In this document: piece after piece, positions 1 to 64,000 of the stretch | Numbering within the stretch: the first letter of the stretch is position 1 | How the letters are laid out: every line of letters begins with the position of its first letter | Assembly: GCF_002706425.1 (NCBI RefSeq) | Contig: NZ_CP017713.1 | Location: 1,426,001-1,490,000, forward strand | DNA length: 64,000 nucleotides | Direction: 5' to 3' | Origin: Loigolactobacillus coryniformis subsp. coryniformis KCTC 3167 = DSM 20001 | Lineage (GTDB): Bacteria; Bacillota; Bacilli; Lactobacillales; Lactobacillaceae | The notes under the pieces: model-generated | The model's input: only the letters and a program-made list of their open reading frames with translations | Database searches by the model: none | Told to the model about the DNA's origin: nothing | Program-made: the position numbers and the translations under genes

Positions 1-828
1 TTAGGCGCTGCTGTTCAAGGTGGGGTTATTACTGGTGATGTTAAAGACGTTGTTTTACTTGACGTTACGCCATTGTCATTAGGTATTGAAACTATGGGCG
101 GTGTCTTCACTAAGTTGATCGATCGTAACACAACGATCCCAACCAGCAAGTCACAGGTCTTCTCAACTGCTGCTGATAACCAACCAGCCGTTGATATCCA
201 TGTCTTACAAGGTGAACGGCCAATGGCAGCTGACGATAAGACCTTGGGTCGTTTCCAATTGACTGACATTCCTGCTGCACCTCGTGGTGTACCTCAGATC
301 GAAGTTAAATTCGATATCGATAAGAACGGTATCGTTAACGTTTCGGCCAAAGATATGGGCACCCAAAAAGAACAAAAGATCACGATCAAGAGTTCTTCAG
401 GTCTTTCTGATGAAGAAATCGAACGGATGCAAAAAGAAGCCGAAGAAAATGCTGAAGCCGATAAGAAGAAGAAAGAAGAAGTTGATTTACGTAATGACGT
501 TGAACAACTCCTCTTCACAACTGATAAGACTTTGAAAGAGTTGAAAGGCAAAGTATCCGATGACGAAATCAAGAAAGCAGAAGATGCTAAGGATGCTTTG
601 AAGAAGGCTCAAGAAGAAAACAACTTGGACGACATGAAGGCTAAACGCGACGATTTGAATAAGATCGTACAAGATTTATCCGTTAAAATGTATGAACAAG
701 CTGCTAAAGAGCAACAAGCTAAGGGCGGCGACGCTGCAGACCAAGCAACTGGTGATGCTAAGAAAGATGATGACAACACCGTTGATGGTGACTTTGAAGA
801 AGTCGACCCCGATAAAGATAAAAAATAA
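1..828 (+). CDS. dnaK: Chaperone protein DnaK, 3' part (5' end outside window)
   Basis: Hsp70 chaperone that binds exposed hydrophobic segments of client proteins in an ATP-driven cycle with DnaJ and GrpE. The open frame runs from base 1 with no start codon, so only the last 275 residues are present. They begin at the end of the ATPase domain and pass through the interdomain linker ([14 protein letters not shown]) into the beta-sandwich substrate domain and the charged helical lid. The tail is acidic and lysine-rich ([15 protein letters not shown]), as in other lactobacilli. dnaJ follows after 303 bases, and a terminator-like hairpin lies between them. Identification is certain. Confidence 0.97.
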
Positions 829-984
829 AGAGTGTGCCATAAGGCGGTCAGCTTCTGGAATATAACCTAGTTTGTTAATAAGAGACACAGCGTGGCTCGT
901 TTTGCAAACGTAGTTATATGGAAGAAATTGCCTTATAAAACACGTTTATGCTTAACAAAACGAGCAGTATATCTTTTCCAACAA
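829..984. other. dnaK-dnaJ intergenic region with a long imperfect inverted repeat
   Basis: No gene is seen in these bases. The arms GCTCGTTTTG (895-904) and CAAAACGAGC (956-965) are perfectly complementary. Just inside them AAACGT can pair with ACGTTT, giving an extended stem of about 70 nt ahead of the terminator at 985-1021. The function is unknown; an RNA processing or stability structure is possible. Confidence 0.5.
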
Positions 985-1021
985 GAAGCCAAAGCCATCG
1001 CGGCTTTTGGCTTTTTGTTTT
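985..1021 (+). terminator. Rho-independent terminator after dnaK
   Basis: AGCCAAAGCC (987-996) pairs with GGCTTTTGGCT (1002-1012) around a short loop, followed by a T-rich tract. It probably ends or attenuates the dnaK transcript before dnaJ. Confidence 0.85.
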
Positions 1022-1067
1022 AATCTATGGTATGCTTGATGAAGTTTTTAATGGTAACGGAGTGCAG

Positions 1068-1098
1068 TTTGACGCTTGTTTTGGCAAGTTTCGTCAAA
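1068..1098 (+). other. Inverted repeat in the dnaJ leader
   Basis: TTTGACG (1068-1074) and CGTCAAA (1092-1098) are complementary. Inside them CTTG pairs with CAAG around a TTTTGG loop, and there is a 3-nt bulge. This hairpin lies just upstream of the dnaJ Shine-Dalgarno. It could be an RNA structure or an operator. It is not a CIRCE element, because the TTAGCACTC half-sites are absent. Confidence 0.4.
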
Positions 1099-1131
1099 TT
1101 TGCGTAAATTTCTAGGAGGTTCTTAATACGC

Positions 1132-2283
1132 ATGGCGGATAAAGATTATTATGAGACTTTAGGGGTTAGCCGCGACGCCTCACAAGATGAAATAAAACGC
1201 GCCTACCGTAAGCTTTCAAAGAAATATCATCCTGATTTAAACAAGGCACCAGATGCTGAACAGAAATTCAAGGATATTTCGGAAGCTTATGAAGTTTTAG
1301 GTGATGCTGATAAACGTGCGCAGTATGACCAATATGGTTCAGCTGGTCCACAAGGTCAAGGTGGCTTCGGCGGCTTTGGTGGTGGCCAAGACTTTGGTGG
1401 TTTTGGTGGCGGTCAAAGCTTTGGCGGTTTTGACGATATTTTCAGTCAGTTCTTCGGTGGTGGCGGTGGTCAACGCTCAAATCCAAACGCACCACGGCAA
1501 GGATCTGATCTGCAATACCAGATGGATCTTAAGTTTGAAGAAGCGGTTTTTGGTAAAGAAACCACGATCTCTTATACCCGCGAAGCGATGTGCCATACTT
1601 GTAATGGGACTGGCGCTAAACCAGGGACAACACCTGATACTTGTCATAAATGTCATGGCTCTGGCTATATTCAAGTCACACGGCAAACGCCATTAGGTCG
1701 GATGCAATCACGTGAAGTCTGTGATGTTTGTCATGGTACCGGTAAAGAAATCAAAGAAAAGTGCCCAACTTGTCATGGCTCTGGTCACGAAGAAGAACGC
1801 CATAGTGTTAAAGTCAAAGTCCCAGCTGGGGTTGAAGATGGCCAACAAATGCGTTTGTCGGAACAAGGTGAAGCGGGAGAAAACGGTGGCCCTTACGGCG
1901 ATCTATTCATTGTTTTCCGCGTGGCACCAAGTGATAAATTTGAACGTGACGGTGCTGAGATCTATTTAGAAGTGCCGATCAGTTTTGTCCAGGCAGCTTT
2001 AGGCGATGAACTGCAAGTTGATACCGTTAGCGGTAAAGTGAAATTAAAGGTTCCGGCTGGCACACAGACCAACACCACTTTCCGTTTACGTGGACAAGGC
2101 GCACCACGTTTGCGTGGTAATGGTCGTGGTGATCAGCACGTTAAGGTTAAAGTCGTTACACCTAAGCATTTAAATGGCGAACAAAAAGAAGCTTTGAAGA
2201 CTTTTGCCAAAGCTAGTGGTGAAGACATGACTGAAACCGAAGGCAACTTATTTGATAAGTTATTCGGTAAACGCAAGAAGTAG
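1132..2283 (+). CDS. dnaJ: Chaperone protein DnaJ
   Basis: Hsp40 co-chaperone that delivers clients to DnaK and stimulates its ATPase. The 383-residue protein is full length. It has an N-terminal J domain with HPD at residues 33-35, a Gly/Phe-rich linker (about 75-120), four CxxCxGxG zinc repeats ([32 protein letters not shown], about 154-220), and a C-terminal substrate-binding region. The ATG is preceded by TAGGAGG at good spacing. It follows dnaK as in the usual heat-shock operon and ends at its own terminator. Confidence 0.98.
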
Positions 2284-2290
2284 CAACAAA

Positions 2291-2318
2291 CAGGTGGCTA
2301 AATGCCACCTGTTTTTTT
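2291..2318 (+). terminator. Terminator after dnaJ
   Basis: CAGGTGGC and GCCACCTG form a stem around a TAAAT loop, followed by seven T residues. Confidence 0.9.
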
Positions 2319-2337
2319 GCGAGTACGGTAATCGTAA

Positions 2338-2366
2338 TTGCACCAACGCGGCGAGCTTGCTATAAT
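2338..2366 (+). promoter_or_regulatory. Sigma-A promoter of lepA
   Basis: TTGCAC (2338-2343) and TATAAT (2361-2366) are separated by 17 bp. Transcription would start near 2373, which favours the downstream ATG of lepA over the in-frame GTG at 2388. Confidence 0.75.
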
Positions 2367-2414
2367 TTAAAGGAATAGCCTACGTGAGTGGGCATTGAGA
2401 AAGTAGGCAAGATA

Positions 2415-4253
2415 ATGGATATTAAAGCGATGCAAGAACGTCAAAAACATATTCGCAACTTTTCGATCGTTGCCCATATTGATCACGGTAAATCAACTTT
2501 GGCCGATCGAATCTTAGAATTGACGCATACAGTTGCTAAGCGTGATATGGAGGCACAGATCCTCGATACGATGGATCTTGAACGCGAGCGGGGGATCACG
2601 ATCAAATTAAATGCCGTTGAATTGGCTTATCAAGCTAAAGATGGGCAGACTTATACATTTCATTTGATCGATACGCCCGGTCATGTGGATTTTTCTTACG
2701 AAGTTTCCCGTAGTTTGGCGGCCTGTGAAGGGGCTGTTTTGGTTGTTGATGCCGCACAGGGGGTCGAAGCGCAAACTTTGGCCAATGTTTACTTGGCCAT
2801 CGATAATGACTTAGAGATCATTCCGGTGATCAATAAAATTGATTTGCCAGCTGCTGATCCTGAACGCGTTAAGGCGGAGATCGAAGACGATATTGGCATT
2901 GATGCCCAAGATGCCGTGTTAGCCAGTGCTAAGCAAGGAATTGGGATCGAAGAAATTTTAGAACGAGTTGTCAGTGATGTTCCGGCGCCAACTGGCGATC
3001 TAACGGCACCATTGCGTGCGTTGATCTTTGACTCAGTTTACGATAGTTACCGTGGGGTTGTGCTGAATACACGAGTTTTTGAAGGTGTCGTCAAGCCAGG
3101 CGATACGATCAAGTTAATGCAAAGCGGCAAAACTTTTGAAGTGACTGAAGTCGGCGTGATGTCACCAAAGGCTGTTCAGCGGGAGATGCTGATGGCCGGG
3201 GATGTTGGTTATATTACCGCTAGTATCAAAACGATTCAGGATACTGAAGTCGGTGATACAGTGACGTTAGCGAATAATCCAGCGACAGAAGCAATTCAAG
3301 GTTATCGTAAAATGACGCCGATGGTTTATTGTGGACTATATCCGGTGGATTCATCAAAATATAATGAATTACGCGAATCGCTGGAAAAATTACGCTTGAA
3401 TGATGCTGCTTTAAGCTTTGAACCAGAAACTTCAGAAGCCTTAGGATTTGGGTTCCGTTGTGGTTTCCTCGGTTTATTGCATATGGATGTTATTCAAGAA
3501 CGGCTTGAACGTGAATTTGATTTAGATCTAATTACCACTGCTCCATCAGTAATTTATCACATTAATTTGACTGACGGCACACAAAAAGTTGTGGCTAATC
3601 CGTCAGAGATGCCCGATCCAGCAGCGGTACGTTCAATTGAAGAGCCTTTCGTTCACGCCTCGATCATGGTACCAAATGATTATGTTGGTGCGGTAATGGA
3701 GCTGTCGCAAAATAAGCGTGGCGAGTTTGATACCATGGAGTATTTGGACAATAACCGAGTCAATGTGATCTATCATTTACCGTTGTCAGAAATTATTTAT
3801 GACTTTTTCGATAAACTAAAATCCAGTACTAAAGGTTACGCCTCATTGGATTACAATATTGAAGGTTATCGCGAAAGTAAGTTAGTCAAAATGGATATTT
3901 TATTAAACGGTGAAGCGGTCGACGCATTGAGCAGCATTGTGCATCAAGACTTCGCGATGGAGCGGGGCCGCGATATTGTTGCTAAATTGCAAAAAATTAT
4001 TCCCCGGCAACAGTTTGAAGTGCCGATCCAAGCTGCTATTGGTAATAAGATCATCGCGCGGACTAACATTAAAGCACTGCGTAAAAACGTGTTAGCTAAG
4101 TGTTACGGTGGTGATATTTCTCGTAAGCGTAAATTGTTAGAGAAACAAAAGCGCGGGAAGAAACGGATGAAGCAGATCGGTTCAGTGGAAGTCCCACAGG
4201 AAGCCTTCATGGCTGTTTTACGCACCGACGAGGAAGAAAGTCATAAGAAATAG
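2415..4253 (+). CDS. lepA: Elongation factor 4 (LepA)
   Basis: Ribosome-associated translational GTPase (EF4). The 612-residue product carries the G1 motif [10 protein letters not shown]3 DTPGH, G4 NKID and SAK. EF-G-like domains follow, and the protein ends in a basic LepA-specific C-terminal domain ([19 protein letters not shown]). The ATG at 2415 ([10 protein letters not shown]) was chosen because it matches family N-termini and fits the promoter at 2338-2366. An in-frame GTG at 2388 would add nine residues. A bidirectional terminator follows. Confidence 0.97.
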
Positions 4254-4285
4254 GGACTTACATGAAAATGTATTTCCGCGGTTAT

Positions 4286-4331
4286 AAAAAGAAACCAACG
4301 CAAAAGTCGATCTTGCGTTGGTTTCTTTTTA
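4286..4331. terminator. Bidirectional terminator between lepA and the convergent hydrolase gene
   Basis: AAAAAGAAACCAACGCAA and TTGCGTTGGTTTCTTTTT form a long stem with an A-run on one side and a T-run on the other. It can serve both converging transcripts. Confidence 0.9.
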
Positions 4332-4333
4332 GT

Positions 4334-4951
4334 TTATAAGCGTTGGCTTTGCTGTAACCATTGCTGCGCCGCCGTTATTTCTTGTGGACTGAGGGCGTGG
4401 GACTGCTCAGCTTCAAACACGGTGAGATCAGCTTGAGCAGTTGTCAGGCTTTGGGTCAGTGTTTGAAAGTTAGTTGCCGACACGATTGGATCAAAACTAC
4501 CGTGAGAAGCCCAGATTTTTACGTCAGATAATGGTTGGACCGTTTTATACGGTGTTAACTGCATAGGGTGAAATAATAGGCCCGTTTTAAACTGGGCTTG
4601 CCCGGTCAGCCAAGCATGTGCCGCCATGTTAGCGCCGTTTGAATAACCGAGGACGATCATGCGATTAACCGCCAAGTGATGTTTAGCGGCCAATTGGTCG
4701 ATGGTTTGCAGCAGCCAAGTTGTCTCTTGTGCTAGGCTGTTAAGGTCAAAGCCGCCCGTTGCGGTATGAGAGAAGTAACGGGTGCGGCCATTTTCAACTA
4801 AACGGCCGCGAATACCTAGTAGCGGACTATTGGGTGCTATTTTTTGTGCTAGCGGAACTAATTCATCTTCATAGCCACCAGTACCATGGAGCATTAAAAG
4901 TGGTGCTTGTGCAGGGTCACCTGCTTGAAAATAGTAATTGAGTTCAGTCAT
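4334..4951 (-). CDS. Carboxylesterase/phospholipase-type alpha/beta hydrolase (MhqD-like)
   Basis: Predicted cytosolic serine hydrolase of 205 residues. Visible features are the oxyanion region LMLHGTGGYEDE, the nucleophile elbow GYSNGA, the acid in GSFDPIV and the histidine in QSHALS, which form a complete triad. It starts 2 bases after the stop of the VOC dioxygenase gene on the same strand, so the two are one operon. In Bacillus the similar pair MhqE-MhqD responds to quinones and catechols under the MarR-type repressor MhqR. No regulator gene is seen nearby. Substrate specificity is inferred from this pairing only. Confidence 0.8.
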   Translation of the reverse strand: MTELNYYFQAGDPAQAPLLMLHGTGGYEDELVPLAQKIAPNSPLLGIRGRLVENGRTRYFSHTATGGFDLNSLAQETTWLLQTIDQLAAKHHLAVNRMIVLGYSNGANMAAHAWLTGQAQFKTGLLFHPMQLTPYKTVQPLSDVKIWASHGSFDPIVSATNFQTLTQSLTTAQADLTVFEAEQSHALSPQEITAAQQWLQQSQRL

Positions 4952-4953
4952 GG

Positions 4954-5919
4954 TTAATCGGCCGCTTTCTTATCGGTATTGAAGGGAACTAGGTGTGCTT
5001 CAATATCTGCGCGTTGTTCTTCTAAAAATGGTGGTAGTTCTAGATGTACGCCAGCTTCTTCATAAGTTTCGTCAACTAAGAAACCAGGTCCATCGGTGGC
5101 GATTTCGAATAAAACGCCGCGACCAGGACGGAAATATTCTGATTTAAAATAGAAACGATCTACGAAGCCAGAGTGAGCCAACCGAGCTGCGGAGATTTTT
5201 TTGATCCATTCACGTAAATCCGCTTCGTCGGCAGTACGAAAGGCCAAGTGGTGGACGGTACCATAAGCTTGTACTTCATCGGCTGGTAATTGTTCATCAG
5301 CCACGATCACTTGGGCACCATGACCGCCATTAGCCACTTCATACAAGGTTTGATTACCTTCAGTGGCGACTTTGGCAAAGCCAAGTAGTTCAGTTAGCAC
5401 TTGCGCCATTTTTGCTGCATAGTTGACGGTGATCCGCATTGGTCCTAAGCCACTGATCGCAAATTCTTTTGGTACTGGACTGGCCAGATAAGGGGTACCG
5501 GCGGGCACACCATGATTAATTTCATCGGAGATCAACTGATAACGTTCATGATCAAAATCATAGAAGCGCAAAGTCTTGGTGCCAAATTCAGTGACGATCG
5601 CTTCATGTTCGATTTGGTGGTCGTCAAAGCGTTGTTGCCAGTAATCTAAAGCAGCATCACTGGGCACACGGAAACCGATGCGATCGATACTATTACGTCC
5701 TTTAGTGCCTTGAAATTGCCCAGGAAAATCGAAGAATGTAATATCGGTGCCGGCAGTTCCTCGATCATCAGTAAAATAAAGGTGATAAGTCCGCACATCA
5801 TCTTGATTAACTGTTTTTTTGATCAAGTGTAGACCAAGTACACCAGTCATAAATGCAAACATTTTTGGTGAACTGGAAGTGATCGCTGTTACGTGATGTA
5901 AACCGAGTAATTTAGCCAT
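4954..5919 (-). CDS. Ring-cleaving dioxygenase-like VOC family protein (MhqO/MhqE-like)
   Basis: A 321-residue protein with two glyoxalase/VOC modules. The first begins LLGLHHVTAITSS and the second covers about residues 150-260, including VHHLAFRTADEADL. Ligand-type histidines and glutamates (GLHHVT, VHHLAF, LFEIATDG) are present as in the hydroquinone-specific extradiol-type dioxygenases of firmicutes. The ATG is preceded by an AGGGGG-type Shine-Dalgarno. It is the first gene of a two-gene operon with the downstream hydrolase, probably protective against quinone or aromatic electrophile stress. Confidence 0.8.
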   Translation of the reverse strand: MAKLLGLHHVTAITSSSPKMFAFMTGVLGLHLIKKTVNQDDVRTYHLYFTDDRGTAGTDITFFDFPGQFQGTKGRNSIDRIGFRVPSDAALDYWQQRFDDHQIEHEAIVTEFGTKTLRFYDFDHERYQLISDEINHGVPAGTPYLASPVPKEFAISGLGPMRITVNYAAKMAQVLTELLGFAKVATEGNQTLYEVANGGHGAQVIVADEQLPADEVQAYGTVHHLAFRTADEADLREWIKKISAARLAHSGFVDRFYFKSEYFRPGRGVLFEIATDGPGFLVDETYEEAGVHLELPPFLEEQRADIEAHLVPFNTDKKAAD

Positions 5920-5952
5920 AAGAATAGCCCCCTTAGTTGATTGGTTGGCAGT

Positions 5953-5980
5953 ATTATATCAACTTACTTTTAGTCGGTAA
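5953..5980 (-). promoter_or_regulatory. Probable promoter of the VOC dioxygenase-hydrolase operon
   Basis: On the minus strand TTACCG and TATAAT are separated by 16 bp, about 35 bases upstream of the ATG. The -10 is perfect and the -35 is weak. Confidence 0.5.
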
Positions 5981-6042
5981 AGAAATGACACTTATTTTGT
6001 GTTAAAATTTTAAGGACGCAAGAGAAAAAGTGAGGTCGAAAA

Positions 6043-6342
6043 ATGAAATTTGAAACGATCGTAAATAATGTGGCGCATTCGATTAAATTACGGCAAGCCA
6101 AGAATGGGATTGATCAATTCACATTGCCGGTGACGTTTACGCATAAATATAAAATCGCGGCGGGGTGTGTGGTGTTTATTGTGGCTCCTGATGGCAGTTA
6201 TCAAGCTAAAGCCTTTGATCAACGTTATCCAGATATTGACCCTGAGGTGCAGCACATCTATCACGGTGCTTATTTTGAGTGTGATGAAGATATAGATAAA
6301 ATGCAGCCGCTGATCGATGCGGTTGCCGAACAAGTCAACTAA
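6043..6342 (+). CDS. Hypothetical protein, 99 residues
   Basis: Not recognised. It is a small soluble protein with no membrane segment or signal peptide: a basic, beta-rich N-terminal half (LPVTFTHKYKIAAGCVVFIV) and an acidic C-terminal half (YFECDEDIDKMQPLIDAV). The ATG has the Shine-Dalgarno AAGTGAGG, a form reused elsewhere in the window. It stands alone, and an IS3-family element lies immediately downstream. That it is a real gene rests on the start signal, length and codon use. Confidence 0.6.
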   Translation: MKFETIVNNVAHSIKLRQAKNGIDQFTLPVTFTHKYKIAAGCVVFIVAPDGSYQAKAFDQRYPDIDPEVQHIYHGAYFECDEDIDKMQPLIDAVAEQVN

Positions 6343-6407
6343 AAATCGCAAACTGCACTAGGCCCTGTCAAGTTGACAGATGAAATAATAAAAAATTGAA
6401 TCTGTTT

Positions 6408-7301
6408 CTAAGCGGCTTCATTCCAGTATTCATCTGGAGTGAGGCCGTTTCTTTGTGCCGAACGGTTGTGGTGATTAAAGTATTCAATACCTTCTTCAAC
6501 CAGCTTCTCGAGTTCTTGAAGGGTCTTAGGCATCGGATGACGCTCCATCCAACGCAATTTAAACTCATTCCACCAACGTTCCATCGGCGCGTTATCGTAT
6601 GGTGTACCTGGACGAGACATACTGCGTATCACATCGTAACGGCCTAGAAAGTTGTTGAAGGCACCAGATGTATAAGCTGAGCCGCGATCCGTATGAATCA
6701 ATGGATGAACGTCTCCAACACGATCAAATGCACGTTGGAACACTTCGATTTCCGCAGCTGAGGTTTCGGTAATGCTGAGGTTGTGTGCCAAGAGAAGGCG
6801 TCCATAGAGATCAAGAACGCCACTCAGTCGAATTTTGTATTCACCATTCGGGTCGAATCTCAATTCAGTCGAGTCAGACAACCAAACTTTGTTAGGCGCG
6901 TCCGTATCAAAATTTTTGTTTAAGACATTGTCTTGGACGTACTGCTCACTAGCTTTTTGACGACTGTGTTTCTTGACTCGAATCTGACACCTCAGTCCAA
7001 GCTCTCGCATCACACGCCGAATCATTTTATAGGTCACTTCAAACGTAATCGATTCATCATGCTGTAGATTCACTAAGAGATTCCCAGCACCGATGCCCTG
7101 ATGATGGAAATCAAACCAGTATTGTATCCGTTCCTTGAGTTGACGATCACGAACTTCCCAAGCTGTTTCTTCACGCTTTAAGCCTTTGTAGTAAGCCTGC
7201 CGGCTTACGCCGACAACAGCTAATAACTTGGTAAGCGCACCGCGCTTGCCTTGACTGACCTCTTTGATTGCGACGTAGGCCAGTTGATGCTGTTTATTCA
7301 C
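6408..7301 (-). CDS. IS3-family transposase OrfB (DDE integrase core)
   Basis: Catalytic subunit of the transposase, 297 residues. It has an HTH_21-type N-terminal region (YWFDFHHQGIGAGNLL) and an rve integrase core with acidic residues in WLSDSTEL, HTDRGSAYTS and MERWWNEFKLRW, giving a complete DDE triad. The start is a GTG whose bases overlap the OrfA stop (GTGA), so translation is probably coupled or a frameshift fusion is made. The gene appears intact. Confidence 0.93.
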   Translation of the reverse strand: MNKQHQLAYVAIKEVSQGKRGALTKLLAVVGVSRQAYYKGLKREETAWEVRDRQLKERIQYWFDFHHQGIGAGNLLVNLQHDESITFEVTYKMIRRVMRELGLRCQIRVKKHSRQKASEQYVQDNVLNKNFDTDAPNKVWLSDSTELRFDPNGEYKIRLSGVLDLYGRLLLAHNLSITETSAAEIEVFQRAFDRVGDVHPLIHTDRGSAYTSGAFNNFLGRYDVIRSMSRPGTPYDNAPMERWWNEFKLRWMERHPMPKTLQELEKLVEEGIEYFNHHNRSAQRNGLTPDEYWNEAA

Positions 7302-7972
7302 CCCTTGCGCTGAAGTTCCAGCAATTTTTTTGCGAATTGTTCCACCAATTCTTTATCTTTAAGCTCAGCTTCCAGCTGGCGGATACGAAGATTTGCCTTA
7401 TCGAGATCAGTCAATTCAGACTCGTCCCTGTGATGACCACGGTTATCGACGAGGGCTTCATAACCACCGTTCTTGGCCTTAAGCACCCAAGATCGTGCTT
7501 GCTGATAGGAGACTTGAAAGTGCTCTGCGGCCTCAGCGTATGAATGTTTATGTTTGACTACGTACTCAACGATTTCAATTCGTTCTTCGAAAGTTGTCTT
7601 CTTAGGCATAGTGGGGACCCGCTTTCTGGACGGTGATGCCGTCAAAGGTTTGTCCTCATTATACTTGGTAACCCAGTTTTGTGCTTGGGTAGCATTACGC
7701 AGACCATATCTGTCCGCCAACTCACCAAATGTACCTTCGCCATTTAAGTACGCAAAGACAACTGTATGCTTCAACTCCTTACTATAGTGAATATTCTTCT
7801 TTGCTTCTTGCAGACCTTCTAGACCATCTCTTTGATAACGTATCAACCAACTTCTAAGTGTATCTTTACCGATTCCATGCCGCCTTTCATAAGTAGCCCT
7901 AGGGAGCCCCGACTGCTGATAATCTTCAATTAAATTGAGCTTCTCGAGAACTGTGAACTTAGATCTGGACAT
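7298..7972 (-). CDS. IS3-family transposase OrfA (helix-turn-helix)
   Basis: DNA-binding subunit of 224 residues. Two helix-turn-helix segments are seen (EDYQQSGLPRATYERRHGI near 15-35 and AEAAEHFQVSYQQARSWV near 140-158). They are followed by a coiled-coil with leucine heptads at the C-terminus (LTDLDKANLRIRQLEAELK). This two-HTH arrangement is typical of the IS150 group. It is translated just before OrfB and overlaps it by four bases. Confidence 0.92.
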   Translation of the reverse strand: MSRSKFTVLEKLNLIEDYQQSGLPRATYERRHGIGKDTLRSWLIRYQRDGLEGLQEAKKNIHYSKELKHTVVFAYLNGEGTFGELADRYGLRNATQAQNWVTKYNEDKPLTASPSRKRVPTMPKKTTFEERIEIVEYVVKHKHSYAEAAEHFQVSYQQARSWVLKAKNGGYEALVDNRGHHRDESELTDLDKANLRIRQLEAELKDKELVEQFAKKLLELQRKG

Positions 7973-8138
7973 ACAAAAATCCTTCCATAATCATCAGATG
8001 AATTATTGTATTTCATCTGACAACCACAAAGGGATTATCGCAAACTCTACAATTAGATAGGGTCGCGTGATTTTTAATAATTTGCAAAGTGAAAAGCCGC
8101 AAGTTGGGAGACTAGAATATTGGCGTGCTATACTAAAA

Positions 8139-8152
8139 GTAAACGCTTTAAA
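8139..8152 (+). promoter_or_regulatory. Weak cre-like site ahead of the SDR gene
   Basis: GTAAACGCTTTAAA matches the core of the CcpA operator (GWAARCGYTW) but departs from consensus at the outer bases. It lies between a possible -10 (TATACT, 8129-8134) and the Shine-Dalgarno. Confidence 0.3.
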
Positions 8153-8165
8153 TGAGGAGGGCACA

Positions 8166-8960
8166 ATGACGCAATTAGTAATGATCACCGGTGCTTCTGC
8201 CGGATTGGGTGAGCAATTAGCTTATGCCTTTGCACGGCGCCAGATGCGTTTACTTTTACTGGGACGTGATCACCAACGTTTGGCAAAAGTTGCTCGGCAA
8301 GCCGCCAGGTTAACCACTGCCCCAGTGGCAATTTTGGCAACTGATTTATTGAACGACAACGGCCGATCGGCTTGGCGCCGCTGTGTGGCGCGCTGTGGTG
8401 TGCCGGATATTTTAGTCAATAATGCTGCATTACCAGGTTTTGGCGCCATTAATGATTTGTCATTGGCTGAGGCGCAAAAGGTGTTGCAATTAAATACTGC
8501 GGTGCCATTGACTTTAAGTCAGCTATTTATTCAGGCTCACTACTGGACGCGGCGGCCGAGTTATTTGATCAATCTTGCCTCGGCTGGTGGCGAACTACCG
8601 TTACCGTACGCAGCGTTCCATTCAGCAAGTAAGGCAGCGTTGCTCGGCTTTGCTCGTGGTAGCCGCTTTGAATTACAAGTGACGCAGATCCATTTAATGA
8701 CGGTTATACCAAGTTTATTAGCTACCGACCATTTTCAGCAACAAACAGCCCCGTATTTAAAAGCTAACCCACTAATTGCCCAATTACTTGCGCATAGTCA
8801 ATTGGATCCAGCTAAAGTGGCCAAAAAAATCGTGACCAGTGCGTTGCGCGGACAACAAATTTTACGCTTACCATTGGCTTATCAGTGGCTAGCGGCTTTT
8901 AACCGTTTAGCCCCCCGTATTAGTCGTAAAATTATTGCCCAGCCGTACCGGACACGATAA
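8166..8960 (+). CDS. Short-chain dehydrogenase/reductase family protein
   Basis: A 264-residue Rossmann-fold protein. The N-terminal TGASAGLG is the classical SDR nucleotide-binding motif and NNAALPG matches the NNAG signature. At the active site a serine is present (NLASAGG), but the expected YxxxK reads HSASK, so the catalytic tyrosine is replaced by histidine. The ATG at 8166 has GAGGAGG in front; the longer open frame upstream lacks a start signal. It sits just downstream of the IS3 element. Activity as an oxidoreductase is therefore uncertain. Confidence 0.8.
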   Translation: MTQLVMITGASAGLGEQLAYAFARRQMRLLLLGRDHQRLAKVARQAARLTTAPVAILATDLLNDNGRSAWRRCVARCGVPDILVNNAALPGFGAINDLSLAEAQKVLQLNTAVPLTLSQLFIQAHYWTRRPSYLINLASAGGELPLPYAAFHSASKAALLGFARGSRFELQVTQIHLMTVIPSLLATDHFQQQTAPYLKANPLIAQLLAHSQLDPAKVAKKIVTSALRGQQILRLPLAYQWLAAFNRLAPRISRKIIAQPYRTR

Positions 8961-8968
8961 TTAAGTGA

Positions 8969-9340
8969 TTATTTCCAGAATTGAATCGTGAGTGTTCCGA
9001 TGTCGTGGTGCTCAGCATCAGTGATCAACTCAACTGTAACTGTGATCTCACTATTTTCAGTGATATGTTTTTTATAATCATTGGCCGCAGCGGCACTAGT
9101 TTTCTGGAACATTTTTTGAAAAAATTTAGGCAGATCGGTGATTGGTGCCGTGACGCTAACCGCTTCATCTGGCGCGTATAATTTAAGTAGTTGAAAAACT
9201 TCACTATCAACGATCAAATCATCGACAAACGCGGGTTGGGCGGCAAATTTTAATTGTAACGTACTGGGATTGATCAACGTCTCGATCTGATCACCATGTT
9301 CTTCGACAACCTGCAAAATATTACGTAACTTTCTTTTCAA
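8969..9340 (-). CDS. Hypothetical protein, 123 residues
   Basis: Not recognised. It is an acidic soluble protein without membrane segments. The N-terminus is a basic helix (MKRKLRNILQVVEEHGDQIETLI), and the C-terminal half has alternating hydrophobic strands (EITVTVELITDAEHHDIGTLTIQFW). It is convergent with the SDR gene, ending 8 bases from it, and divergent from the dehydrogenase gene beyond a 292-base gap. It is probably a genuine single-gene unit. Confidence 0.55.
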   Translation of the reverse strand: MKRKLRNILQVVEEHGDQIETLINPSTLQLKFAAQPAFVDDLIVDSEVFQLLKLYAPDEAVSVTAPITDLPKFFQKMFQKTSAAAANDYKKHITENSEITVTVELITDAEHHDIGTLTIQFWK

Positions 9341-9632
9341 AAAATCGCCCTCTTTTTCATTTCTGTGATTGACCTTAATATAGCATTTTTCAAGGGTTTT
9401 GCAAGTGAAGTCCTAGCGAATAATGTTAGAATAAAGGTAGTTATGAAGAATTTAGGTAGTTCTGGCGGGGGCGTGTAGTTAGTTGCTATCAACATTTTTG
9501 TCGTCGTTCAAAGGCGCAAGCTTATTGTTATGCTGGGTATTTATTATTGCTGATAAAAGCTACGCGCGTCTGGGAATTTGTTAGTAGATTGTGCAAAAAC
9601 AATCCGTTAAGTCCGATAGAGGAGTGAATTAT

Positions 9633-10505
9633 ATGCAAAAAATTGGTTTTATTGGTACTGGCGTCATGGGCACAGGTATCATCAAAAATTTATTGAAGGC
9701 TAATTTTCCGGTCACAGTTTATAATCGTACTAAGGCTCATGCTGCAGCGGTATTGGCCAGTGGCGCAACTTGGGCAGATAGTCCTTGTGAAGTAGCCGCT
9801 AGCAGTGATATTACGATCACGATGGTCGGCTATCCCCAGGATGTTGAAGCGGTTTATTATGGGGATGAAGGTATTTTTGCTGGTGCGAATACTGGCAGCA
9901 TTGTGGTGGATATGACGACAAGTACGCCAACTTTGGCGCAGCGGATTGCCGCAACGGCAATTACACGTGATATCCAAGCGGTTGACGCTCCAGTATCCGG
10001 TGGTGATATTGGCGCCAAAAACGGTACGCTGACGATCATGGCCGGTGGCGTTCAATCGACGTATGAACAGTTAGTGCCGCTATTTAAGGTGATCGGGCAA
10101 AGTTATCATCTGTTTGGTGGTGCAGGTAAGGGCCAGCATGCTAAAATGGCCAATCAGATCATGATCGCGGGAACCATGACTGGGATGACCGAAATGTTGG
10201 TCTACGCTAAAAAGGCTGGCTTAAGCTTACCGGACATAATTGAAACACTTAGCGCTGGCGGTGCTGCTAACTGGAGCTTGACTAATTACGGGCCACGTAT
10301 TTTAGCCCATGATTATACACCTGGCTTTTTTGCAAAGCATTTTCTGAAGGATCTACGAATCGCTTTAGATGAAGCACAGAAGCAACAGTTGGATCTGCCT
10401 GCGACTAAGGCTGCTGCAGAGTTGTACCGGCGTTTGGTGGAAGACAAAGCGTTGGGTGATGATGGCACACAGGCGCTAGTCAAGTTATGGTGGACAGCTG
10501 AATAA
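9633..10505 (+). CDS. NAD(P)-dependent beta-hydroxyacid dehydrogenase (HIBADH family)
   Basis: Cytosolic oxidoreductase of 290 residues, related to 3-hydroxyisobutyrate and tartronate-semialdehyde reductases. It has the dinucleotide fold GFIGTGVMGTGIIKNL, the substrate-binding motif DAPVSGGDIGAKNGTL and the catalytic-lysine region GGAGKGQHAKMANQ. The ATG at 9633 follows GATAGAGGAG; an upstream in-frame TTG lacks a ribosome site. It is a single gene closed by a terminator. The exact substrate cannot be read from sequence; succinate-semialdehyde or glyoxylate-type reductases are close alternatives. Confidence 0.85.
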   Translation: MQKIGFIGTGVMGTGIIKNLLKANFPVTVYNRTKAHAAAVLASGATWADSPCEVAASSDITITMVGYPQDVEAVYYGDEGIFAGANTGSIVVDMTTSTPTLAQRIAATAITRDIQAVDAPVSGGDIGAKNGTLTIMAGGVQSTYEQLVPLFKVIGQSYHLFGGAGKGQHAKMANQIMIAGTMTGMTEMLVYAKKAGLSLPDIIETLSAGGAANWSLTNYGPRILAHDYTPGFFAKHFLKDLRIALDEAQKQQLDLPATKAAAELYRRLVEDKALGDDGTQALVKLWWTAE

Positions 10506-10518
10506 GTGTTGAGCAGTG

Positions 10519-10549
10519 GAACTACGGCTAAAAAGTCGTAGTTTTTTTG
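10519..10549 (+). terminator. Terminator after the HIBADH-family gene
   Basis: AACTACG and CGTAGTT form a stem around GCTAAAAAGT, followed by seven T residues. Confidence 0.85.
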
Positions 10550-10566
10550 TTAGCGACAATTAATTA

Positions 10567-10594
10567 TTAGACTTAGTTGGTGGCATGGTATAAT
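10567..10594 (+). promoter_or_regulatory. Promoter with extended -10 before the small membrane ORF and MFS gene
   Basis: TTAGAC (10567-10572) and TATAAT (10589-10594) are separated by 16 bp, with TGG directly before the -10 (extended -10). Confidence 0.6.
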
Positions 10595-10674
10595 ATGGCT
10601 TGGTCTTATTTGGCGCCGTCGATTTCAATCAACGACCTGATTTGTACAGACTTTTACGATAGAGGAGTGGGATA

Positions 10675-10839
10675 ATGCAATTGATATCGAAAACAACTTA
10701 TTCAATTTTTTTGGCTGGCATAATTTTACTTTTATTAGGGCTCGCTCGGCAATTGACGCCGTTATGGATCGCCGGCTTGGCGTTATTGATCGTGAGCCTG
10801 ACCCAATTTCAACGACAACGGCGGGCACATAAAAAATGA
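10675..10839 (+). CDS. Small membrane protein, 54 residues
   Basis: An ATG with a strong Shine-Dalgarno (TAGAGGAGTGG) opens a 54-codon frame. The product has two hydrophobic segments (about residues 10-22 and 28-42) and ends in a basic tail (FQRQRRAHKK). Its stop overlaps the ATG of the following MFS gene (ATGA), so the two are translationally coupled. No family was recognised. The coupling suggests an accessory subunit or a leader for transporter expression. Confidence 0.65.
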   Translation: MQLISKTTYSIFLAGIILLLLGLARQLTPLWIAGLALLIVSLTQFQRQRRAHKK

Positions 10840-12004
10840 GCGGGCAGTCAATTAAACTCCGCTGGTTATTGTTGGCTAATCTGTTGATCAATGCCGGCGC
10901 CGCCTTTATGTGGCCCTTAACAACGATTTATTTGCACGATGATCTTGGTGAAAGCTTGACGACGGCCGGGCTTGTTTTGTTGGTCATGTCGTTATTGATG
11001 ATCGTTGGGAATTTTGTTGGCGGTCAGTTGTTTGATCGTTGGCGGCCTTATGAAACAGCTTTGATCAGTACAGGTATTTCGCTAGCCGCCTTGATTGGCC
11101 TAATTTTCACGGGTGGCCATTTTTCGCACTATTTCTAATCATCGTTGGTTTTGGTGATGGAATCAATATGACTGTGCTCAACGCTTATGCGGCGCAGGAT
11201 ACCAGTCATGAGCGGCGCTATGTTTTTAATTTGATTTATATGGCGCTTAATTTAGGTATTGTGATCGGCACGCTAACGGTGGGCTATTTATATGCTAGTG
11301 GAATTCGTTACGTTTTTGCGGTCGCCGGATTATGTTATTTACTATTATTACTGATCATTGCGTTGACTTTTCGCGTGCCGATCAAGGCCAAAAGTGACCA
11401 GGCAGTAACCCAACCACTTAAATTAAAATCAGACCAACGCTGGCTGTTATTAGTTTTATGTGGACTGACTTTCGTTATTTATGCAAGTTATGCGCTGTGG
11501 GAAAGTGTGGTCTCCGTTCATTTGACTAGCTTACACATTCCGTTTCACTATTATAGCTTGTTGTGGACGATCAATGGCTTACTGATCGTTTTTGGCCAAC
11601 CGGTGGTGACCCATTTTGGTGCGCGATTTGCTTTGCCAAAAGTGGTGATGCTTGGTGTGACACTGTTTGCAGCATCGTTTTTTTGCTTGATCTATGCGCA
11701 AACATACGCCGGTTTTGTGGTGGCGATGCTCGTGCTGACGATCGGTGAAATGCTCGGTAATCCGCTGATTCCGGTATGGGTCGATACGCTAGCGAGTGCC
11801 GATCAAAAAGGCCGCCTGCAAGGGGACTTAAACATGGCCATTTCACTTGGTCGTGCGTTTGGCCCCTTGATTGGCGGTCTACTAGTTGATTTCTTTTCTT
11901 ATGGCTTGCTGTTTAGCTTAGCCGGTGGCAGTATTTTAGTCATGCTGCTGGGGGTGCTTATCGTTTGGCGGCGGCAAAATCTGCATCCGTCAACGCATAA
12001 ATAG
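10836..12004 (+). pseudogene. MFS transporter, apparently broken by a one-base deletion
   Basis: Major facilitator superfamily exporter of about 389 residues if repaired. The first frame (10836-11138) encodes three transmembrane segments, including the MFS loop 2-3 region GGQLFDRWRPYE. It stops soon after TGGHFSHYF. The other frame continues directly as FLIIVGFGDGINMTVLNAYA through the remaining helices to 12004. Adding one T to the run of five at 11120-11124 would restore GGHFFALFLIIVGFG and a full-length protein. It is coupled to the upstream 54-residue ORF. It is either a recent loss-of-function mutation or a homopolymer sequencing error. Confidence 0.85.
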
Positions 12005-12185
12005 CTTCGGTAACGGTTTGGCCTTTAAATTGCCGGGCGTTACACAAAATGCCTTCTTGGCGCATGCCAATTTTTTGCATGACTCGACCTGAGCGGCTAT
12101 TAGCAGTGTAGTGACGTGCTTCGATTCGTTTCAGGTGTAATGTACTGAAGCCAAGCTCGATCAATGCCCGGCAAGCCTGTACGTG
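11958..12185 (-). pseudogene. C-terminal remnant of a RimJ/RimL-type GNAT acetyltransferase
   Basis: The minus-strand frame encodes HVQACRALIELGF, HLKRIEARHYTANSRSG and VMQKIGMRQEG. This is the classic C-terminal acetyl-CoA binding half of ribosomal-protein-type acetyltransferases (NxxSxxVMxKxGM). An in-frame stop (12186-12188) precedes it and no N-terminal half remains, so about 75 of the usual 170-180 residues survive. Its 3' end overlaps the tail of the convergent MFS gene by 47 bases. It is a decayed gene. Confidence 0.75.
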
Positions 12186-12236
12186 TCAATTTGGATAAAT
12201 AATTAATATTTAAAAGTGAGGTCGTGGCGTAACTTG

Positions 12237-13352
12237 ATGCAACAATGGTCACAAACAAAAATCAAAGCCTTTCAAAAGGCGTTATTAACTTGGTACGATC
12301 GGGAAAAGCGTGATCTACCTTGGCGGCGTGATCATGATCCCTACCATATTTGGGTTTCGGAGATCATGCTGCAACAGACGCAAGTGCAGACGGTGATCCC
12401 TTATTATCAGCGCTTTATGGCTGCTTTTCCGACGGTCACGGACTTGGCTCAAGCTCCGGAAGCCGCGCTGCTACAGGCGTGGGCTGGCTTAGGCTATTAT
12501 TCACGTGTGCGTAATATGCAAAAAGCGGCACAACAGATCGTCACTGATTATCAAGGTGTCTGGCCACAAACGGCGGCTGAATTAGAACAATTGGTTGGTA
12601 TCGGGCCTTATACCGCCGGCGCGATCGCCAGTATCGCGTTTAACCAGCCAGAGCCGGCAATCGATGGGAATGCGTTTCGCGTTTTTGCCCGCTTATTTGA
12701 GATCGACGCCGATATTGCTAAGCCGCAGTCACGGCAGATCTTTTATGATGTGATCAAAGAAGTTATTTCGGTTGAGCGACCAGGGGACTTTAATCAGGCG
12801 ATCATGGACCTTGGTTCCAGTTACATGACGGCAAAAAATCCCGATAGTGCTCATTCACCGGTGCGTGAATTCAATCAAGCTTATTTGGATGGGAAAGAGT
12901 TAGACTATCCAGTTAAGTCGAAAAAACCACGGCCAGTGCCGGTAGATTATTTTGCCTTGGTGATCAAAACGCCGGCGGGCTATTTGTTTGAGCAAAGACC
13001 GGGAACGGGGATGTTAGCGGATCTCTGGACGGTTCCGTTGCTGAAATGGACAGATCTGACCACTGCACCAGAGGAATTATTATTACCCGAGTTAGTCACA
13101 CTAGCTGGCCAACAATTTACCGCTAATACACAGATCAAATTGATCCCAGCGTTGATTGGCGGCCGACCGGTGACGCATACCTTTACTCATCAAAAATGGC
13201 AGATCACCTTGCTATACGCTGAGTTAGCCCATGTTCCTGATCTCAGTTACTTTCCGGGGCGAGTCGTAGCGCCGGCGGCTTTTAATGAATTGGCCCAACC
13301 TAAAGTACAATTGAAGATCTGGCAACGCTATCAACAATTAAGTGAGTTATAA
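12237..13352 (+). CDS. mutY: A/G-specific adenine glycosylase MutY, lacking the Fe-S cluster cysteines
   Basis: Removes adenine mispaired with 8-oxoguanine. The 371-residue protein has the HhH-GPD core with catalytic Glu in VSEIMLQQTQVQTVIPYY, the helix-hairpin-helix LVGIGPYTAGAIASIAF and the essential Asp in AIDGNAFRVFARL. It also carries the C-terminal NUDIX-like 8-oxoG recognition domain. The region that normally holds Cys-X6-Cys-X2-Cys-X5-Cys reads MTAKNPDSAHSPVREFN, so all four ligands are replaced. Clusterless MutY proteins are known in some lactobacilli. An in-frame GTG at 12216 is an alternative start. Confidence 0.93.
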   Translation: MQQWSQTKIKAFQKALLTWYDREKRDLPWRRDHDPYHIWVSEIMLQQTQVQTVIPYYQRFMAAFPTVTDLAQAPEAALLQAWAGLGYYSRVRNMQKAAQQIVTDYQGVWPQTAAELEQLVGIGPYTAGAIASIAFNQPEPAIDGNAFRVFARLFEIDADIAKPQSRQIFYDVIKEVISVERPGDFNQAIMDLGSSYMTAKNPDSAHSPVREFNQAYLDGKELDYPVKSKKPRPVPVDYFALVIKTPAGYLFEQRPGTGMLADLWTVPLLKWTDLTTAPEELLLPELVTLAGQQFTANTQIKLIPALIGGRPVTHTFTHQKWQITLLYAELAHVPDLSYFPGRVVAPAAFNELAQPKVQLKIWQRYQQLSEL

Positions 13353-13403
13353 AAAAGAGTAAGTGCTGCACGGCAATCAGCCGTGAACACTTACTCTTTT
13401 TTT
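13351..13403. terminator. Bidirectional terminator between mutY and a small membrane-protein gene
   Basis: AAAAAAGAGTAAGTG (13351-13365) pairs with CACTTACTCTTTTTTT (13388-13403), and the loop contains a second short stem. It serves both convergent genes. Confidence 0.9.
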
Positions 13404-13588
13404 GGTTGGTCGGTCAGCATCCCGGCGCAATCTTCAAAGTAGAAGATACTGGTTACCAGAACTAACCCACATAAGCTAGTAAAAATAATTTTAAACAAGG
13501 CAATTTGCCAAGAAATTTCTAGAATTGGTAAAATAAATACGAATAGAATAACGCTAATGATCACGTTACGCCAGAACTTACGGCACAC
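13391..13588 (-). CDS. Small two-helix membrane protein, 65 residues
   Basis: Not recognised. A basic N-terminus (MCRKFWRN) leads into two strongly hydrophobic stretches (about 9-25 and 30-50). A short charged tail (TDQPKKE) overlaps the shared terminator. The start is GTG with Shine-Dalgarno AAGTGAGG, the same form used by the 99-residue gene at 6043 and near mutY. It is a monocistronic gene opposite mutY. Confidence 0.6.
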   Translation of the reverse strand: MCRKFWRNVIISVILFVFILPILEISWQIALFKIIFTSLCGLVLVTSIFYFEDCAGMLTDQPKKE

Positions 13589-13684
13589 GGTGAAGACCTC
13601 ACTTTTTTTAAAAATAAGACGCTATGTACTTTGCTGAAAGCAATCATAGCAGATAATTTTCAGTGACGCAAGCTTTTGACGAAA

Positions 13685-14491
13685 TTAGTTTTGGTAGGCC
13701 CAATGATTGATCGGACCGAACTTGTGGCCAACTTGAATTTCATTAGCAATTGCAACGTGGACAAACTTTTTGGCTGCCCGGATTGCTGACTCAATATCGC
13801 TACCTTTAGCGATTTCAGCAGTGATGCAAGCGGATAGCGAATCACCGGTACCATTGACACGATCCGTATCAATGTAAGTTTCGGTCAACCAGAAAGACTT
13901 GCCGGATTCCAAAAGAACGAAATCACGGACTTCAGCTTGGGTGCTGTCGTGATGCTGTCCTTTAACGACCACATTTCTAGCACCCATTGCTTTGATTTTC
14001 CGGGCGGCCGCTTCCATATCAGCATCAGAAGTGATCTTCATTTCTGCTAATTTCTCGGCTTCGAAGAAGTTAGGTGTGATCACGGTTGCTAAGGGAACCA
14101 ATTCTTTACGTAGGGTAGCGAAGGCACTTTCTTCTAACAGCTGTGCGCCGTGTTTTGTCATGATCACGGGATCAACGACAAGGGGACCAAAATCGTATTT
14201 TTTATAATTTTTGACGACGTTTTTGATCAAGGTGCTATCGGCCAACATCCCAGTTTTAGCCGCTAATATTTTGTAATCGTCCGCAAGATCAGCGAATTCC
14301 TGATCGATAAAGTCGGTTGGTAAAGCAATGCTAGCGTGGATGCCGTAAGAATTACCAGCCACGGCCGCCGTCATCACCGCAGCGCCATGGACTTTGCGGG
14401 CAAAAAAGGTATAAAGATCTGCTTGCATCCCCGCACTGCCATCGCTGTCGGAACCAGCAATGGTCATTACTTGTGGAAATTCATTTGCCAT
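13685..14491 (-). CDS. ThiD/PdxK-type kinase (hydroxymethylpyrimidine or pyridoxine kinase)
   Basis: Ribokinase-fold kinase of 268 residues that phosphorylates a vitamin precursor, either HMP(-P) for thiamine or pyridoxal for PLP. It has the N-terminal AGSDSDGSAGMQADLYTF, the central VVDPVIMTKHG, TPNFFEAEKL and the ATP/anion-hole motif GTGDSLSACITAEI. A ThiD would normally read GTGCTLS or GTGDTFS here, so the pyridoxine-kinase-like subgroup of lactobacilli is a real alternative. The ATG at 14491 lies behind AAGGTGAG. No thiamine genes or TPP riboswitch are adjacent. Confidence 0.85.
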   Translation of the reverse strand: MANEFPQVMTIAGSDSDGSAGMQADLYTFFARKVHGAAVMTAAVAGNSYGIHASIALPTDFIDQEFADLADDYKILAAKTGMLADSTLIKNVVKNYKKYDFGPLVVDPVIMTKHGAQLLEESAFATLRKELVPLATVITPNFFEAEKLAEMKITSDADMEAAARKIKAMGARNVVVKGQHHDSTQAEVRDFVLLESGKSFWLTETYIDTDRVNGTGDSLSACITAEIAKGSDIESAIRAAKKFVHVAIANEIQVGHKFGPINHWAYQN

Positions 14492-14655
14492 TTTACTCAC
14501 TCACCTTTGTCATGAATTGTATCTATTATACTTAAAATTTGCCGTTATTAATAGGGCTAGTTCTAATTATAATCTAATATAGTGGTTATTGGGAATATCC
14601 GGTATAATTAAGATAGTGAATTAGCCCAATTATGGTCGATGAGGAGCAGAACGTA

Positions 14656-15540
14656 ATGGAATTTAGTTGGATCAAAACGGATGAGCAAGAAGAAAAGGTA
14701 CGTTATTTTTTGCAGCACCATGGGGTTAGTGGGCGCTTATTTAAGCAGGTAACTGGTCAAGGACAAATTTTGATCAACGGTCGCTTAGCGGCGTCAACCG
14801 GCGTTCGTTTACAACAAAATGATCGTGTAACGATCCAATTACCACCAGAAAAAGCGGCGCAGCAGATTGCTATCAGCACACAGCCGCTAAATGTGATTTA
14901 TGCAGATGAAAATTGGTTGGTGGTGGATAAACCAGCGGATCTCTCAAGTATTCCTGGGCCCACCAACCAAACCGATACGTTGTTAAATCGGGTTCAAGGC
15001 TGGTTACAACAACAGAATAATACTGAAACGGTACCGCACGTTGTGACCCGATTGGATCGCTTTACGAGTGGGTTGGTTTTATTAGCACGCCATCGCTTTG
15101 CTCATAGTCTGATTGCTCGACAATTGACTGATCACACCTTAGATAAACGGTATTATGCGATCGTTGCGGGACATTTAACGACGACCCATGGTTTCTTGAC
15201 CCAGCCCTTAGGTCGCCAGGGTGATGAGATCCGCCGCCGAGTCATGGCCACCGGTAAACCGGCTAAGACGGAATACTGGCAAATGACTAAATTAGCTCGT
15301 GCCACTTTAGTTGAGGTAAAGTTGCATACGGGACGAACTCACCAGATCCGTGTACATTTTGCGGATCAAGGCCATCCATTGCTTGGCGATCAGCTATATG
15401 GCGGTCCGCTGGATCAAGGCATTACCCGCCAAGCTTTGCATGCCTATGAGCTTAACTTTTATGATCCATTTACTCAAACTGAACGCCATTTTACCAGTCC
15501 ATTACCGGTAGATATGCAGGCGGTATTGAAGCTGATGTAG
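14656..15540 (+). CDS. RluA/RluD-family pseudouridine synthase
   Basis: Isomerises uridine in RNA, 294 residues. An S4-like N-terminal segment (VRYFLQHHGVSGRLFKQV) precedes the catalytic domain, which carries the active-site Asp in VTRLDRFTSGLVLLARH and the family motif HTGRTHQIRVHFADQGHPLLGD. The ATG at 14656 has GAGGAG ahead of it; an earlier in-frame ATG at 14632 has no such site. It is a single gene followed by a terminator. The RNA target (rRNA or tRNA position) cannot be assigned. Confidence 0.92.
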   Translation: MEFSWIKTDEQEEKVRYFLQHHGVSGRLFKQVTGQGQILINGRLAASTGVRLQQNDRVTIQLPPEKAAQQIAISTQPLNVIYADENWLVVDKPADLSSIPGPTNQTDTLLNRVQGWLQQQNNTETVPHVVTRLDRFTSGLVLLARHRFAHSLIARQLTDHTLDKRYYAIVAGHLTTTHGFLTQPLGRQGDEIRRRVMATGKPAKTEYWQMTKLARATLVEVKLHTGRTHQIRVHFADQGHPLLGDQLYGGPLDQGITRQALHAYELNFYDPFTQTERHFTSPLPVDMQAVLKLM

Positions 15541-15559
15541 CCACAATTGCCTAAGCAGA

Positions 15560-15590
15560 CAAAAAAAGACGAGCGCACTCGTCTTTTTTG
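15560..15590 (+). terminator. Bidirectional terminator after the pseudouridine synthase gene
   Basis: AAAAAAGACGAG and CTCGTCTTTTTT flank the loop CGCA. It also closes the convergent small gene at 15598. Confidence 0.9.
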
Positions 15591-15597
15591 CTAGTCA

Positions 15598-15822
15598 TTA
15601 TTTTAAACGCTTGGAAACTTGGTAACGATTAGCAGCGGTGTCGTCAGTCTGCGCATCGGCTGCGTTAAAAATCGCGTAAGTTTCACCATCGACTTCCTTA
15701 ACGATCATTAGTTCATGTTGTTTTTGATCACGGTGAAAAATTTCTGCACTGCGCATCGCTTCATTAAAATCGTGACCGCTGGCGATCGCATCACCAGGAT
15801 TGAAAAAAACAATTTCGTTCAT
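15598..15822 (-). CDS. Hypothetical protein, 74 residues
   Basis: Not recognised. It is a small, charged soluble protein (MNEIVFFNPGDAIASGHDF; LMIVKEVDGETYAIFNAAD) with a predicted alpha/beta pattern and no membrane segment. The ATG at 15822 is chosen because AGGGAG lies 8 bases upstream; a GTG at 15831 would overlap that site. It is convergent with the pseudouridine synthase gene and shares its terminator. Confidence 0.6.
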   Translation of the reverse strand: MNEIVFFNPGDAIASGHDFNEAMRSAEIFHRDQKQHELMIVKEVDGETYAIFNAADAQTDDTAANRYQVSKRLK

Positions 15823-15952
15823 CGGCGCCACTCCCTGTATTTTATTTGGTTATCTTAATTGTAACGGAAAACGCTTTAAAAAACAGTAAACAGGTCGTTA
15901 AACTTATAAGAAAAAATCGGAGTAGAAGCATAATAACATAAATAATGTAGAC

Positions 15953-15997
15953 TGAAAGCGGGCTGACAACAAAGTAGTTGTAATTATGCCGCTTTCA
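15953..15997 (+). repeat. Inverted repeat upstream of the ribU riboswitch
   Basis: TGAAAGCGG (15953-15961) is perfectly complementary to CCGCTTTCA (15989-15997). Inside it ACAAC pairs with GTTGT. The 3' arm lies within the likely ribU promoter region (TTGTAA at 15978, TAAGCT near 16001). It could be an operator or the end of an upstream transcript; no T-run follows. Confidence 0.5.
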
Positions 15998-16030
15998 TGC
16001 TAAGCTATGTTTGTAAAAAAATTTAATAAA

Positions 16031-16150
16031 GGTTCGTCTTCAGGGCAGGGTGAAATTCCCGACCGGCGGTAATAGTCCGCGACCCATCAATTTATTGGTG
16101 GCCGAATTGGTGTGATACCAATACCGATAGTTAAAGTCTAGATAGAAGAA
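16031..16150 (+). promoter_or_regulatory. FMN riboswitch (RFN element)
   Basis: The aptamer is recognised by the conserved blocks TCTTCAGGGCAGGGTGAAAT, CCCGACCGGCGGTAATAG and AGTCCGCGACCC, followed by the distal TGGTGTGATACCAATACCGA and AGTCTAGATAGAAGAAG. It binds flavin mononucleotide. Here it precedes a transcription-terminator hairpin and the riboflavin uptake gene, so high FMN should switch riboflavin import off. Confidence 0.97.
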
Positions 16151-16185
16151 GATAGGCTTATTTTACGTAATTTAAAAATAAGACT

Positions 16186-16235
16186 AACGCTATTGAGATG
16201 CCCCTAAAAAGACATTTTGGTAGCGTTTTTATTTT
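16186..16235 (+). terminator. Expression-platform terminator of the FMN riboswitch
   Basis: AACGCTA (16186-16192) pairs with TAGCGTT (16221-16227) around a long interior, followed by a TTTTTATTTT tract. It lies between the aptamer and ribU, as expected for transcriptional control. Confidence 0.75.
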
Positions 16236-16294
16236 GCGTAAGATGAACTCACTTACCTGAGGTGAATCCTTGTAGGAGGATTTATTATGGAAAA

Positions 16295-16882
16295 ATGGGC
16301 GTCAGAAAGCTAGTCATGATCGCCATGCTAGCAGCAGTCTCTTACTTATTGATGTTGTTCAGCTTCCCGGTATTACCGGCGGCACCGTTCCTTAAGATCG
16401 ATTTTAGTAACCTACCGATCTTCTTGAGTATGTTTCTTTACGGACCAGCAGCAGGGGCGTTTACCACGCTGATCACGGGTTTATTGGACTTTATCACGCG
16501 TGGGTCTGGCCTGCCTGGCTTGATCGGTGAAGCAGCGTACTTCTTAGCGACGATGTGCTTTACACTGCCGGTCTATTATTTCTTTAAACGTGATCACAGC
16601 GTTAAAGCCAACCGGAAGAATATGTTAGCTGGTTTTGTGACGGGGACCATCTCCTTAACTATTTTTATGAGTTTAGCTAATCTCTTTGTGTTATTACCGA
16701 TTTATATGAAGTTTTCTGGTATCCAAATCAATGCTACCACACTGAATTTAGTGGCCACAACGGTTGTGCCATTTAATTTGATTAAAGGGGTGCTGGTCAG
16801 CGTTGTCTTCTTGATCGCGTATGAGCGACTGTTACCATGGCTATCACGTAAGGTATTACCACAGCAAATTAAAAAAATCTAA
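16295..16882 (+). CDS. ribU: Riboflavin ECF transporter S component RibU (start region disturbed)
   Basis: Membrane substrate-binding subunit that captures riboflavin and works with a shared EcfAA'T module not in this window. The 195-residue frame has about six hydrophobic segments (VMIAMLAAVSYLLMLFSFPV; LPIFLSMFLYGPAAGAFTTL) and the RibU-typical PFLKIDFSNLP. The well-placed ATG at 16287, six bases after AGGAGGA, reads out of frame as MEKWASES and stops. One more A in the run at 16291-16295 would join it to the main frame (MEKMGVRKL). As sequenced, translation would have to begin at the ATG at 16295. Confidence 0.9.
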   Translation: MGVRKLVMIAMLAAVSYLLMLFSFPVLPAAPFLKIDFSNLPIFLSMFLYGPAAGAFTTLITGLLDFITRGSGLPGLIGEAAYFLATMCFTLPVYYFFKRDHSVKANRKNMLAGFVTGTISLTIFMSLANLFVLLPIYMKFSGIQINATTLNLVATTVVPFNLIKGVLVSVVFLIAYERLLPWLSRKVLPQQIKKI

Positions 16883-16891
16883 ATAAATTTT

Positions 16892-16923
16892 CGGCGTACA
16901 GTTTAGCTGTGCGCCTTTTTTTG
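16892..16923 (+). terminator. Terminator after ribU
   Basis: GGCGTACAG and CTGTGCGCC form a stem with one mismatch around TTTAG, followed by a T-run. Confidence 0.85.
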
Positions 16924-17054
16924 CTTTTTTCAGGCTAACCGGTATAAAGTAAATATTGTTCTAAAATTGATTTAAAAAATACTAAACATGATTATATAAC
17001 CATAAAGACTGTAGTATAGTTGGACATACATTAGTGCGGGGCTAAATATGATTG

Positions 17055-18812
17055 ATGGGGTTTGATATTGTGTTTAAAAGGATTTATTGGCGGGATGTGG
17101 CACCGTATATATCGATCGCGGGGATGGCGGTACTGTTGATATTGCCACAGTTAATTTTGCATAGTACGATCGTTGGTTCCGACGCGATCTTTCATTTTAA
17201 TCGAATCTATGATGCAGCTAAGCAGATGCAAAACTTTAATTTTAGCTATTTTCAAACCAATTATGGATTTCAACAAAGTGGTCGGATCATCAATGCATTA
17301 TATGGGCCATACTTTGCTTATTTAAGCGGCGTACTGCTAATTTTGGTTCGTAGTTGGTATCATTTCCAGATCGTTTCGACTTTGTTAGTGTATTTGATTG
17401 GCGGCATAGGAATGTACTTGTTGGCAACGAAAGTGCGGGCGACTAAGCGGATTGCGTTGATTGCGGCGCTATTATTTATGAATGTAGGCTGGTTGCCACG
17501 CTGGGGCCTGTCACAAAATTTGAATTCCTGGGGCGCTGCTTTAGCCCCATTTGTATTGATCTGTGCAGTACGGATGATCAGTGATCACCAGCGGCCAATC
17601 AAAATAATACCGTTGGCGCTGATCATGGCGATCATCATCGAAATCCATATATTAAGTACAATTCTGTTTACGCTAGTTTTATTGCCATTTTTCATGATTG
17701 GTTTATGGCGGGCAAATGATAAAATAAAGATGCTGCTGGATACGATTTTAGCGGCTTTATTGACAATTTTATTAACGGCCAACATCTGGGGAAGTTTTCT
17801 AACAATTTTTGCGAATAATAGTATTGCTGAGCCAGCAAAATTTGCGTTAGAGCAAAATGCATTACAGTTTTCGATGATCCTTGGGCAGCGGAATCAGTTA
17901 GGTGCGGTTTGTTTGATCCTTTTTGCGGCACAGCTGGTTTATGTGCTTGTCAGTAAGCAAGCTACAACCGTTAATCGAGTCGTAACGGTGATCGGTGCGT
18001 TGATTCTATTTATTGCTTCTGATTTATTCCCTTGGGTGACCTTACAACATCAATTGCCTTTTTTACAAAGCACATTGCAATTTCCAGTTCGCTTCACGAT
18101 CATTGCCTATCCGTTACTGTTTTGTGGGGCGGCGATCAGTGCCACGCAGTTGCGTTTAAGCAGTGAGCGCCACACGGGTTACTATCGTTTCGGGGCGTTG
18201 ATCGCCGTGTTATTGTGTTTAGCGCCAAATATGCTTAGTATGGCGCTAAAGGCGGAGACTTATCATTCAGTGGATGTGCTGAATAGTTGGACTGGCGTAA
18301 CGGTTTTAGCAGACACGCCTGATCAAATCCGCAGCTCATTACACGCTGAACATCCAGGTCAATTATTAACATTGGTAGAAAAGCGTCATCCAGATTATTT
18401 GCCGATTCCCAGCGAATTTAAACGTTTGAACTTTAAACGTTCCGATGAATATGAAAAACAAATCATTGATCGACATCGTGAATTTGAACATAAAGTACTT
18501 AGTGGTGGTCGATTACAGCTAACCTGGAACGCTGAGCGGCGCGATTATCGGCAAGTGCCACTGATCATGTACAAGGAGTCTATTTTACAGTTGAACGGGC
18601 ACCGCTTAAATAGTTATCAGTACGATGAAACCAATATCGGTGCGCCTGTTGTTCCGCAAGAAATCGGCCGTAATACATTGATCTTGCAATTTAAACAGCC
18701 GCGCAGCTTCACTAATCTACTGATTTTGTCGCTTGTTTCGTGGTTGGTATTGTCTTGCGTCGGTGTTGGTAAAGTGGTTTATCAGTATAAAAAATATTAT
18801 AAACGAGGGTGA
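17055..18812 (+). CDS. Polytopic membrane protein, GT-C glycosyltransferase-like
   Basis: A 585-residue integral membrane protein with roughly 11-12 hydrophobic segments. The first is followed by an extracytoplasmic loop with an acidic residue (STIVGSDAIFHFNRIYDA). A soluble region of about 130 residues precedes the last helix (LLILSLVSWLVLSCVGVG). Helix 1, an Asp-bearing first loop and a large late loop resemble GT-C fold enzymes that use lipid-linked sugars, but no family was recognised with certainty. Start codons at 17052 (TTG), 17055 (ATG) and 17070 (GTG) are all possible. A GNAT gene follows 4 bases later. Confidence 0.65.
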   Translation: MGFDIVFKRIYWRDVAPYISIAGMAVLLILPQLILHSTIVGSDAIFHFNRIYDAAKQMQNFNFSYFQTNYGFQQSGRIINALYGPYFAYLSGVLLILVRSWYHFQIVSTLLVYLIGGIGMYLLATKVRATKRIALIAALLFMNVGWLPRWGLSQNLNSWGAALAPFVLICAVRMISDHQRPIKIIPLALIMAIIIEIHILSTILFTLVLLPFFMIGLWRANDKIKMLLDTILAALLTILLTANIWGSFLTIFANNSIAEPAKFALEQNALQFSMILGQRNQLGAVCLILFAAQLVYVLVSKQATTVNRVVTVIGALILFIASDLFPWVTLQHQLPFLQSTLQFPVRFTIIAYPLLFCGAAISATQLRLSSERHTGYYRFGALIAVLLCLAPNMLSMALKAETYHSVDVLNSWTGVTVLADTPDQIRSSLHAEHPGQLLTLVEKRHPDYLPIPSEFKRLNFKRSDEYEKQIIDRHREFEHKVLSGGRLQLTWNAERRDYRQVPLIMYKESILQLNGHRLNSYQYDETNIGAPVVPQEIGRNTLILQFKQPRSFTNLLILSLVSWLVLSCVGVGKVVYQYKKYYKRG

Positions 18813-18816
18813 AGTA

Positions 18817-19275
18817 GTGGCTGAATTAACAATTAAGCTGGCTACCGGTGCACGGACAGCGTATCAAAATTTGCTATTAATTGGGGATGACGCAGCGGAA
18901 GTGGTAGCTAGTTACCTAGATCAAGGCCAGTTGTATTTGCTACAAAGAGATAAACTAACGATTGGCGTAGCGCTGGTTATTCCGCAAAATAAGCAGGTCG
19001 TTGAATTGAAAAACTTAGGCTTACTGCCGCAGCAACAGCATCATGGCTATGGTAAATGGTTTGTGCAACAATTGCTCAAATTATTGCGGGAACAGGGTTA
19101 TCAGACTTGTATTGTGGGAACGGCCAATTCGAGTATTGCTAACATCCGTTTTTATCAGCGCGTTGGTTTTCGCATGGATCGAATAAAACACGATTTCTTT
19201 GCGACCTATCCGCAACCAATCTATGAAAATAAGCTGCAAGCAATAGACATGCTGATGTTTAAACAAGAGCTATAA
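18817..19275 (+). CDS. GNAT family N-acetyltransferase
   Basis: Acetyl-CoA dependent acetyltransferase of 152 residues. The acetyl-CoA binding region reads LKNLGLLPQQQHHGYGKWFVQQLL (a Q/RxxGxG-type loop, here QHHGYGK). The late motif SSIANIRFYQRVGFRMDRIKHDFF is typical of the GNAT C-terminal half. The start is GTG with GAGGGTGA in front, beginning 4 bases after the stop of the membrane protein gene, so they form an operon. The substrate is unknown; it may modify the product of the upstream membrane enzyme. Confidence 0.82.
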   Translation: MAELTIKLATGARTAYQNLLLIGDDAAEVVASYLDQGQLYLLQRDKLTIGVALVIPQNKQVVELKNLGLLPQQQHHGYGKWFVQQLLKLLREQGYQTCIVGTANSSIANIRFYQRVGFRMDRIKHDFFATYPQPIYENKLQAIDMLMFKQEL

Positions 19276-19279
19276 AAGA

Positions 19280-19321
19280 AGACGCTGGTGCATAAAATCT
19301 TATGCATCAGCGCCATTTTTT
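19280..19321 (+). terminator. Terminator after the GNAT gene
   Basis: GACGCTGGTGCATAA and TTATGCATCAGCGCC form a long stem with few mismatches around AATC, followed by a T-run that touches the end of the convergent gene. Confidence 0.88.
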
Positions 19322-19908
19322 TAGATTTTTTCACTTAATTTCTCGCTGGTTTGCTGATAAAGTAGGTCAGCGCTATCCCAGAATTGCAAAAATGAGATGT
19401 CCTTGTAAGCTAAGATCACAGGCTCGCCATGTTGGTAAGTCAAGGGATCAAACGGTAAGCAAGTGAAGTGGTGGGCGGTTGCGGCAACGACTTGGTCAAC
19501 TGGTGTAATATCAAACCGACCAGCGATAGTAATATAAGCCCGTTCCTTAGTCAAAGCGGTGAAGAGCTTAGGTAGTAGTTGTTTGGACCACTGACTGATC
19601 GTTGTTTCTTTTTCGCTAAGCTGGAATGGATCGTATTGCTCGTGTGCTTTAAAAAAGTCCTGATAAGTTGTAATGATCTTTAAATAAGGCGTCGTGCTAC
19701 GAACGCGTTTGATCCGCTTTAACGCAAATAAAGTATAACCAGCAAATTGTCCCTGTGCGTTCACCGTCGCGATGATCAGCCAACGATGATCACTGACGAT
19801 GGGGTAGCCGACTTCGAATTCACCGGTTTGCTTTTTGACATAGACTTCCACCAGCGTGTGTTGCTGCTTGGCTTTTTCAATTTGACTTAAAATTTTTGCC
19901 TGTTTCAA
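19321..19908 (-). CDS. Hypothetical protein, 195 residues
   Basis: Not recognised. It is a soluble, mixed alpha/beta protein. The N-terminus is a charged helix (LKQAKILSQIEKAKQQHTLVEVYVKK), followed by beta-rich segments (GYPIVSDHRWLIIATVNAQGQFAGYTLFAL). The middle is basic (KRIKRVRS), and a tail helix follows. TTG at 19908 is the preferred start because GAGGTG lies 8 bases upstream; the open frame extends a further 22 codons without a start signal. It is monocistronic and divergent from apbE. Confidence 0.6.
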   Translation of the reverse strand: MKQAKILSQIEKAKQQHTLVEVYVKKQTGEFEVGYPIVSDHRWLIIATVNAQGQFAGYTLFALKRIKRVRSTTPYLKIITTYQDFFKAHEQYDPFQLSEKETTISQWSKQLLPKLFTALTKERAYITIAGRFDITPVDQVVAATAHHFTCLPFDPLTYQHGEPVILAYKDISFLQFWDSADLLYQQTSEKLSEKI

Positions 19909-20110
19909 TCCGAACACCTCACAATTAGTTTCCGTCACCATTGTAAAGGATTTGTAGTAGAAAAGAAATGACAATTTACTAAATTCAACCGCGAGTTATT
20001 GTAATAGCGTTCTCATTTAGATAAACTAGATAGGAAACCAAAAATGGCTGGTCATAGCTAAGAACGAACATTACTTAATGACCAACCAAATTGTGGAGGG
20101 GAAATAGAAC

Positions 20111-21205
20111 ATGTTACGAAAACGATCATCCGTTGTTATGGCGGTGATGCTATTGTTATTACCTTTGGTGTTAAGTGCCTGTACGGCGAAAAAGCAAGCC
20201 GCACCGGTCATTTCTGAACCATATAAACGTAGTGAGTTTATGCTAGGGACGATCTGCACGTTGTCGATTTATAATAAAGGCAAGAAAAAAGTATTACAGA
20301 AGGGGTTTGATCGGATTGCTAAAACGGAAAAGCAAGCAACCTTAACTAAAGCTCATTCTGAGTTAGATAAAATCAATGCGAATGCGGGGATCAAGCCAGT
20401 TAAAGTCAGTAAAGATATGTGGCCATTAATGGAAAAAGCTATGTATTATAGCAAAAATTCCAATGGGGCCTTCGATATGTCGATCGGTGCGATCACTAAT
20501 TTGTGGAAGATTGGTTTACCCGGTGCCCGGGTCCCGGCACAATCAGAAATTGATCAAGCACTGCCTTTAGTTGATTACCATGATGTTAAATTGGATGCCA
20601 GCAAGCGGACGGTGTATTTGACTAAAAGAGGGATGCGGTTAGATTTTGGTGGCATTGCCAAAGGCTATATTGCTGATCAAGTACGCGAGGTATTCCGGAA
20701 AAATGGGGTCAATACGGCGATTATTGATCTTGGTGGTAACGTAGTGGTGATGGGTAGTTCACCAGCAGGTAAGAACAAGCCATGGCAGGTCGGCGTCCAA
20801 GATCCCTACGGTACGCGTGGTACAGCCTTAGGGACGTTACCAGCTAAGAACCTTTCAGTCGTGACGGCCGGTATCTATGAGAAGTATTTGAAGGCTAACG
20901 GCCATACCTACATCTATTTGTTTAATATGAAAACTGGCTACCCGTATGAGAACAGTCTAGCAGGGGTAACGATCGTTTCACCGAAATCAGTTGACGGAGA
21001 TGCGCTATCAAATGCTGCCTTCAATAAAGGCGTTAAAGGTGGCTTAGCCTACATCAACAATAAGCACCAGAAAAATATTCAGGCAGTATTTGTAACTAAA
21101 GATAAGAAAGTTTACGTCAGCAACGGTTTGAAGAAGACCTTTAAATTGACTAAAAATTCGGGTTATAAAATGGGCGATCCTAGCAAGTTAACTGCTAATG
21201 AATAA
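20111..21205 (+). CDS. apbE: FAD:protein FMN transferase ApbE (lipoprotein)
   Basis: Attaches FMN covalently to threonine residues of extracytoplasmic flavoproteins. The 364-residue precursor has a lipoprotein signal (LLLLPLVLSACTAKK, lipobox LSAC, cysteine near residue 25). It carries the ApbE landmarks MLGTICTLSIY, DMSIGAITNLWKIG, RLDFGGIAKGYIADQV and ALSNAAFN. It probably acts outside the membrane. No flavinylated partner gene is adjacent, though the riboflavin importer ribU is 4 kb upstream. In some lactic acid bacteria ApbE supports fumarate reductase or extracellular electron transfer proteins. Confidence 0.93.
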   Translation: MLRKRSSVVMAVMLLLLPLVLSACTAKKQAAPVISEPYKRSEFMLGTICTLSIYNKGKKKVLQKGFDRIAKTEKQATLTKAHSELDKINANAGIKPVKVSKDMWPLMEKAMYYSKNSNGAFDMSIGAITNLWKIGLPGARVPAQSEIDQALPLVDYHDVKLDASKRTVYLTKRGMRLDFGGIAKGYIADQVREVFRKNGVNTAIIDLGGNVVVMGSSPAGKNKPWQVGVQDPYGTRGTALGTLPAKNLSVVTAGIYEKYLKANGHTYIYLFNMKTGYPYENSLAGVTIVSPKSVDGDALSNAAFNKGVKGGLAYINNKHQKNIQAVFVTKDKKVYVSNGLKKTFKLTKNSGYKMGDPSKLTANE

Positions 21206-21225
21206 GTAACATAATAAAAATTATG

Positions 21226-21277
21226 TAAACTAACGGTCATGATGGTGATTTCCATCATGGCCGTTAGTTTATTTTTT
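21226..21277 (+). terminator. Terminator after apbE
   Basis: A stem of about 19 pairs (AAACTAACGGTCATGATGG with CCATCATGGCCGTTAGTTT) is followed by ATTTTTT. Confidence 0.92.
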
Positions 21278-21402
21278 CACTGTTTTTAGAACTGCAATAT
21301 TATTAAACGTTCTTTTATAAATGCCTAATTTAATAACATTTGTTAATTTTAAAAATTATACGATAGTCTTATTTATTTTTAAAAGAACTTTTATTCCGTT
21401 TT

Positions 21403-21443
21403 AGAAAACAAAAAAATACTGCAACTGGAAAGCTGCAGTATTT
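21403..21443 (-). terminator. Terminator of pckA
   Basis: On the minus strand AAATACTGCA and TGCAGTATTT form a stem, followed by TTTTTTTGTTTT. Confidence 0.88.
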
Positions 21444-21449
21444 AGTCAT

Positions 21450-23099
21450 TTATTTGAGTTGAGCAATCAAGTCAGTCAATCCAGCACTAATTTCAGCAGG
21501 TAGGGGATATTGTTGATGGGTTGCTGTGTAGCTTGTGATCCAATCCAAGCGGATCTGTAACCGTGTCCGTAGCATTGCCACATAATCCTTATCAGTAAAA
21601 TCAACTGGAAAATCATTTAATGGGGCATAGCTCAGGTGTTTCAGTGGGCCAAAATCTTGCCAAGTCATTTTTTGGTTGACAATATCTTCTAGAATGCCTA
21701 ACGTTACTTCCTTAGGGATTTTCTTGCCATTATAATAACCCGTATTGAGGATATAACAATCAACTTGACGCTGCGCAAATAGGCTCTTAAAATCAGCGTA
21801 ATCTTCGGCCAACGGGTAAGCGCGGAATGGATCAGCAAACGGCTCAATCACTAGGGCGTTACGGTCAACATTACCAACTAAATTTTCGGCTGATGACCGT
21901 TTGGTTGCTAAGGTTGCGCCAAATGTTGCAGCTAAGGTCGGATCAGTAATATGGACAACTGGTGGTAAGCTGTCGTCTTTCATGATCCAGAAAATTGCGT
22001 TGATTGGGGCTTCCTCTTTATCTACCCGATTAGCCGAGGCGTAACGCGATTTAATGGTACGGCCGTTACCATTACGCAGATCTTCAGTGACAAGCACTTT
22101 TTGCCCTGCTTTATTTAAGGTGACGCCAACGTTCATTAAGGTCATGAAATACTTGGTTTCATCAGTCCCAGATGGATAGTCGTTGGTTTTGTCAAAATAA
22201 GCAGGTTCTAGTGCAACTGAGCTACCGTTTTCGCGTGAAATAACAAAAGCATCATCATGTAAAACTGTGGTTTTAAAGCGTCCACCATGCTTGGCGTGAG
22301 TCAAAGTCGATTTACCGGAACCAGAAAGGCCAAACATAGCAAAAACTTGATCTGGACGATCGTTAAAATGAAAAGCTTTTTCGCCACCATGACACGCAAC
22401 GTAGCCGTGACGATGTGCAGTGGCCCAAGCTAGCGTTAGGGTCGACTTCTTTAGCTCACCAAAATAGCGCATCCCTAAAATAGCAGCAACGTTATGTTGC
22501 GCGTCAAATAAGGCTAAACCATCGGGAAAATCAGGATGATGAAAATTTGGATCCGCGTAGATGAAAATATCGCCTTCTTGGTAAGGCTTGGATTGCTGAT
22601 AGCGAGCTTGATAGGTCTGATTAAGTGTTTGAAAATTCAGCATATAAGATAAGAGATTGTTTTCATAACCTTCGGGAACGGCTAAATGGGCTTCAACCAT
22701 GAAGTCTTCATCAAGTCCGACAACGACGCTAGTTTTATAAAACTGTTGTTGTGTGCCGGCAAAAATGGCATCACGCAAAATACCAGCAAACTTAGCTTGA
22801 TCAACATCTGCGTCACCAATCCGACGGCGTGCTGCGGCTGTACGGCCCACAACTCGGCCATGATTGTTAACTAACATGACAGCATCGGCTGGTAAACCTA
22901 ACTCGTCGGTATGAATGATCGGCAAGTCAGTAACGGTCGTTTCTGGAGCCGCTTTTGTCAATTCATAAGCGGTAGTGAGATCATTTACAGCAACCATATT
23001 ATTGCCATAAAAAGCGGACTCAATAGTAGTACGAATTTGCGAGAAAATCGGATTAGCTTTACGAATGTCTGTTTCTGCGTAATTACCAATGGTACTCAT
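21450..23099 (-). CDS. pckA: Phosphoenolpyruvate carboxykinase (ATP)
   Basis: Interconverts oxaloacetate + ATP and phosphoenolpyruvate + CO2 in the cytosol. The 549-residue protein has the kinase loop MFGLSGSGKSTLTHAKHGG, followed by the metal/ATP region TVLHDDAFVIS and the strand TLAWATAHRHGYVACHGG. The N-terminal region around GRVVGRTAAARRRIGDAD replaces the canonical GARTGRSPxDKF, as in the divergent lactobacillar branch. The ATG at 23099 follows AGGAGAGG. A cre-like operator lies 18 bases upstream, so glucose repression through CcpA is likely. Confidence 0.93.
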   Translation of the reverse strand: MSTIGNYAETDIRKANPIFSQIRTTIESAFYGNNMVAVNDLTTAYELTKAAPETTVTDLPIIHTDELGLPADAVMLVNNHGRVVGRTAAARRRIGDADVDQAKFAGILRDAIFAGTQQQFYKTSVVVGLDEDFMVEAHLAVPEGYENNLLSYMLNFQTLNQTYQARYQQSKPYQEGDIFIYADPNFHHPDFPDGLALFDAQHNVAAILGMRYFGELKKSTLTLAWATAHRHGYVACHGGEKAFHFNDRPDQVFAMFGLSGSGKSTLTHAKHGGRFKTTVLHDDAFVISRENGSSVALEPAYFDKTNDYPSGTDETKYFMTLMNVGVTLNKAGQKVLVTEDLRNGNGRTIKSRYASANRVDKEEAPINAIFWIMKDDSLPPVVHITDPTLAATFGATLATKRSSAENLVGNVDRNALVIEPFADPFRAYPLAEDYADFKSLFAQRQVDCYILNTGYYNGKKIPKEVTLGILEDIVNQKMTWQDFGPLKHLSYAPLNDFPVDFTDKDYVAMLRTRLQIRLDWITSYTATHQQYPLPAEISAGLTDLIAQLK

Positions 23100-23117
23100 G
23101 ATGATCACCTCTCCTTT

Positions 23118-23131
23118 TGTATGCGCTTACA
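23118..23131 (-). promoter_or_regulatory. Catabolite-responsive element (cre) of pckA
   Basis: TGTAAGCGCATACA on the minus strand agrees with the CcpA consensus TGWAANCGNTNWCA at nearly every position, and it sits just upstream of the pckA ribosome-binding site. Repression by CcpA is inferred. Confidence 0.6.
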
Positions 23132-23291
23132 GATATAGTAACACAAATTATCACAAAAGTCCGCAGCCAAAAGCTGCTTTCTATGGCGTAGATAATCTGT
23201 AAAATTTAGTAATAACTGACGAATTTATCACTACATAAACTGGAAAAATGCTACAATATGAAGCAAATAAAATCGGCGGGGAGTTTTGGTG

Positions 23292-23495
23292 ATGAATCAA
23301 TCTTTGGATGCGCGCTTGTTAGGTCGACATTTTATCATTGATCAAACTAATGAGCAGGGCACGATCAGTTTTTTTGGTATTTTTTATCATTTTGTTGCCA
23401 ACGAACCGTTAAAACTTGGTGACGAAGTTGTGATCACAGCCGTGACTGCAGAGCATTTAACAGTCACTAAGGCTGAATCGTTGTTGAAATTCTAA
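23292..23495 (+). CDS. Small hypothetical protein, possible OB-fold (67 residues)
   Basis: The product (LLGRHFIIDQTNEQGTISFFG, then LKLGDEVVITAVTAEHLTVT) has the strand pattern of the C-terminal OB-fold of NfeD-like proteins: GxxG-type loops followed by a GDxVxVxxVxxxxLxV tail. There is no membrane segment. The ATG at 23292 has GGGGAG 8 bases upstream. It is divergent from pckA and lies ahead of the nuclease-like gene. Family assignment is tentative. Confidence 0.5.
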   Translation: MNQSLDARLLGRHFIIDQTNEQGTISFFGIFYHFVANEPLKLGDEVVITAVTAEHLTVTKAESLLKF

Positions 23496-23533
23496 GTGAT
23501 GCCACTTAAAAAATCGGTGAAGGGATCTAGAAC

Positions 23534-24217
23534 GTGAAAACGAAGTTAACATTAGCGCTGGAGCAAACTTTATATGCGTATTGTAGTGAAAAGGGTTATT
23601 CGGCAGTTGAGGAAGTGGCCTTGCCAGATGATTTAGGGATCGTTGATATGCTGGCATTGCGCACGGACGAACAACAGCAACAAGAATGGCGCTGCTATGA
23701 ACTAAAGATTTCCAAGGCTGATTTTCATTCTACGGCCCGGTTGTCGTTTGTAGGGCATTACAATTACTTTGTTTTAACGGCACCCTTGTACGCCCAGGTC
23801 GCTGCGGAAATTCCAGCTCACGTTGGGGTTTTAGTTTTTCACCCATTTAAAAAAGGACTAGAAGTTGCTCTGCCGGGTTATTTGACTGTGGCCAAAGCAG
23901 CACGGCGGCAGGAGCTAGCTACAACGGCAGCAACCTTGACGACTCATTTTATGTTGGCGTTGGCCCGGGAAGCGGACAAGTTTAAGCGCGCCAATATTGG
24001 TTTAGCAGCTTATTCAACGGAACGACTTTATGCGGAGTTGCGTAAACGCGGTCATCATTATGATCCCAGTGGTTTGACCCCTAATTATTATGAGCAATTT
24101 ATCAAGGATGTTCGCGCTGATGCGGTTGAGCAGTTGAAGGCTGAGTTAGTTGCCACTGAAGCCGACTACCAGCAGCTACTGCGTCGCTATCATCAAGTTA
24201 AAGCGGGGAATCTGTGA
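23534..24217 (+). CDS. PD-(D/E)XK nuclease-like protein (MmcB-like)
   Basis: A 227-residue protein. Residues 34-60 read LGIVDMLALR...WRCYELKISKADF, with Asp followed by Glu-X-Lys in the spacing of the PD-(D/E)XK nuclease core. The following SFVGHYNYFVLTAPLYAQVAAEIPAHVGVLVF resembles the later core strands of MmcB- and sce7726-like proteins. The C-terminal half is helical and charged. The start is GTG with AGGGATCTAGAAC upstream, a weak site. Its stop overlaps the start of the sce7725-family gene (TGATG), so the two are coupled and probably act together. The role is unknown; a defence or DNA-transaction function is an inference. Confidence 0.65.
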   Translation: MKTKLTLALEQTLYAYCSEKGYSAVEEVALPDDLGIVDMLALRTDEQQQQEWRCYELKISKADFHSTARLSFVGHYNYFVLTAPLYAQVAAEIPAHVGVLVFHPFKKGLEVALPGYLTVAKAARRQELATTAATLTTHFMLALAREADKFKRANIGLAAYSTERLYAELRKRGHHYDPSGLTPNYYEQFIKDVRADAVEQLKAELVATEADYQQLLRRYHQVKAGNL

Positions 24218-25110
24218 TGCTGCATTACTATCCTTATTTACGTGGTAAACAATTTGAATTACAGGCTTTATTAGCGCTACAAGCGGCCGGAAAATTAGCG
24301 CCAGCAGTGGTGCCGATAATTGAGCCAGTTCGTGATTCGCATCATTTAGTGGATTGCGTGGCTGAATTCATGGTGGCAAAACGGCCGCTGATCGTGATCG
24401 TTAATCCGCAGGTTGGCACCTATGATCAGCACCGCCAACAACGCTTCCCACTAACTAAATGGTGGACAGATCCTAATTTAAAAGCTGGATTATTAGTCAG
24501 TACTGAAGTGTCACTAAGTGATTATAATGCCGCTACAGTACTGATCTATACGCAACCTGGATTGCTGGAAACACTGCCTTTACCACGACCGCAGCAGTTA
24601 GTAATTGCCGGTCCTAGTCATCGCTTGCGCCGTGCGCTAACACCGCAGGTTACCTTGGCTGATCCGCTGCCACGTAGTTGGGATGGGGCCGATTATCTGT
24701 TACAGCCGCAAACTTTTTTTAGTGATCAACCTTGGTTTGCTGGTGCTGATGGGCTAAGTGGATTTAGTGATTTTGCGATTGCCGGCTCAAGTTATAGCGA
24801 AAAAGGCTATCCCTTGCCTTACGTGCGTTTATCGCTTAGCTTTCCCACTGGACAGCAGGTCTGGTTGCATCATTTCATTTCGGATCAATTTACTGATTTT
24901 AAACAACCGAAAGCCAAGTATTTCAGTTCGGGAGTTCATTTGCTGGCTTGGTTAGCTGAACATCCTGAAGTGCCGCAAACAATGGGCTTGCAAGCATTAA
25001 CACAAAGTCTGAATGAGCAGCATTTTCCTGGTTTAGGTAAAGTCAAGCAATGGTTATTGATGCACCATATTGAAATGGTCGGCCAGCTTTTAACTACTGC
25101 ACCCAGCTAA
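24217..25110 (+). CDS. sce7725 family protein
   Basis: A 297-residue protein beginning MLHYYPYLRGKQFELQALLAL, with PAVVPIIEPV soon after. This is the family signature (YYPYLRGKQFEL and IPIIEPV) of sce7725-type proteins, whose molecular function is not established. Homologues commonly lie next to a small restriction-endonuclease-like gene, and this one overlaps such a gene by one base. No transmembrane segment is seen. The pair has no other partners: upstream is a small OB-fold-like gene, downstream a gap and an unrelated gene. Confidence 0.7.
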   Translation: MLHYYPYLRGKQFELQALLALQAAGKLAPAVVPIIEPVRDSHHLVDCVAEFMVAKRPLIVIVNPQVGTYDQHRQQRFPLTKWWTDPNLKAGLLVSTEVSLSDYNAATVLIYTQPGLLETLPLPRPQQLVIAGPSHRLRRALTPQVTLADPLPRSWDGADYLLQPQTFFSDQPWFAGADGLSGFSDFAIAGSSYSEKGYPLPYVRLSLSFPTGQQVWLHHFISDQFTDFKQPKAKYFSSGVHLLAWLAEHPEVPQTMGLQALTQSLNEQHFPGLGKVKQWLLMHHIEMVGQLLTTAPS

Positions 25111-25245
25111 ATGAAGTTATCTTTTAGGTCTATTTTCAGAAAAAGGCTAGAGGGCTGGTATCGGTGGTTTGAGTATGGCATAATTGAAACAGAAAAATAC
25201 GCAATTAGTTATCTATATACAGAAATCTGAATTGGAGGAATTTAT

Positions 25246-25617
25246 GTGGCGATCAAACAGACCTGGCACGTTTTGTTTTATACTAAAAGATTCACGGCTG
25301 AACAGGTACACACGTTTGTCGATGATTTGAAGAAAGAACCTAATTTCGGTGGCTTTCCCATCGAACAAGTGACGTTCGATTATACGACTAAAGAGATGTT
25401 ATACACGACCTTTATTTTTACCGCGCCACAGGCAGTTGGTCAAAAAATGCAGCACGAAATGGCTAAGTATTTGTATGCTCGTGTCGTTCATCCAGGTGGC
25501 TTAGATACCAAACAGTACTATGAAGTACTTAATCAATCTAGTCAGGAACTAGGTATTGAATACTATGACTACGGCAATGGCACACTGGATATTATGCTTT
25601 GGGGTCAGCAATCTTAA
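25246..25617 (+). CDS. Hypothetical protein, 123 residues
   Basis: Not recognised. It is a soluble alpha/beta protein (KQTWHVLFYTKRFTAEQVHTF; YYEVLNQSSQELGIEYYDYGNGTLDIML). The start is GTG behind a strong GGAGGAATT Shine-Dalgarno. It stands alone, between the sce7725-family gene (about 135 bases upstream) and mpg, and ends at its own terminator. Length, ribosome site and terminator support a real gene. Confidence 0.6.
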   Translation: MAIKQTWHVLFYTKRFTAEQVHTFVDDLKKEPNFGGFPIEQVTFDYTTKEMLYTTFIFTAPQAVGQKMQHEMAKYLYARVVHPGGLDTKQYYEVLNQSSQELGIEYYDYGNGTLDIMLWGQQS

Positions 25618-25629
25618 TTAAGCAGTCAG

Positions 25630-25658
25630 GACTCGTCGGCAATACTGACGAGTTTTTC
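25630..25658 (+). terminator. Terminator after the 123-residue gene
   Basis: ACTCGTC and GACGAGT form a stem around GGCAATACT, followed by TTTTT. Confidence 0.8.
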
Positions 25659-25695
25659 GCGTGGTAAGGCGTGTAGATGAGTAGAGGAATTGGCA

Positions 25696-26334
25696 ATGAC
25701 GATGACATTTACTGAGTATTTTGAACAAACCGACACCATCACAATCGCACAGCAACTATTGGGCAAACAGCTATTCTATCAGGGGCCGGCGGGGCTGCTG
25801 TCCGGTTATATTGTGGAAACTGAAGCTTACTTAGGTGAAAAAGATCAGGCAGCGCACGCATTTGCCGGGCACCGTTCGGCTAAAAATGAGGCTTTATATC
25901 ACGCTGGAGGTACGATCTATATTTATACGATCTATGGACAGTTTTTGCTGAATGTGATCACTCAACCGGAAGGCGTGCCACAGGGCGTACTGATTCGGGG
26001 CTTACAACCTAATTTAGGTCAGGAAGTAATGCAGCTCAATCGGCGACAACCACGTTCTGTTTTTGATTTGACCAACGGCCCTGGTAAATTAATGGCTGCA
26101 CTAGGCATCCAAGATCTTAGTTTGAATTTACAAAGCTATGCCACGAGTGCGCTAACTTTGAGTTTAACGATGGAAAAGCGACCGCTAGCAGTTAATGCGG
26201 CGCCTCGAATCGGCATTGGTGATAAAGGTATCTGGAAGGCTGCGCCGTTACGCTTTTACGTGGCGCATAATCCATTTGTTTCCAAAATGCCTAAGCGGGC
26301 AATGAATCTAGAAAATTATGGGTGGCAATCATGA
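25696..26334 (+). CDS. 3-methyladenine DNA glycosylase (MPG/AAG family)
   Basis: Excises alkylated purines such as 3-methyladenine and hypoxanthine. The 212-residue protein has the catalytic-glutamate segment GYIVETEAYLGEKDQAAHAFAG, then GTIYIYTIYGQFLLNVIT, GVLIRGLQP and the DNA-binding LTNGPGKLMAALGI. The ATG at 25696 is 7 bases from AGAGGA; a further ATG two codons on is an alternative. Its stop overlaps the ATG of the DUF3013 gene (ATGA), making it the first gene of a translationally coupled series leading to prmA and rsmE. Confidence 0.92.
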   Translation: MTMTFTEYFEQTDTITIAQQLLGKQLFYQGPAGLLSGYIVETEAYLGEKDQAAHAFAGHRSAKNEALYHAGGTIYIYTIYGQFLLNVITQPEGVPQGVLIRGLQPNLGQEVMQLNRRQPRSVFDLTNGPGKLMAALGIQDLSLNLQSYATSALTLSLTMEKRPLAVNAAPRIGIGDKGIWKAAPLRFYVAHNPFVSKMPKRAMNLENYGWQS

Positions 26335-26819
26335 AAATAACGATGTTGGACTATCTAGCGACACAAGTTGCTGACTATGCTGGTGAAGGTCAGTTAGATC
26401 TAAACTGGGATAAAAAAGAGCATGTTTTTGAAATAACTTTAAGTTTGACTGCGCAGAATAAAGCTGGGCAAGAAGTGACCGATGTGGCGGGTAAATTAAG
26501 TACCCAGGATAAAATTGATTTTCAGGATCAAATCTTGATCTACGATGAAAAGCGTTTAGATCCAGCGGCGGTGGCTGAAGATTACTTGGCTTTGTTACCA
26601 TTTTCGGGTAAAACTGGTTTAGCGCAGCAAACTATCGATGGATTGTTTGCGTATTTACCTGAAGTAATGGCGGATGGTTTAAGTGATTTGATGGCCTTTT
26701 TAAACGAAGATACGGTCACGACTTTTGAATTAAAATGGCAACCACGAGTTTTCGAGCAACAAGTAGCGGCGCAGGGCCCAATTAAAGCAACTGATTATTT
26801 AGCGTATCCGCGGTATTGA
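26331..26819 (+). CDS. DUF3013 family protein
   Basis: An acidic protein of 162 residues (MKITMLDYLATQVADYAGEG; LDLNWDKKEHVFEITLSL) typical of the DUF3013 proteins of Lactobacillales, which have no known function and often precede prmA. It has no membrane segment or catalytic motif. It overlaps the mpg stop by four bases and lies 63 bases ahead of prmA. Confidence 0.7.
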   Translation: MKITMLDYLATQVADYAGEGQLDLNWDKKEHVFEITLSLTAQNKAGQEVTDVAGKLSTQDKIDFQDQILIYDEKRLDPAAVAEDYLALLPFSGKTGLAQQTIDGLFAYLPEVMADGLSDLMAFLNEDTVTTFELKWQPRVFEQQVAAQGPIKATDYLAYPRY

Positions 26820-26882
26820 TCAGTGTGGTATGAGCTTTGTTACCCAAATTAATCACTGTAGTGTAGAAAGGCGATCAACTTA

Positions 26883-27827
26883 ATGGAATGGACTGAAGTG
26901 AAAGTCACAACTTCAACGGAAGCAGTTGAAGCTGTAGCTAATATTTTAATGGAGGCTGGGGCTACCGGCGTACAGATCAATGATTCGGCTGACTTTAAGC
27001 CAGAATCACAGGGCCCTTTTGGCGAAATATTTGACCCCAGTAAGCATCCGCATATTCAATCAGGTGCTGAAGTTGCGGCTTATTATCCGGAGACGGTTTT
27101 TTTACCTGAGATTTTACCAACAATTAAGCAACGGGTGACTCAGTTGACTGATTTTGGTTTAGCTATTGGCGCTAATCAAGTGACAACAGCAGCTGTTGAT
27201 GAAGGCGCCTGGGCAACATCATGGAAAAAGTACTATCATCCTGTTCGTGTTACCCGTTATTTGACGGTGGTTCCAAGTTGGGAAAAATACCAACCCCAAC
27301 AGGCTGATGAGCAGTTGATCATTTTAGATCCAGGGATGTCTTTTGGAACCGGGACGCATCCAACTACTAAATTGGCGTTACAAGCGCTTGAAACCACGAT
27401 TCGTGGTGGCGAAACGGTATTGGATGTTGGGACAGGCTCTGGTGTACTGAGTATTGCCGCTAAGCAACTTGGTGTTGGGTCAGTTTATGCTTATGATCTG
27501 GATGATGTGGCTGTTCGAGCTGCAGCGAGCAACTTAGCGTTGAATCCAATTGCTGCTACGGTCAAAGTTGCGGCCAATAATTTATTGACGAATGTCACGC
27601 AATCAGCGGATATTATCGTGGCCAATATTTTAGCAGAAATTATTTTACCGTTGATTCCGCAAGCGCAACCCTTACTGAATCCGAATGGTTATTTGATCCT
27701 TTCTGGGATCATTGCCGATAAGCTGGCTAGCATCAAACAGGCGTTGCTCAAGGCTGATTTAGCGATTGTTCAGGTGTTAAATGAAGGCGATTGGTACGGC
27801 GTGATCGCGCAGAAACGGGAGGACTAG
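26883..27827 (+). CDS. prmA: Ribosomal protein L11 methyltransferase PrmA
   Basis: SAM-dependent methyltransferase that trimethylates ribosomal protein L11. The 314-residue protein has an N-terminal L11-recognition domain ([22 protein letters not shown]). The catalytic domain carries [17 protein letters not shown], the SAM motif [19 protein letters not shown] and [14 protein letters not shown]. The ATG follows GAAAGGCGATC. rsmE starts one base after its stop, so the two are co-transcribed. Confidence 0.97.
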
Positions 27828-27828
27828 G

Positions 27829-28587
27829 ATGCAGCGCTATTTTATTTCTGATCAGGTGCCTGCTGGTGGACAAGTGACGATCACTGGCGAGTCGGCGCGT
27901 CATATTCAACGGGTCATGCGCGCGCAAGTAGGTGATCAGCTTGAGGTTGTGACTGGAGATCGCCGCGCTTATCGTAGTAAAATCGAGGCGTTACAACCTG
28001 ATGGCGTTAGTGTCCATTTAGCAGATACAGCATTGACAAGTCCAGAACTGCCTAATCAAGTGATCATTGCATGTAGTATCGCTAAAAAAGACAAGGCTGA
28101 TTGGATCGTCCAAAAAGGTACCGAGCTTGGTGCCAGTGGCTTTATCTTTTTCTCCAGTCAATACGGGGTAGCTAAATGGGAACCAGCACGTCAAGCCAAG
28201 AAGCTGACGCGCTTACGTAAAATTGCCTTGGAAGCGGCACGACAATCGCATCGGGATCAAATTCCGACAGTCGATATCATGGCTGGGTTAACGGAACTAA
28301 CGCAAGTTACTAAAGACTTTGGAATCGTTGCGTATGAAGAGTCGGCTAAACAAGGCGAAACGGCGGCGTTAGTGGCAACCGCGCAACAATTGGTTGGTGG
28401 GCAAACACTGATCGCTGTATTTGGTCCAGAGGGTGGTTTGGCACCGACTGAAGTTGAGCAATTAAGACAAGCTGATTTTAATGTGGCGGGTTTGGGACCA
28501 CGCATTTTACGTGCGGAAACGGCGCCTTTATATTTATTAAGTGCGTTATCAACGTTGTGGGAATTATTAGCTCCCCAAAACAAATGA
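27829..28587 (+). CDS. rsmE: 16S rRNA m3U1498 methyltransferase RsmE
   Basis: SPOUT-class methyltransferase that modifies U1498 of 16S rRNA. The 252-residue protein has an N-terminal PUA-like domain (VTITGESARHIQRVMRAQVGDQLEVV) and the knotted SPOUT motif AVFGPEGGLAPTEVEQL, followed by LGPRILRAETAPLYLLSAL. The ATG overlaps the context AGGACTAGG right after prmA. The standard prmA-rsmE operon arrangement confirms identity. Confidence 0.97.
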   Translation: MQRYFISDQVPAGGQVTITGESARHIQRVMRAQVGDQLEVVTGDRRAYRSKIEALQPDGVSVHLADTALTSPELPNQVIIACSIAKKDKADWIVQKGTELGASGFIFFSSQYGVAKWEPARQAKKLTRLRKIALEAARQSHRDQIPTVDIMAGLTELTQVTKDFGIVAYEESAKQGETAALVATAQQLVGGQTLIAVFGPEGGLAPTEVEQLRQADFNVAGLGPRILRAETAPLYLLSALSTLWELLAPQNK

Positions 28588-28643
28588 TTCGCGTGTTACC
28601 GATAACACGTTGCGTCGATTCTAAAAAACGCGGAGGTTTAATT

Positions 28644-28991
28644 TTGACGAAAATCAAACAATTACTTAAACAGCCAGTGATTCAGCTCATTTTATTTAGT
28701 TTGATCATTACTTGGCTGTTACCCTTAATTTTTCACTGGTTGGCAGTCGCTAAAGTGATTCGAATCACAGTCTTATTTATTGTGGTCAATATGGTCGCGG
28801 CGATCGCATTGGGAATTTATTTAGCCAATCGCCATTTTGCTATCTGGTGGTTACTGATCTTTCCCGGGTTATTTACCGGAATCATCTACTTGCGCTATGG
28901 TCACTATGGTTATTGGTTTGCCGGTGCGTACTTAATTTTAAGTTATCTGGCCTATAGTATGCGCAAGACGGCGCTGACAGTTGCAAAATAG
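28644..28991 (+). CDS. Small integral membrane protein, 115 residues
   Basis: Not recognised. It has four predicted membrane segments (LILFSLIITWLLPLIF; ITVLFIVVNMVAAIALGIYL; FAIWWLLIFPGLFTGII; YWFAGAYLILSYLAYS), with short charged ends. The TTG start at 28644 is preceded by GGAGG; the open frame extends upstream inside rsmE without a start. It is probably the last gene of the prmA-rsmE transcript. Confidence 0.65.
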   Translation: MTKIKQLLKQPVIQLILFSLIITWLLPLIFHWLAVAKVIRITVLFIVVNMVAAIALGIYLANRHFAIWWLLIFPGLFTGIIYLRYGHYGYWFAGAYLILSYLAYSMRKTALTVAK

Positions 28992-29008
28992 GTGGGCTCA
29001 GGTATAAT
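28981..29008 (+). promoter_or_regulatory. Candidate promoter P1 upstream of rel
   Basis: TTGCAA (28981-28986) and TATAAT (29003-29008) are separated by 16 bp. A second TATAAT with TGG before it (extended -10, 29049-29054) lies closer to rel. Confidence 0.5.
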
Positions 29009-29099
29009 TCATAGTGAATTTGCTGACTAAGGATCATACGGTACGTGGTATAATTAAATCAACAATTACTGCATGATCGGTATCTAAATTATTAGCTAC

Positions 29100-29171
29100 A
29101 TTTTGGCAGTTGATTCAGCTAAAATGCGGTCAAGTAAGCACGCATGCTGCATAGCTACCGTGCTGTTTTTG
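29100..29171 (+). promoter_or_regulatory. Structured leader of rel with a terminator-like hairpin
   Basis: CATTTTGGC can pair with GCTAAAATG, with one G-U pair. After it AGCACG (29137-29142) pairs with CGTGCT (29159-29164), with an inner GCT/AGC, followed by GTTTTT. The pair of hairpins resembles an attenuator, but no known riboswitch or T-box motif is present. Confidence 0.4.
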
Positions 29172-29199
29172 TATCAAAGCAGATAAGGATGTGGGGTTT

Positions 29200-31440
29200 A
29201 TGGCTGAAGAAAAAGTTTACACCGCTAACGAAAGTATCAAGTTAGTTGAAACTTATATGAATGATGAGCATGTGGCGTTTGTAAAAAAGGCACTTGATTT
29301 TGCGACCTATGTGCACAAGGAACAGTTCCGTCAGTCTGGTGAGCCCTATATTGTTCATCCCATCCAGGTGGCGGCGATCTTAGCAGAGTTAAAAATGGAT
29401 CCTGCGACGGTAGCGTCCGGGTTTTTACACGATGTGGTTGAAGACACTAATATTACGTTAGGCGACATTCAAGAGCTGTTTGGCCACGATGTAGCGGTGA
29501 TCGTTGATGGTGTGACTAAGTTAAGCAAGATCAAGTATGTCGCGCATAAGGATGAATTAGCGGAAAATCACCGTAAAATGATTTTAGCGATGGCTAAGGA
29601 TCTACGGGTGGTCATGGTCAAGCTAGCTGATCGTTTGCACAATATGCGGACCTTGAAGCATTTGCGTCCAGAAAAACAGCGGCGGATCGCTAATGAAACG
29701 TTGGAGATCTATGCGCCGTTAGCTGATCGTTTAGGTATCAGTCAGTTCAAATGGGAATTAGAAGATACTGCGTTACGGTATTTAAATCCACAACAATATT
29801 ACCGTATCGTTCATTTGATGAATTCAAAGCGGGCACAGCGCCAAGCCTATATTGACGAAGCAATCAAACAGATTAAAGCTTCGATGACCGATTTTAATAT
29901 TAAATACGAAATTTATGGGCGCCCGAAACATATCTATTCAATTTATAAAAAAATGCGTGATAAGCATAAACAGTTTGAGGAAATCTATGACCTATTGGCG
30001 ATCCGTGTGATCGTGGATACGATCAAGGACTGTTATGCCGTTTTAGGGGCGATCCATACCAAATGGAAGCCAATGCCTGGCCGATTCAAAGACTATATTG
30101 CCATGCCTAAAGCCAATATGTACCAATCATTACACACAACGGTGATTGGGCCTAAAGGACAGCCATTAGAGATCCAAATTCGGACTGAAGAAATGCATCA
30201 AGTCGCTGAATATGGTGTAGCTGCACATTGGGCCTATAAAGAAGGCAAACGTGACGAAGTCAAATACGACTCGAATGGCAAAAAGATCGACATGTTCCGG
30301 GAAATTCTGGAACTAGGCGATGAAACCACTAACGCTGCTGATTTTATGGAAAGCGTTAAAGGTGATATTTTCTCTGATCGAGTTTATGTTTTTACACCTA
30401 AAGGGGACGTTTACGAATTATCTCAAGGTTCAGGACCATTGGATTTTGCGTACACGATCCATACTGAAGTCGGTAATAAAACCGTAGGGGCCAAAGTGAA
30501 TGGCAAAATCGTACCGCTAAATTATCAATTGAAAAATGGCGATATCGTTGATATTTTGACTTCACCAAATTCATCACCTAGTCGTGATTGGATCAATTTG
30601 GTCAGTACCAGCAAAGCACGTAATAAAATCAAGCGTTTCTTCAAGCAAGCCGACCGCTCGGAAAATATTGAAAAAGGCCGCGATATGCTTGAAAAGCAGC
30701 TTACCGATATGGGCTTTTTACCGAAGGATTATTTGAATAAGGAAGTTTTAGGCCAAGCAATCAATCGGTTTAATTTCAGCAATAGTGATGAACTATTGGC
30801 GGCGGTTGGTTATGGCGAGTTATCACCGTTAGTGGTCAGTAATCGGTTAACCGAAAAAGCCCGCCACCAGCGGGAAAAAGCCGAGCAAGATCAGCAAGCC
30901 CGGGATGTTTTGACTGATACGACTGCGGCTAAAAGTAAGGGTAAAACCAAGCCGAAGGAACCAAATGAAAAGTTAAAGATCAAGCACGAAGGCGGCGTCG
31001 TCATTCAAGGGGTCGACAACTTGCTGATTCATTTGAGTAAGTGTTGTAATCCTGTACCGGGTGACCAAATTGTTGGTTACGTTACTAAAGGTCGGGGTGT
31101 CTCGATTCATCGCGCGGATTGTCCCAATGTCCAAAATGCTGCGGATACCGCTAATCGTTTGATTGAAGTTGAATGGGAAGATGCTGCAGCTAAAGGAACC
31201 ACTTACGACGCTAACTTGGAAGTTTATGGTTACAATCGTTCTGGTTTATTAAATGATATTTTGCAGACTTTGAATGCGCAAACAAAGAATTTAACTTCCG
31301 TTAGTGGCAAAGTTGATCATGACAATATGGCAACTGTTCACGTTACCGTGGCCATCACTAACTTAGCCCATTTAACTCGGTTGATCGATAGTATCAAAAA
31401 TATACCGGATGTTTACAGCGTTAAGCGGTCGAACGAATAA
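29200..31440 (+). CDS. rel: Bifunctional (p)ppGpp synthetase/hydrolase Rel
   Basis: Makes and degrades the stringent-response alarmone (p)ppGpp on the ribosome. The 746-residue protein has an HD hydrolase domain (SGEPYIVHPIQVAAILAEL, FLHDVVEDT) and a synthetase domain (YDLLAIRVIVDTIKDCYAVLG, GRFKDYIAMPKANMYQSLHT). A TGS domain (VYVFTPKGDVYELSQGSGPLDFAYTIH), a zinc-finger/CC region with KCCNPVPGD, and a C-terminal ACT domain follow. Both catalytic halves look intact. The ATG at 29200 is preferred; an in-frame GTG nine bases earlier lies on the Shine-Dalgarno. It sits next to dtd as in other firmicutes. Confidence 0.97.
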   Translation: MAEEKVYTANESIKLVETYMNDEHVAFVKKALDFATYVHKEQFRQSGEPYIVHPIQVAAILAELKMDPATVASGFLHDVVEDTNITLGDIQELFGHDVAVIVDGVTKLSKIKYVAHKDELAENHRKMILAMAKDLRVVMVKLADRLHNMRTLKHLRPEKQRRIANETLEIYAPLADRLGISQFKWELEDTALRYLNPQQYYRIVHLMNSKRAQRQAYIDEAIKQIKASMTDFNIKYEIYGRPKHIYSIYKKMRDKHKQFEEIYDLLAIRVIVDTIKDCYAVLGAIHTKWKPMPGRFKDYIAMPKANMYQSLHTTVIGPKGQPLEIQIRTEEMHQVAEYGVAAHWAYKEGKRDEVKYDSNGKKIDMFREILELGDETTNAADFMESVKGDIFSDRVYVFTPKGDVYELSQGSGPLDFAYTIHTEVGNKTVGAKVNGKIVPLNYQLKNGDIVDILTSPNSSPSRDWINLVSTSKARNKIKRFFKQADRSENIEKGRDMLEKQLTDMGFLPKDYLNKEVLGQAINRFNFSNSDELLAAVGYGELSPLVVSNRLTEKARHQREKAEQDQQARDVLTDTTAAKSKGKTKPKEPNEKLKIKHEGGVVIQGVDNLLIHLSKCCNPVPGDQIVGYVTKGRGVSIHRADCPNVQNAADTANRLIEVEWEDAAAKGTTYDANLEVYGYNRSGLLNDILQTLNAQTKNLTSVSGKVDHDNMATVHVTVAITNLAHLTRLIDSIKNIPDVYSVKRSNE

Positions 31441-31450
31441 TTGTCTGGCG

Positions 31451-31561
31451 CCACGTTGCTTGCGGTACGGTTTTTGCTAGAAGAATGATTATCGACCACT
31501 GCAAGTGCAAAATTTATTAGCAGATCTGGCTAAGAAACTGTCATTAAAAGGAGGCTATGTT
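31451..31561 (+). repeat. Leader repeat unit, degenerate single copy before dtd
   Basis: CCACGTTGCTTGCGGTACGG matches the start of the 98-108 bp leader units found before hisS, phoH and era. It continues with TTTTTGCT, GAAGAATG and TATCGACC. A second hairpin is kept (TTATTAGC 31514-31521 with GCTAAGAA 31529-31536) although its sequence differs. The copy ends at the dtd Shine-Dalgarno AAAGGAGG. Confidence 0.7.
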
Positions 31562-32008
31562 GTGCGAGTTGTTTTACAGCGGGTCAAACAGGCTAGCGTG
31601 ACGATTGATGATCAAGTTGTCGGTGCGATCAAGCGCGGCTATCTATTATTAGTTGCTGTGCGCGATGCTGATACCGAGGCTGACATCGATTATCTCGTAC
31701 ATAAAATTACTAATTTACGGGTTTTCGAAGATGCACAAGGCAAAATGAATTTAGCGTTGGCTGCGGTTGCTGGTGAGATTTTGTCGGTTTCGCAGTTTAC
31801 GTTATATGCGGACACCCGTAAAGGTAATCGGCCGAGCTTCACTGATGCTGGACACCCAGAAAAAGCTGCCCAGTATTATGCGCGTTTTAACGAGAAGTTA
31901 CGGGCTAATGGTATCAAAGTTGCAACTGGGGAATTCGGCGCGGATATGGCCGTTGCGTTGATCAATGATGGACCAGTGACAATTTTATTTGATACAGAAA
32001 ACAAATAA
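31562..32008 (+). CDS. dtd: D-aminoacyl-tRNA deacylase
   Basis: Hydrolyses D-amino acids wrongly attached to tRNA (D-Tyr and others) and glycine from tRNA-Ala. The 148-residue protein shows the signature [23 protein letters not shown] and the Gly-cisPro-like [13 protein letters not shown] end. The GTG start at 31562 has AAAGGAGG eight bases ahead and gives the family N-terminus (M)[14 protein letters not shown]; the longer open frame reads through the repeat. It follows rel by 121 bases. Confidence 0.96.
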
Positions 32009-32053
32009 CAGCCATTTCACCATTTAGGCAAATAGAAAGTAAGGGATTATTTT

Positions 32054-32686
32054 ATGTTACAAGCGGCAATTTGGGATTTTGATGGCACACTTTATGATAC
32101 TTATGCTGGCATTATGCAGGCTTTGTTGCAATTAGCTGATGAGTATCGGCTTAAAGTTGACCGTCAAGATTTGTACCGCCTGATCAAGGAAGATTCAGTT
32201 AAAACGGCGATCCAGAATTTTGGACAGACTTTGGCCATTGCACCAGAAAAACTGTCTAAGCGTTACCATGAAATCGAATTTGCAACGCAGCGTGATCCAC
32301 AGCCTTATGCTGGGGCTTTAGCAACTTGTCAAGCAATTATCGACCAAGGTGGGCAGAACTTTCTAATGACGCATCGTGATCGTGGTTCAGAGCGCTTTTT
32401 GGCAGCCGGGGGTTTTTTACCGCTATTTACTGAATGTGTTACTAGTGAGCAACACTTTAAACGTAAGCCTGATCCAGAAGCCATAAATTATTTAGTTAAG
32501 CAGCATCAACTTGACCCAGCCACGACGGTGATGATCGGGGATCGGCCTTTGGATGTAGTTGCTGGGCAAAATGCTGGTGTTAAGGGCTGTTTCTTTGATG
32601 TTGACCAATTCCATAGTGCACCAACTGCTGACATCATTATTGATCAGTTACCTGAGATCGTGCCTTATTTTCAAGCGAGAAATTAA
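32054..32686 (+). CDS. HAD superfamily phosphatase (subfamily IA)
   Basis: A 210-residue haloacid dehalogenase-like hydrolase. Motif I is WDFDGTLYDTY, motif II FLMTHRD, the motif III lysine lies in HFKRKPDPEAINY and motif IV is VMIGDRPLDVVAGQNAG, all intact. The cap lies between motifs I and II (C1 type). It resembles phosphoglycolate phosphatase and beta-phosphoglucomutase relatives, but the substrate cannot be assigned. It is a short gene between dtd and azlC. Confidence 0.88.
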   Translation: MLQAAIWDFDGTLYDTYAGIMQALLQLADEYRLKVDRQDLYRLIKEDSVKTAIQNFGQTLAIAPEKLSKRYHEIEFATQRDPQPYAGALATCQAIIDQGGQNFLMTHRDRGSERFLAAGGFLPLFTECVTSEQHFKRKPDPEAINYLVKQHQLDPATTVMIGDRPLDVVAGQNAGVKGCFFDVDQFHSAPTADIIIDQLPEIVPYFQARN

Positions 32687-32716
32687 AAGAGGGGCTATAA
32701 ATCTACTGACCCGGTA

Positions 32717-32725
32717 TGTTATAAT
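32717..32725 (+). promoter_or_regulatory. Extended -10 promoter of azlCD
   Basis: TGTTATAAT fits the extended -10 consensus, 37 bases upstream of the azlC start. No good -35 is seen, as is common for this promoter class. Confidence 0.55.
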
Positions 32726-32761
32726 CGCTTAGGTTTGTTTGCTAGATTTGGAGGCTTACTT

Positions 32762-33544
32762 TTGAAAGTAGAGGACAAAAATTGGTTTAACGTATTTAAA
32801 ATTGCCTTGCCACTTTGTATAAGTTACGTACCAATCGGATTAGCTTGCGGTATTTTGTTACATTCAGCAGGCTTTAATATTCTGTTTACCGGCTTGTTAT
32901 CGATCTTAGTTTTTTCTGGTGGTGCTCAGTTTTTAATTGCGTCGATGTTGGCAATTCACGCACCACTCTTGCAAGTTTTATTGATGCTTTTTTTCTTGGA
33001 GATGCGGTACGCACTATTATCCGCAAGTTTATCACCATACTTAAAAAACGAACCATTACCTTTTTTGATTTACTTCTCCAGTTCAATGAATGACGAAAAT
33101 TATGCGATCAATTATTTAAAATTCGCAACAGATAAGAAATGGAATGGTCATCAGGCCGTGATGGTCAATCATTTTTCACTATTATTTTGGACCGTCAGTA
33201 ATATGATAGGTTCGACGATCGGTAATTTGATCCACTTTGACGTGAACCTAGTTAATTTCACATTGACGGCGTTATTCGGCTATATGTTAGTGATGCAGGT
33301 CAAAAACTTGCTATCGATCTTGGTGGCTGGTTTATCCGCGGTTTTGTCCGTATGGTTGATCATTGCAATGCGGAGTACGATGGGTTTGGTTGTTGCAACG
33401 TTGGTAGCCTCGTTTGTTGGTTTCATGGTAGAACATGGCTTAGAGGGCAAGTCCAATCCATTGCTGTTGCGGTCACTACGTTTACGCCGCCGCCACGAAA
33501 GCTTTAAAGATATACCAAAGGAGACGACCGACGACCATGAGTAA
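32762..33544 (+). CDS. azlC: AzlC family branched-chain amino acid exporter subunit
   Basis: Large subunit of the AzlCD-type branched-chain amino acid exporter, an inner-membrane protein of 260 residues. It carries FKIALPLCISYVPIGLACGILLHSAGF, SGGAQFLIASML and the FFLEMRYALLSASLSPYL segment typical of AzlC. A cytoplasmic charged tail (LRLRRRHESFKDIPKE) closes it. The TTG start has GGAGG ahead. The stop overlaps the azlD start by 8 bases, which is the usual coupling. Confidence 0.93.
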   Translation: MKVEDKNWFNVFKIALPLCISYVPIGLACGILLHSAGFNILFTGLLSILVFSGGAQFLIASMLAIHAPLLQVLLMLFFLEMRYALLSASLSPYLKNEPLPFLIYFSSSMNDENYAINYLKFATDKKWNGHQAVMVNHFSLLFWTVSNMIGSTIGNLIHFDVNLVNFTLTALFGYMLVMQVKNLLSILVAGLSAVLSVWLIIAMRSTMGLVVATLVASFVGFMVEHGLEGKSNPLLLRSLRLRRRHESFKDIPKETTDDHE

Positions 33545-33860
33545 CCTAGACTACCTGATCTTGATTGTATTGGCGGCCATGGTCGCATTTATCCCGCGTG
33601 TGATTCCATTACTATATTTTTCAAAGCGCAAAATTCCAGCTTGGTTTAATGAATGGATGAAATATATTCCGGTGGCATTATTTACGGCTTTGATCGCTAA
33701 AGACGTTTTCGTCACTTCACACTATACTTATAATGCTAAAAACTTGACTGAAATCATTTCAACGATTCTTGTCTTCCTAGTAGCGGCTAAAACAAAGTCG
33801 ATGCTGGTAACCGTGGTTGTTGGTTTAATCGCAATTATGGGCTTAGCCTTAATTTTCTAG
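33537..33860 (+). CDS. azlD: AzlD family branched-chain amino acid exporter subunit
   Basis: Small partner of AzlC, a membrane protein of 107 residues. Four hydrophobic segments are seen, including the conserved AAMVAFIPRVIPLLYF start and a middle region KIPAWFNEWMKYIPVALFTALI characteristic of AzlD. The ATG lies within the end of azlC. A terminator follows. Confidence 0.93.
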   Translation: MSNLDYLILIVLAAMVAFIPRVIPLLYFSKRKIPAWFNEWMKYIPVALFTALIAKDVFVTSHYTYNAKNLTEIISTILVFLVAAKTKSMLVTVVVGLIAIMGLALIF

Positions 33861-33865
33861 TTATA

Positions 33866-33910
33866 AAGCGGTAAACTTTAGGTGTTGACCTAGGGTTTAT
33901 GGCTTTTTTG
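33866..33910 (+). terminator. Terminator after azlCD
   Basis: AAACTTTAGGT (33873-33883) pairs with ACCTAGGGTTT (33888-33898), with two G-U pairs. GGCTTTTTTG follows. Confidence 0.8.
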
Positions 33911-33927
33911 TTATGGGGGAATTTTAT

Positions 33928-34314
33928 ATGGCTACTCCAGAAAAAATATTTGCTACTTATGTAGCTAGTTGGTTGCATCAAGATGAACCGGTTTTTTTAG
34001 CGACTTTAGCTACTGATGTGGTGATCTACGAATGTTATGGGCCTTGCTATCAGGGCAAAGATGAGGCGCAACGCTGGTTTGAACATTGGCATCGGTCGGC
34101 AGAAAATAAAGTATTAGCTTGGACGATTTCAGCTACCTATTTTGATCCAATACAACAGGTTCATTTCTTTGAGTGGCGATTTCGTTGTCGATACAACGGT
34201 GTAGAGTCAGTGTTTAGAGGCTGCTCAATCGTTAAAATAGTGCACCAACAGATTACGCTGATCAAGGAATTTGAAATGCAGGATCAGCAATATCGACCTT
34301 TCATGAATGAATAA
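33928..34314 (+). CDS. SnoaL/NTF2-like family protein
   Basis: A 128-residue cone-shaped NTF2-like protein. The N-terminal helix (PEKIFATYVASWLHQDEPVFLATLA) is followed by DVVIYECYGPCYQGKDEAQRWFEHWHR and a beta-sheet (HFFEWRFRCRYNG; SVFRGCSIVKI), as in SnoaL-like enzymes and stress proteins. The ATG at 33928 is 7 bases from GGGGGA; another ATG at 33913 lies on that site. The ligand or reaction is unknown. Confidence 0.78.
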   Translation: MATPEKIFATYVASWLHQDEPVFLATLATDVVIYECYGPCYQGKDEAQRWFEHWHRSAENKVLAWTISATYFDPIQQVHFFEWRFRCRYNGVESVFRGCSIVKIVHQQITLIKEFEMQDQQYRPFMNE

Positions 34315-34342
34315 AAAAACGACCACAGTATTTGTGGTCGTT
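34311..34342 (-). terminator. Terminator of the amidase gene
   Basis: AACGACCACA and TGTGGTCGTT form a stem around GTATT. On the minus strand a run of seven T residues follows. Confidence 0.88.
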
Positions 34343-34350
34343 AAGTGGAT

Positions 34351-35655
34351 CTATTTGAAATAACGGGTCAAACCCTTGTAAATATCATTGGCGATCTCAG
34401 TTTGATAGCTACTGGAATGAATATGCTTATAATCGTTACTGTCATTGATATAGCCTAGTTCAAGTAAAACTGCTGGCTGTTTATTGTCACGCAATACCAG
34501 GAAGTTACCGAATTCAACACCACGATTGTCTAATGGTAAGTGATCTAATTGCTTGTTTAAGGCGTTGGCTAATGGTTTGTCTTTAGATTTACCGTAATAG
34601 TAGGTTGTGGTTCCACTGGCTTGATTATTTTCGGGACTAGAATCAAGGTGAATACTGATAAAGGCGTCAGCGTGCACTTTTTTAGCCAATGCGGGCCTTG
34701 GCGACAAACCAACGTATTTATCCGACTTACGGGTTAAAACGACGTGAGCGCCCCCTTGACGCAGTTTAGCGGCCACTTTTTTGACGATCTGCAAAGTGAA
34801 CGTCTTTTCGTAAGTTTTCTTTTGCGATAAGGCGCCAGAATCATTACCACCATGACCGGCATCTAAAACGATCGTCGCTTCGGCCAAATCATTGGCGTTA
34901 GTTGTTACTGGTTTGTTTGAAGTCGATGGAGTAGCCGTCCAATTCGCTACATAGCCGGTTTTACCGTCTTTGGTTTGCACTTTATACCAATCACCAGCCG
35001 TCGCCAAATAAGTGAGTTGCGATTTCTTGCTTAAGGTTGCCTTGATATGTCCACCAATTGAAGGTGAGCTACGTAATTTAACGTTATCATCATGCAGGGT
35101 TAAACTCTTAATGCTAGAATCAACGGTTGGTTGTATGTTTTCAGTGGTATTATCGCTGGTCTTTTTTTCTGTGATATAGGCGCTTTTGACCCAGGCCACC
35201 GTTTTTTTGAAAAGGATCTGGCTCCAACCAGTTTTTTCGTAAACTACTGTTACTGTTGCATTTTGTTGCAAGGTTCCCAGTGTGTCGCTGTCGTCGGCGG
35301 GATTTTCCTTAGCCAGCACATTGGCAGTGTTGATCGTGCCTTCAGTGTTGGTGGCTGAGCTGATCTCGGTGTTTTTCAATAGCCAACTAGCGACCCAGCC
35401 GATCTTGTCACTACTTAAGCGAACTTGATACCAGCTATTTTTTTGCGTGATCACCGTGATTTTGTCGCCTTTTTTTAGTTGGGCCATGGTATCATAGGCC
35501 AATCCAGGCCCCATACGTACGTTGACCGTATTTGCGGTAACGGTGATCGTTTCCTGACGAGCATGGGTAACAGTTGGGCGGGCGAGACTACTGCCAGCAA
35601 AAATTAAACTTAGTAACAAGACTAAGCCAATGAGTTTTTTAGTTGGTCTGAACAA
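34351..35655 (-). CDS. N-acetylmuramoyl-L-alanine amidase with three SH3b domains
   Basis: Secreted peptidoglycan hydrolase of 434 residues. A signal peptide (LIGLVLLLSLIFAGSSLARP) is followed by three bacterial SH3 domains near 38-92, 107-160 and 180-240 (e.g. VNVRMGPGLAYDTMAQLKKG; VKLRSSPSIGGHIKATLS). A C-terminal Amidase_3 domain has zinc ligands in LDAGHGGNDSGA and SIHLDSS and the catalytic Glu in LLELGYIN. It cleaves the amide bond between MurNAc and L-Ala, probably in daughter-cell separation. The start is TTG behind GAAGGTGAAGAG. Confidence 0.95.
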   Translation of the reverse strand: MFRPTKKLIGLVLLLSLIFAGSSLARPTVTHARQETITVTANTVNVRMGPGLAYDTMAQLKKGDKITVITQKNSWYQVRLSSDKIGWVASWLLKNTEISSATNTEGTINTANVLAKENPADDSDTLGTLQQNATVTVVYEKTGWSQILFKKTVAWVKSAYITEKKTSDNTTENIQPTVDSSIKSLTLHDDNVKLRSSPSIGGHIKATLSKKSQLTYLATAGDWYKVQTKDGKTGYVANWTATPSTSNKPVTTNANDLAEATIVLDAGHGGNDSGALSQKKTYEKTFTLQIVKKVAAKLRQGGAHVVLTRKSDKYVGLSPRPALAKKVHADAFISIHLDSSPENNQASGTTTYYYGKSKDKPLANALNKQLDHLPLDNRGVEFGNFLVLRDNKQPAVLLELGYINDSNDYKHIHSSSYQTEIANDIYKGLTRYFK

Positions 35656-35788
35656 CTCTTCACCTTCAAAAAATCAATTAATTTCATTATAGCAAATACT
35701 AGGTGCCGAAACAGCAATTTTCGCAATGCTGACTTGACTTTTCGCGATATTTTCGGTAACGTAATTGTGAACTTAATATGACCGATGA

Positions 35789-36013
35789 CAAAGTAAGCTT
35801 GTAGGAAAGGTGTTTCATAGAGAGCGTCAGCTAGGCTGAAACTGACGTAAACACCCCTGCAACATGACACTTTTGAGGTAAAGCCTTGTGCTTTCGCGAA
35901 CAGCGTTATCTGATAAGTGATCAAAATTAAGTTTTTAATAATGGTCAAGTAATTTAAGGTGGTACCGTGCAATCAATGCGCCCTTGTCGAAGACAGGGGC
36001 GCTTTTTATTTTA
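35789..36013 (+). promoter_or_regulatory. T-box riboswitch of hisS-aspS
   Basis: The antiterminator signature AGGTGGTACCG (35957-35967) precedes a terminator with stem GCGCCCTTGTC/GACAGGGGCGC and a T-run (35978-36012). Stem I can be folded: GGTGTTT with AAACACC, TTGTAGG with CCTGCAA, and a base helix ending in CTTTTG. The specifier bulge is CATGACA. By analogy with codon-A-helix spacing the specifier is GAC (Asp), overlapping a CAC (His) by one base. It should sense uncharged tRNA and turn on hisS-aspS. Confidence 0.85.
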
Positions 36014-36417
36014 TTGTGCGCGATTGAAGTAGAGCCATGCTTCTTGCGGTACGATTTTTGCCACAAGAATGGTCATCGTCCGTAACATCAAGGTTAATTA
36101 GTGTTTTATACTAATTAGCTACCTTAGTTGTGAAGTAGAGCCATGTTTCTTGCGGTGACCGAAACGATTTGAGGTGAGGAAACGCAGTTGCGGACTTTGC
36201 AACTACGCTCCTTAAAATTGCCACAAGAATGGTCACTGTTGCTCGTTCTTAACAAGATAGGTTGGTAAGTATTAGCATTTGTGCTTATCTGCTAAACGGG
36301 GCTTGCTTGCCGATGTCGATTGGGCTAGTGTCTAAATACGGCAAGTCCAAGTCGCATCGTCCGTAACATCGGGGCTAATTAGTTATCTTAATTGTGAAGT
36401 AGAAAGGGAGTTTATAC
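36014..36417 (+). repeat. Leader repeat array before hisS (one 106-bp unit, one expanded unit of 264 bp)
   Basis: After the T-box terminator and a fragment GATTGAAGTAGAG, unit 1 (36035-36140) starts CCATGCTTCTTGCGGTACGA. It carries TTCTTG/CAAGAA and TAATTAGT/ACTAATTA hairpins. Unit 2 (36141-36404) starts identically but has about 45 extra bases in the first hairpin loop and about 115 before TCGTCCGTAACATC. It ends TGTGAAGTAGAA at the hisS Shine-Dalgarno. No coding function is evident. Confidence 0.8.
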
Positions 36418-37719
36418 ATGGTTTATCAACGACCAAAAGGGACTGCAGATATTTTGCCAGGTGAATCGGAAAAATGGCAATATGTTGAGCAGACAGCACG
36501 ACAGGTTTTTAGCAATTATCAATTTAAAGAGATTCGAACACCAATCTTTGAAAGTTTTGATGTTTTTTCACGTTCAGTGGGTGATACTTCGGATATCGTC
36601 ACTAAAGAAATGTATGATTTTTATGATAAAGGGAAGCGCCACGTGGTACTACGCCCGGAAGGTACTGCCGGCATCGTCCGCGCCTACGTTGAAAATAAGT
36701 TATTTGGCCCTGAACATCCCAAACCAGTAAAGGTTTATTATATGGGCCCGATGTTCCGCTATGAACGGCCCCAATCTGGCCGGATGCGCGAATTTCATCA
36801 GATTGGTGTTGAGGCTTTAGGTAGTGCTAGTCCAACAGTTGATGTTGAAACGATCGCAATGGCCCTTGGGTTATTTAAAAAAATCGGCATCGGTGGTTTG
36901 AAGTTAGTAATCAATACATTAGGTAATTTAGCCTCACGGCAAGCTTACCGCCAAGCATTGATCGATTTCTTGGAACCACATTTTGCTGAATTAAGCGAGG
37001 ATTCCCAAGTCCGTTTGCACAAAAATCCATTACGTGTCTTGGATAGTAAAGACAAAAAGGATCAGGCAATCGTGGCTGATGCGCCTTCAATTCTAGATTA
37101 TTTGGATGAAGAATCGACTGCTCATTTTACGACAGTTAAGACGTTGTTGGATAATTTAGGTATCGCTTATGAAGTTGATCCCACTATGGTTCGTGGTTTG
37201 GACTATTATAACCACACAATTTTTGAGATCATGTCCAACTCTAAAGCTTTTGGTGGTCAGTATATGACTGTTTGTGCCGGTGGTCGTTATAACGGCTTAG
37301 TTGAAGAAATCGGTGGCCCAGCAACGCCTGGTTTCGGCTTTGGTTTAGGCATCGAGCGGATGTTGTTAGTAATGGATGCAGATGGTATTGAAGTGCCGAC
37401 TGCTAAAGCGCCAGCGGCTTACGTTGTTGGAATCGGCGCTGAAGCAGTACCAACCGTCGTTCAAGTCACACAAGCCATCCGTAATGCTGGTTTTGTGGCT
37501 GAACATGATTATTTAGATCGCAAACCCAAGGCCCAGTTTAAAATGGCTAATCGGTTAAATGCTGAAGTGGTGATCACGATCGGTGAAAGTGAATTAGCTA
37601 CCCAATCAGCACATTTGAAGAACATGGCGACAGGTAATGAAATTACAGTACCGCTTGCAGAGATCGAACAAGATTTTGCAACCGTACTCGCACAAGTAAG
37701 GGGAGAACAACGTGGATAA
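36418..37719 (+). CDS. hisS: Histidine--tRNA ligase
   Basis: Class II synthetase that charges tRNA-His. The 433-residue protein has motif 1-like [13 protein letters not shown], motif 2 [16 protein letters not shown], the histidine-binding [14 protein letters not shown], and motif 3 [17 protein letters not shown]. The anticodon-binding domain lies at the C-terminus. The ATG has AAAGGGAG in front. The last 8 bases overlap the aspS start, forming the hisS-aspS operon under one T-box. Confidence 0.98.
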
Positions 37720-39481
37720 ACGCACAACTTATGCAGGTTTGATCGATGAAAAATACGTTGGTCAAGAAGTCACATTAATGGGCTGGGTCCAAAAACGCCG
37801 CAACCTAGGTAATTTGATCTTCATTGATCTTCGTGATCGTGAAGGTATCGTTCAATTGGTTTTCAGTCAGGAATTTGGTCATGATGCTTGGGCCGTTGCT
37901 GATAAAGTTCGTTCAGAGTATGTATTGGAAGTTAAGGGTAAAGTCACTAAGCGGGCTGACGATGCCATTAATCCTAATATGAAAACCGGTAAAGTTGAAG
38001 TTGAGATTCATGACGTCACTGTTTTGAATAAAGCGAAGACACCGCCATTTTATATTGAAGATAATATCAATGTTTCTGCTGACCTAAGGATGAAATATCG
38101 TTACTTGGATCTGCGCCGGCCAGAGATGTTGCAAGGGTTATTGATCCGCAACAAGATTACCCAGGCAGCTCATCGTTATTTGGATGAAACTGGCTTTATC
38201 GACGTTGAAACGCCTGATTTAACTAAGTCAACGCCGGAAGGGGCTCGCGATTATTTAGTCCCATCCCGAGTTTATCCTGGTCATTTTTACGCCTTACCTC
38301 AATCACCCCAATTATTTAAGCAATTATTGATGGGTGCTGGCTTGGATCGTTATTATCAAATCGCCCGTTGTTTCCGGGATGAAGATCTGCGTGGCGATCG
38401 GCAACCAGAATTTACACAAATTGATTTGGAGACGAGCTTTTTAAGTGCTGAAGAAATTCAGGATCTAACTGAAGGCTTGTTGAAGGCCGTTATGAAAGCA
38501 ACTAAGGGCATCGATTTAGAAACACCAATCCCACAGATCACTTGGAATGAAGCGATGGCGCGTTTTGGTTCGGATAAGCCTGATATTCGTTTTGGGATGG
38601 AACTACAAGACCTTTCTGACTTAATGGCTGACACTGAATTTAAAGTTTTCAGTGGTGCGGTTGCAAATGGCGGTCAAGTCAAAGGAATCTGTGTACCTGG
38701 TGCTGCTGATAAATATTCACGTAAAGATATTGATAAAATTCAAGATTACGTTAAACGTTTCGGTGCGAAAGGCTTGGCTTGGTTGAAACTGACTGACGAT
38801 GGTTTCACTGGTCCAATCGCTAAGTTCTTTAAGGGCCAAGAAGACGTTATTGGTGAACGCTTAGGGGCTAAATCCGGCGACTTGCTATTATTTGTTGCTG
38901 ATAGTCGGAAAGTTGTTGCTGACACCTTAGGCTATTTGCGTAAATTCTTTGCTAAAGAGCTTGATTTGATTGACGAAAGTAAATTTGCTTTCATCTGGGT
39001 TGTTGATTGGCCATTATTTGAATACGATGAAGGTATTCAACGGTGGACGGCGGCACATCATCCATTCACGATGCCAAATGAAGAAGATGTACATTACTTG
39101 AATGATGGCGAAGATCCGCATAAAGCACATGCTCAAAGCTATGATATCGTCTTAAACGGTTATGAGCTTGGTGGTGGTTCAATTCGTATCCATGATCGCG
39201 ATATTCAAGAAAAGATGCTGAAGGCCTTAGGTATTTCGCCAGAAAAAGCACAAGAACGCTTTGGTTTCTTATTAGATGCGTTAACTTACGGTTTTCCACC
39301 GCATGGCGGCTTGGCAATCGGTTTAGATCGTTTTGCAATGTTGCTAGCAGGTAAGGATAATATTCGTGAAGTGATCGCCTTTCCGAAGAACTCAAAAGCC
39401 GGCGATCCATTGACTGATGCACCAAGTAAAGTATCAAATAAACAATTATTAGATCTTGACTTAACGGTCTACGATAAATAA
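37712..39481 (+). CDS. aspS: Aspartate--tRNA ligase
   Basis: Class IIb synthetase for tRNA-Asp, 589 residues. It has an N-terminal OB anticodon-binding domain ([23 protein letters not shown]), motif 2 [19 protein letters not shown], the GAD insertion domain typical of bacteria, and motif 3 [21 protein letters not shown]. The start is GTG, translated in coupling with hisS. A terminator follows at 39484. Confidence 0.98.
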
Positions 39482-39483
39482 GA

Positions 39484-39521
39484 CAAATACCGTCACTTCA
39501 ATTGAGGTGGCGGTATTTTTC
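39484..39521 (+). terminator. Terminator after aspS
   Basis: AAATACCGTCACTTC pairs with GAGGTGGCGGTATTT, with minor mismatch, around AATT. A T-run continues. Confidence 0.88.
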
Positions 39522-39534
39522 GGATAATTATTAT

Positions 39535-41006
39535 GGCTCTTTGTCAAATCCTGTTGATGAATAGCTTTTACAGAGTTGAAAGTCATGCGACTTTCAACTC
39601 TGTTTTTTTCATTGGTTTTGTTCTCATTTGCCGTAACTTAATACGTGAAATCATATGATGGTAATTACGGAATCCAAATGCTGTGCGTTGAATTTGTTTA
39701 ATCATTCGATTCATGCCTTCGACTGGGCCATTCGTATAGTCCGATTCACTGGCGTTGAGTACAACCACTAAGTTCTTTTTGAACGTTTGAAACACTGCTT
39801 TCATGTAGGGACTTATATTTTGATTTGTATATAGATCTTCCACAAGCTTGTCTTTGTCTTGATTCTTAAGGTTTTCCATGATGCTTTGCATCGACTCGTA
39901 CGATGCTTTAAGTTCTTCGTTAATTGTCAGTCCTTGTTCTACACGTTCTAGTTGTGTGAGTTGTTTTCGCAGGTGTCGGTCATAAAAGACATGTTCCTCA
40001 TCTAGATTTCCGGCATACTTCAAATAAAGCCGCCAGGCGAACTTTAACGTGCGATATTCATAGGATCTTTTATTGTTTCATGGTTTGCACCCGAGTTTGA
40101 TTAAAAGCTCGAGTCATCATTGCAACGATGTGAAAGCGGTCGATCACAATTTTTGCCTGCGGAAACATTGCCTTGGCAATGTCTTGATAGTAACTATTTA
40201 GATCTACGGTAACTGTTTTGACACGTGCTCGAACACTTGCTGGAAATTGTTTAAAATAATCAGTAATACTTTGCTTGAATCGGTCTGGCAGAATTTGTTG
40301 AATTTCATGCTCACCAGCGCCATTAATACAGATGAAATGGAGCCGACCACCAATTCCTCTAAATTCATCCATGGCGAGATGAACCGGTAGATAGTTAAGA
40401 TTTCTGCGAAATAAGTCATCATAGTTGTCTAAGTAACGACAGACAGTGCTAGCTGATATGCCGGCATCGATCGCAATGCTAGCTTGAGTGCGGTCGTCTT
40501 GTAGACTCATAAACACTTTCTGACGCGTGGCTCGGGAGATACAACAGTACTTGTCTACCACATCAGAAGTAGCCATAAACGACGCTTTACAATTACGACA
40601 AATGACGCGTTCTTTATGGAGTTCTAAATAAACTGGTTCACTCGCATTCGCTGCCAGATAGGTCACGCGTGATACGTAGTGTCCATTATGACTTAGCTCG
40701 CAAAAGCCACAGTTAGCGCAATGTTTCTGGTCGAACTTAACCGTGGCTATATATACTTTTGCGCGCTTAGCTTTAATCACTTGATAGTTATATTTGTAAA
40801 AAACTACATTTGGGTCTTTAATACTGAGCGCAAATTTTATATTATTATCTACAGGGTCCATAAGTTTTCACGTCCTTTAAAAAAGATGCTGTAGTGGGTG
40901 GATTTTTTAGGTGCGAGGCTTATGGGCCTTTTTTATTTTGCACTAAAAAATCCTGCTAATAGATTACCATGTTAAGTAAGCTATCAACAGGAAAAAGTAT
41001 AGAACC
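39535..41006 (-). mobile_element. ISL3-family insertion sequence with 8-bp target duplication
   Basis: A 1472-bp element. The left end starts GGCTCTTTGTCAAATCCTGT and the right end, read on the minus strand, GGTTCTATACTTTTTCCTGT, giving imperfect inverted repeats that share TCCTGTTGAT and AGCTT. ATTATTAT lies directly outside both ends (39527-39534 and 41007-41014), which is the 8-bp duplication expected for ISL3. The transposase inside is split by a frameshift. Confidence 0.92.
39583..40861 (-). pseudogene. ISL3-family transposase, frameshifted
   Basis: The N-terminal part (40070-40861, 263 residues) holds the zinc ribbon CANCGFC...CRNCKASF, a helix-turn-helix and the first DDE residues (MDEFRGI; TVDLNSYYQDIAKAMFPQAKIVIDRFHI). 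It stops at MKQ. The C-terminal part (from 40061 down to 39583) continues in another frame as KRSYEYRTLKFAWRLYLKYAGN and ends with the late acidic motif GPVEGMNRMIKQIQRTAFGF. One missing base near CAATAAAA (about 40068-40075) accounts for the break. The element is probably no longer autonomous unless the gap is a sequencing error. Confidence 0.88.
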
Positions 41007-41057
41007 ATTATTATTAACGAACAGTAATCATTAAATGAATCTTAGATAAAATTAGAA

Positions 41058-41109
41058 AAATAGCCGCGGAAAAAATCAATTCGTTAACTGATTTTTTCCG
41101 CGGCTATTT
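41058..41109 (-). terminator. Strong terminator after the 72-residue gene
   Basis: AATAGCCGCGGAAAAAATCA and TGATTTTTTCCGCGGCTATT form an 18-20 bp perfect stem. On the minus strand it is followed by TTTTTCTAATTTT. It can also block plus-strand readthrough. Confidence 0.88.
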
Positions 41110-41122
41110 AGCAAGACCGAAG

Positions 41123-41341
41123 TTATTTTTTCAAATTAGCTTCGATGAACTGCTTGATTTCGTCCTCACTTTTATCGCTGGTGTAAGGCTTAACGTCGAC
41201 AACAGTTTTATCGGTGTCGTGATTATTTTTTTCCATGAAATAATCCCAAATCGCATCGCGTACCACTGTGTCGCTATCGCTCCAGTCAAATGCCTCGCTC
41301 ATTTTTTCGTTAAGAATATGTGCTTCTGTGACTTCTGCCAT
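41123..41341 (-). CDS. Hypothetical protein, 72 residues
   Basis: Not recognised. It is an acidic, hydrophilic protein (MAEVTEAHILNEKMSEAFDW; HDTDKTVVDVKPYTSDKSEDEIKQFIEANLKK) without cysteines or membrane segments, probably helical at both ends. The ATG has CTAGGAGGTAAG in front. It is monocistronic with its own terminator and lies just outside the ISL3 element. Confidence 0.65.
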   Translation of the reverse strand: MAEVTEAHILNEKMSEAFDWSDSDTVVRDAIWDYFMEKNNHDTDKTVVDVKPYTSDKSEDEIKQFIEANLKK

Positions 41342-41480
41342 AATGCTTACCTCCTAGATTTAGTTAACGGACTAATCTCTTAGTTCACCTTCTAGTATAA
41401 TCCTTTTTTGAAAAAGTGCGGTAATTATTGCTGATAAAAATTAGATTTATTAGCGTAAAGGTCGTTTAAATACAGGGATA

Positions 41481-41489
41481 TGTTATAAT
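41481..41489 (+). promoter_or_regulatory. Extended -10 promoter of the YitT-family gene
   Basis: TGTTATAAT, 65 bases upstream of the ATG, fits the extended -10 consensus and matches the one before azlC base for base. Confidence 0.5.
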
Positions 41490-41553
41490 GCAATCAACAA
41501 GTACTTCGGTGGGGTGACCCAGAATTAATTAAAAGAGGTTAGATAAAGACAAC

Positions 41554-42429
41554 ATGGATGATTTACAGCGCGTTATGCGGCGCCATCAATATACCGCTAA
41601 AGTTTCCACGGCTTTTTTGTACTCGATTTGTGTTTCAATCGCAATGAACTTTTTTTGGCAGCCAGGTAACATCTATGCATCCGGGATTACCGGTTTTGCC
41701 CAATTACTGTCCACCTTAAGTGGGCGTATTTTTTCGGTCAGCATTTCAATTCCGATTTTGCTATTTTTACTTAACCTGCCCTTATTTGTTTTAGCTTGGC
41801 GACAGATCAGTCATCGCTTCACGATTTTCACGTTTATCGCGGTTGTATTTTCCAGTGTGATGATGAAAATGATCCCGATCACACAGATCACGTTTGATCC
41901 AATTATTTGTGCGATTTTTGGTGGGGTAGTCAATGGTTTTGGTACCGGGTTAGCTTTGAAAAATGGAATCTCAACTGGTGGTCTAGACATTATCGGCTTG
42001 GTGATTGGTAAGCGAACTGGTAAAAGTATTGGTACGATCAATATCAGTTTTAACGCCTTTATTGTCATCGCGGCAGGTTTTGTTTTTGGTTGGCCGTACG
42101 CCTTTTATAGTGCATTGAGTATTTTTGTTAACGGAAAAGTCATGGATATGGTTTATACCCGCCAGCAAAAAATGCAAGTCATGATCGTGACCGATAAGCC
42201 ACGGAAAGTGATCGACCACATTCAGAACCGGATGCGGCGTGGGATCACGATCGTTCATGATGCTGAAGGTGCTTACCAACACGATGAAAAAACGATTCTA
42301 TTCACTGTTATTTCGCGATACGAAATGCATGATCTTCAAGCGGCCATGCGCGATTCTGATCCTAAGGCATTTGTTAGTATTTCGGATACAGTTAAGATCC
42401 TGGGCCATTTTTATGAACCGATGATTTAA
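41554..42429 (+). CDS. YitT family membrane protein (DUF161 + DUF2179)
   Basis: A 291-residue membrane protein. About five hydrophobic segments (AFLYSICVSIAMNFFWQPG; GITGFAQLLSTLSG; IICAIFGGVVNGFGTGLALKNGISTGGLDIIGLVI) carry the YitT signature. A cytosolic DUF2179 domain follows (QVMIVTDKPRKVIDHIQNRMRRGITIVHDAEGAY...). Function in the family is not settled; transport is suspected. It is monocistronic, with an extended -10 promoter and a shared terminator. Confidence 0.88.
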   Translation: MDDLQRVMRRHQYTAKVSTAFLYSICVSIAMNFFWQPGNIYASGITGFAQLLSTLSGRIFSVSISIPILLFLLNLPLFVLAWRQISHRFTIFTFIAVVFSSVMMKMIPITQITFDPIICAIFGGVVNGFGTGLALKNGISTGGLDIIGLVIGKRTGKSIGTINISFNAFIVIAAGFVFGWPYAFYSALSIFVNGKVMDMVYTRQQKMQVMIVTDKPRKVIDHIQNRMRRGITIVHDAEGAYQHDEKTILFTVISRYEMHDLQAAMRDSDPKAFVSISDTVKILGHFYEPMI

Positions 42430-42480
42430 AAAAACAGTGACACCGCAAAGTTATAACAAATTGCGGTGTTACTGTTTTAA
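42429..42480. terminator. Bidirectional terminator between the YitT gene and brnQ
   Basis: AAAACAGTGACACCGCAA and TTGCGGTGTTACTGTTTT form a long stem with one mismatch, flanked by A- and T-runs. Confidence 0.9.
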
Positions 42481-42481
42481 T

Positions 42482-43831
42482 TTACATATTTTTAGCTGGT
42501 AAAATTTTAGTAAGAATCAAGCCGATGATAAAGCCGCTTAAGGCGGGAATCAACCAGCCCATACCAATGCTGAAAAAGGGCAGATATTGTTGTGCCAGAG
42601 CCACGATCGTTTTAGCGACTGTGGTTTGAGCAATGATTGCTGGTGCCGTATGCACACCGTCAGCGATTGCGGCGATCAACGTAAAAATAGTGGTGGTTAC
42701 GTAAACGACACGGCGTTGTTTGAATAGCGAACCGCTAATTCCGAGTAGCATCAATGTAATCGCCAGCGGATAAATGAACATCAAAACTGGGGTCGAGTAA
42801 GCAATAATGGCAGTTAACCCGATATTGGCGAAAATACCAGGTAAAATACTGGCACCAGTGATGTACCACAGATAATGACCTTTTGGAAAAAGTTCTTGGA
42901 AAGTTTCGCCAAAAGCTGAGACTAAACCGATCGCTGTTTTGATACACGCTAGAATGACTAATAGTGCTAAGAGCAAGCTACCAAAACCACCAAAGTAATA
43001 TTTGGCAATCGCGGCTAAAGCAATTCCACCATTGGCTGCCGGTTTAAATTGACCCAGGCTCATGGTTCCCATCATAGCTAATAATGTGTAAATTACGCCC
43101 ATTAAAACGATACTGATCAAGCCAGATTTCATGGTATCCATGGCAATGGTCGTTGGCTTAGTCACGCCTAGTTTACGAATCGTATCGGTAACGATTACGC
43201 CAAAAGCCAATGCAGCAAGTGCGTCCATTGTGTTATAGCCTTCGGTGAAACCGACAAAAAACGGCTGCTGCGTGTAAGCACTAGCTACTGCAGCATGGTT
43301 GATACTGCCCAGCGGTTTGATCAGCGCCGTTAGTAATAACAGCCCCAATACGATCAAGAAGGCGGGGGTTAAATATTTGCCGACAACCGCAATTAATTGT
43401 GATGGTCGCCGGGCGAACCACCAAGTGACGGCAAAGAAAATAATTGAAAAGATAATCAAAGCGCTAGTTTGTTGGTTACTTTTCAAAAAAGGAATGATTC
43501 CGATTTGAAACGAAGTTGTGGCTAATCGCGGTAGTGCAAAGAACGGGCCGATCGTTAAATATAGTAAGATCGTAAAAATATAGGCGTAGGGGCGGCCAAC
43601 GTGTTCAGCAAGTTCAAAGACGCCCTTGCTTTGAGACAAGCCGATCGCGACAACCCCTAACAACGGTAGGCCAATACCGGTGATAAGAAAGCCTAAATTA
43701 GCCGTCCAAACATTGTGTCCGCTACTTTGACCAAGAAAAACGGGAAAAATTAAATTACCGGCGCCAAAGAAAAGACCGAATAACATTGAACCGATATAAA
43801 GGTATTCGCGCTTGGTTAAGCGATGCTGCAT
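42482..43831 (-). CDS. brnQ: Branched-chain amino acid:cation symporter BrnQ
   Basis: Sodium- or proton-coupled importer of Leu, Ile and Val, 449 residues with about 12 membrane segments. Hallmarks are YIGSMLFGLFFGAGNLIFPVFLGQ, LPLLGVVAIGLSQSKGVFELAEHVG and EGYNTMDALAALAFGVIVTDTIRKLG. The ATG is preceded by GAGGAGG. It is monocistronic. The azlCD exporter for the same amino acids lies about 9 kb away. Confidence 0.96.
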   Translation of the reverse strand: MQHRLTKREYLYIGSMLFGLFFGAGNLIFPVFLGQSSGHNVWTANLGFLITGIGLPLLGVVAIGLSQSKGVFELAEHVGRPYAYIFTILLYLTIGPFFALPRLATTSFQIGIIPFLKSNQQTSALIIFSIIFFAVTWWFARRPSQLIAVVGKYLTPAFLIVLGLLLLTALIKPLGSINHAAVASAYTQQPFFVGFTEGYNTMDALAALAFGVIVTDTIRKLGVTKPTTIAMDTMKSGLISIVLMGVIYTLLAMMGTMSLGQFKPAANGGIALAAIAKYYFGGFGSLLLALLVILACIKTAIGLVSAFGETFQELFPKGHYLWYITGASILPGIFANIGLTAIIAYSTPVLMFIYPLAITLMLLGISGSLFKQRRVVYVTTTIFTLIAAIADGVHTAPAIIAQTTVAKTIVALAQQYLPFFSIGMGWLIPALSGFIIGLILTKILPAKNM

Positions 43832-44122
43832 AGATTATTTCCTCCTCTAACTCATTCTTAAGGTAGTGATTAACAAAGCCACTAATTAAGGATGTTACTA
43901 GTAGTGCCACTAAATAATGCTAATTTTGTGTGTAGAACCAGCAGGCGCACATGAGATTGATTTTGCACAATGGATTATGTTTAAATAAAACTAATATCTG
44001 TTTAAAAATTACGCGAACTTCATTACAGAAATAGTTCAAAGCTTATTTTAAACAGCGCTTAGTTTATATCGACCTTATTAGATTACCTAATTTTAGAATA
44101 AAAGTAAAAGGAAGGTTACATA
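43832..44122. other. Divergent intergenic region between brnQ and nfo
   Basis: AT-rich, 291 bases, with no gene, T-box or riboswitch. It must hold the promoters of both divergent genes. TTAGAATAAAAG close to nfo may supply a -10, but no confident -35 or operator was seen. Confidence 0.4.
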
Positions 44123-45040
44123 ATGCTATTAATTGGTTCTCACGTTGCCATGCGGGGTAAAGAAATGTTTTTAGGTTCAGCTAAAGAAGCGGCTAGTTAT
44201 CACGCCACTACTTTTAGCATTTATACTGGAGCACCGCAAAATACGCGACGCAAACCGATCGCGGAGTTGAATATTCCAGCTGGTCAAGCATATATGCAGC
44301 AACATGAACTGCAAAGTGTTGTGATCCATGCGCCTTACATTATTAATCTAGCTAATACGATCAAGCTTGATCATTTTGATTTTGCGGTAAAATTTTTGCA
44401 GGTCGAAGTGCAACGAGCTGAAGCCTTAGGGGCTAAACAGATCGTTTTGCATCCAGGTGCGCACGTTGGGGCGGGAGCTGCGGCTGGCATTGCGAATATT
44501 GTTAAGGGTCTGAATGAAGTTCTACAGCCACAACAAACGGTTCAGATTGCCCTAGAGACTATGGCCGGTAAAGGAACGGAAGTTGGTCGTAGCTTTGCTG
44601 AACTAGCTGAGATCATTGCGGGTGTGCATTTAAATGATAAATTAAGTGTTTGCTTTGATACTTGTCATACCAACGATGCTGGCTATAACGTTAAGGAAGA
44701 TCTTTCCGGTGTGCTGACTGAATTTGATCAAATTATTGGTTTAGAACGGCTACAGGTCGTGCATTTAAATGATTCAAAAAATCCCCAAGGCAGTCATAAG
44801 GACCGGCACCAAAATCTTGGTTTGGGAACGATAGGCTTTGCAGCATTAAATGAAATGGCCCATCTCCCTGAGTTAGCGAAAGTACCGAAGATCATGGAAA
44901 CACCGTGGGTCAAAACTGATACGGGAGAAAGCTTTGCGCCTTATGGTTATGAGATCGCCATGTTGACTGCGCAAAAAATGAATCCCACTTTGATGGCGGA
45001 TATTGTGGCACAACAACCATTCAGTCAGAACGTTGGATAA
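44123..45040 (+). CDS. nfo: Deoxyribonuclease IV (endonuclease IV, Nfo)
   Basis: Zinc-dependent AP endonuclease of base excision repair. The 305-residue TIM-barrel protein has [74 protein letters not shown] and [22 protein letters not shown], so all metal-ligand motifs are present. The ATG follows AAAAGGAAGG. It is longer than the usual 280-300 by a short C-terminal tail. Confidence 0.97.
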
Positions 45041-45043
45041 AAT

Positions 45044-45078
45044 AAAAAAGCTTGCGAGATTAAATCGCAAGCTTTTTG
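45044..45078. terminator. Bidirectional terminator between nfo and the DUF299 gene
   Basis: AAAAAGCTTGCGA and TCGCAAGCTTTTT flank the loop GATTAAA. Confidence 0.92.
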
Positions 45079-45079
45079 C

Positions 45080-45913
45080 TTACTCATCTTTATTACCGTA
45101 GTGATCTAATCCCATATGTTCTAGGATCAAGGTCGCCGTTTCTTCGATCGAACGATGAGCTGTATTGATCACGTAGCAGCCAATTTTATCATAAAGTTGC
45201 CGCGCAAAATCTAATTCAGCGGTGATCTGATTCATGTCAGAATAAGCCGTATCAGGATTTAAGCCGTAAGCAATCATGCGCTCACGACGGAAATTATTGA
45301 GTACGGCAACATCGGTGGTGAGACCAATAATTTTTTTCGGATCGACTTGCCAGATTTGTTCCGGAATATGAGCAGAAGGAACTAATGGTAAGTTGGCAAC
45401 TTTAAGGTTGCGGTTAGCCAGAAAAAGCGAGAGCGGGGTTTTGGATGTCCGGGAGACACCAAGCAATACAATATCCGCTTCTAAAAAGCCTTTGGGATCT
45501 TTACCATCATCGTACATTACAGCAAATTCCATGGCCGAGATGCGATCAAAGTAACGGTCATTGAGGCGATGGATCGCACCTGCTTCGCCGCGTGGGGTTT
45601 CGCCAGAAAGTTGACTAATTTTTTGCATGATGGGACTCAGTAGATCATAGCAAGTTAAATTCTGCGCTGCCGCAAATTGATTGACTCGTTTGGACAGATC
45701 ACCGGTGACCAATGTTTGAATGATGATTGGCCGCTCAGTTTCCGCTTGCTTGAGGACGCTATCAAGACGGCTGTCTGAGTTGGTAAAGGGAAAACGATAG
45801 TAGATCGGATCAACTTTTGTAAATTGTGCTAAAGCGGCACGAACCATGTTTAAGGCCGTTTCACCAACAGAATCAGAGATAATAAAAAATTTAATTTCGG
45901 TTTTACTTGGCAT
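45080..45913 (-). CDS. PPDK/PEP-synthase regulatory protein (DUF299, bifunctional kinase-pyrophosphorylase)
   Basis: A 277-residue protein that in characterised relatives phosphorylates and dephosphorylates a threonine of pyruvate phosphate dikinase or PEP synthetase. It starts IKFFIISDSVGETALNMVRAAL and has the P-loop DIVLLGVSRTSKTPLSLFLAN and the late IGCYVINTAHRSIEETATLIL. The ATG follows a GAGCCTTCCTCTC region with AAGGAG. No dikinase gene is in the window, but PEP carboxykinase is. The real target here is unknown. Confidence 0.9.
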   Translation of the reverse strand: MPSKTEIKFFIISDSVGETALNMVRAALAQFTKVDPIYYRFPFTNSDSRLDSVLKQAETERPIIIQTLVTGDLSKRVNQFAAAQNLTCYDLLSPIMQKISQLSGETPRGEAGAIHRLNDRYFDRISAMEFAVMYDDGKDPKGFLEADIVLLGVSRTSKTPLSLFLANRNLKVANLPLVPSAHIPEQIWQVDPKKIIGLTTDVAVLNNFRRERMIAYGLNPDTAYSDMNQITAELDFARQLYDKIGCYVINTAHRSIEETATLILEHMGLDHYGNKDE

Positions 45914-46073
45914 GAGAGGAAGGCTCCTTTATCTGAAATAGTTAGAGTGGTCGCGGAAGCAAGCGCGCGAAACTCACGTTTTTGTAATTGTTTTCATGAT
46001 AGCATAAAATGTGGATCGAGTTGTAGTAAATTAAAAAACCAGCAAATATTATCGTTTGCAAGCCGCTTTCTTA

Positions 46074-46102
46074 TTGACGGGGCAGCAACCGTTGGTTATA
46101 AT
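46074..46102 (+). promoter_or_regulatory. Strong sigma-A promoter of rpsU
   Basis: TTGACG (46074-46079) and TATAAT (46097-46102) are separated by exactly 17 bp, the best promoter match in the window. Confidence 0.88.
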
Positions 46103-46178
46103 AAAAAACGAATCGAATTTTATGAGAGCAATCTTGCAAAACGGTTCCATTTTTGAGCTCGGAGGGAGGGATATCATA

Positions 46179-46355
46179 ATGGCAAAGACAGTCGTTCGTA
46201 AAAACGAATCTCTTGATGATGCTCTTCGGCGCTTCAGACGCACTGTGTCCAGAAATGGTACATTGCAAGAATACCGTAAACGTGAATTCTACGAAAAGCC
46301 AAGTGTTAAACGTAAATTAAAATCAGAAGCAGCAAGAAAACGCAAGAAGTTCTAG
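46179..46355 (+). CDS. rpsU: 30S ribosomal protein S21
   Basis: Small basic ribosomal protein of 58 residues ([19 protein letters not shown], ending EAARKRKKF), which binds the 30S platform. The ATG follows GGAGGGAGGG. It starts the conserved cluster rpsU-yqeY-phoH-ybeY-dgkA-era and lies 29 bases before yqeY. Confidence 0.98.
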
Positions 46356-46384
46356 TTTACTTGCCTACTAAGGGATGAGTATCC

Positions 46385-46831
46385 ATGAGTCTGATCGATA
46401 CGTTAAATGCTGACTTAAAGACCGCAATGAAAGCACGCGACAAAGCAACTTTAGCTGTTGTGCGGATGTTGAAGGCCGCCGTTACGAATGAACAAATCAA
46501 GCTTGGTCATGAATTAAATGAGCAAGAAGGGCTAGCGGTACTTGCCACTGAACTGAAGCAACGCAAAGAGTCACTGGATGAATTTCAAAAGGCAGGGCGT
46601 GACGATCTCGTTACACCTTTGCAAGGTGAAATTAAGATAGTGGAACATTATTTGCCGCAACAGCTGACCGAAGCGGAAGTTAGTGACTTAGTCACAACAA
46701 CCGTCGCGAAGCTTAATGCAACGTCGACGAAAGATTTTGGTAAAGTGATGCAAACGTTGATGCCCCAAGTTAAGGGCAGAGCGGATGGCGCTTTAGTTAA
46801 TCGATTAGTTAAATCAGCGTTAACCAAATAG
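46385..46831 (+). CDS. yqeY: GatB/YqeY domain-containing protein
   Basis: A 148-residue helical protein with homology to the tail domain of GatB, the amidotransferase subunit that contacts tRNA. It starts SLIDTLNADLKTAMKARDKATLAVVRMLKAA and has FGKVMQTLMPQVKGRADGALVNRLVK, the family end. The exact role is not established. It is co-transcribed with rpsU and followed by a terminator. Confidence 0.94.
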   Translation: MSLIDTLNADLKTAMKARDKATLAVVRMLKAAVTNEQIKLGHELNEQEGLAVLATELKQRKESLDEFQKAGRDDLVTPLQGEIKIVEHYLPQQLTEAEVSDLVTTTVAKLNATSTKDFGKVMQTLMPQVKGRADGALVNRLVKSALTK

Positions 46832-46837
46832 TCAGCA

Positions 46838-46870
46838 AAAATAGTCGAGCGAAAGTTCGGCTATTTTTTT
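46838..46870 (+). terminator. Terminator after yqeY
   Basis: AAATAGTCGAGC pairs with GTTCGGCTATTT around GAAA, with G-U pairs, and is followed by T residues. Confidence 0.85.
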
Positions 46871-46981
46871 GGCTTAAAATACTGGCAGATGCTTTTTTGG
46901 TGCGGTTGTGCTATCATTTTTAATGATAATTACGTTAATGATTTTAAGAAAATAAGCAATGACTATAAATTTGATTAAGCG
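46871..46981. other. Intergenic segment between the yqeY terminator and the phoH leader repeats
   Basis: AT-rich bases without a gene. TTGTGC (46907-46912) and TAATGATAAT downstream could supply a promoter for phoH, but the spacing is not ideal. The leader repeats begin at 46982. Confidence 0.35.
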
Positions 46982-47275
46982 CCATGTTGCTTGCGGTACG
47001 GTTTTTGCCACAAGAATGGCTATCGACCGTAACATCAGAAATTTTTGATACAAAAATTAACCACTATTGTGGAGTAGAACCATGTTTCTTGCGGTATGAT
47101 CTTTGCCACAAGAATGGCTATCGACCGTAACATCAGAAATTTTTGATACAAAAATTAACCACTATTGTGGAGTAGAACCATGTTTCTTGCGGTATGATCT
47201 TTGCCACAAGAATGGCTATCGACCGTAACATCAGAAATTTTTGATACAAAAATTAACCACTATTGTGGAGTAGAA
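46982..47275 (+). repeat. Three tandem 98-bp leader repeat units before phoH
   Basis: Units at 46982-47079, 47080-47177 and 47178-47275 are nearly identical. Each starts CCATGTT(T/G)CTTGCGGTA and ends TATTGTGGAGTAGAA. Each can fold a first hairpin (TTCTTGCGG with CCACAAGAA, one mismatch) and a second (AATTTTTG with CAAAAATT, e.g. 47236-47243 and 47247-47254). The last unit runs straight into the phoH Shine-Dalgarno GGAG. The same family precedes dtd, hisS and era. Confidence 0.92.
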
Positions 47276-47286
47276 GGAGTACGCTT

Positions 47287-48255
47287 TTGGCAGAAGAACA
47301 AGTCGTTAAAGTATTTCGTGTCAGTAGTCCAGAACAAGCTGTGAGCTTGATGGGCACGCAAGATAAAAACCTGAGTTTGTTAGAAGATGGCTTGAAAGTC
47401 ACCTTAAATGCGTTTGGTAATGAAATCAAAATTACTGGGTCTAGTGAAGCGGCTAGTCAGGCTTATGCAGTTTTGACTAATTTGCTCCATTTGCTAGGTC
47501 AAGGGATCGCCATCGGTAGTGAAGATGTTGTGAGTGCGATTAAAATGGCCACCCGAGGTACTTTAGACTATTTTCAGGATCTTTATGCCACTGAATTGAT
47601 CAAAGATCGACGTGGCAAGCCGGTTCGGGTCAAAAACTTTGGTCAGCGTCAATACGTTCAGGCTGTCCAGCACAATGATGTGACCTTTGGTATTGGTCCG
47701 GCTGGTACTGGGAAAACTTATTTAGCAGTGGTCATGGCGGTTGCAGCGTTAAAAAGTGGTTCCGTGGAGAAAATCATTTTAACGCGACCTGCAGTGGAGG
47801 CTGGTGAAAGTCTTGGCTTTTTGCCAGGTGATCTAAAGGAAAAGGTTGACCCTTATTTGCGGCCAATCTATGATGCCTTGTACGATATTCTCGGTGCAGA
47901 GCATACCACGCGATTGATGGATCGAGGCGTGATTGAAATCGCACCACTGGCTTATATGCGTGGACGGACCTTAGATAATGCTTTTGTTATTTTGGATGAA
48001 GCGCAGAACACCACGCCAGCACAGATGAAAATGTTTTTGACGCGGCTGGGCTTTGGGTCCAAAATGATCGTCAATGGGGATGCGACGCAGATCGATTTGC
48101 CGCGCAATGCCAACAGCGGTCTGGTTCAGGCTCAACGCATCTTGCAAGATATTGCACATATTAGTTTTGTTAGCTTTAGTGCCGCTGATGTGGTTCGGCA
48201 CCCAGTTGTAGCTAGCATTATTGCAGCTTATGATGAACAAAGTCGCCAAGCATAA
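47287..48255 (+). CDS. phoH: PhoH family ATPase
   Basis: Predicted RNA-associated P-loop ATPase, 322 residues. An N-terminal KH-like region is followed by the Walker A loop FGIGPAGTGKTYLAVVMAV and Walker B NAFVILDEAQNTTPAQMKMFLTRLG. The start is TTG, seven bases after AAGGAG at the end of the repeat array. It is usually linked to ybeY and era in ribosome maturation clusters, as here; ybeY starts 27 bases downstream. Confidence 0.95.
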   Translation: MAEEQVVKVFRVSSPEQAVSLMGTQDKNLSLLEDGLKVTLNAFGNEIKITGSSEAASQAYAVLTNLLHLLGQGIAIGSEDVVSAIKMATRGTLDYFQDLYATELIKDRRGKPVRVKNFGQRQYVQAVQHNDVTFGIGPAGTGKTYLAVVMAVAALKSGSVEKIILTRPAVEAGESLGFLPGDLKEKVDPYLRPIYDALYDILGAEHTTRLMDRGVIEIAPLAYMRGRTLDNAFVILDEAQNTTPAQMKMFLTRLGFGSKMIVNGDATQIDLPRNANSGLVQAQRILQDIAHISFVSFSAADVVRHPVVASIIAAYDEQSRQA

Positions 48256-48282
48256 TATTATTTTTGAAGGGTAGGAAGTTGT

Positions 48283-48759
48283 GTGGATTTAGAAATATTT
48301 GACCATACGGAAGCAGCATCACCAGAACATCTAAAATTAATTCAGGATGTTTTAGAATTTGCTGGTAACTACATGAAGTTGCCAGAAGATACAGAAATGT
48401 CAGTTACTTTAATGCATAATGATGAAATTCACCAAATCAATAAGGAGTACCGTAATACTGATCGGGCAACTGACGTGATCAGTTTTGCAATCGAAGAAGA
48501 TCCTGACGATCAAGATGTGATCATTTTGCCGGATAATGTTCATGTACCACGGAATATCGGTGATTTAATGGTTTCGGTGGATAAAGCCCAAGAACAAGCT
48601 GATGATTATGGTCATTCTTTTGAACGTGAATTAGGCTTTTTAGTGGTCCACGGTTTCTTACATTTAAACGGTTATGACCATATGCGCTCACCAGAAGATG
48701 AGAAAATAATGTTTAGTCTACAACGGGAAATCTTGGATGCTTATGGGCTTAAAAGATAA
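48283..48759 (+). CDS. ybeY: Endoribonuclease YbeY
   Basis: Zinc-dependent RNase involved in 16S rRNA 3' maturation and ribosome quality control. The 158-residue protein has the metal site HGFLHLNGYDHMRSPEDE (HxxxHxxGxDH). The central RNTDRATDVISFAIEEDP and the NIGDLMVSVDKAQEQA segment are family marks. The start is GTG. Its end overlaps dgkA. Confidence 0.97.
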   Translation: MDLEIFDHTEAASPEHLKLIQDVLEFAGNYMKLPEDTEMSVTLMHNDEIHQINKEYRNTDRATDVISFAIEEDPDDQDVIILPDNVHVPRNIGDLMVSVDKAQEQADDYGHSFERELGFLVVHGFLHLNGYDHMRSPEDEKIMFSLQREILDAYGLKR

Positions 48760-49132
48760 ACAGACGACGAAAAACCATAATTTAGGCCAAAGTATGCGCC
48801 ATGCATTTGCTGGCTTGATTGCGGTCGCTCATTTGGAACGTAACATGCGATGGCATTTGTTAGCTAGTATCTTGGTACTAGTTGGTGGTTGGTGGCTACA
48901 GGTTGATCGCAGTGAATGGTTGTGGTTGATTTTAGCAATTTTTCTAGTGATCCAAAGTGAGCTGGCCAATACAGTAGTGGAGAATGTGGTTGATCTGTTA
49001 ACGGATCAACACTATGCATTGGCAGCTAAGTATGCAAAAGATATGGCTGCTGCTGCGGTTTTGGTTGCCGCCATTTTTGCGATCGTTGTTGGTCTAATTA
49101 TCTTTTTACCTAAATTATTATGGCTAATTTAA
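48737..49132 (+). CDS. dgkA: Diacylglycerol/undecaprenol kinase family protein
   Basis: Membrane kinase, in Gram-positives mainly for undecaprenol, recycling the cell-wall lipid carrier. The 131-residue product has SMRHAFAGLIAVAHLERNMRWHLL, the signature QSELANTVVENVVDLLTDQHYALAAKYAKDMAAAAVL, and three hydrophobic segments. Two ATGs (48737, 48743) are possible starts. It overlaps the end of ybeY by about 20 bases. Confidence 0.94.
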   Translation: MLMGLKDKQTTKNHNLGQSMRHAFAGLIAVAHLERNMRWHLLASILVLVGGWWLQVDRSEWLWLILAIFLVIQSELANTVVENVVDLLTDQHYALAAKYAKDMAAAAVLVAAIFAIVVGLIIFLPKLLWLI

Positions 49133-49156
49133 TTATGAGTTAGTACAACAGGTTTG

Positions 49157-49446
49157 GGACACAGTACCACGAACATCAGGAATTTATTAGTGTTTTTTGC
49201 TAATAAATTGACCTTAATTGTGAGATAGAGCCATGTTTCTTGCGGTACGATTTTTGCCACAAGAATGGACATCGCCACGAACATCAGGAATTTATTAGTG
49301 TTTTTTGCTAATAAATTAACCTTAATTGTGAGATAGAGCCATGCTTCTTGCGGTACGATTTTTGCCACAAGAATGGACATCGCCACGAACATCAGGAATT
49401 TATTAGTGTTTTTTGCTAATAAATTAACCTTAATTGTGAGATAGAG
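49157..49446 (+). repeat. Leader repeat array before era (2.7 copies, 108-bp period)
   Basis: A partial unit (49157-49230) is followed by full units at 49231-49338 and 49339-49446, which are almost identical. Each full unit starts CCATG(T/C)TTCTTGCGGTACGA and ends TTGTGAGATAGAG. The second hairpin is AATTTATTAG with CTAATAAATT (49397-49406 and 49416-49425), ten perfect pairs. Its sequence differs from the corresponding stems before phoH and hisS. The last unit merges with the era Shine-Dalgarno. No other feature was seen between dgkA and era. Confidence 0.92.
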
Positions 49447-49458
49447 GAGTATTAAAAT

Positions 49459-50364
49459 ATGAGTGAAACAGCATTTCATTCCGGTTTTGTCGCCATTGTT
49501 GGTCGGCCAAACGTTGGAAAGTCGACATTCTTGAATCGAGTTGTCGGCCAAAAAGTTGCTATTATGTCGAATAAGGCGCAGACAACACGAAACAAGATTC
49601 AAGGTATTTATACCACTGAGCATAGCCAGATTGTATTTATTGATACACCGGGTATTCATAAGCCACAAAATAAACTAGATGAGTTCATGATGAACTCAGC
49701 AACTTCGGCGTTAAATGAAGTCGATGCAGTTTTATTTATGGTCAGTGCTAAAGATCGCATGGGCGCCGGCGATACCTTTATTATTGATCAATTAAAAAAA
49801 GTGAAGCAGCCGGTTTATTTGATCGTTAATAAAATTGATACAGTTCACCCCAATGATCTAGCACCATTCGTTGAACAGTACCAAGCTGAATTGGACTTTG
49901 CCCAAGTTTTCCCTATCTCAGCCTTGCAGGGTAACAATGTTGATGAATTGCTGGCGACATTGAATCAGAATTTACCGGAAGGTCCGCAATATTATCCGGA
50001 CGATCAAATCACTGATCATCCGGAGTACTTTGTGGTTTCTGAATTGATCCGCGAAAAGATCTTGGAGCTAACACGTGATGAAGTGCCTCATTCGGTTGCG
50101 GTTAATGTCGAACGGATGCGGCGTAATGATCAAGATAAACTTAAGATCGAAGCAACGATCATTGTCGAACGTGATGGTCAGAAGGGCATTATCATCGGTA
50201 AAGGTGGTAAAATGCTCAAAGAGATCGGTACTCGGGCACGACGTGACATTGAGCACTTGTTAGGTGACAAAGTTTACTTGCAGTTATGGGTTAAAATTGA
50301 CAAGAACTGGCGTGACAATCAGCGCTATCTAAATGAATTAGGTTATCAGAAGAAAAACTATTAG
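49459..50364 (+). CDS. era: GTPase Era
   Basis: Essential GTPase that checks the 3' end of 16S rRNA during 30S assembly. The 301-residue protein has G1 [18 protein letters not shown]3 [10 protein letters not shown]4 VNKIDTV and SAL. The C-terminal KH domain reads [33 protein letters not shown]. The ATG follows GAGGAGT at the end of the repeat array. recO follows. Confidence 0.98.
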
Positions 50365-50437
50365 ATAGGTTATCTTGAGCGCAATCGTCAGCTGGTATTG
50401 CGGTTAACGCTATCGGAATTAGTCATAGGAGGTTGCG

Positions 50438-51211
50438 GTGGCACAACGAGAAATTACTGACTTTAATGGCATCGTGATGTTACGTAAAGATTATCGCGAA
50501 CGCGACATGTTGGTTAAGATTTTAACTGATCGGTTTGGCAAGAAAATGTTCTTTATTCGTGGTGCACGCAAAAAGGGGTTTCGCTTGGCAGCGGCAATTT
50601 TACCGTTTACTCACGGGACTTTTGTGGGTAATATTCGTGACGAAGGGCTGTCGTTTATTAATACAGCTAAGGAATACCGCCAGTGGCAAACCATCAGTCA
50701 AGATATCACTTTGAATGCCTACGCAACTTATATTTTAAGCTTGGTGGATGCGGCATTTCCGGATGGTCAGCCGTTGGAACGGTGGTATGAACAAACTGAC
50801 TTGGCACTACGTTATATTGACGATGGTTTCGATCCACAAATCATTACTAATATCATGGAAGTACAATTGCTACAGATTTTTGGGGTTGCTCCGCGGTTAG
50901 AAAGTTGCGTTGTTTGCCAACGGACGGACCTACCTCTGGACTATTCACAGAGTTATGGTGGCTTGTTGTGTCAGCAGCATTGGTCTTTAGATCCCTATCG
51001 CTTCCATGCTAGTGCCCGGGCGATCTACTTGTTACGGCTATTTTCAGTGATTGACTTGCGTAAACTAAATTCGATTACGGTCAAAGCTGCGACTAAGCAG
51101 GAATTACGGCGGATGCTAGATCGTATTTATCAAGATAGTGTTGGTCTGTCATTGAAGAGCAAACATTTTATTGATGAAATGGCAAAGTGGGACGATTTAC
51201 TAAAACCATGA
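50438..51211 (+). CDS. recO: DNA repair protein RecO
   Basis: Mediator that helps RecA load on SSB-covered DNA in the RecFOR pathway. The 257-residue protein has an N-terminal OB domain (DFNGIVMLRKDYRERDMLVKILTDRFGKKMFFIRGARKK) and a zinc-finger-like CVVCQRTDLPLDYSQSYGGLLCQQH. Only three of the four possible ligands are cysteine. The start is GTG with AGGAGG in front. It follows era by 73 bases, as in many firmicutes. Confidence 0.95.
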   Translation: MAQREITDFNGIVMLRKDYRERDMLVKILTDRFGKKMFFIRGARKKGFRLAAAILPFTHGTFVGNIRDEGLSFINTAKEYRQWQTISQDITLNAYATYILSLVDAAFPDGQPLERWYEQTDLALRYIDDGFDPQIITNIMEVQLLQIFGVAPRLESCVVCQRTDLPLDYSQSYGGLLCQQHWSLDPYRFHASARAIYLLRLFSVIDLRKLNSITVKAATKQELRRMLDRIYQDSVGLSLKSKHFIDEMAKWDDLLKP

Positions 51212-51227
51212 TTGACAACTTTTAGGA

Positions 51228-51452
51228 AAAGCCGTAGAATCTGTATCAGTGAATGAAGACGGAACGGTGTTAAGGAAGCCTCAAGCGAGCCTGTGGTAGT
51301 GGAAGACAGGTAGGTCATGACTTAGCGTGGCACTCTCGAGTTCGAATTGAAATATAATTAAGTGTTAACGGAGCGATCCGTTAGAACTAGGGTGGAACCG
51401 CGCAGCTGCGTCCCTATGTCGTGCTTTTTGGCGACATAGGGACTTTTTGCTG
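51228..51452 (+). promoter_or_regulatory. T-box riboswitch of glyQS
   Basis: The antiterminator motif AGGGTGGAACCGCG starts near 51389. The terminator GTCCCTATGTCG/CGACATAGGGAC with TTTTT spans 51410-51450. In stem I the specifier GGC lies in GCGTGGCACTC (Gly codon followed by A). The bulge base A would pair with U73 of tRNA-Gly. Uncharged tRNA-Gly should induce glyQS. This accounts for the 310-base gap after recO. Confidence 0.95.
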
Positions 51453-51521
51453 TCGTTCATTAAAGTCCGACTGTACTACTAGTGACAGTCACCAACATAA
51501 ATAAAAATTGGAGGATTTCTT

Positions 51522-52424
51522 ATGAATCAGAAGTTGAATATTCAAGATATGATTTTGACCTTGCAACGTTACTGGGGTAAACAAGGTTGTATGCTGATGG
51601 AAGCATACGATACAGAAAAAGGCGCCGGCACCATGAGTCCGTACACTTTCTTGCGGGCAATCGGTCCTGAACCATGGAATGCAGCCTACGTTGAACCTTC
51701 GCGGCGTCCAGCGGATGGTCGTTATGGTGAAAATCCTAACCGCTTGTACCAACATCATCAATTCCAGGTCGTGATGAAGCCATCACCTGCTAATATTCAG
51801 GAACTTTATTTAGGTAGTTTGCGTGAATTGGGTATCGAACCGCTAGAACACGATATTCGTTTTGTTGAAGATAATTGGGAAAACCCATCAATGGGCTGTG
51901 CCGGTGTTGGTTGGGAAGTTTGGCTTGACGGAATGGAAGTTACTCAATTCACTTATTTCCAAGTTGTTGGGGGCTTAAACGTTAAACCAGTCACTTCTGA
52001 AATTACTTACGGGATTGAACGCTTAGCGTCATACATCCAAGATGTCAACAATGTTTTTGACTTGGAATGGGGCGATGGCGTTAAATACGGTGAAATCTTT
52101 AAAGAACCAGAGTATGAGCATTCTAAATACTCTTTCGAAGAAAGTAATCAAGAAATGCTGTTACAGTTATTTGATATGTACGAAAAAGAAGCAAAGAAGC
52201 AGATCAAAAATGGTTTAGTTCATCCAGCTTATGACTACATTCTTAAATGCAGCCATACCTTTAATTTATTGGATGCACGTGGCGCTGTCAGTGTGACGGA
52301 ACGGGCTGGCTACTTAGCACGAATCCGGAATATGGCGCGTTCGGTTGCGCGTGCATTTGTTGCTGAGCGGGAGAAATTAGGCTTCCCATTGTTAAAAGAA
52401 GCAGCTAAAAAGGAGGAGGCATAA
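51522..52424 (+). CDS. glyQ: Glycine--tRNA ligase alpha subunit
   Basis: Catalytic subunit of the alpha2-beta2 bacterial-type glycyl-tRNA synthetase, 300 residues. It carries [60 protein letters not shown] and [18 protein letters not shown]. The ATG follows GGAGGATTT. glyS starts 2 bases after its stop. Confidence 0.98.
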
Positions 52425-52426
52425 TT

Positions 52427-54508
52427 ATGAGCCAGACATTTTTATTAGAGATCGGATTAGAAGAAATCCCTGCACATGTGGTTACACCAAGTCGGCAACA
52501 ATTAGTTAAGCGTGCCGCTGATTTCTTAAAAGAAGAACGATTAGATTATGGTGAAATCAAATCTTTTGCTACACCACGACGCTTAGCAATTATGGTGACA
52601 GAGGTTGCGGCTAAACAAGCTGATATCAAGGAAGAACTACGTGGCCCAGCCAAACGGATCGCGCAGGATGCTGATGGCAACTGGACTAAGGCAGCGCAAG
52701 GCTTTGTTCGCGGCCAAGGCTTAACGACCGACGATATCACCTTTAAGCAACAAAAGGGTGAAGATTATGTCTTCGTTAATAAATTTATTCCTGGTAAATC
52801 CGCAACTGAAGTTTTAAGTGGCATGGATAAAGTGATCACTAGTATGACGTTCCCAACAAACATGCATTGGGGCAGTTATGATTTTGAATATATTCGGCCA
52901 ATTCACTGGTTGGTTGCCCTGTTGGATCAAGCCATCGTACCTTTAAAGGTCTTAGATATTAAGAGTGGTCGCACAACTCGGGGCCATCGCTTCTTGGGCA
53001 AATCGGTTGATTTAGCCCAAGCAACTGACTATGAGTCAGCTTTGGCTGCTCAATTTGTGATCGTTGATCCAACTAAACGTAAGGCGGAGATCAAGCAACA
53101 GATCACTGACTTAGCCCAAGCAAATAATTGGGTCGTTGAATTAGATGCCGACTTGTTGGAAGAAGTTAATAATCTAGTTGAATACCCAACGGCTTTTGCG
53201 GGTAGTTTTAAGGAAAAATATTTACAGATGCCTGATGAAGTGTTGATCACTTCTATGAAGGATCATCAACGTTTCTTCTATGCACGCAACCAAGCCGGCA
53301 AGCTGTTACCAATCTTCATTTCAGTTCGTAATGGTAACCGTGACTATTTAGATAACGTGATCAGCGGCAATGAAAAAGTATTGACCGCACGCTTAGAAGA
53401 TGCTCAATTTTTCTATAATGAAGATCAACAACAAACAATTGCGGCCTATGTTGAGCGTTTGAAAAAAGTGACTTTCCATGAAAAAATTGGGACAATGTAC
53501 GAGAAGATGCAACGTGTGCAATTAATTGGTCAGCTGTTAGGGAAAAACTTAGGTTTGACTAGCACTGAATTAGCTGATCTACAACGAGCTAGTGAGATCT
53601 ATAAGTTTGACTTGATGACGGGGATGGTTGGCGAATTCCCTGAATTACAAGGGGTTATGGGTGAAAAGTATGCCTTACTACAAGGTGAAAAACCAGCCGT
53701 AGCGACCGCAATTCGGGAACACTATATGCCAATCTCTGCTGATGGTGAGTTACCACAGACCAAGGTTGGCGCAGTTTTGGCAGTTGCCGATAAAATCGAC
53801 AGTATTGCTAGTTTCTTTGCGGTTGGCTTGATCCCAACTGGTTCAAATGATCCATATGCATTGCGGCGGCAAGCAGCAGGAATCGTGCGGATCGTCAAAG
53901 CGGAAAATTGGCATTTAGATATTTCGACCTTGCAACAACAAAGTAGTCAGTTATTGGCGGAACATAATGCAACCTTTGGTTTGAAACTTGATGCGCATAT
54001 CACGGAGTTACAACAATTCATCAATGAACGGATGCGGCAGTGGTTTGGTCAGCATAAAGTTCGTTATGACATTGTCGATGCTGTTTTGGCTAGTCATGAA
54101 AATGATCTGCAACAAATGTTTGCTGCAGCTAAGGTTTTGGAACAGCGCAAAGACGATCCAGCCTTTAAATCAACCATTGAAGCGTTGACGCGTGTCTTAC
54201 GGTTAAGCGAAAAGGCTGATTTTAAGAGTCAAGCTAGTTTAACTGTCGACCCAGCTTTATTTGAAAATGATGCTGAGCAACAACTTTATTCGGCCGTTGA
54301 AGCGGTTCGCAATCAAGCAGCACAACGGACGATTGCTGAAAACTATCAAGCATTGGAACAATTACGACCATTGATTGCGGATTACTTTGAAGCAACGATG
54401 GTCATGGTCGATGATGAAGCAGTGCGGAATAATCGCCTGAAACAATTGGCCATTTTAGCGCATCTGATCTTTAGTATTGCTGATTTAAATCAATTGATCG
54501 TTAAATAG
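52427..54508 (+). CDS. glyS: Glycine--tRNA ligase beta subunit
   Basis: tRNA-binding partner of GlyQ, 693 residues. It starts [20 protein letters not shown]. The central region has [30 protein letters not shown], and an HD-like part contains [24 protein letters not shown]. The C-terminal anticodon-binding domain is present, so the length is normal. The ATG follows AAGGAGGAGG inside the glyQ end. Confidence 0.98.
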
Positions 54509-54598
54509 CTGATCGTGGTTGTAGACTAAGCAAACTGGTTGCTGGTTTGAGCGGGTTGTGCTATAGTTAATGATGTATTTTTTTGCTCAACAGGAGCT

Positions 54599-54632
54599 GA
54601 AAAGTCGCACTCATTTTGGGTGCGACTTTTCG
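54599..54632 (+). terminator. Terminator after glyQS
   Basis: AAAAGTCGCAC and GTGCGACTTTT form a stem around TCATTTTGG. Confidence 0.75.
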
Positions 54633-54663
54633 AAGCTTAGGGCTTGAGAGTAGGGTGATTGAA

Positions 54664-56523
54664 TTGGCAACCAGAATTCCCGAAGAAGTTGTGGAACAAA
54701 TTCGCGGTGCTGTTAATATCACTGATGTCGTGGGGCAATATGTCCAGTTGAAAAAGTCCGGTCGTAATTTGTTTGGGTTATGTCCCTTCCATGAAGAACG
54801 AACCCCGTCTTTTTCGGTCGCTGAAGACAAGCAAATTTTTCATTGCTTTAGTTGCGGTCGTGGTGGGAATGTCTTCAAGTTTATTATGGAAATTGAAAGT
54901 CTTTCTTTTCCAGAAGCGGTGACCCGAGTTGCGGATCTTGGTCATGTAAATATTGATCTGTCTGGTTATGCGACACAGGCTAGTCCTGAGGCGGCGCCAA
55001 ATTCGCAGCAACAGCAATTACGGCAACTCTATCAAGATGCCGCTGATTTGTTTCACCATATTCTGTTGAATACAAAGCTTGGTGAGACAGCATTAGCTTA
55101 TACGCAGCAACGACAATTAACAGCAGAGCTATTAGATACGTTTAATATTGGCTATGCACCAGATGAGAATAATTTGTTGACCCGTTTTTTTGCGGAAAAA
55201 AAAATCGATTTTAATTTATTACGGCACTCGGGTTTATTTATTGAAAATAGTGATGGCACATTGCGTGATCGTTTTGTCGATCGGGTTATGTTTCCAATTA
55301 AAGATGGTCAGGGGCATGTTATTGCCTTTTCTGGCCGTGCGTTGACTAAGCGTGAGGGTCAACCCAAATATTTAAATAGTCCAGAAACTGAGTTATTTAA
55401 CAAGCGGAATGTTCTGTTTAATTTTGATGTTGCTAAAGCCGAGATTCGTAAGGCTAAGCAAGTGGTTTTATTTGAGGGCTTTATGGATGTGATCGCGGCT
55501 TATCGTGCCGGTATTAAGTACGGTGTTGCCTCGATGGGAACAAGCTTGACTAACGAGCAGCTTTATTTATTACAACGATCAACTGATCATTTAGTTGTCT
55601 GTTATGATGGTGATCCGCCTGGGATGAAAGCCACTGATCGCGTCATTGCTTTGTTACACGACGATCCACGTTTTCAGTTAAGTATTGTGACCTTGCCAGA
55701 GCAACTCGATCCTGACGAATATGTCAAAAAGTATGGTGCGGAACGTTTTCGTGACGTATTAAACGGTGGCATGGAAACAGCCGTTGGGTTTCGCTTACGC
55801 TACTTAAAGCAAGGGCGTAATTTAGATAATGAGCAAGATAAGTTAACCTACATTGATGCAGCTTTACATGAATTGGTCAATGTTAGTTCGGCAGTCGAAC
55901 GGGATATTTATTTGAATCGACTAAGTGAGTCTTTACAGGTCACTTATGAGGCCTTGGTCACGCAGCTGCAAGATTATTTGGTTGATGCAACGGTTAAGCG
56001 GCAACCAGCGCCACAAGTGCAGCATGAAGTTGCTGCAACACCGCAGGTTCATCAACAGCAGGCTAAGTTGACGCGGGCTGAGCGGGCTGAACGTGGGTTG
56101 CTGAATTTGTATTTTAAATTAGCTGATATCCGGATTGCTTTGCGCAATCAACCTGATTTCCATTTTATTCACGAACCATATCAAGTTATCTACCAATTGG
56201 CCACGGCCTATTTTGCCGATCATGATCAATTTGTGATCGCACAATTTATGGACCGAATCAATGATGATCGTCTGCAAAGTTTGGTGATTGCTATTGATCA
56301 ATTGGTTTATGATGAAAATACGGTTCAGGAACAATATCAGGATTACCTGCGTGCTTTACAACAAGCAAACTTAGAACAGCAATTGAATGCAGCACAAACG
56401 CAGTTGCAAGAAGCCAGTCGAATCGGTGATAGTGTCGGTTCGCTAAATGCAGTGCAGACGATCGTGCAACTTAAGCGACAAATGCAGTCTAGTGTGGGTT
56501 CGGGAACAGTGGTAAAAAATTAA
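54664..56523 (+). CDS. dnaG: DNA primase DnaG
   Basis: Makes RNA primers at the replication fork. The 619-residue protein has an N-terminal CHC2 zinc ribbon (LCPFHEERTPSFSV...FHCFSCGRGGNVFKFI). The TOPRIM core follows (VVLFEGFMDVIAAYRAGIKYGVASMGTSLT; LVVCYDGDPPGMKATDR), with a helicase-interaction domain at the end. The TTG at 54664 is preferred because it gives the family N-terminus (M)ATRIPEEVVEQIR. rpoD follows after 174 bases. Confidence 0.96.
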   Translation: MATRIPEEVVEQIRGAVNITDVVGQYVQLKKSGRNLFGLCPFHEERTPSFSVAEDKQIFHCFSCGRGGNVFKFIMEIESLSFPEAVTRVADLGHVNIDLSGYATQASPEAAPNSQQQQLRQLYQDAADLFHHILLNTKLGETALAYTQQRQLTAELLDTFNIGYAPDENNLLTRFFAEKKIDFNLLRHSGLFIENSDGTLRDRFVDRVMFPIKDGQGHVIAFSGRALTKREGQPKYLNSPETELFNKRNVLFNFDVAKAEIRKAKQVVLFEGFMDVIAAYRAGIKYGVASMGTSLTNEQLYLLQRSTDHLVVCYDGDPPGMKATDRVIALLHDDPRFQLSIVTLPEQLDPDEYVKKYGAERFRDVLNGGMETAVGFRLRYLKQGRNLDNEQDKLTYIDAALHELVNVSSAVERDIYLNRLSESLQVTYEALVTQLQDYLVDATVKRQPAPQVQHEVAATPQVHQQQAKLTRAERAERGLLNLYFKLADIRIALRNQPDFHFIHEPYQVIYQLATAYFADHDQFVIAQFMDRINDDRLQSLVIAIDQLVYDENTVQEQYQDYLRALQQANLEQQLNAAQTQLQEASRIGDSVGSLNAVQTIVQLKRQMQSSVGSGTVVKN

Positions 56524-56574
56524 GCAGCTGCTTGATTTTTAATTATATATTTGAGTATCCATTCTGTACCAAGC

Positions 56575-56610
56575 AACTGATTAGCGTTATTATAAAGGCG
56601 ATAATCAGTT
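56575..56610 (+). other. Inverted repeat in the dnaG-rpoD spacer
   Basis: AACTGATTA (56575-56583) is perfectly complementary to TAATCAGTT (56602-56610) around an 18-nt loop. There is no T-run, so it is not a simple terminator; it could be an operator or an RNA-stability hairpin in the rpoD leader. Confidence 0.45.
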
Positions 56611-56697
56611 AACTGCGGTTATTGCAAGTTTTCGGTACTCGTATGACAAGCAATTAATTAGTTTTTATAGTGAGATTGAAATAGGGAGGCCGATCTA

Positions 56698-57813
56698 ATG
56701 GCAGAAGAGACTGTGAAGAGCGATAATAAGAAATTGGAAGCTGCACTCAAAGCACTCATCAAAGAATATAAGCCTGAAAAGCAAATTCAGGAAGATAAGC
56801 TGACCGAGACGATCGTTGCACCATTTCATTTGCAATCTGATGCAATTGAAAAAGTTATTCTTCGAATTGAAGATCAAGGTATCAGTGTAGTCGATGAAAA
56901 CGGCGAGCCTTCACAACAAAGCTTGAAGAAAGAAAAGAAAGTTTCTAAGAAGGCTTTGCAGGATACATCTGCACCAGCGGGGATCAAGATCAATGATCCA
57001 GTGCGGATGTACCTTAAGGAAATTGGGCGGGTACCTTTATTGACGGCTGATGAAGAAGTTGCTTTAGCTTTGAAGATCGAGCAAGGTGACGGTGAGGCTA
57101 AGCAGCGGTTGGCTGAAGCTAACTTGCGTTTAGTTGTTTCAATTGCTAAGCGTTATGTTGGCCGGGGAATGCAATTCTTGGATCTGATCCAAGAAGGGAA
57201 TATGGGCTTGATGAAGGCGGTTGAAAAGTTTGATTACCGTAAAGGGTTCAAATTCTCGACCTACGCAACTTGGTGGATTCGTCAGGCAATTACCCGTGCA
57301 ATCGCCGATCAAGCGCGGACAATTCGGATTCCGGTTCACATGGTTGAAACAATCAACAAATTGATTCGGATCCAACGGCAGCTACTCCAAGACCTTGGCC
57401 GGGAACCAACACCAGAAGAAATTGGCGCTGAAATGGATATGCCAACCGATAAAGTCCGTGAGATCTTGAAGATCGCGCAAGAACCTGTTTCATTGGAAAC
57501 GCCAATTGGTGAAGAAGATGATTCACATTTAGGTGATTTTATTGAGGATCAGGATGCCACTAGTCCAGCTGACCATGCGGCTTATGAATTGTTAAAAGAA
57601 CAATTGGAAAGTGTGTTGGACACACTAACTGATCGTGAAGAAAACGTCTTACGGTTACGCTTTGGTCTTGATGATGGTCGGACGCGGACCTTGGAAGAAG
57701 TCGGCAAAGTTTTCGGTGTTACTCGTGAACGGATTCGGCAGATCGAAGCTAAGGCATTGCGTAAATTACGCCATCCAAGTCGCTCCAAACAATTAAAAGA
57801 TTTCTTAGATTAG
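56698..57813 (+). CDS. rpoD: RNA polymerase sigma factor RpoD (sigma A)
   Basis: Primary sigma factor, 371 residues. Region 1.1-like N-terminus; region 1.2-2 with [22 protein letters not shown] and [61 protein letters not shown] given in parts here as a continuous core; region 3 ([12 protein letters not shown]); region 4 with [30 protein letters not shown]. The ATG follows ATAGGGAGG. It ends at a terminator that a group II intron has entered. Confidence 0.98.
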
Positions 57814-57824
57814 CATTGGTTACG

Positions 57825-57853
57825 GCAAGCATTATTTAATGCTTGCTTTTTTT
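57825..57853 (+). terminator. Terminator of rpoD
   Basis: GCAAGCAT and ATGCTTGC form a stem around TATTTA, followed by seven T residues. The group II intron begins one base later. Confidence 0.9.
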
Positions 57854-57854
57854 G

Positions 57855-59761
57855 GTGCGCCCGGCATGGGCGTCAACTAGGTGGTGAAAGTCCACTGCGG
57901 GCCGTAGTAGTCGGAACCGCTAGCCAAAGGCAAGGCCTTTATCGTGAGGTGAAGACTGAAGGAAGCCTGATGAGCAAAGTACTGCACCGATGAACAAGAA
58001 GCAGCTATAAGGCCGGAAGTAACTGGATAAGGTGGCCAAACACACTGAAGTCCGATACTACCCGAAGTTACGACAGTAAAGCTGACGGTGACATGGTACG
58101 AAAGTTGACGTTCTTACCCGGGGAGACCTGTACACACAATCCTGATTTTCTTAGGGAATACCCAAATGACAAGGAAATATGAGTTCAAAGCAAGTCAGAA
58201 ATGGCTGGTTAAGTGTACAGGAGTCAGCCGAGGTCATAGTAGTGGGTAACCATGAAGGACCAAACAATAATAACTCATATTGCGACTGGAAGTGAAGACG
58301 ATGCGAAAATCGCAGAAAACAGAACAAGCTGACCGCCAGCGGATGATAGGTCTGGAAGACCAAAGACAAACTGGGGCGCGTAGTATCGCCTCCGGTGAAG
58401 GAGAAAAGATGAGTGGCACTCAGTTTCAAGCATTAGTTTTGGCCCGCAACAACCTGAATTTGGCTTATCAACGTGTGGTCAGGAACAAAGGGGCGGCCGG
58501 AGTTGACGGTATGACCGTTGATGAATTGAAACCGTACCTGAAAGTACATCGCGAAGAATTACTCGCAGAATTGGCCAATGGGACTTATAAACCGGCACCA
58601 GTCAAGCAAGTCTCAATTCCAAAGCCCAACGGTGGAACGCGTAAGCTTGGCATTCCGACCGTGATCGACCGGCTAGTCCAGCAGGCCGTGGCCCAGGTCC
58701 TTTCGCCGATATATGAACAGATCTTCGCCAACAATAGTTTTGGTTTTCGACCCCAACGCAGTGCACATGACGCAGTTCAACAGGTCGTTCAGCTAGATAA
58801 TGCGGGTTATCACTATGTGGTTGATCTGGATTTGAAGGCCTACTTCGATACGGTTAATCATGACATGCTTATGAAGTTTCTCAAGCAGCGAATTAGTGAC
58901 CGCTGGATACTACGGCTCATTCGCCGTTTTCTGACTAGTGGCACCATGAATGGGCAATTGTTTGAACGCAGTGAGAAAGGCACACCGCAAGGCGGGCCGA
59001 TCTCGCCACTGTTAGCGAATATTTATCTCAACGAATTCGACCAAGAACTAGCTAGGCGCGGTCATGAATTTGTCCGTTACGCCGATGACTGCAATATCTT
59101 TGTTAAAAGTCCACGCGCGGGCCAACGAGTCCTCGCTAGTGTGACTCGTTTTCTCGAGCATGAGTTAAAACTCACGCTCAATCAGGAAAAGACACAAGTG
59201 GTCGCCACCAACAGAATGAAGTTCTTAGGTTTTACGTTGGGCCACACTAAAGGCAGGGCTTTTCCCTATCCGGTGTGGTCAGCGAAGCAGCGAGTTAAAC
59301 AAGCATTGAGGCGGCTGACTAAGCGTAATCGTGGTGTATCCGAAGACCAAATAATGGCAGAGATTCGTCAAAAGATGCGCGGTTGGTTGCAGTATTACAG
59401 CTTGGGTAGAATGAAGCGGTTCATCACGGAATTAGATGCGTGGCTGCGGTCACGTATTCGCCAGTACATTTGGAAACAATGGAAGAAAGCCAAAACTAGA
59501 GAGAACAACTTGAGCGGATTAGGATTTACGAAAGATGAAGCTAAGCTATCCGCTAACACGCGTAAAGGGTACTGGCGGACAGCGCATAGTAAAACGCTGT
59601 GCCGTACCCTAACTAACAAAGAGCTGGAACGTCGTGGACTCATTAACTTGAGTCAGACGCTCCAGCAAATTCAGAGTGCTTAAATTATTGAACCGCCGTA
59701 TACGGAACCGTACGTACGGTGGTGTGAGAGGACGGTAACTTACAATTACCTCCTACTCGAT
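57855..59761 (+). mobile_element. Group II intron, class IIC (bacterial class C)
   Basis: The 1907-bp intron starts GTGCGCCCGGCATGGGCG, with GGTGGTGAAAGTCCACTGCG after it. A late domain I block (CTTACCCGGGGAGACCTG) and a domain V/VI region (GAACCGCCGTATACGG, then CGTACGTACGGTGGTGTGAG) follow, ending CTCCTACTCGAT. These blocks closely resemble the structurally studied Oceanobacillus class IIC intron. Domain IV holds a reverse transcriptase gene. Insertion directly after the rpoD terminator stem is the known target habit of class C introns. Confidence 0.95.
58301..59683 (+). CDS. Group II intron reverse transcriptase/maturase
   Basis: Intron-encoded protein of 460 residues needed for splicing and mobility. 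The RT domain runs from about residue 50 to 300, with FGFRPQRSAHDAVQQV, VVDLDLKAYFDTVNHDML, GTPQGGPISPLLANIYL and the active site RYADDCNIF. A maturase X domain follows (KFLGFTLG; MRGWLQYYSLGRMKRF). There is no HNH endonuclease, as expected for class C. The ATG at 58301 is behind GGAAGTGAAG. No stop or frameshift is seen, so the intron may be active. Confidence 0.96.
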   Translation: MRKSQKTEQADRQRMIGLEDQRQTGARSIASGEGEKMSGTQFQALVLARNNLNLAYQRVVRNKGAAGVDGMTVDELKPYLKVHREELLAELANGTYKPAPVKQVSIPKPNGGTRKLGIPTVIDRLVQQAVAQVLSPIYEQIFANNSFGFRPQRSAHDAVQQVVQLDNAGYHYVVDLDLKAYFDTVNHDMLMKFLKQRISDRWILRLIRRFLTSGTMNGQLFERSEKGTPQGGPISPLLANIYLNEFDQELARRGHEFVRYADDCNIFVKSPRAGQRVLASVTRFLEHELKLTLNQEKTQVVATNRMKFLGFTLGHTKGRAFPYPVWSAKQRVKQALRRLTKRNRGVSEDQIMAEIRQKMRGWLQYYSLGRMKRFITELDAWLRSRIRQYIWKQWKKAKTRENNLSGLGFTKDEAKLSANTRKGYWRTAHSKTLCRTLTNKELERRGLINLSQTLQQIQSA

Positions 59762-59815
59762 TATCTAATCTTTCTAAAAAACACTAAGTAGCGCATGTTC
59801 AAGCGCTTGGTTGAC

Positions 59816-59824
59816 TGTTACAAT
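59816..59824 (+). promoter_or_regulatory. Candidate promoter of trmK-nif3
   Basis: TGTTACAAT is an extended -10-like sequence about 100 bases before trmK. The -35 is weak. The intron and the rpoD terminator upstream make a separate promoter necessary. Confidence 0.4.
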
Positions 59825-59925
59825 AGAAGTGACCTATTTAGTCATACAATGTTTTTTGAAACTATTAATGTCTTCAAAGTTAGGCTTTTTAATAACTTCA
59901 TCTATGAAATAAAGGATTGAATCTT

Positions 59926-60624
59926 GTGAATAAACATCATTTAACAAAACGTTTAACGGCAGTTGCTAATTTTGTTCCTCAGGGTGCTCGCTTGGCAGAT
60001 ATTGGCTCGGACCACGCGATGGTGCCGATCAATTTAGTGGCTAGTGGCAAAATCGATTATGCTGTGGCCGGCGAAGTAATTACTGGGCCATTTTCACGGG
60101 CGCAAGCAGCAGTCACTGATGCTGGTTTGGCGACGCAAATTCAAGTGCGTTTAGCTGACGGATTAGCGGCAATTCAAGCTGGTGACCAAATCGATACCGT
60201 GGTGATCGCGGGTATGGGCGGAATTTTGATCCGGGATATTTTAGCACGCGGCTGGCGGACATTGAAAACAGTTAAACGGTTAGTGTTGGAACCAAACGTA
60301 CAGGAGGATGTGGTCCGCACTTGGCTCGCCCAACAACAGTTTACGATTGTCGCTGAATCGATTTTGCGAGAAGACAATCATACCTATGAAATCATTGTTG
60401 CTGAGCCAAGCGATCAACCGGTAAACTACACGACTCAGCAGATTAAATTTGGGCCGCATTTAATGCAGGCACAATCACCAGTATTTCAGGCTAAGTGGCA
60501 GCATCAATTGTTAACTAATCAACGAATCCTCGCAAATTTAGCCCAAGCACAAAATGTACCACAGGCTAAAATCGCTGCTTTAGAGACAGAAAATCAGCAG
60601 ATTATGGAGGTGCTTCATGGTTAA
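59926..60624 (+). CDS. trmK: tRNA (adenine(22)-N1)-methyltransferase TrmK
   Basis: SAM-dependent methyltransferase for A22 of tRNA, specific to Gram-positives. The 232-residue protein has FVPQGARLADIGSDHAMVPINLV (SAM motif I), VIAGMGGILIRDIL, LVLEPNVQEDVVRTWL and a helical C-terminal coil. The GTG at 59926 is nine bases from AAAGGA; an upstream TTG touches that site. It overlaps the next gene by 8 bases. In other firmicutes it also follows rpoD. Confidence 0.94.
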   Translation: MNKHHLTKRLTAVANFVPQGARLADIGSDHAMVPINLVASGKIDYAVAGEVITGPFSRAQAAVTDAGLATQIQVRLADGLAAIQAGDQIDTVVIAGMGGILIRDILARGWRTLKTVKRLVLEPNVQEDVVRTWLAQQQFTIVAESILREDNHTYEIIVAEPSDQPVNYTTQQIKFGPHLMQAQSPVFQAKWQHQLLTNQRILANLAQAQNVPQAKIAALETENQQIMEVLHG

Positions 60625-61741
60625 AGTAAAAGATTTTATTCAGCGTTTTGAACAATTTGCCCCGCGTTATTTAGCGGAAAATGGTGACCCGATCGGGATG
60701 CAATTAGGCTCGACGGAACAGACAATCCACCGGGTATTAGTCACCTTAGACGTGCGGCCAGAAGTGGTCAAAGAAGCGATTGCTAAAAAAATCGATTTTA
60801 TTTTTGCTCACCATCCAGCGGTATTTCGGCCAGCAAAAAATTTAGTGACTGATGATCCACAAAATGCGATGTATGCAGAGTTATTGCGCCACCATATTGC
60901 AGTTTATGCGGCTCATACTAATCTGGATAGTGCTAATGGTGGCATGAACGATTGGTTGGCGGAACAACTGCAATTGCAAAATGTACAGATCCTGCAGCCT
61001 AATTATCGCCGCCAAATCATGAAATTAGCTACTTATGTTCCGCAAGCTAGTGCTGCCACCATGCGTCAAGCACTAGCTGCCGCAGGTGCTGGTCAGTTAG
61101 GCGATTATACAGCAGCTAGTTTCAGTTACGCTGGGACGGGACGGTTTACACCTGGGACAGGTGCCCAGCCCTTTATTGGTCAAGTTGATCAAGCCGAAGC
61201 AGTTGCTGAAACAAAGGTTGAAGTTGTTTTTCCTGAGGATTTGACCAACAAGGTGTTAGCGGCCATGTTTAGTGTGCATCCGTATGAAGAACCTGCCTAT
61301 GATCTATTCCACTTGGATAATAAAACTGGTGAGCAATTTGGTATTGGCCGTGTCGGCGAACCGCAGCAGCAAATGACGATCCGTGAATTTGCTGAATTCA
61401 CCCGTGCTGCTTTTGATTTGCACGGTTTACGATTAGTCACGCAAAAACCTGATGAACTGGTTCAACGGGTGGCTATCCTCGGTGGGGATGGCGGTAAATT
61501 TTATCCGGCGGTATTGCAGCAACACGCCAATGTATTCGTTACTGGGGATGTTTACTATCACACCGCCCATGATATGTTAGCTGCTGGTCTATCGGCAATC
61601 GATCCTGGTCATCATGTGGAAAGCATTGTTAAGGCAAAAGCAGTACCGCTGTTTGAACAGTGGGCGCAAGCAGCTGACTGGCATGATGTAACATTTATGG
61701 CTTCAACGTTAAGTACTGATCCGTTTACGTTCATTAATTAA
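60617..61741 (+). CDS. Nif3-like dinuclear metal center protein
   Basis: A 374-residue member of the Nif3/YqfO family (GTP cyclohydrolase I type 2-like fold). The metal-site motifs are FIFAHHPAVFRP, AAHTNLDSANGGMNDWLAEQL and the late VFVTGDVYYHTAHDM. A PII-like insert domain sits in the middle (VEVVFPEDLTNKVLAAMFSVHPYEEPAYDLF). The molecular role is not settled. It overlaps trmK by 8 bases. Confidence 0.94.
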   Translation: MVKVKDFIQRFEQFAPRYLAENGDPIGMQLGSTEQTIHRVLVTLDVRPEVVKEAIAKKIDFIFAHHPAVFRPAKNLVTDDPQNAMYAELLRHHIAVYAAHTNLDSANGGMNDWLAEQLQLQNVQILQPNYRRQIMKLATYVPQASAATMRQALAAAGAGQLGDYTAASFSYAGTGRFTPGTGAQPFIGQVDQAEAVAETKVEVVFPEDLTNKVLAAMFSVHPYEEPAYDLFHLDNKTGEQFGIGRVGEPQQQMTIREFAEFTRAAFDLHGLRLVTQKPDELVQRVAILGGDGGKFYPAVLQQHANVFVTGDVYYHTAHDMLAAGLSAIDPGHHVESIVKAKAVPLFEQWAQAADWHDVTFMASTLSTDPFTFIN

Positions 61742-61800
61742 GGTAATTTAGTCAAATTTAGATTACAATAAAAATAATCAATTAGTTGGAGGTAAGTTAA

Positions 61801-63039
61801 ATGGCAACCTATACAACCCTAGTTCCACGCTTCTTACGTTATGTAAAGGTCAACACACGGTCCGATCCAGATTCAAAAACGATTCCGTCAACTCCTAGCT
61901 TGGTCGCTTTTGCTCACAAGTTGGCTGAAGAAATGCAAACGATTGGGTTACAAAATGTTCATTATTTGGCGAGTAACGGTTACGTGGTCGGTACTTTGCC
62001 GAGCAACTTAGATCATGAAGTGCCGGTAATTGGCTTCTTAGGACATTTTGATACTGCTGATTTTAATGCTGAAGGGATCAATCCGCAAATCGTTAAGGAT
62101 TATGACGGGCATTCAGAAATCAAGTTAGATGCAGCTGGGCAGTTTACGCTGAATACAACTGATTTTCCTTTTTTAGCTAATTATGCTGGGCATACTCTGA
62201 TCACCACCGATGGCAGTACGCTTTTAGGCGGTGATGATAAGGCTGGGGTGACCGAGATCATGACGGCAATGGAATATTTGATTCAGCATCCGGAAATTAA
62301 GCATGGTGAATTGCGGGTTGGTTTTGGTCCTGATGAGGAGATCGGCACTGGTGCTGATCATTTTGACGTTAAGGACTTCAATGCAGCCTTTGCTTACACG
62401 GTTGATGGTGGTTCTGAAGGGCAATTGGAATATGAAACCTTTAATGCAGCTGAAATGAAAGTTCATATTCAAGGTAAAAACGTGCACACCGCTACTGCTA
62501 AGGGTGTGATGGTCAACGCTTTGCAATTAGCTGTTGATTTTCAAAACGGTTTACCTCAGGCAGAAGTTCCCGAAAAAACTGCTGGTGTGGACGGTTTCTT
62601 CCATTTGTATCAATTGAATGGAACGGTTGAAGAAGCAGACATGACGTACATTATCCGCGACTTTGAACGAGATGGTTTAGAAGCACGTAAAGAAAAGGCC
62701 CGCCAGTTAGCGGCTAAATTAAATCAGCAATTGGGGTTGGAACGAATCACCCTCGATATTTTTGATCAATATTATAATATGAGTGAAATATTGAAACAAG
62801 ATATGACTAGTGTTGAATTAGCCAAAAAGGCAATGGAAAACTTGGATATCAAGCCACTGATCGAACCTGTTCGCGGGGGGACTGATGGGTCAAAGATCTC
62901 CTTCATGGGCTTACCGACACCTAATTTGTTCGCCGGTCCAGAAAATATGCATGGCCGTTACGAATTTATTTCCGAGCAAGTCATGGCGAAAGCCGTCGAT
63001 GTGATTCTAGAGATCACGCGGTTGAATAGTCAGAAATAA
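61801..63039 (+). CDS. pepT: Peptidase T (tripeptidase)
   Basis: Cytosolic M20-family aminotripeptidase, 412 residues, which releases N-terminal residues from tripeptides in peptide-based nutrition. It carries the zinc-ligand motifs [12 protein letters not shown] and [14 protein letters not shown], the catalytic [13 protein letters not shown], then [11 protein letters not shown] and the late [15 protein letters not shown]. The ATG follows TTGGAGG. It is separated from nif3 by 59 bases. Confidence 0.97.
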
Positions 63040-63101
63040 TTCAGTCTTGAGTCTGAGGTAAAAGGGATTGATGCTATGTTATCGTAAGGTGTCGATTAAT
63101 T

Positions 63102-63118
63102 GGTTAAAGATGGTCAAA
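63102..63118 (+). promoter_or_regulatory. CtsR operator of clpB
   Basis: GGTTAAAGATGGTCAAA matches the CtsR heptad repeat GGTCAAANANRGTCAAA with one mismatch. It lies immediately upstream of the clpB promoter. Confidence 0.75.
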
Positions 63119-63122
63119 ATAT

Positions 63123-63151
63123 TTGTATAGAACATACGTTCGTGATATGAT
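63123..63151 (+). promoter_or_regulatory. Promoter of clpB
   Basis: TTGTAT (63123-63128) and TATGAT (63146-63151) are separated by 17 bp. The CtsR box ends 4 bases before the -35. Confidence 0.65.
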
Positions 63152-63178
63152 ATAACCATCAGATAATTAAAGGATAGG

Positions 63179-63204
63179 TCGGCGGTGAATAACTGCCGAT
63201 TTTT
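63179..63204 (+). terminator. Terminator-like hairpin in the clpB leader
   Basis: TCGGCGG and CTGCCGA form a 7-bp stem (one G-U) around TGAATAA, followed by TTTTTT. It lies between the clpB promoter and gene, so it could act as an attenuator. Confidence 0.55.
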
Positions 63205-63303
63205 TAATCACTAAACCTTATTTTAAAGTAGGAAAATATTCCTTGTAGTTACGTACTGTACGACGGGAATATGCATCATGATTATGTAATGGGAGGTCAT
63301 ATT

Positions 63304-64000
63304 TTGAATCCAGAAAAATTAACTCAAGCTGTTCAAGATGCCTTGGCTGAGGCACAACAAATTGCGGTCACGCGCAAGCATCAGGAAATTGATGTGGCGC
63401 ATTTATTTAAATTTTTGATTCAACCCGGTCAATTGGGGCGGAAAATTTATGAAAAAGTCGGCGTTGATCTGAATCAATTTGAAGCGCGGATCGATCAGTT
63501 ATTAGACGAAGCGCCAGCGGTTGAAGGTAACGTTAAGTACGGTCAAAGTATGAGCCAGAACTTATATCAATTATTGCAAGCAGCTGATCAGGTGCGGGCT
63601 AGTTTCAATGACGATTTTATCGCAACTGAAAGTGTTGTTCTGGCGTTAATGACGTTGAAATATCATCCATTGACACAGTTTTTGACTCAAGCTGGGATCA
63701 CTGAAGTTAAATTACAAGCAACGATCACTGAAATGCGTGCCGGTGAACGTGTGACTTCTAAAAATCAAGAAGCACAGTATCAAGCACTAGAAAAGTACGG
63801 GATCGATTTAGTCAAGGCTGTGCGGACAGGTGATCAAGATCCGATTATTGGCCGTGATGAAGAAATTCGCAATGTGATCCGTGTCTTGTCGCGTAAAACT
63901 AAAAATAACCCTGTCTTGATTGGCGAACCTGGTGTTGGTAAAACCGCGATTGTTGAAGGTTTGGCCCAACGAATCGTCAACAAAGATGTTCCCGATAACC
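63304..64000 (+). CDS. clpB: ATP-dependent chaperone ClpB, 5' part (3' end outside window)
   Basis: Hsp100 disaggregase that rescues aggregated proteins with DnaK. The first 232 residues are present: the N-terminal repeat domain ([33 protein letters not shown]) and the start of the first AAA+ domain ([46 protein letters not shown], here cited by its Walker [10 protein letters not shown]). The TTG start has GGGAGG in front. Heat control by CtsR is indicated by the operator upstream. Confidence 0.96.

Follow-up and report, generated by a model that had tools for sequence, protein, structure and literature searches.

REP elements, which are associated with RAYT transposases, are intergenic repeats that occur in many copies and consist of a GTAG foot followed by an imperfect hairpin. 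The pneumococcal BOX element (Croucher et al. 2011) is a structured element built of boxA, a variable number of tandem boxB modules and boxC, of which about 125 are found in one genome. According to PMC3049150, BOX has terminal inverted repeats and is regarded as parasitic, and in one case it adjoins T-boxes. In the same source, the distance of BOX to genes decays gradually, no distance being fixed, and the element is over-represented between convergent genes (PMC3049150).

Here we describe a family of repeats in Loigolactobacillus coryniformis subsp. coryniformis KCTC 3167 = DSM 20001, found in a stretch of 64,000 nucleotides of contig NZ_CP017713.1 (positions 1,426,001 to 1,490,000; hereafter the window). 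The repeats are structured, and most of their arrays are placed in sense orientation just 5' of the Shine-Dalgarno (SD) sequence of a gene (hereafter leader arrays). The corresponding sites of related species are often empty, and the units within one array are very similar to each other. A search of the openly licensed literature found no report of such a repeat in Loigolactobacillus or Pediococcus.

Repeat units in the window and their fold

The first-pass annotation of the window had reported related repeats before dtd, hisS, phoH and era, each on the strand of the gene that follows. The repeat was present at all four loci (Table 1), above the level expected from shuffled sequences. With up to two mismatches, GCCACAAGAATGG had 9 matches in the window against 1.68 expected, and with up to one mismatch, CTTGCGGTA had 27 against 12.0; none of 100 shuffles reached 9 or 27, respectively. 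The annotation had given a unit length of 98-108 bp. Genome-wide, however, the period of the units is about 98-112 bp, and the long-form unit of hisS measures about 264 bp, with two insertions, namely an enlarged loop of hairpin 1 and an inserted hairpin domain. The repeats had also been described as ending exactly at the ribosome site, which holds within a few bases but only loosely at dtd.

Table 1. Positions of the repeat arrays and associated features (window coordinates unless marked as genome)
Feature	Position	Strand	Remarks
phoH leader array	46981..47274	+	three 98-bp units; SD AAGGAG next; TTG start at 47287, 12 nt on
era leader array	49164..49445	+	partial unit 49164-49229 and two 108-bp units; then GGAG; ATG at 49459, 13 nt on
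hisS leader array	36034..36403	+	106-bp unit and long-form unit; then AAAGGGAG; ATG at 36418, 14 nt on
Decayed single unit 5' of dtd	31450..31558	+	model match E 2.8e-10; hairpin 1 mismatched; tail without the usual GTAGA
Hairpin 1 of first phoH unit (CCATG...GAATGG)	46982..47019	+	hairpin 1 covaries family-wide
T-box leader of hisS	35776..35988	+	RF00230, E 9.4e-16, 73.1 bits against a gathering score of 93
Long-form units with extra hairpin	window 36220-36355; genome 1018855, 935128, 863225, 826705, 1704109, 1781800, 2632863, 498570

Apart from chance-level matches to unrelated families, the repeat units had no Rfam family in the window (at the gathering score), in the hisS region (E 1) or at six other loci (E 0.5). 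The T-box of hisS is an element separate from the repeat array and lies directly upstream of it. This T-box, being below the Rfam gathering threshold, would escape a default scan. The window also contains an FMN riboswitch (16032-16157), the score of which is above the Rfam gathering threshold.

In each unit, a conserved linker (about CATCGTCCGTAACATC) connects hairpin 1 to hairpin 2, and the tail behind hairpin 2 ends in GTGAAGTAG. In tandem arrays, GTAG stands directly 5' of hairpin 1 and is thus followed by an imperfect hairpin. The frame of hairpin 1 is constant (CCAT, a 3-nt bulge, a stem and ATGG), and the stem is swapped wholesale between types: CTTGCGG/CCACAAG, CAACTxGGC/GCCxTAGTTG, CTGGTGTGACGG/CGTCCACCAG and CCTGCG/CGCAGG. 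In long-form units, an extra conserved hairpin (GATTGGACTA...GGCAAGTCCAAGTCGCA) sits between hairpin 1 and the linker. Nine leader arrays carried this domain in a search with one regular expression.

Among 47 ungapped sequences of hairpin 1, 99.5% of the cells pair, and both sides differ in 51 cells, compared with 17.8 in shuffled sets. The covariation score of hairpin 1 was 0.314 against 0.072 for shuffled sets (none of 500 reached it) and at most 0.111 for slid controls, all of these scores being inflated by the relatedness of the sequences. Two further measures for hairpin 1, the pairs with a change on both sides and the further pair types, were not above the shuffles. In the first alignment, which comprised 31 close units, hairpin 1 showed no covariation. 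Since the signal stems from the other stem types, it was seen only in the wider set. For hairpin 2, 102 of the 104 distinct regions had a helix of at least 6 bp, compared with 35 of 104 mononucleotide shuffles, and 73 different arm pairs were counted. The comparison shows that both hairpins of the unit covary strongly, as folded RNA or single-stranded DNA.

Placement of the arrays in the genome

A two-block pattern had 27 exact matches in the genome of the window, and its reversed-pattern control had none. A covariance model built from 31 units gave at least 149 matches up to E 1 in the same genome (2.95 Mb), the weakest of which are perhaps chance matches. The matches listed form at least 90 arrays, of which 57 have one match, 15 two, 12 three, 4 four and 2 five.

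The sense placement just 5' of the SD, noted earlier for the window, was borne out when checked genome-wide with the covariance model. Among the matches listed, a same-strand ORF of at least 60 codons starts 4-19 nt past the 3' end of the array in 69 of the 85 arrays tested, most often at 11-12 nt; five of the 90 arrays had too little flanking DNA for the test. For comparison, the ORF test is positive at 17% of arbitrary positions in the window, and 3 of the 85 arrays have an antisense start no more than 25 nt away from their 5' end. An SD-like motif is present between the array and the start codon in 64 of the 69 leader arrays. One of the 69, array 2882984, was scored as a leader by the script and is in fact a composite (see below), and it was removed from the analyses of 68 arrays. 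The unit of dtd, the long forms at 132709 and 1018855 and the array at 2309241, all of which the script had listed as 'other', are leaders by eye, giving about 72 leaders among the 90 arrays.

A same-strand upstream neighbour, taken from mechanical ORFs, was found for 51 of the 68 leader arrays, within 100 nt for 34 of them and within 40 nt for 19. Since 34 of the 68 arrays are within 100 nt of such an ORF, many of the spacers look intra-operonic. The two-block matches (19 forward below 1.48 Mb and 8 reverse above 1.59 Mb, with dnaA at 346) suggested a strictly leading-strand element, which the covariance-model census did not confirm. In the census, 60 of 69 leader arrays are on the leading strand if the terminus is assumed at 1.56 Mb, and 57 of 69 if it is assumed at 1.475 Mb.

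In order to describe the genes behind the arrays, 67 downstream ORFs were scanned with NCBIfam; this set comes from a distance filter, which left out 827611 and 1550218 among others. Eleven of the 67 had no match at 1e-8. By our own count, about 11 of the 67 are linked to translation, tRNA or the ribosome (TruA, PrfA, TypA, RbfA, Dtd, HisS, PhoH, Era, RNase III, RsfS and an ABC-F protein). Among the other products are MurF, MraY, MurT, GatD, DnaX, SMC, YabA, Ung, Nth, MutS, ThrC, ArgJ, ArgF, ProA, PduB, two PduO-type enzymes, TrxA, TrxB, Ffh, YidC, transporters and regulators. The first-pass annotation had stated that all downstream genes are linked to translation, which proved to be an effect of the window. 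A mild enrichment of translation genes among the downstream ORFs, relative to the genome average, is possible.

The effect of the arrays on the SD was analyzed by predicted folding. The SD exposure was 0.456 with the array and 0.437 with the array left out (p 0.36). Masking of the SD by the arrays was discarded because there is no average predicted difference, and for the same reason the insertions could be tolerated. When the upstream region was shuffled, the predicted exposure was 0.421, slightly lower than with the array (p 0.008), which could reflect selection for openness.

Empty sites, tandem copies and composites

The leaders of orthologous genes were compared among related species. A sense unit was found in none of the 21 era, phoH and hisS leaders of seven sister species, of which 181-700 nt upstream were scanned. 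The phoH array was absent from all seven orthologs, three of which have less than 350 nt of upstream DNA, and the hisS array was likewise absent from all seven. No ortholog of era had a sense unit, and one had an antisense copy. Upstream of era in the relative G004 (L214), the antisense copy of the unit is flanked by a different tandem stretch (about CATCCGTCGC...GAACAGGAG), the second copy of which runs up to the SD of era; this stretch is perhaps another SD-linked repeat. For 22 further leader genes in four sister species, a detectable unit (E 0.01) was present in 5 of 70 orthologous leaders and was complete in two. The 70 leaders comprise 63 from the relatives G002, G003 and G004 and 7 from G001, and two of 42 orthologous regions, both of proA, were left out.

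At six of the 22 genes (trxB, trxA, abcF, mraY, rfbD and the gene at 1744988), the best ortholog has a clean empty site: it agrees with the left flank up to 0-5 nt from the array and continues 10-14 nt ahead of the start. The other orthologs of these six genes are less clean, and the remaining 16 genes have no clear junction. The insertion point lies in or borders the purine tract of the SD, and the SD itself belongs to the host and is retained at the empty sites. In filled and empty leader pairs there are at most 1-3 ambiguous purines, and it is possible that 1-3 purines are duplicated at the insertion sites. Since the arrays are missing at most orthologous leaders and the empty sites keep the host SD, the leader arrays appear to be lineage-specific gains.

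A short tail-like stretch precedes the SD in the empty leaders of murF, pdp, rbfA, rsfS and typA (remnants by eye), which suggests that loss has occurred too. In other species, a unit or a by-eye tail remnant is located at the same place at prfA, typA, the PPDK regulator, murF, pdp, rbfA and rsfS. Some of the sites therefore seem to be shared and old, which speaks against the explanation that we favor. Neither a transposition event nor an enzyme that would move the repeat nor polymorphism among strains was observed, a further point against it.

The identity of units within an array had a median of 97% and a minimum of 83% (59 pairs), and that between arrays had a median of 76% and a maximum of 93% (622 sampled pairs). 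The difference between these medians suggests that tandem copies arise or are homogenised locally. In L. bifermentans (L128:4895-5077), the 13-nt ATCTCTAAGGAGT, which includes the SD, flanks a two-unit array on both sides, so that the SD itself is duplicated.

A dedicated cis-regulatory RNA leader with tandem units, riboswitch-like or protein-binding, could coordinate a regulon. The first-pass annotation had proposed a cis-acting RNA leader, and the sense-only, SD-proximal placement, the strong covariation and the conserved linker agree with that proposal, as does the considerable proportion of downstream genes that are essential or have housekeeping roles, including those linked to translation. 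The regulon, however, is not borne out. The 67 downstream ORFs share no function, and the units are absent at most orthologous genes and have no Rfam family. The operon-like position of half of the arrays (34 of 68) means that they are not confined to operon starts, and the predicted SD exposure is unchanged on average. We therefore regard a regulon leader as unlikely. A translation regulon in particular was rejected on the mixed gene content and the empty orthologous sites.

Among the matches listed, 12 arrays of the window's genome sit between inverted arms (hereafter composites). The next ORF is on the opposite strand in 8 of the 12, and 5 of the 12 are located between convergent ORFs. Composites occur in both Loigolactobacillus and Pediococcus, and their unit is flanked by terminal arms that pair with each other; the leader class has no terminal arms. 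In 14 examples picked by pattern, the fold is multibranched with a long closing stem, and the arms vary among copies and stay complementary. Composites carry 0-2 units matched by a regular expression between the arms, and an array of P. damnosus repeats four. A tandem array of Pediococcus damnosus (L118:5010-5702) has a period of about 200 bp that takes in the unit and the arms, which suggests that whole composites can be amplified too.

In other species, where the sample was set by the exact hairpin-1 pattern, most copies do not precede an SD. Leaders were scored in binensis (3 of 7 arrays), zhaoyuanensis (3 of 6) and jiayinensis (1 of 12), and none among the scored arrays of Pediococcus (26), backii (9), iwatensis (8) and bifermentans (3); the binensis array L093 and the bifermentans array L128 were scored as 'composite/other' though the SD follows directly after the unit. 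The SD-anchored sense class is present in the window's genome, binensis, zhaoyuanensis and jiayinensis. In the relatives G003 and G004, 15 of the 22 best-scoring arrays were leaders and 7 were not, a tally that omits two opposite-strand matches on arrays already counted. The covariance model matched 8 of 60 relatives, all of one genus, and with stricter filters 18 of 397 genomes of the family in 7 of 40 genera, a patchy distribution. In one genome per GTDB species, the exact pattern was found in 69 stretches, which belong only to six Loigolactobacillus and four Pediococcus species. Plasmids and phages gave no blastn match at E 0.001, and the exact pattern was absent from IMG/VR.

These results bear on two statements of the first-pass annotation. 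The placement of the repeats had been taken to argue against a mobile repeat, which is contradicted by the empty orthologous sites, the near-identical tandem copies and the composites that do not precede genes. Copies in other orientations or in unrelated regions had been named as evidence against a leader; such copies are seen in the composite class, and the leader class is sense and SD-proximal.

It is worth noting that the repeats may have been inserted at random between genes, with the SD-adjacent sense copies as the survivors of selection, perhaps because the fold is harmless only there. The composites, which carry the same module to other places, including those before opposite-strand ORFs and between convergent ORFs, are in line with this interpretation. 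Leader arrays in wide gaps, however, keep their place at the SD: up to 366 nt separate them from the upstream ORF and the 3' distance is constant at 4-19 nt, while gaps at the 3' side of genes should tolerate a repeat equally well or better. Random insertion thus seems improbable to us. The SD anchoring of the leader class is much more precise than one would expect of a tolerated random repeat; this leaves room for function or targeting and also counts against the explanation that we favor.

Possible origin and comparison with known systems

Judged from the sequence comparisons, the structured repeats are probably a mobile-type interspersed family specific to this lineage, with a BOX-like modular architecture and an SD-anchored leader subclass. 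The module occurs in two settings. In composites, it is enclosed by two arms, which pair with each other and form a long terminal stem. In leaders, armless units in sense orientation adjoin the purine tract of the SD, and tandem duplication on the spot would have raised their number to 1-5. There, the units would be transcribed as 5' UTR or intra-operon spacer and fold on themselves, leaving the SD about as accessible as before. They would be kept mainly because they are tolerated, possibly with mild locus-specific effects on mRNA stability or translation and with no single regulon.

A further reading, which we put forward tentatively, is that the repeat homes to ribosome-binding sites. Directed sense insertion at the SD purine tract of genes or mRNAs would then have remodelled about 70 genes of one species, with tandem RNA modules introduced into their 5' UTR or intercistronic spacer.

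Mobility at the RNA level, in which the folded RNA would be reverse-transcribed into DNA at ribosome-binding sites, for instance by the reverse transcriptase of a group II intron, appears very unlikely. Sense orientation and SD anchoring would be meaningful at the mRNA level, and group II introns are abundant in the window's genome, which has 20 RVT_1 matches, 13 of them full-length with near-identical scores. One of these 13 belongs to a group II intron in the window (57938-59761) with a reverse-transcriptase ORF of 467 aa. RVT_1 had no match, however, in the draft assemblies G001, G002, G003 and G005, of which G003 has the leader class; a group II reverse transcriptase is thus not required as the mover. 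The 5' ends are irregular in 37 of 68 leader arrays, but retroposition with 5' truncation was dropped because some of these ends belong to long-form units that the model matched only partly; the intact 3' ends are partly built into the whole-unit model search. A REP-like nature of the repeat, with a RAYT or IS200-type Y1 transposase as the mover, is hardly credible, because Y1_Tnp (PF01797), which has matches in 2 of 8 genomes of the genus, has none in the window's genome, so that present-day activity there is largely refuted despite the GTAG and the imperfect hairpin of the arrays.

Dozens of core genes with a sense repeat near the ribosome-binding site represent a natural large-scale experiment in rebuilding the 5' UTR. 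The SD anchoring points either to an unknown target recognition or to a strong selection filter, and the filled and empty orthologous pairs make the choice between targeting and selection testable in food bacteria.

The repeats share features with three known systems. Like T-boxes and other cis-regulatory leaders, they are putative structured RNA elements 5' of genes, and a genuine T-box adjoins the array of hisS. Unlike those leaders, the units have no Rfam match and are not kept at orthologous genes. With REP elements, as these are generally described, the arrays share the GTAG foot and the imperfect hairpin; they differ from REP/RAYT systems in being tandem and SD-anchored and in the lack of a Y1 transposase match in the genome. 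The exact hairpin-1 pattern, the only form searched for, was absent from all Streptococcus records of the genome collection. With regard to the architecture described in PMC3049150, the composites are like BOX in that pairing arms enclose modules that vary in number. Among relatives in kind, BOX is the best described; it gathers between convergent genes with no fixed gene distance (PMC3049150), whereas the leader class is SD-anchored, sense-only and without arms.
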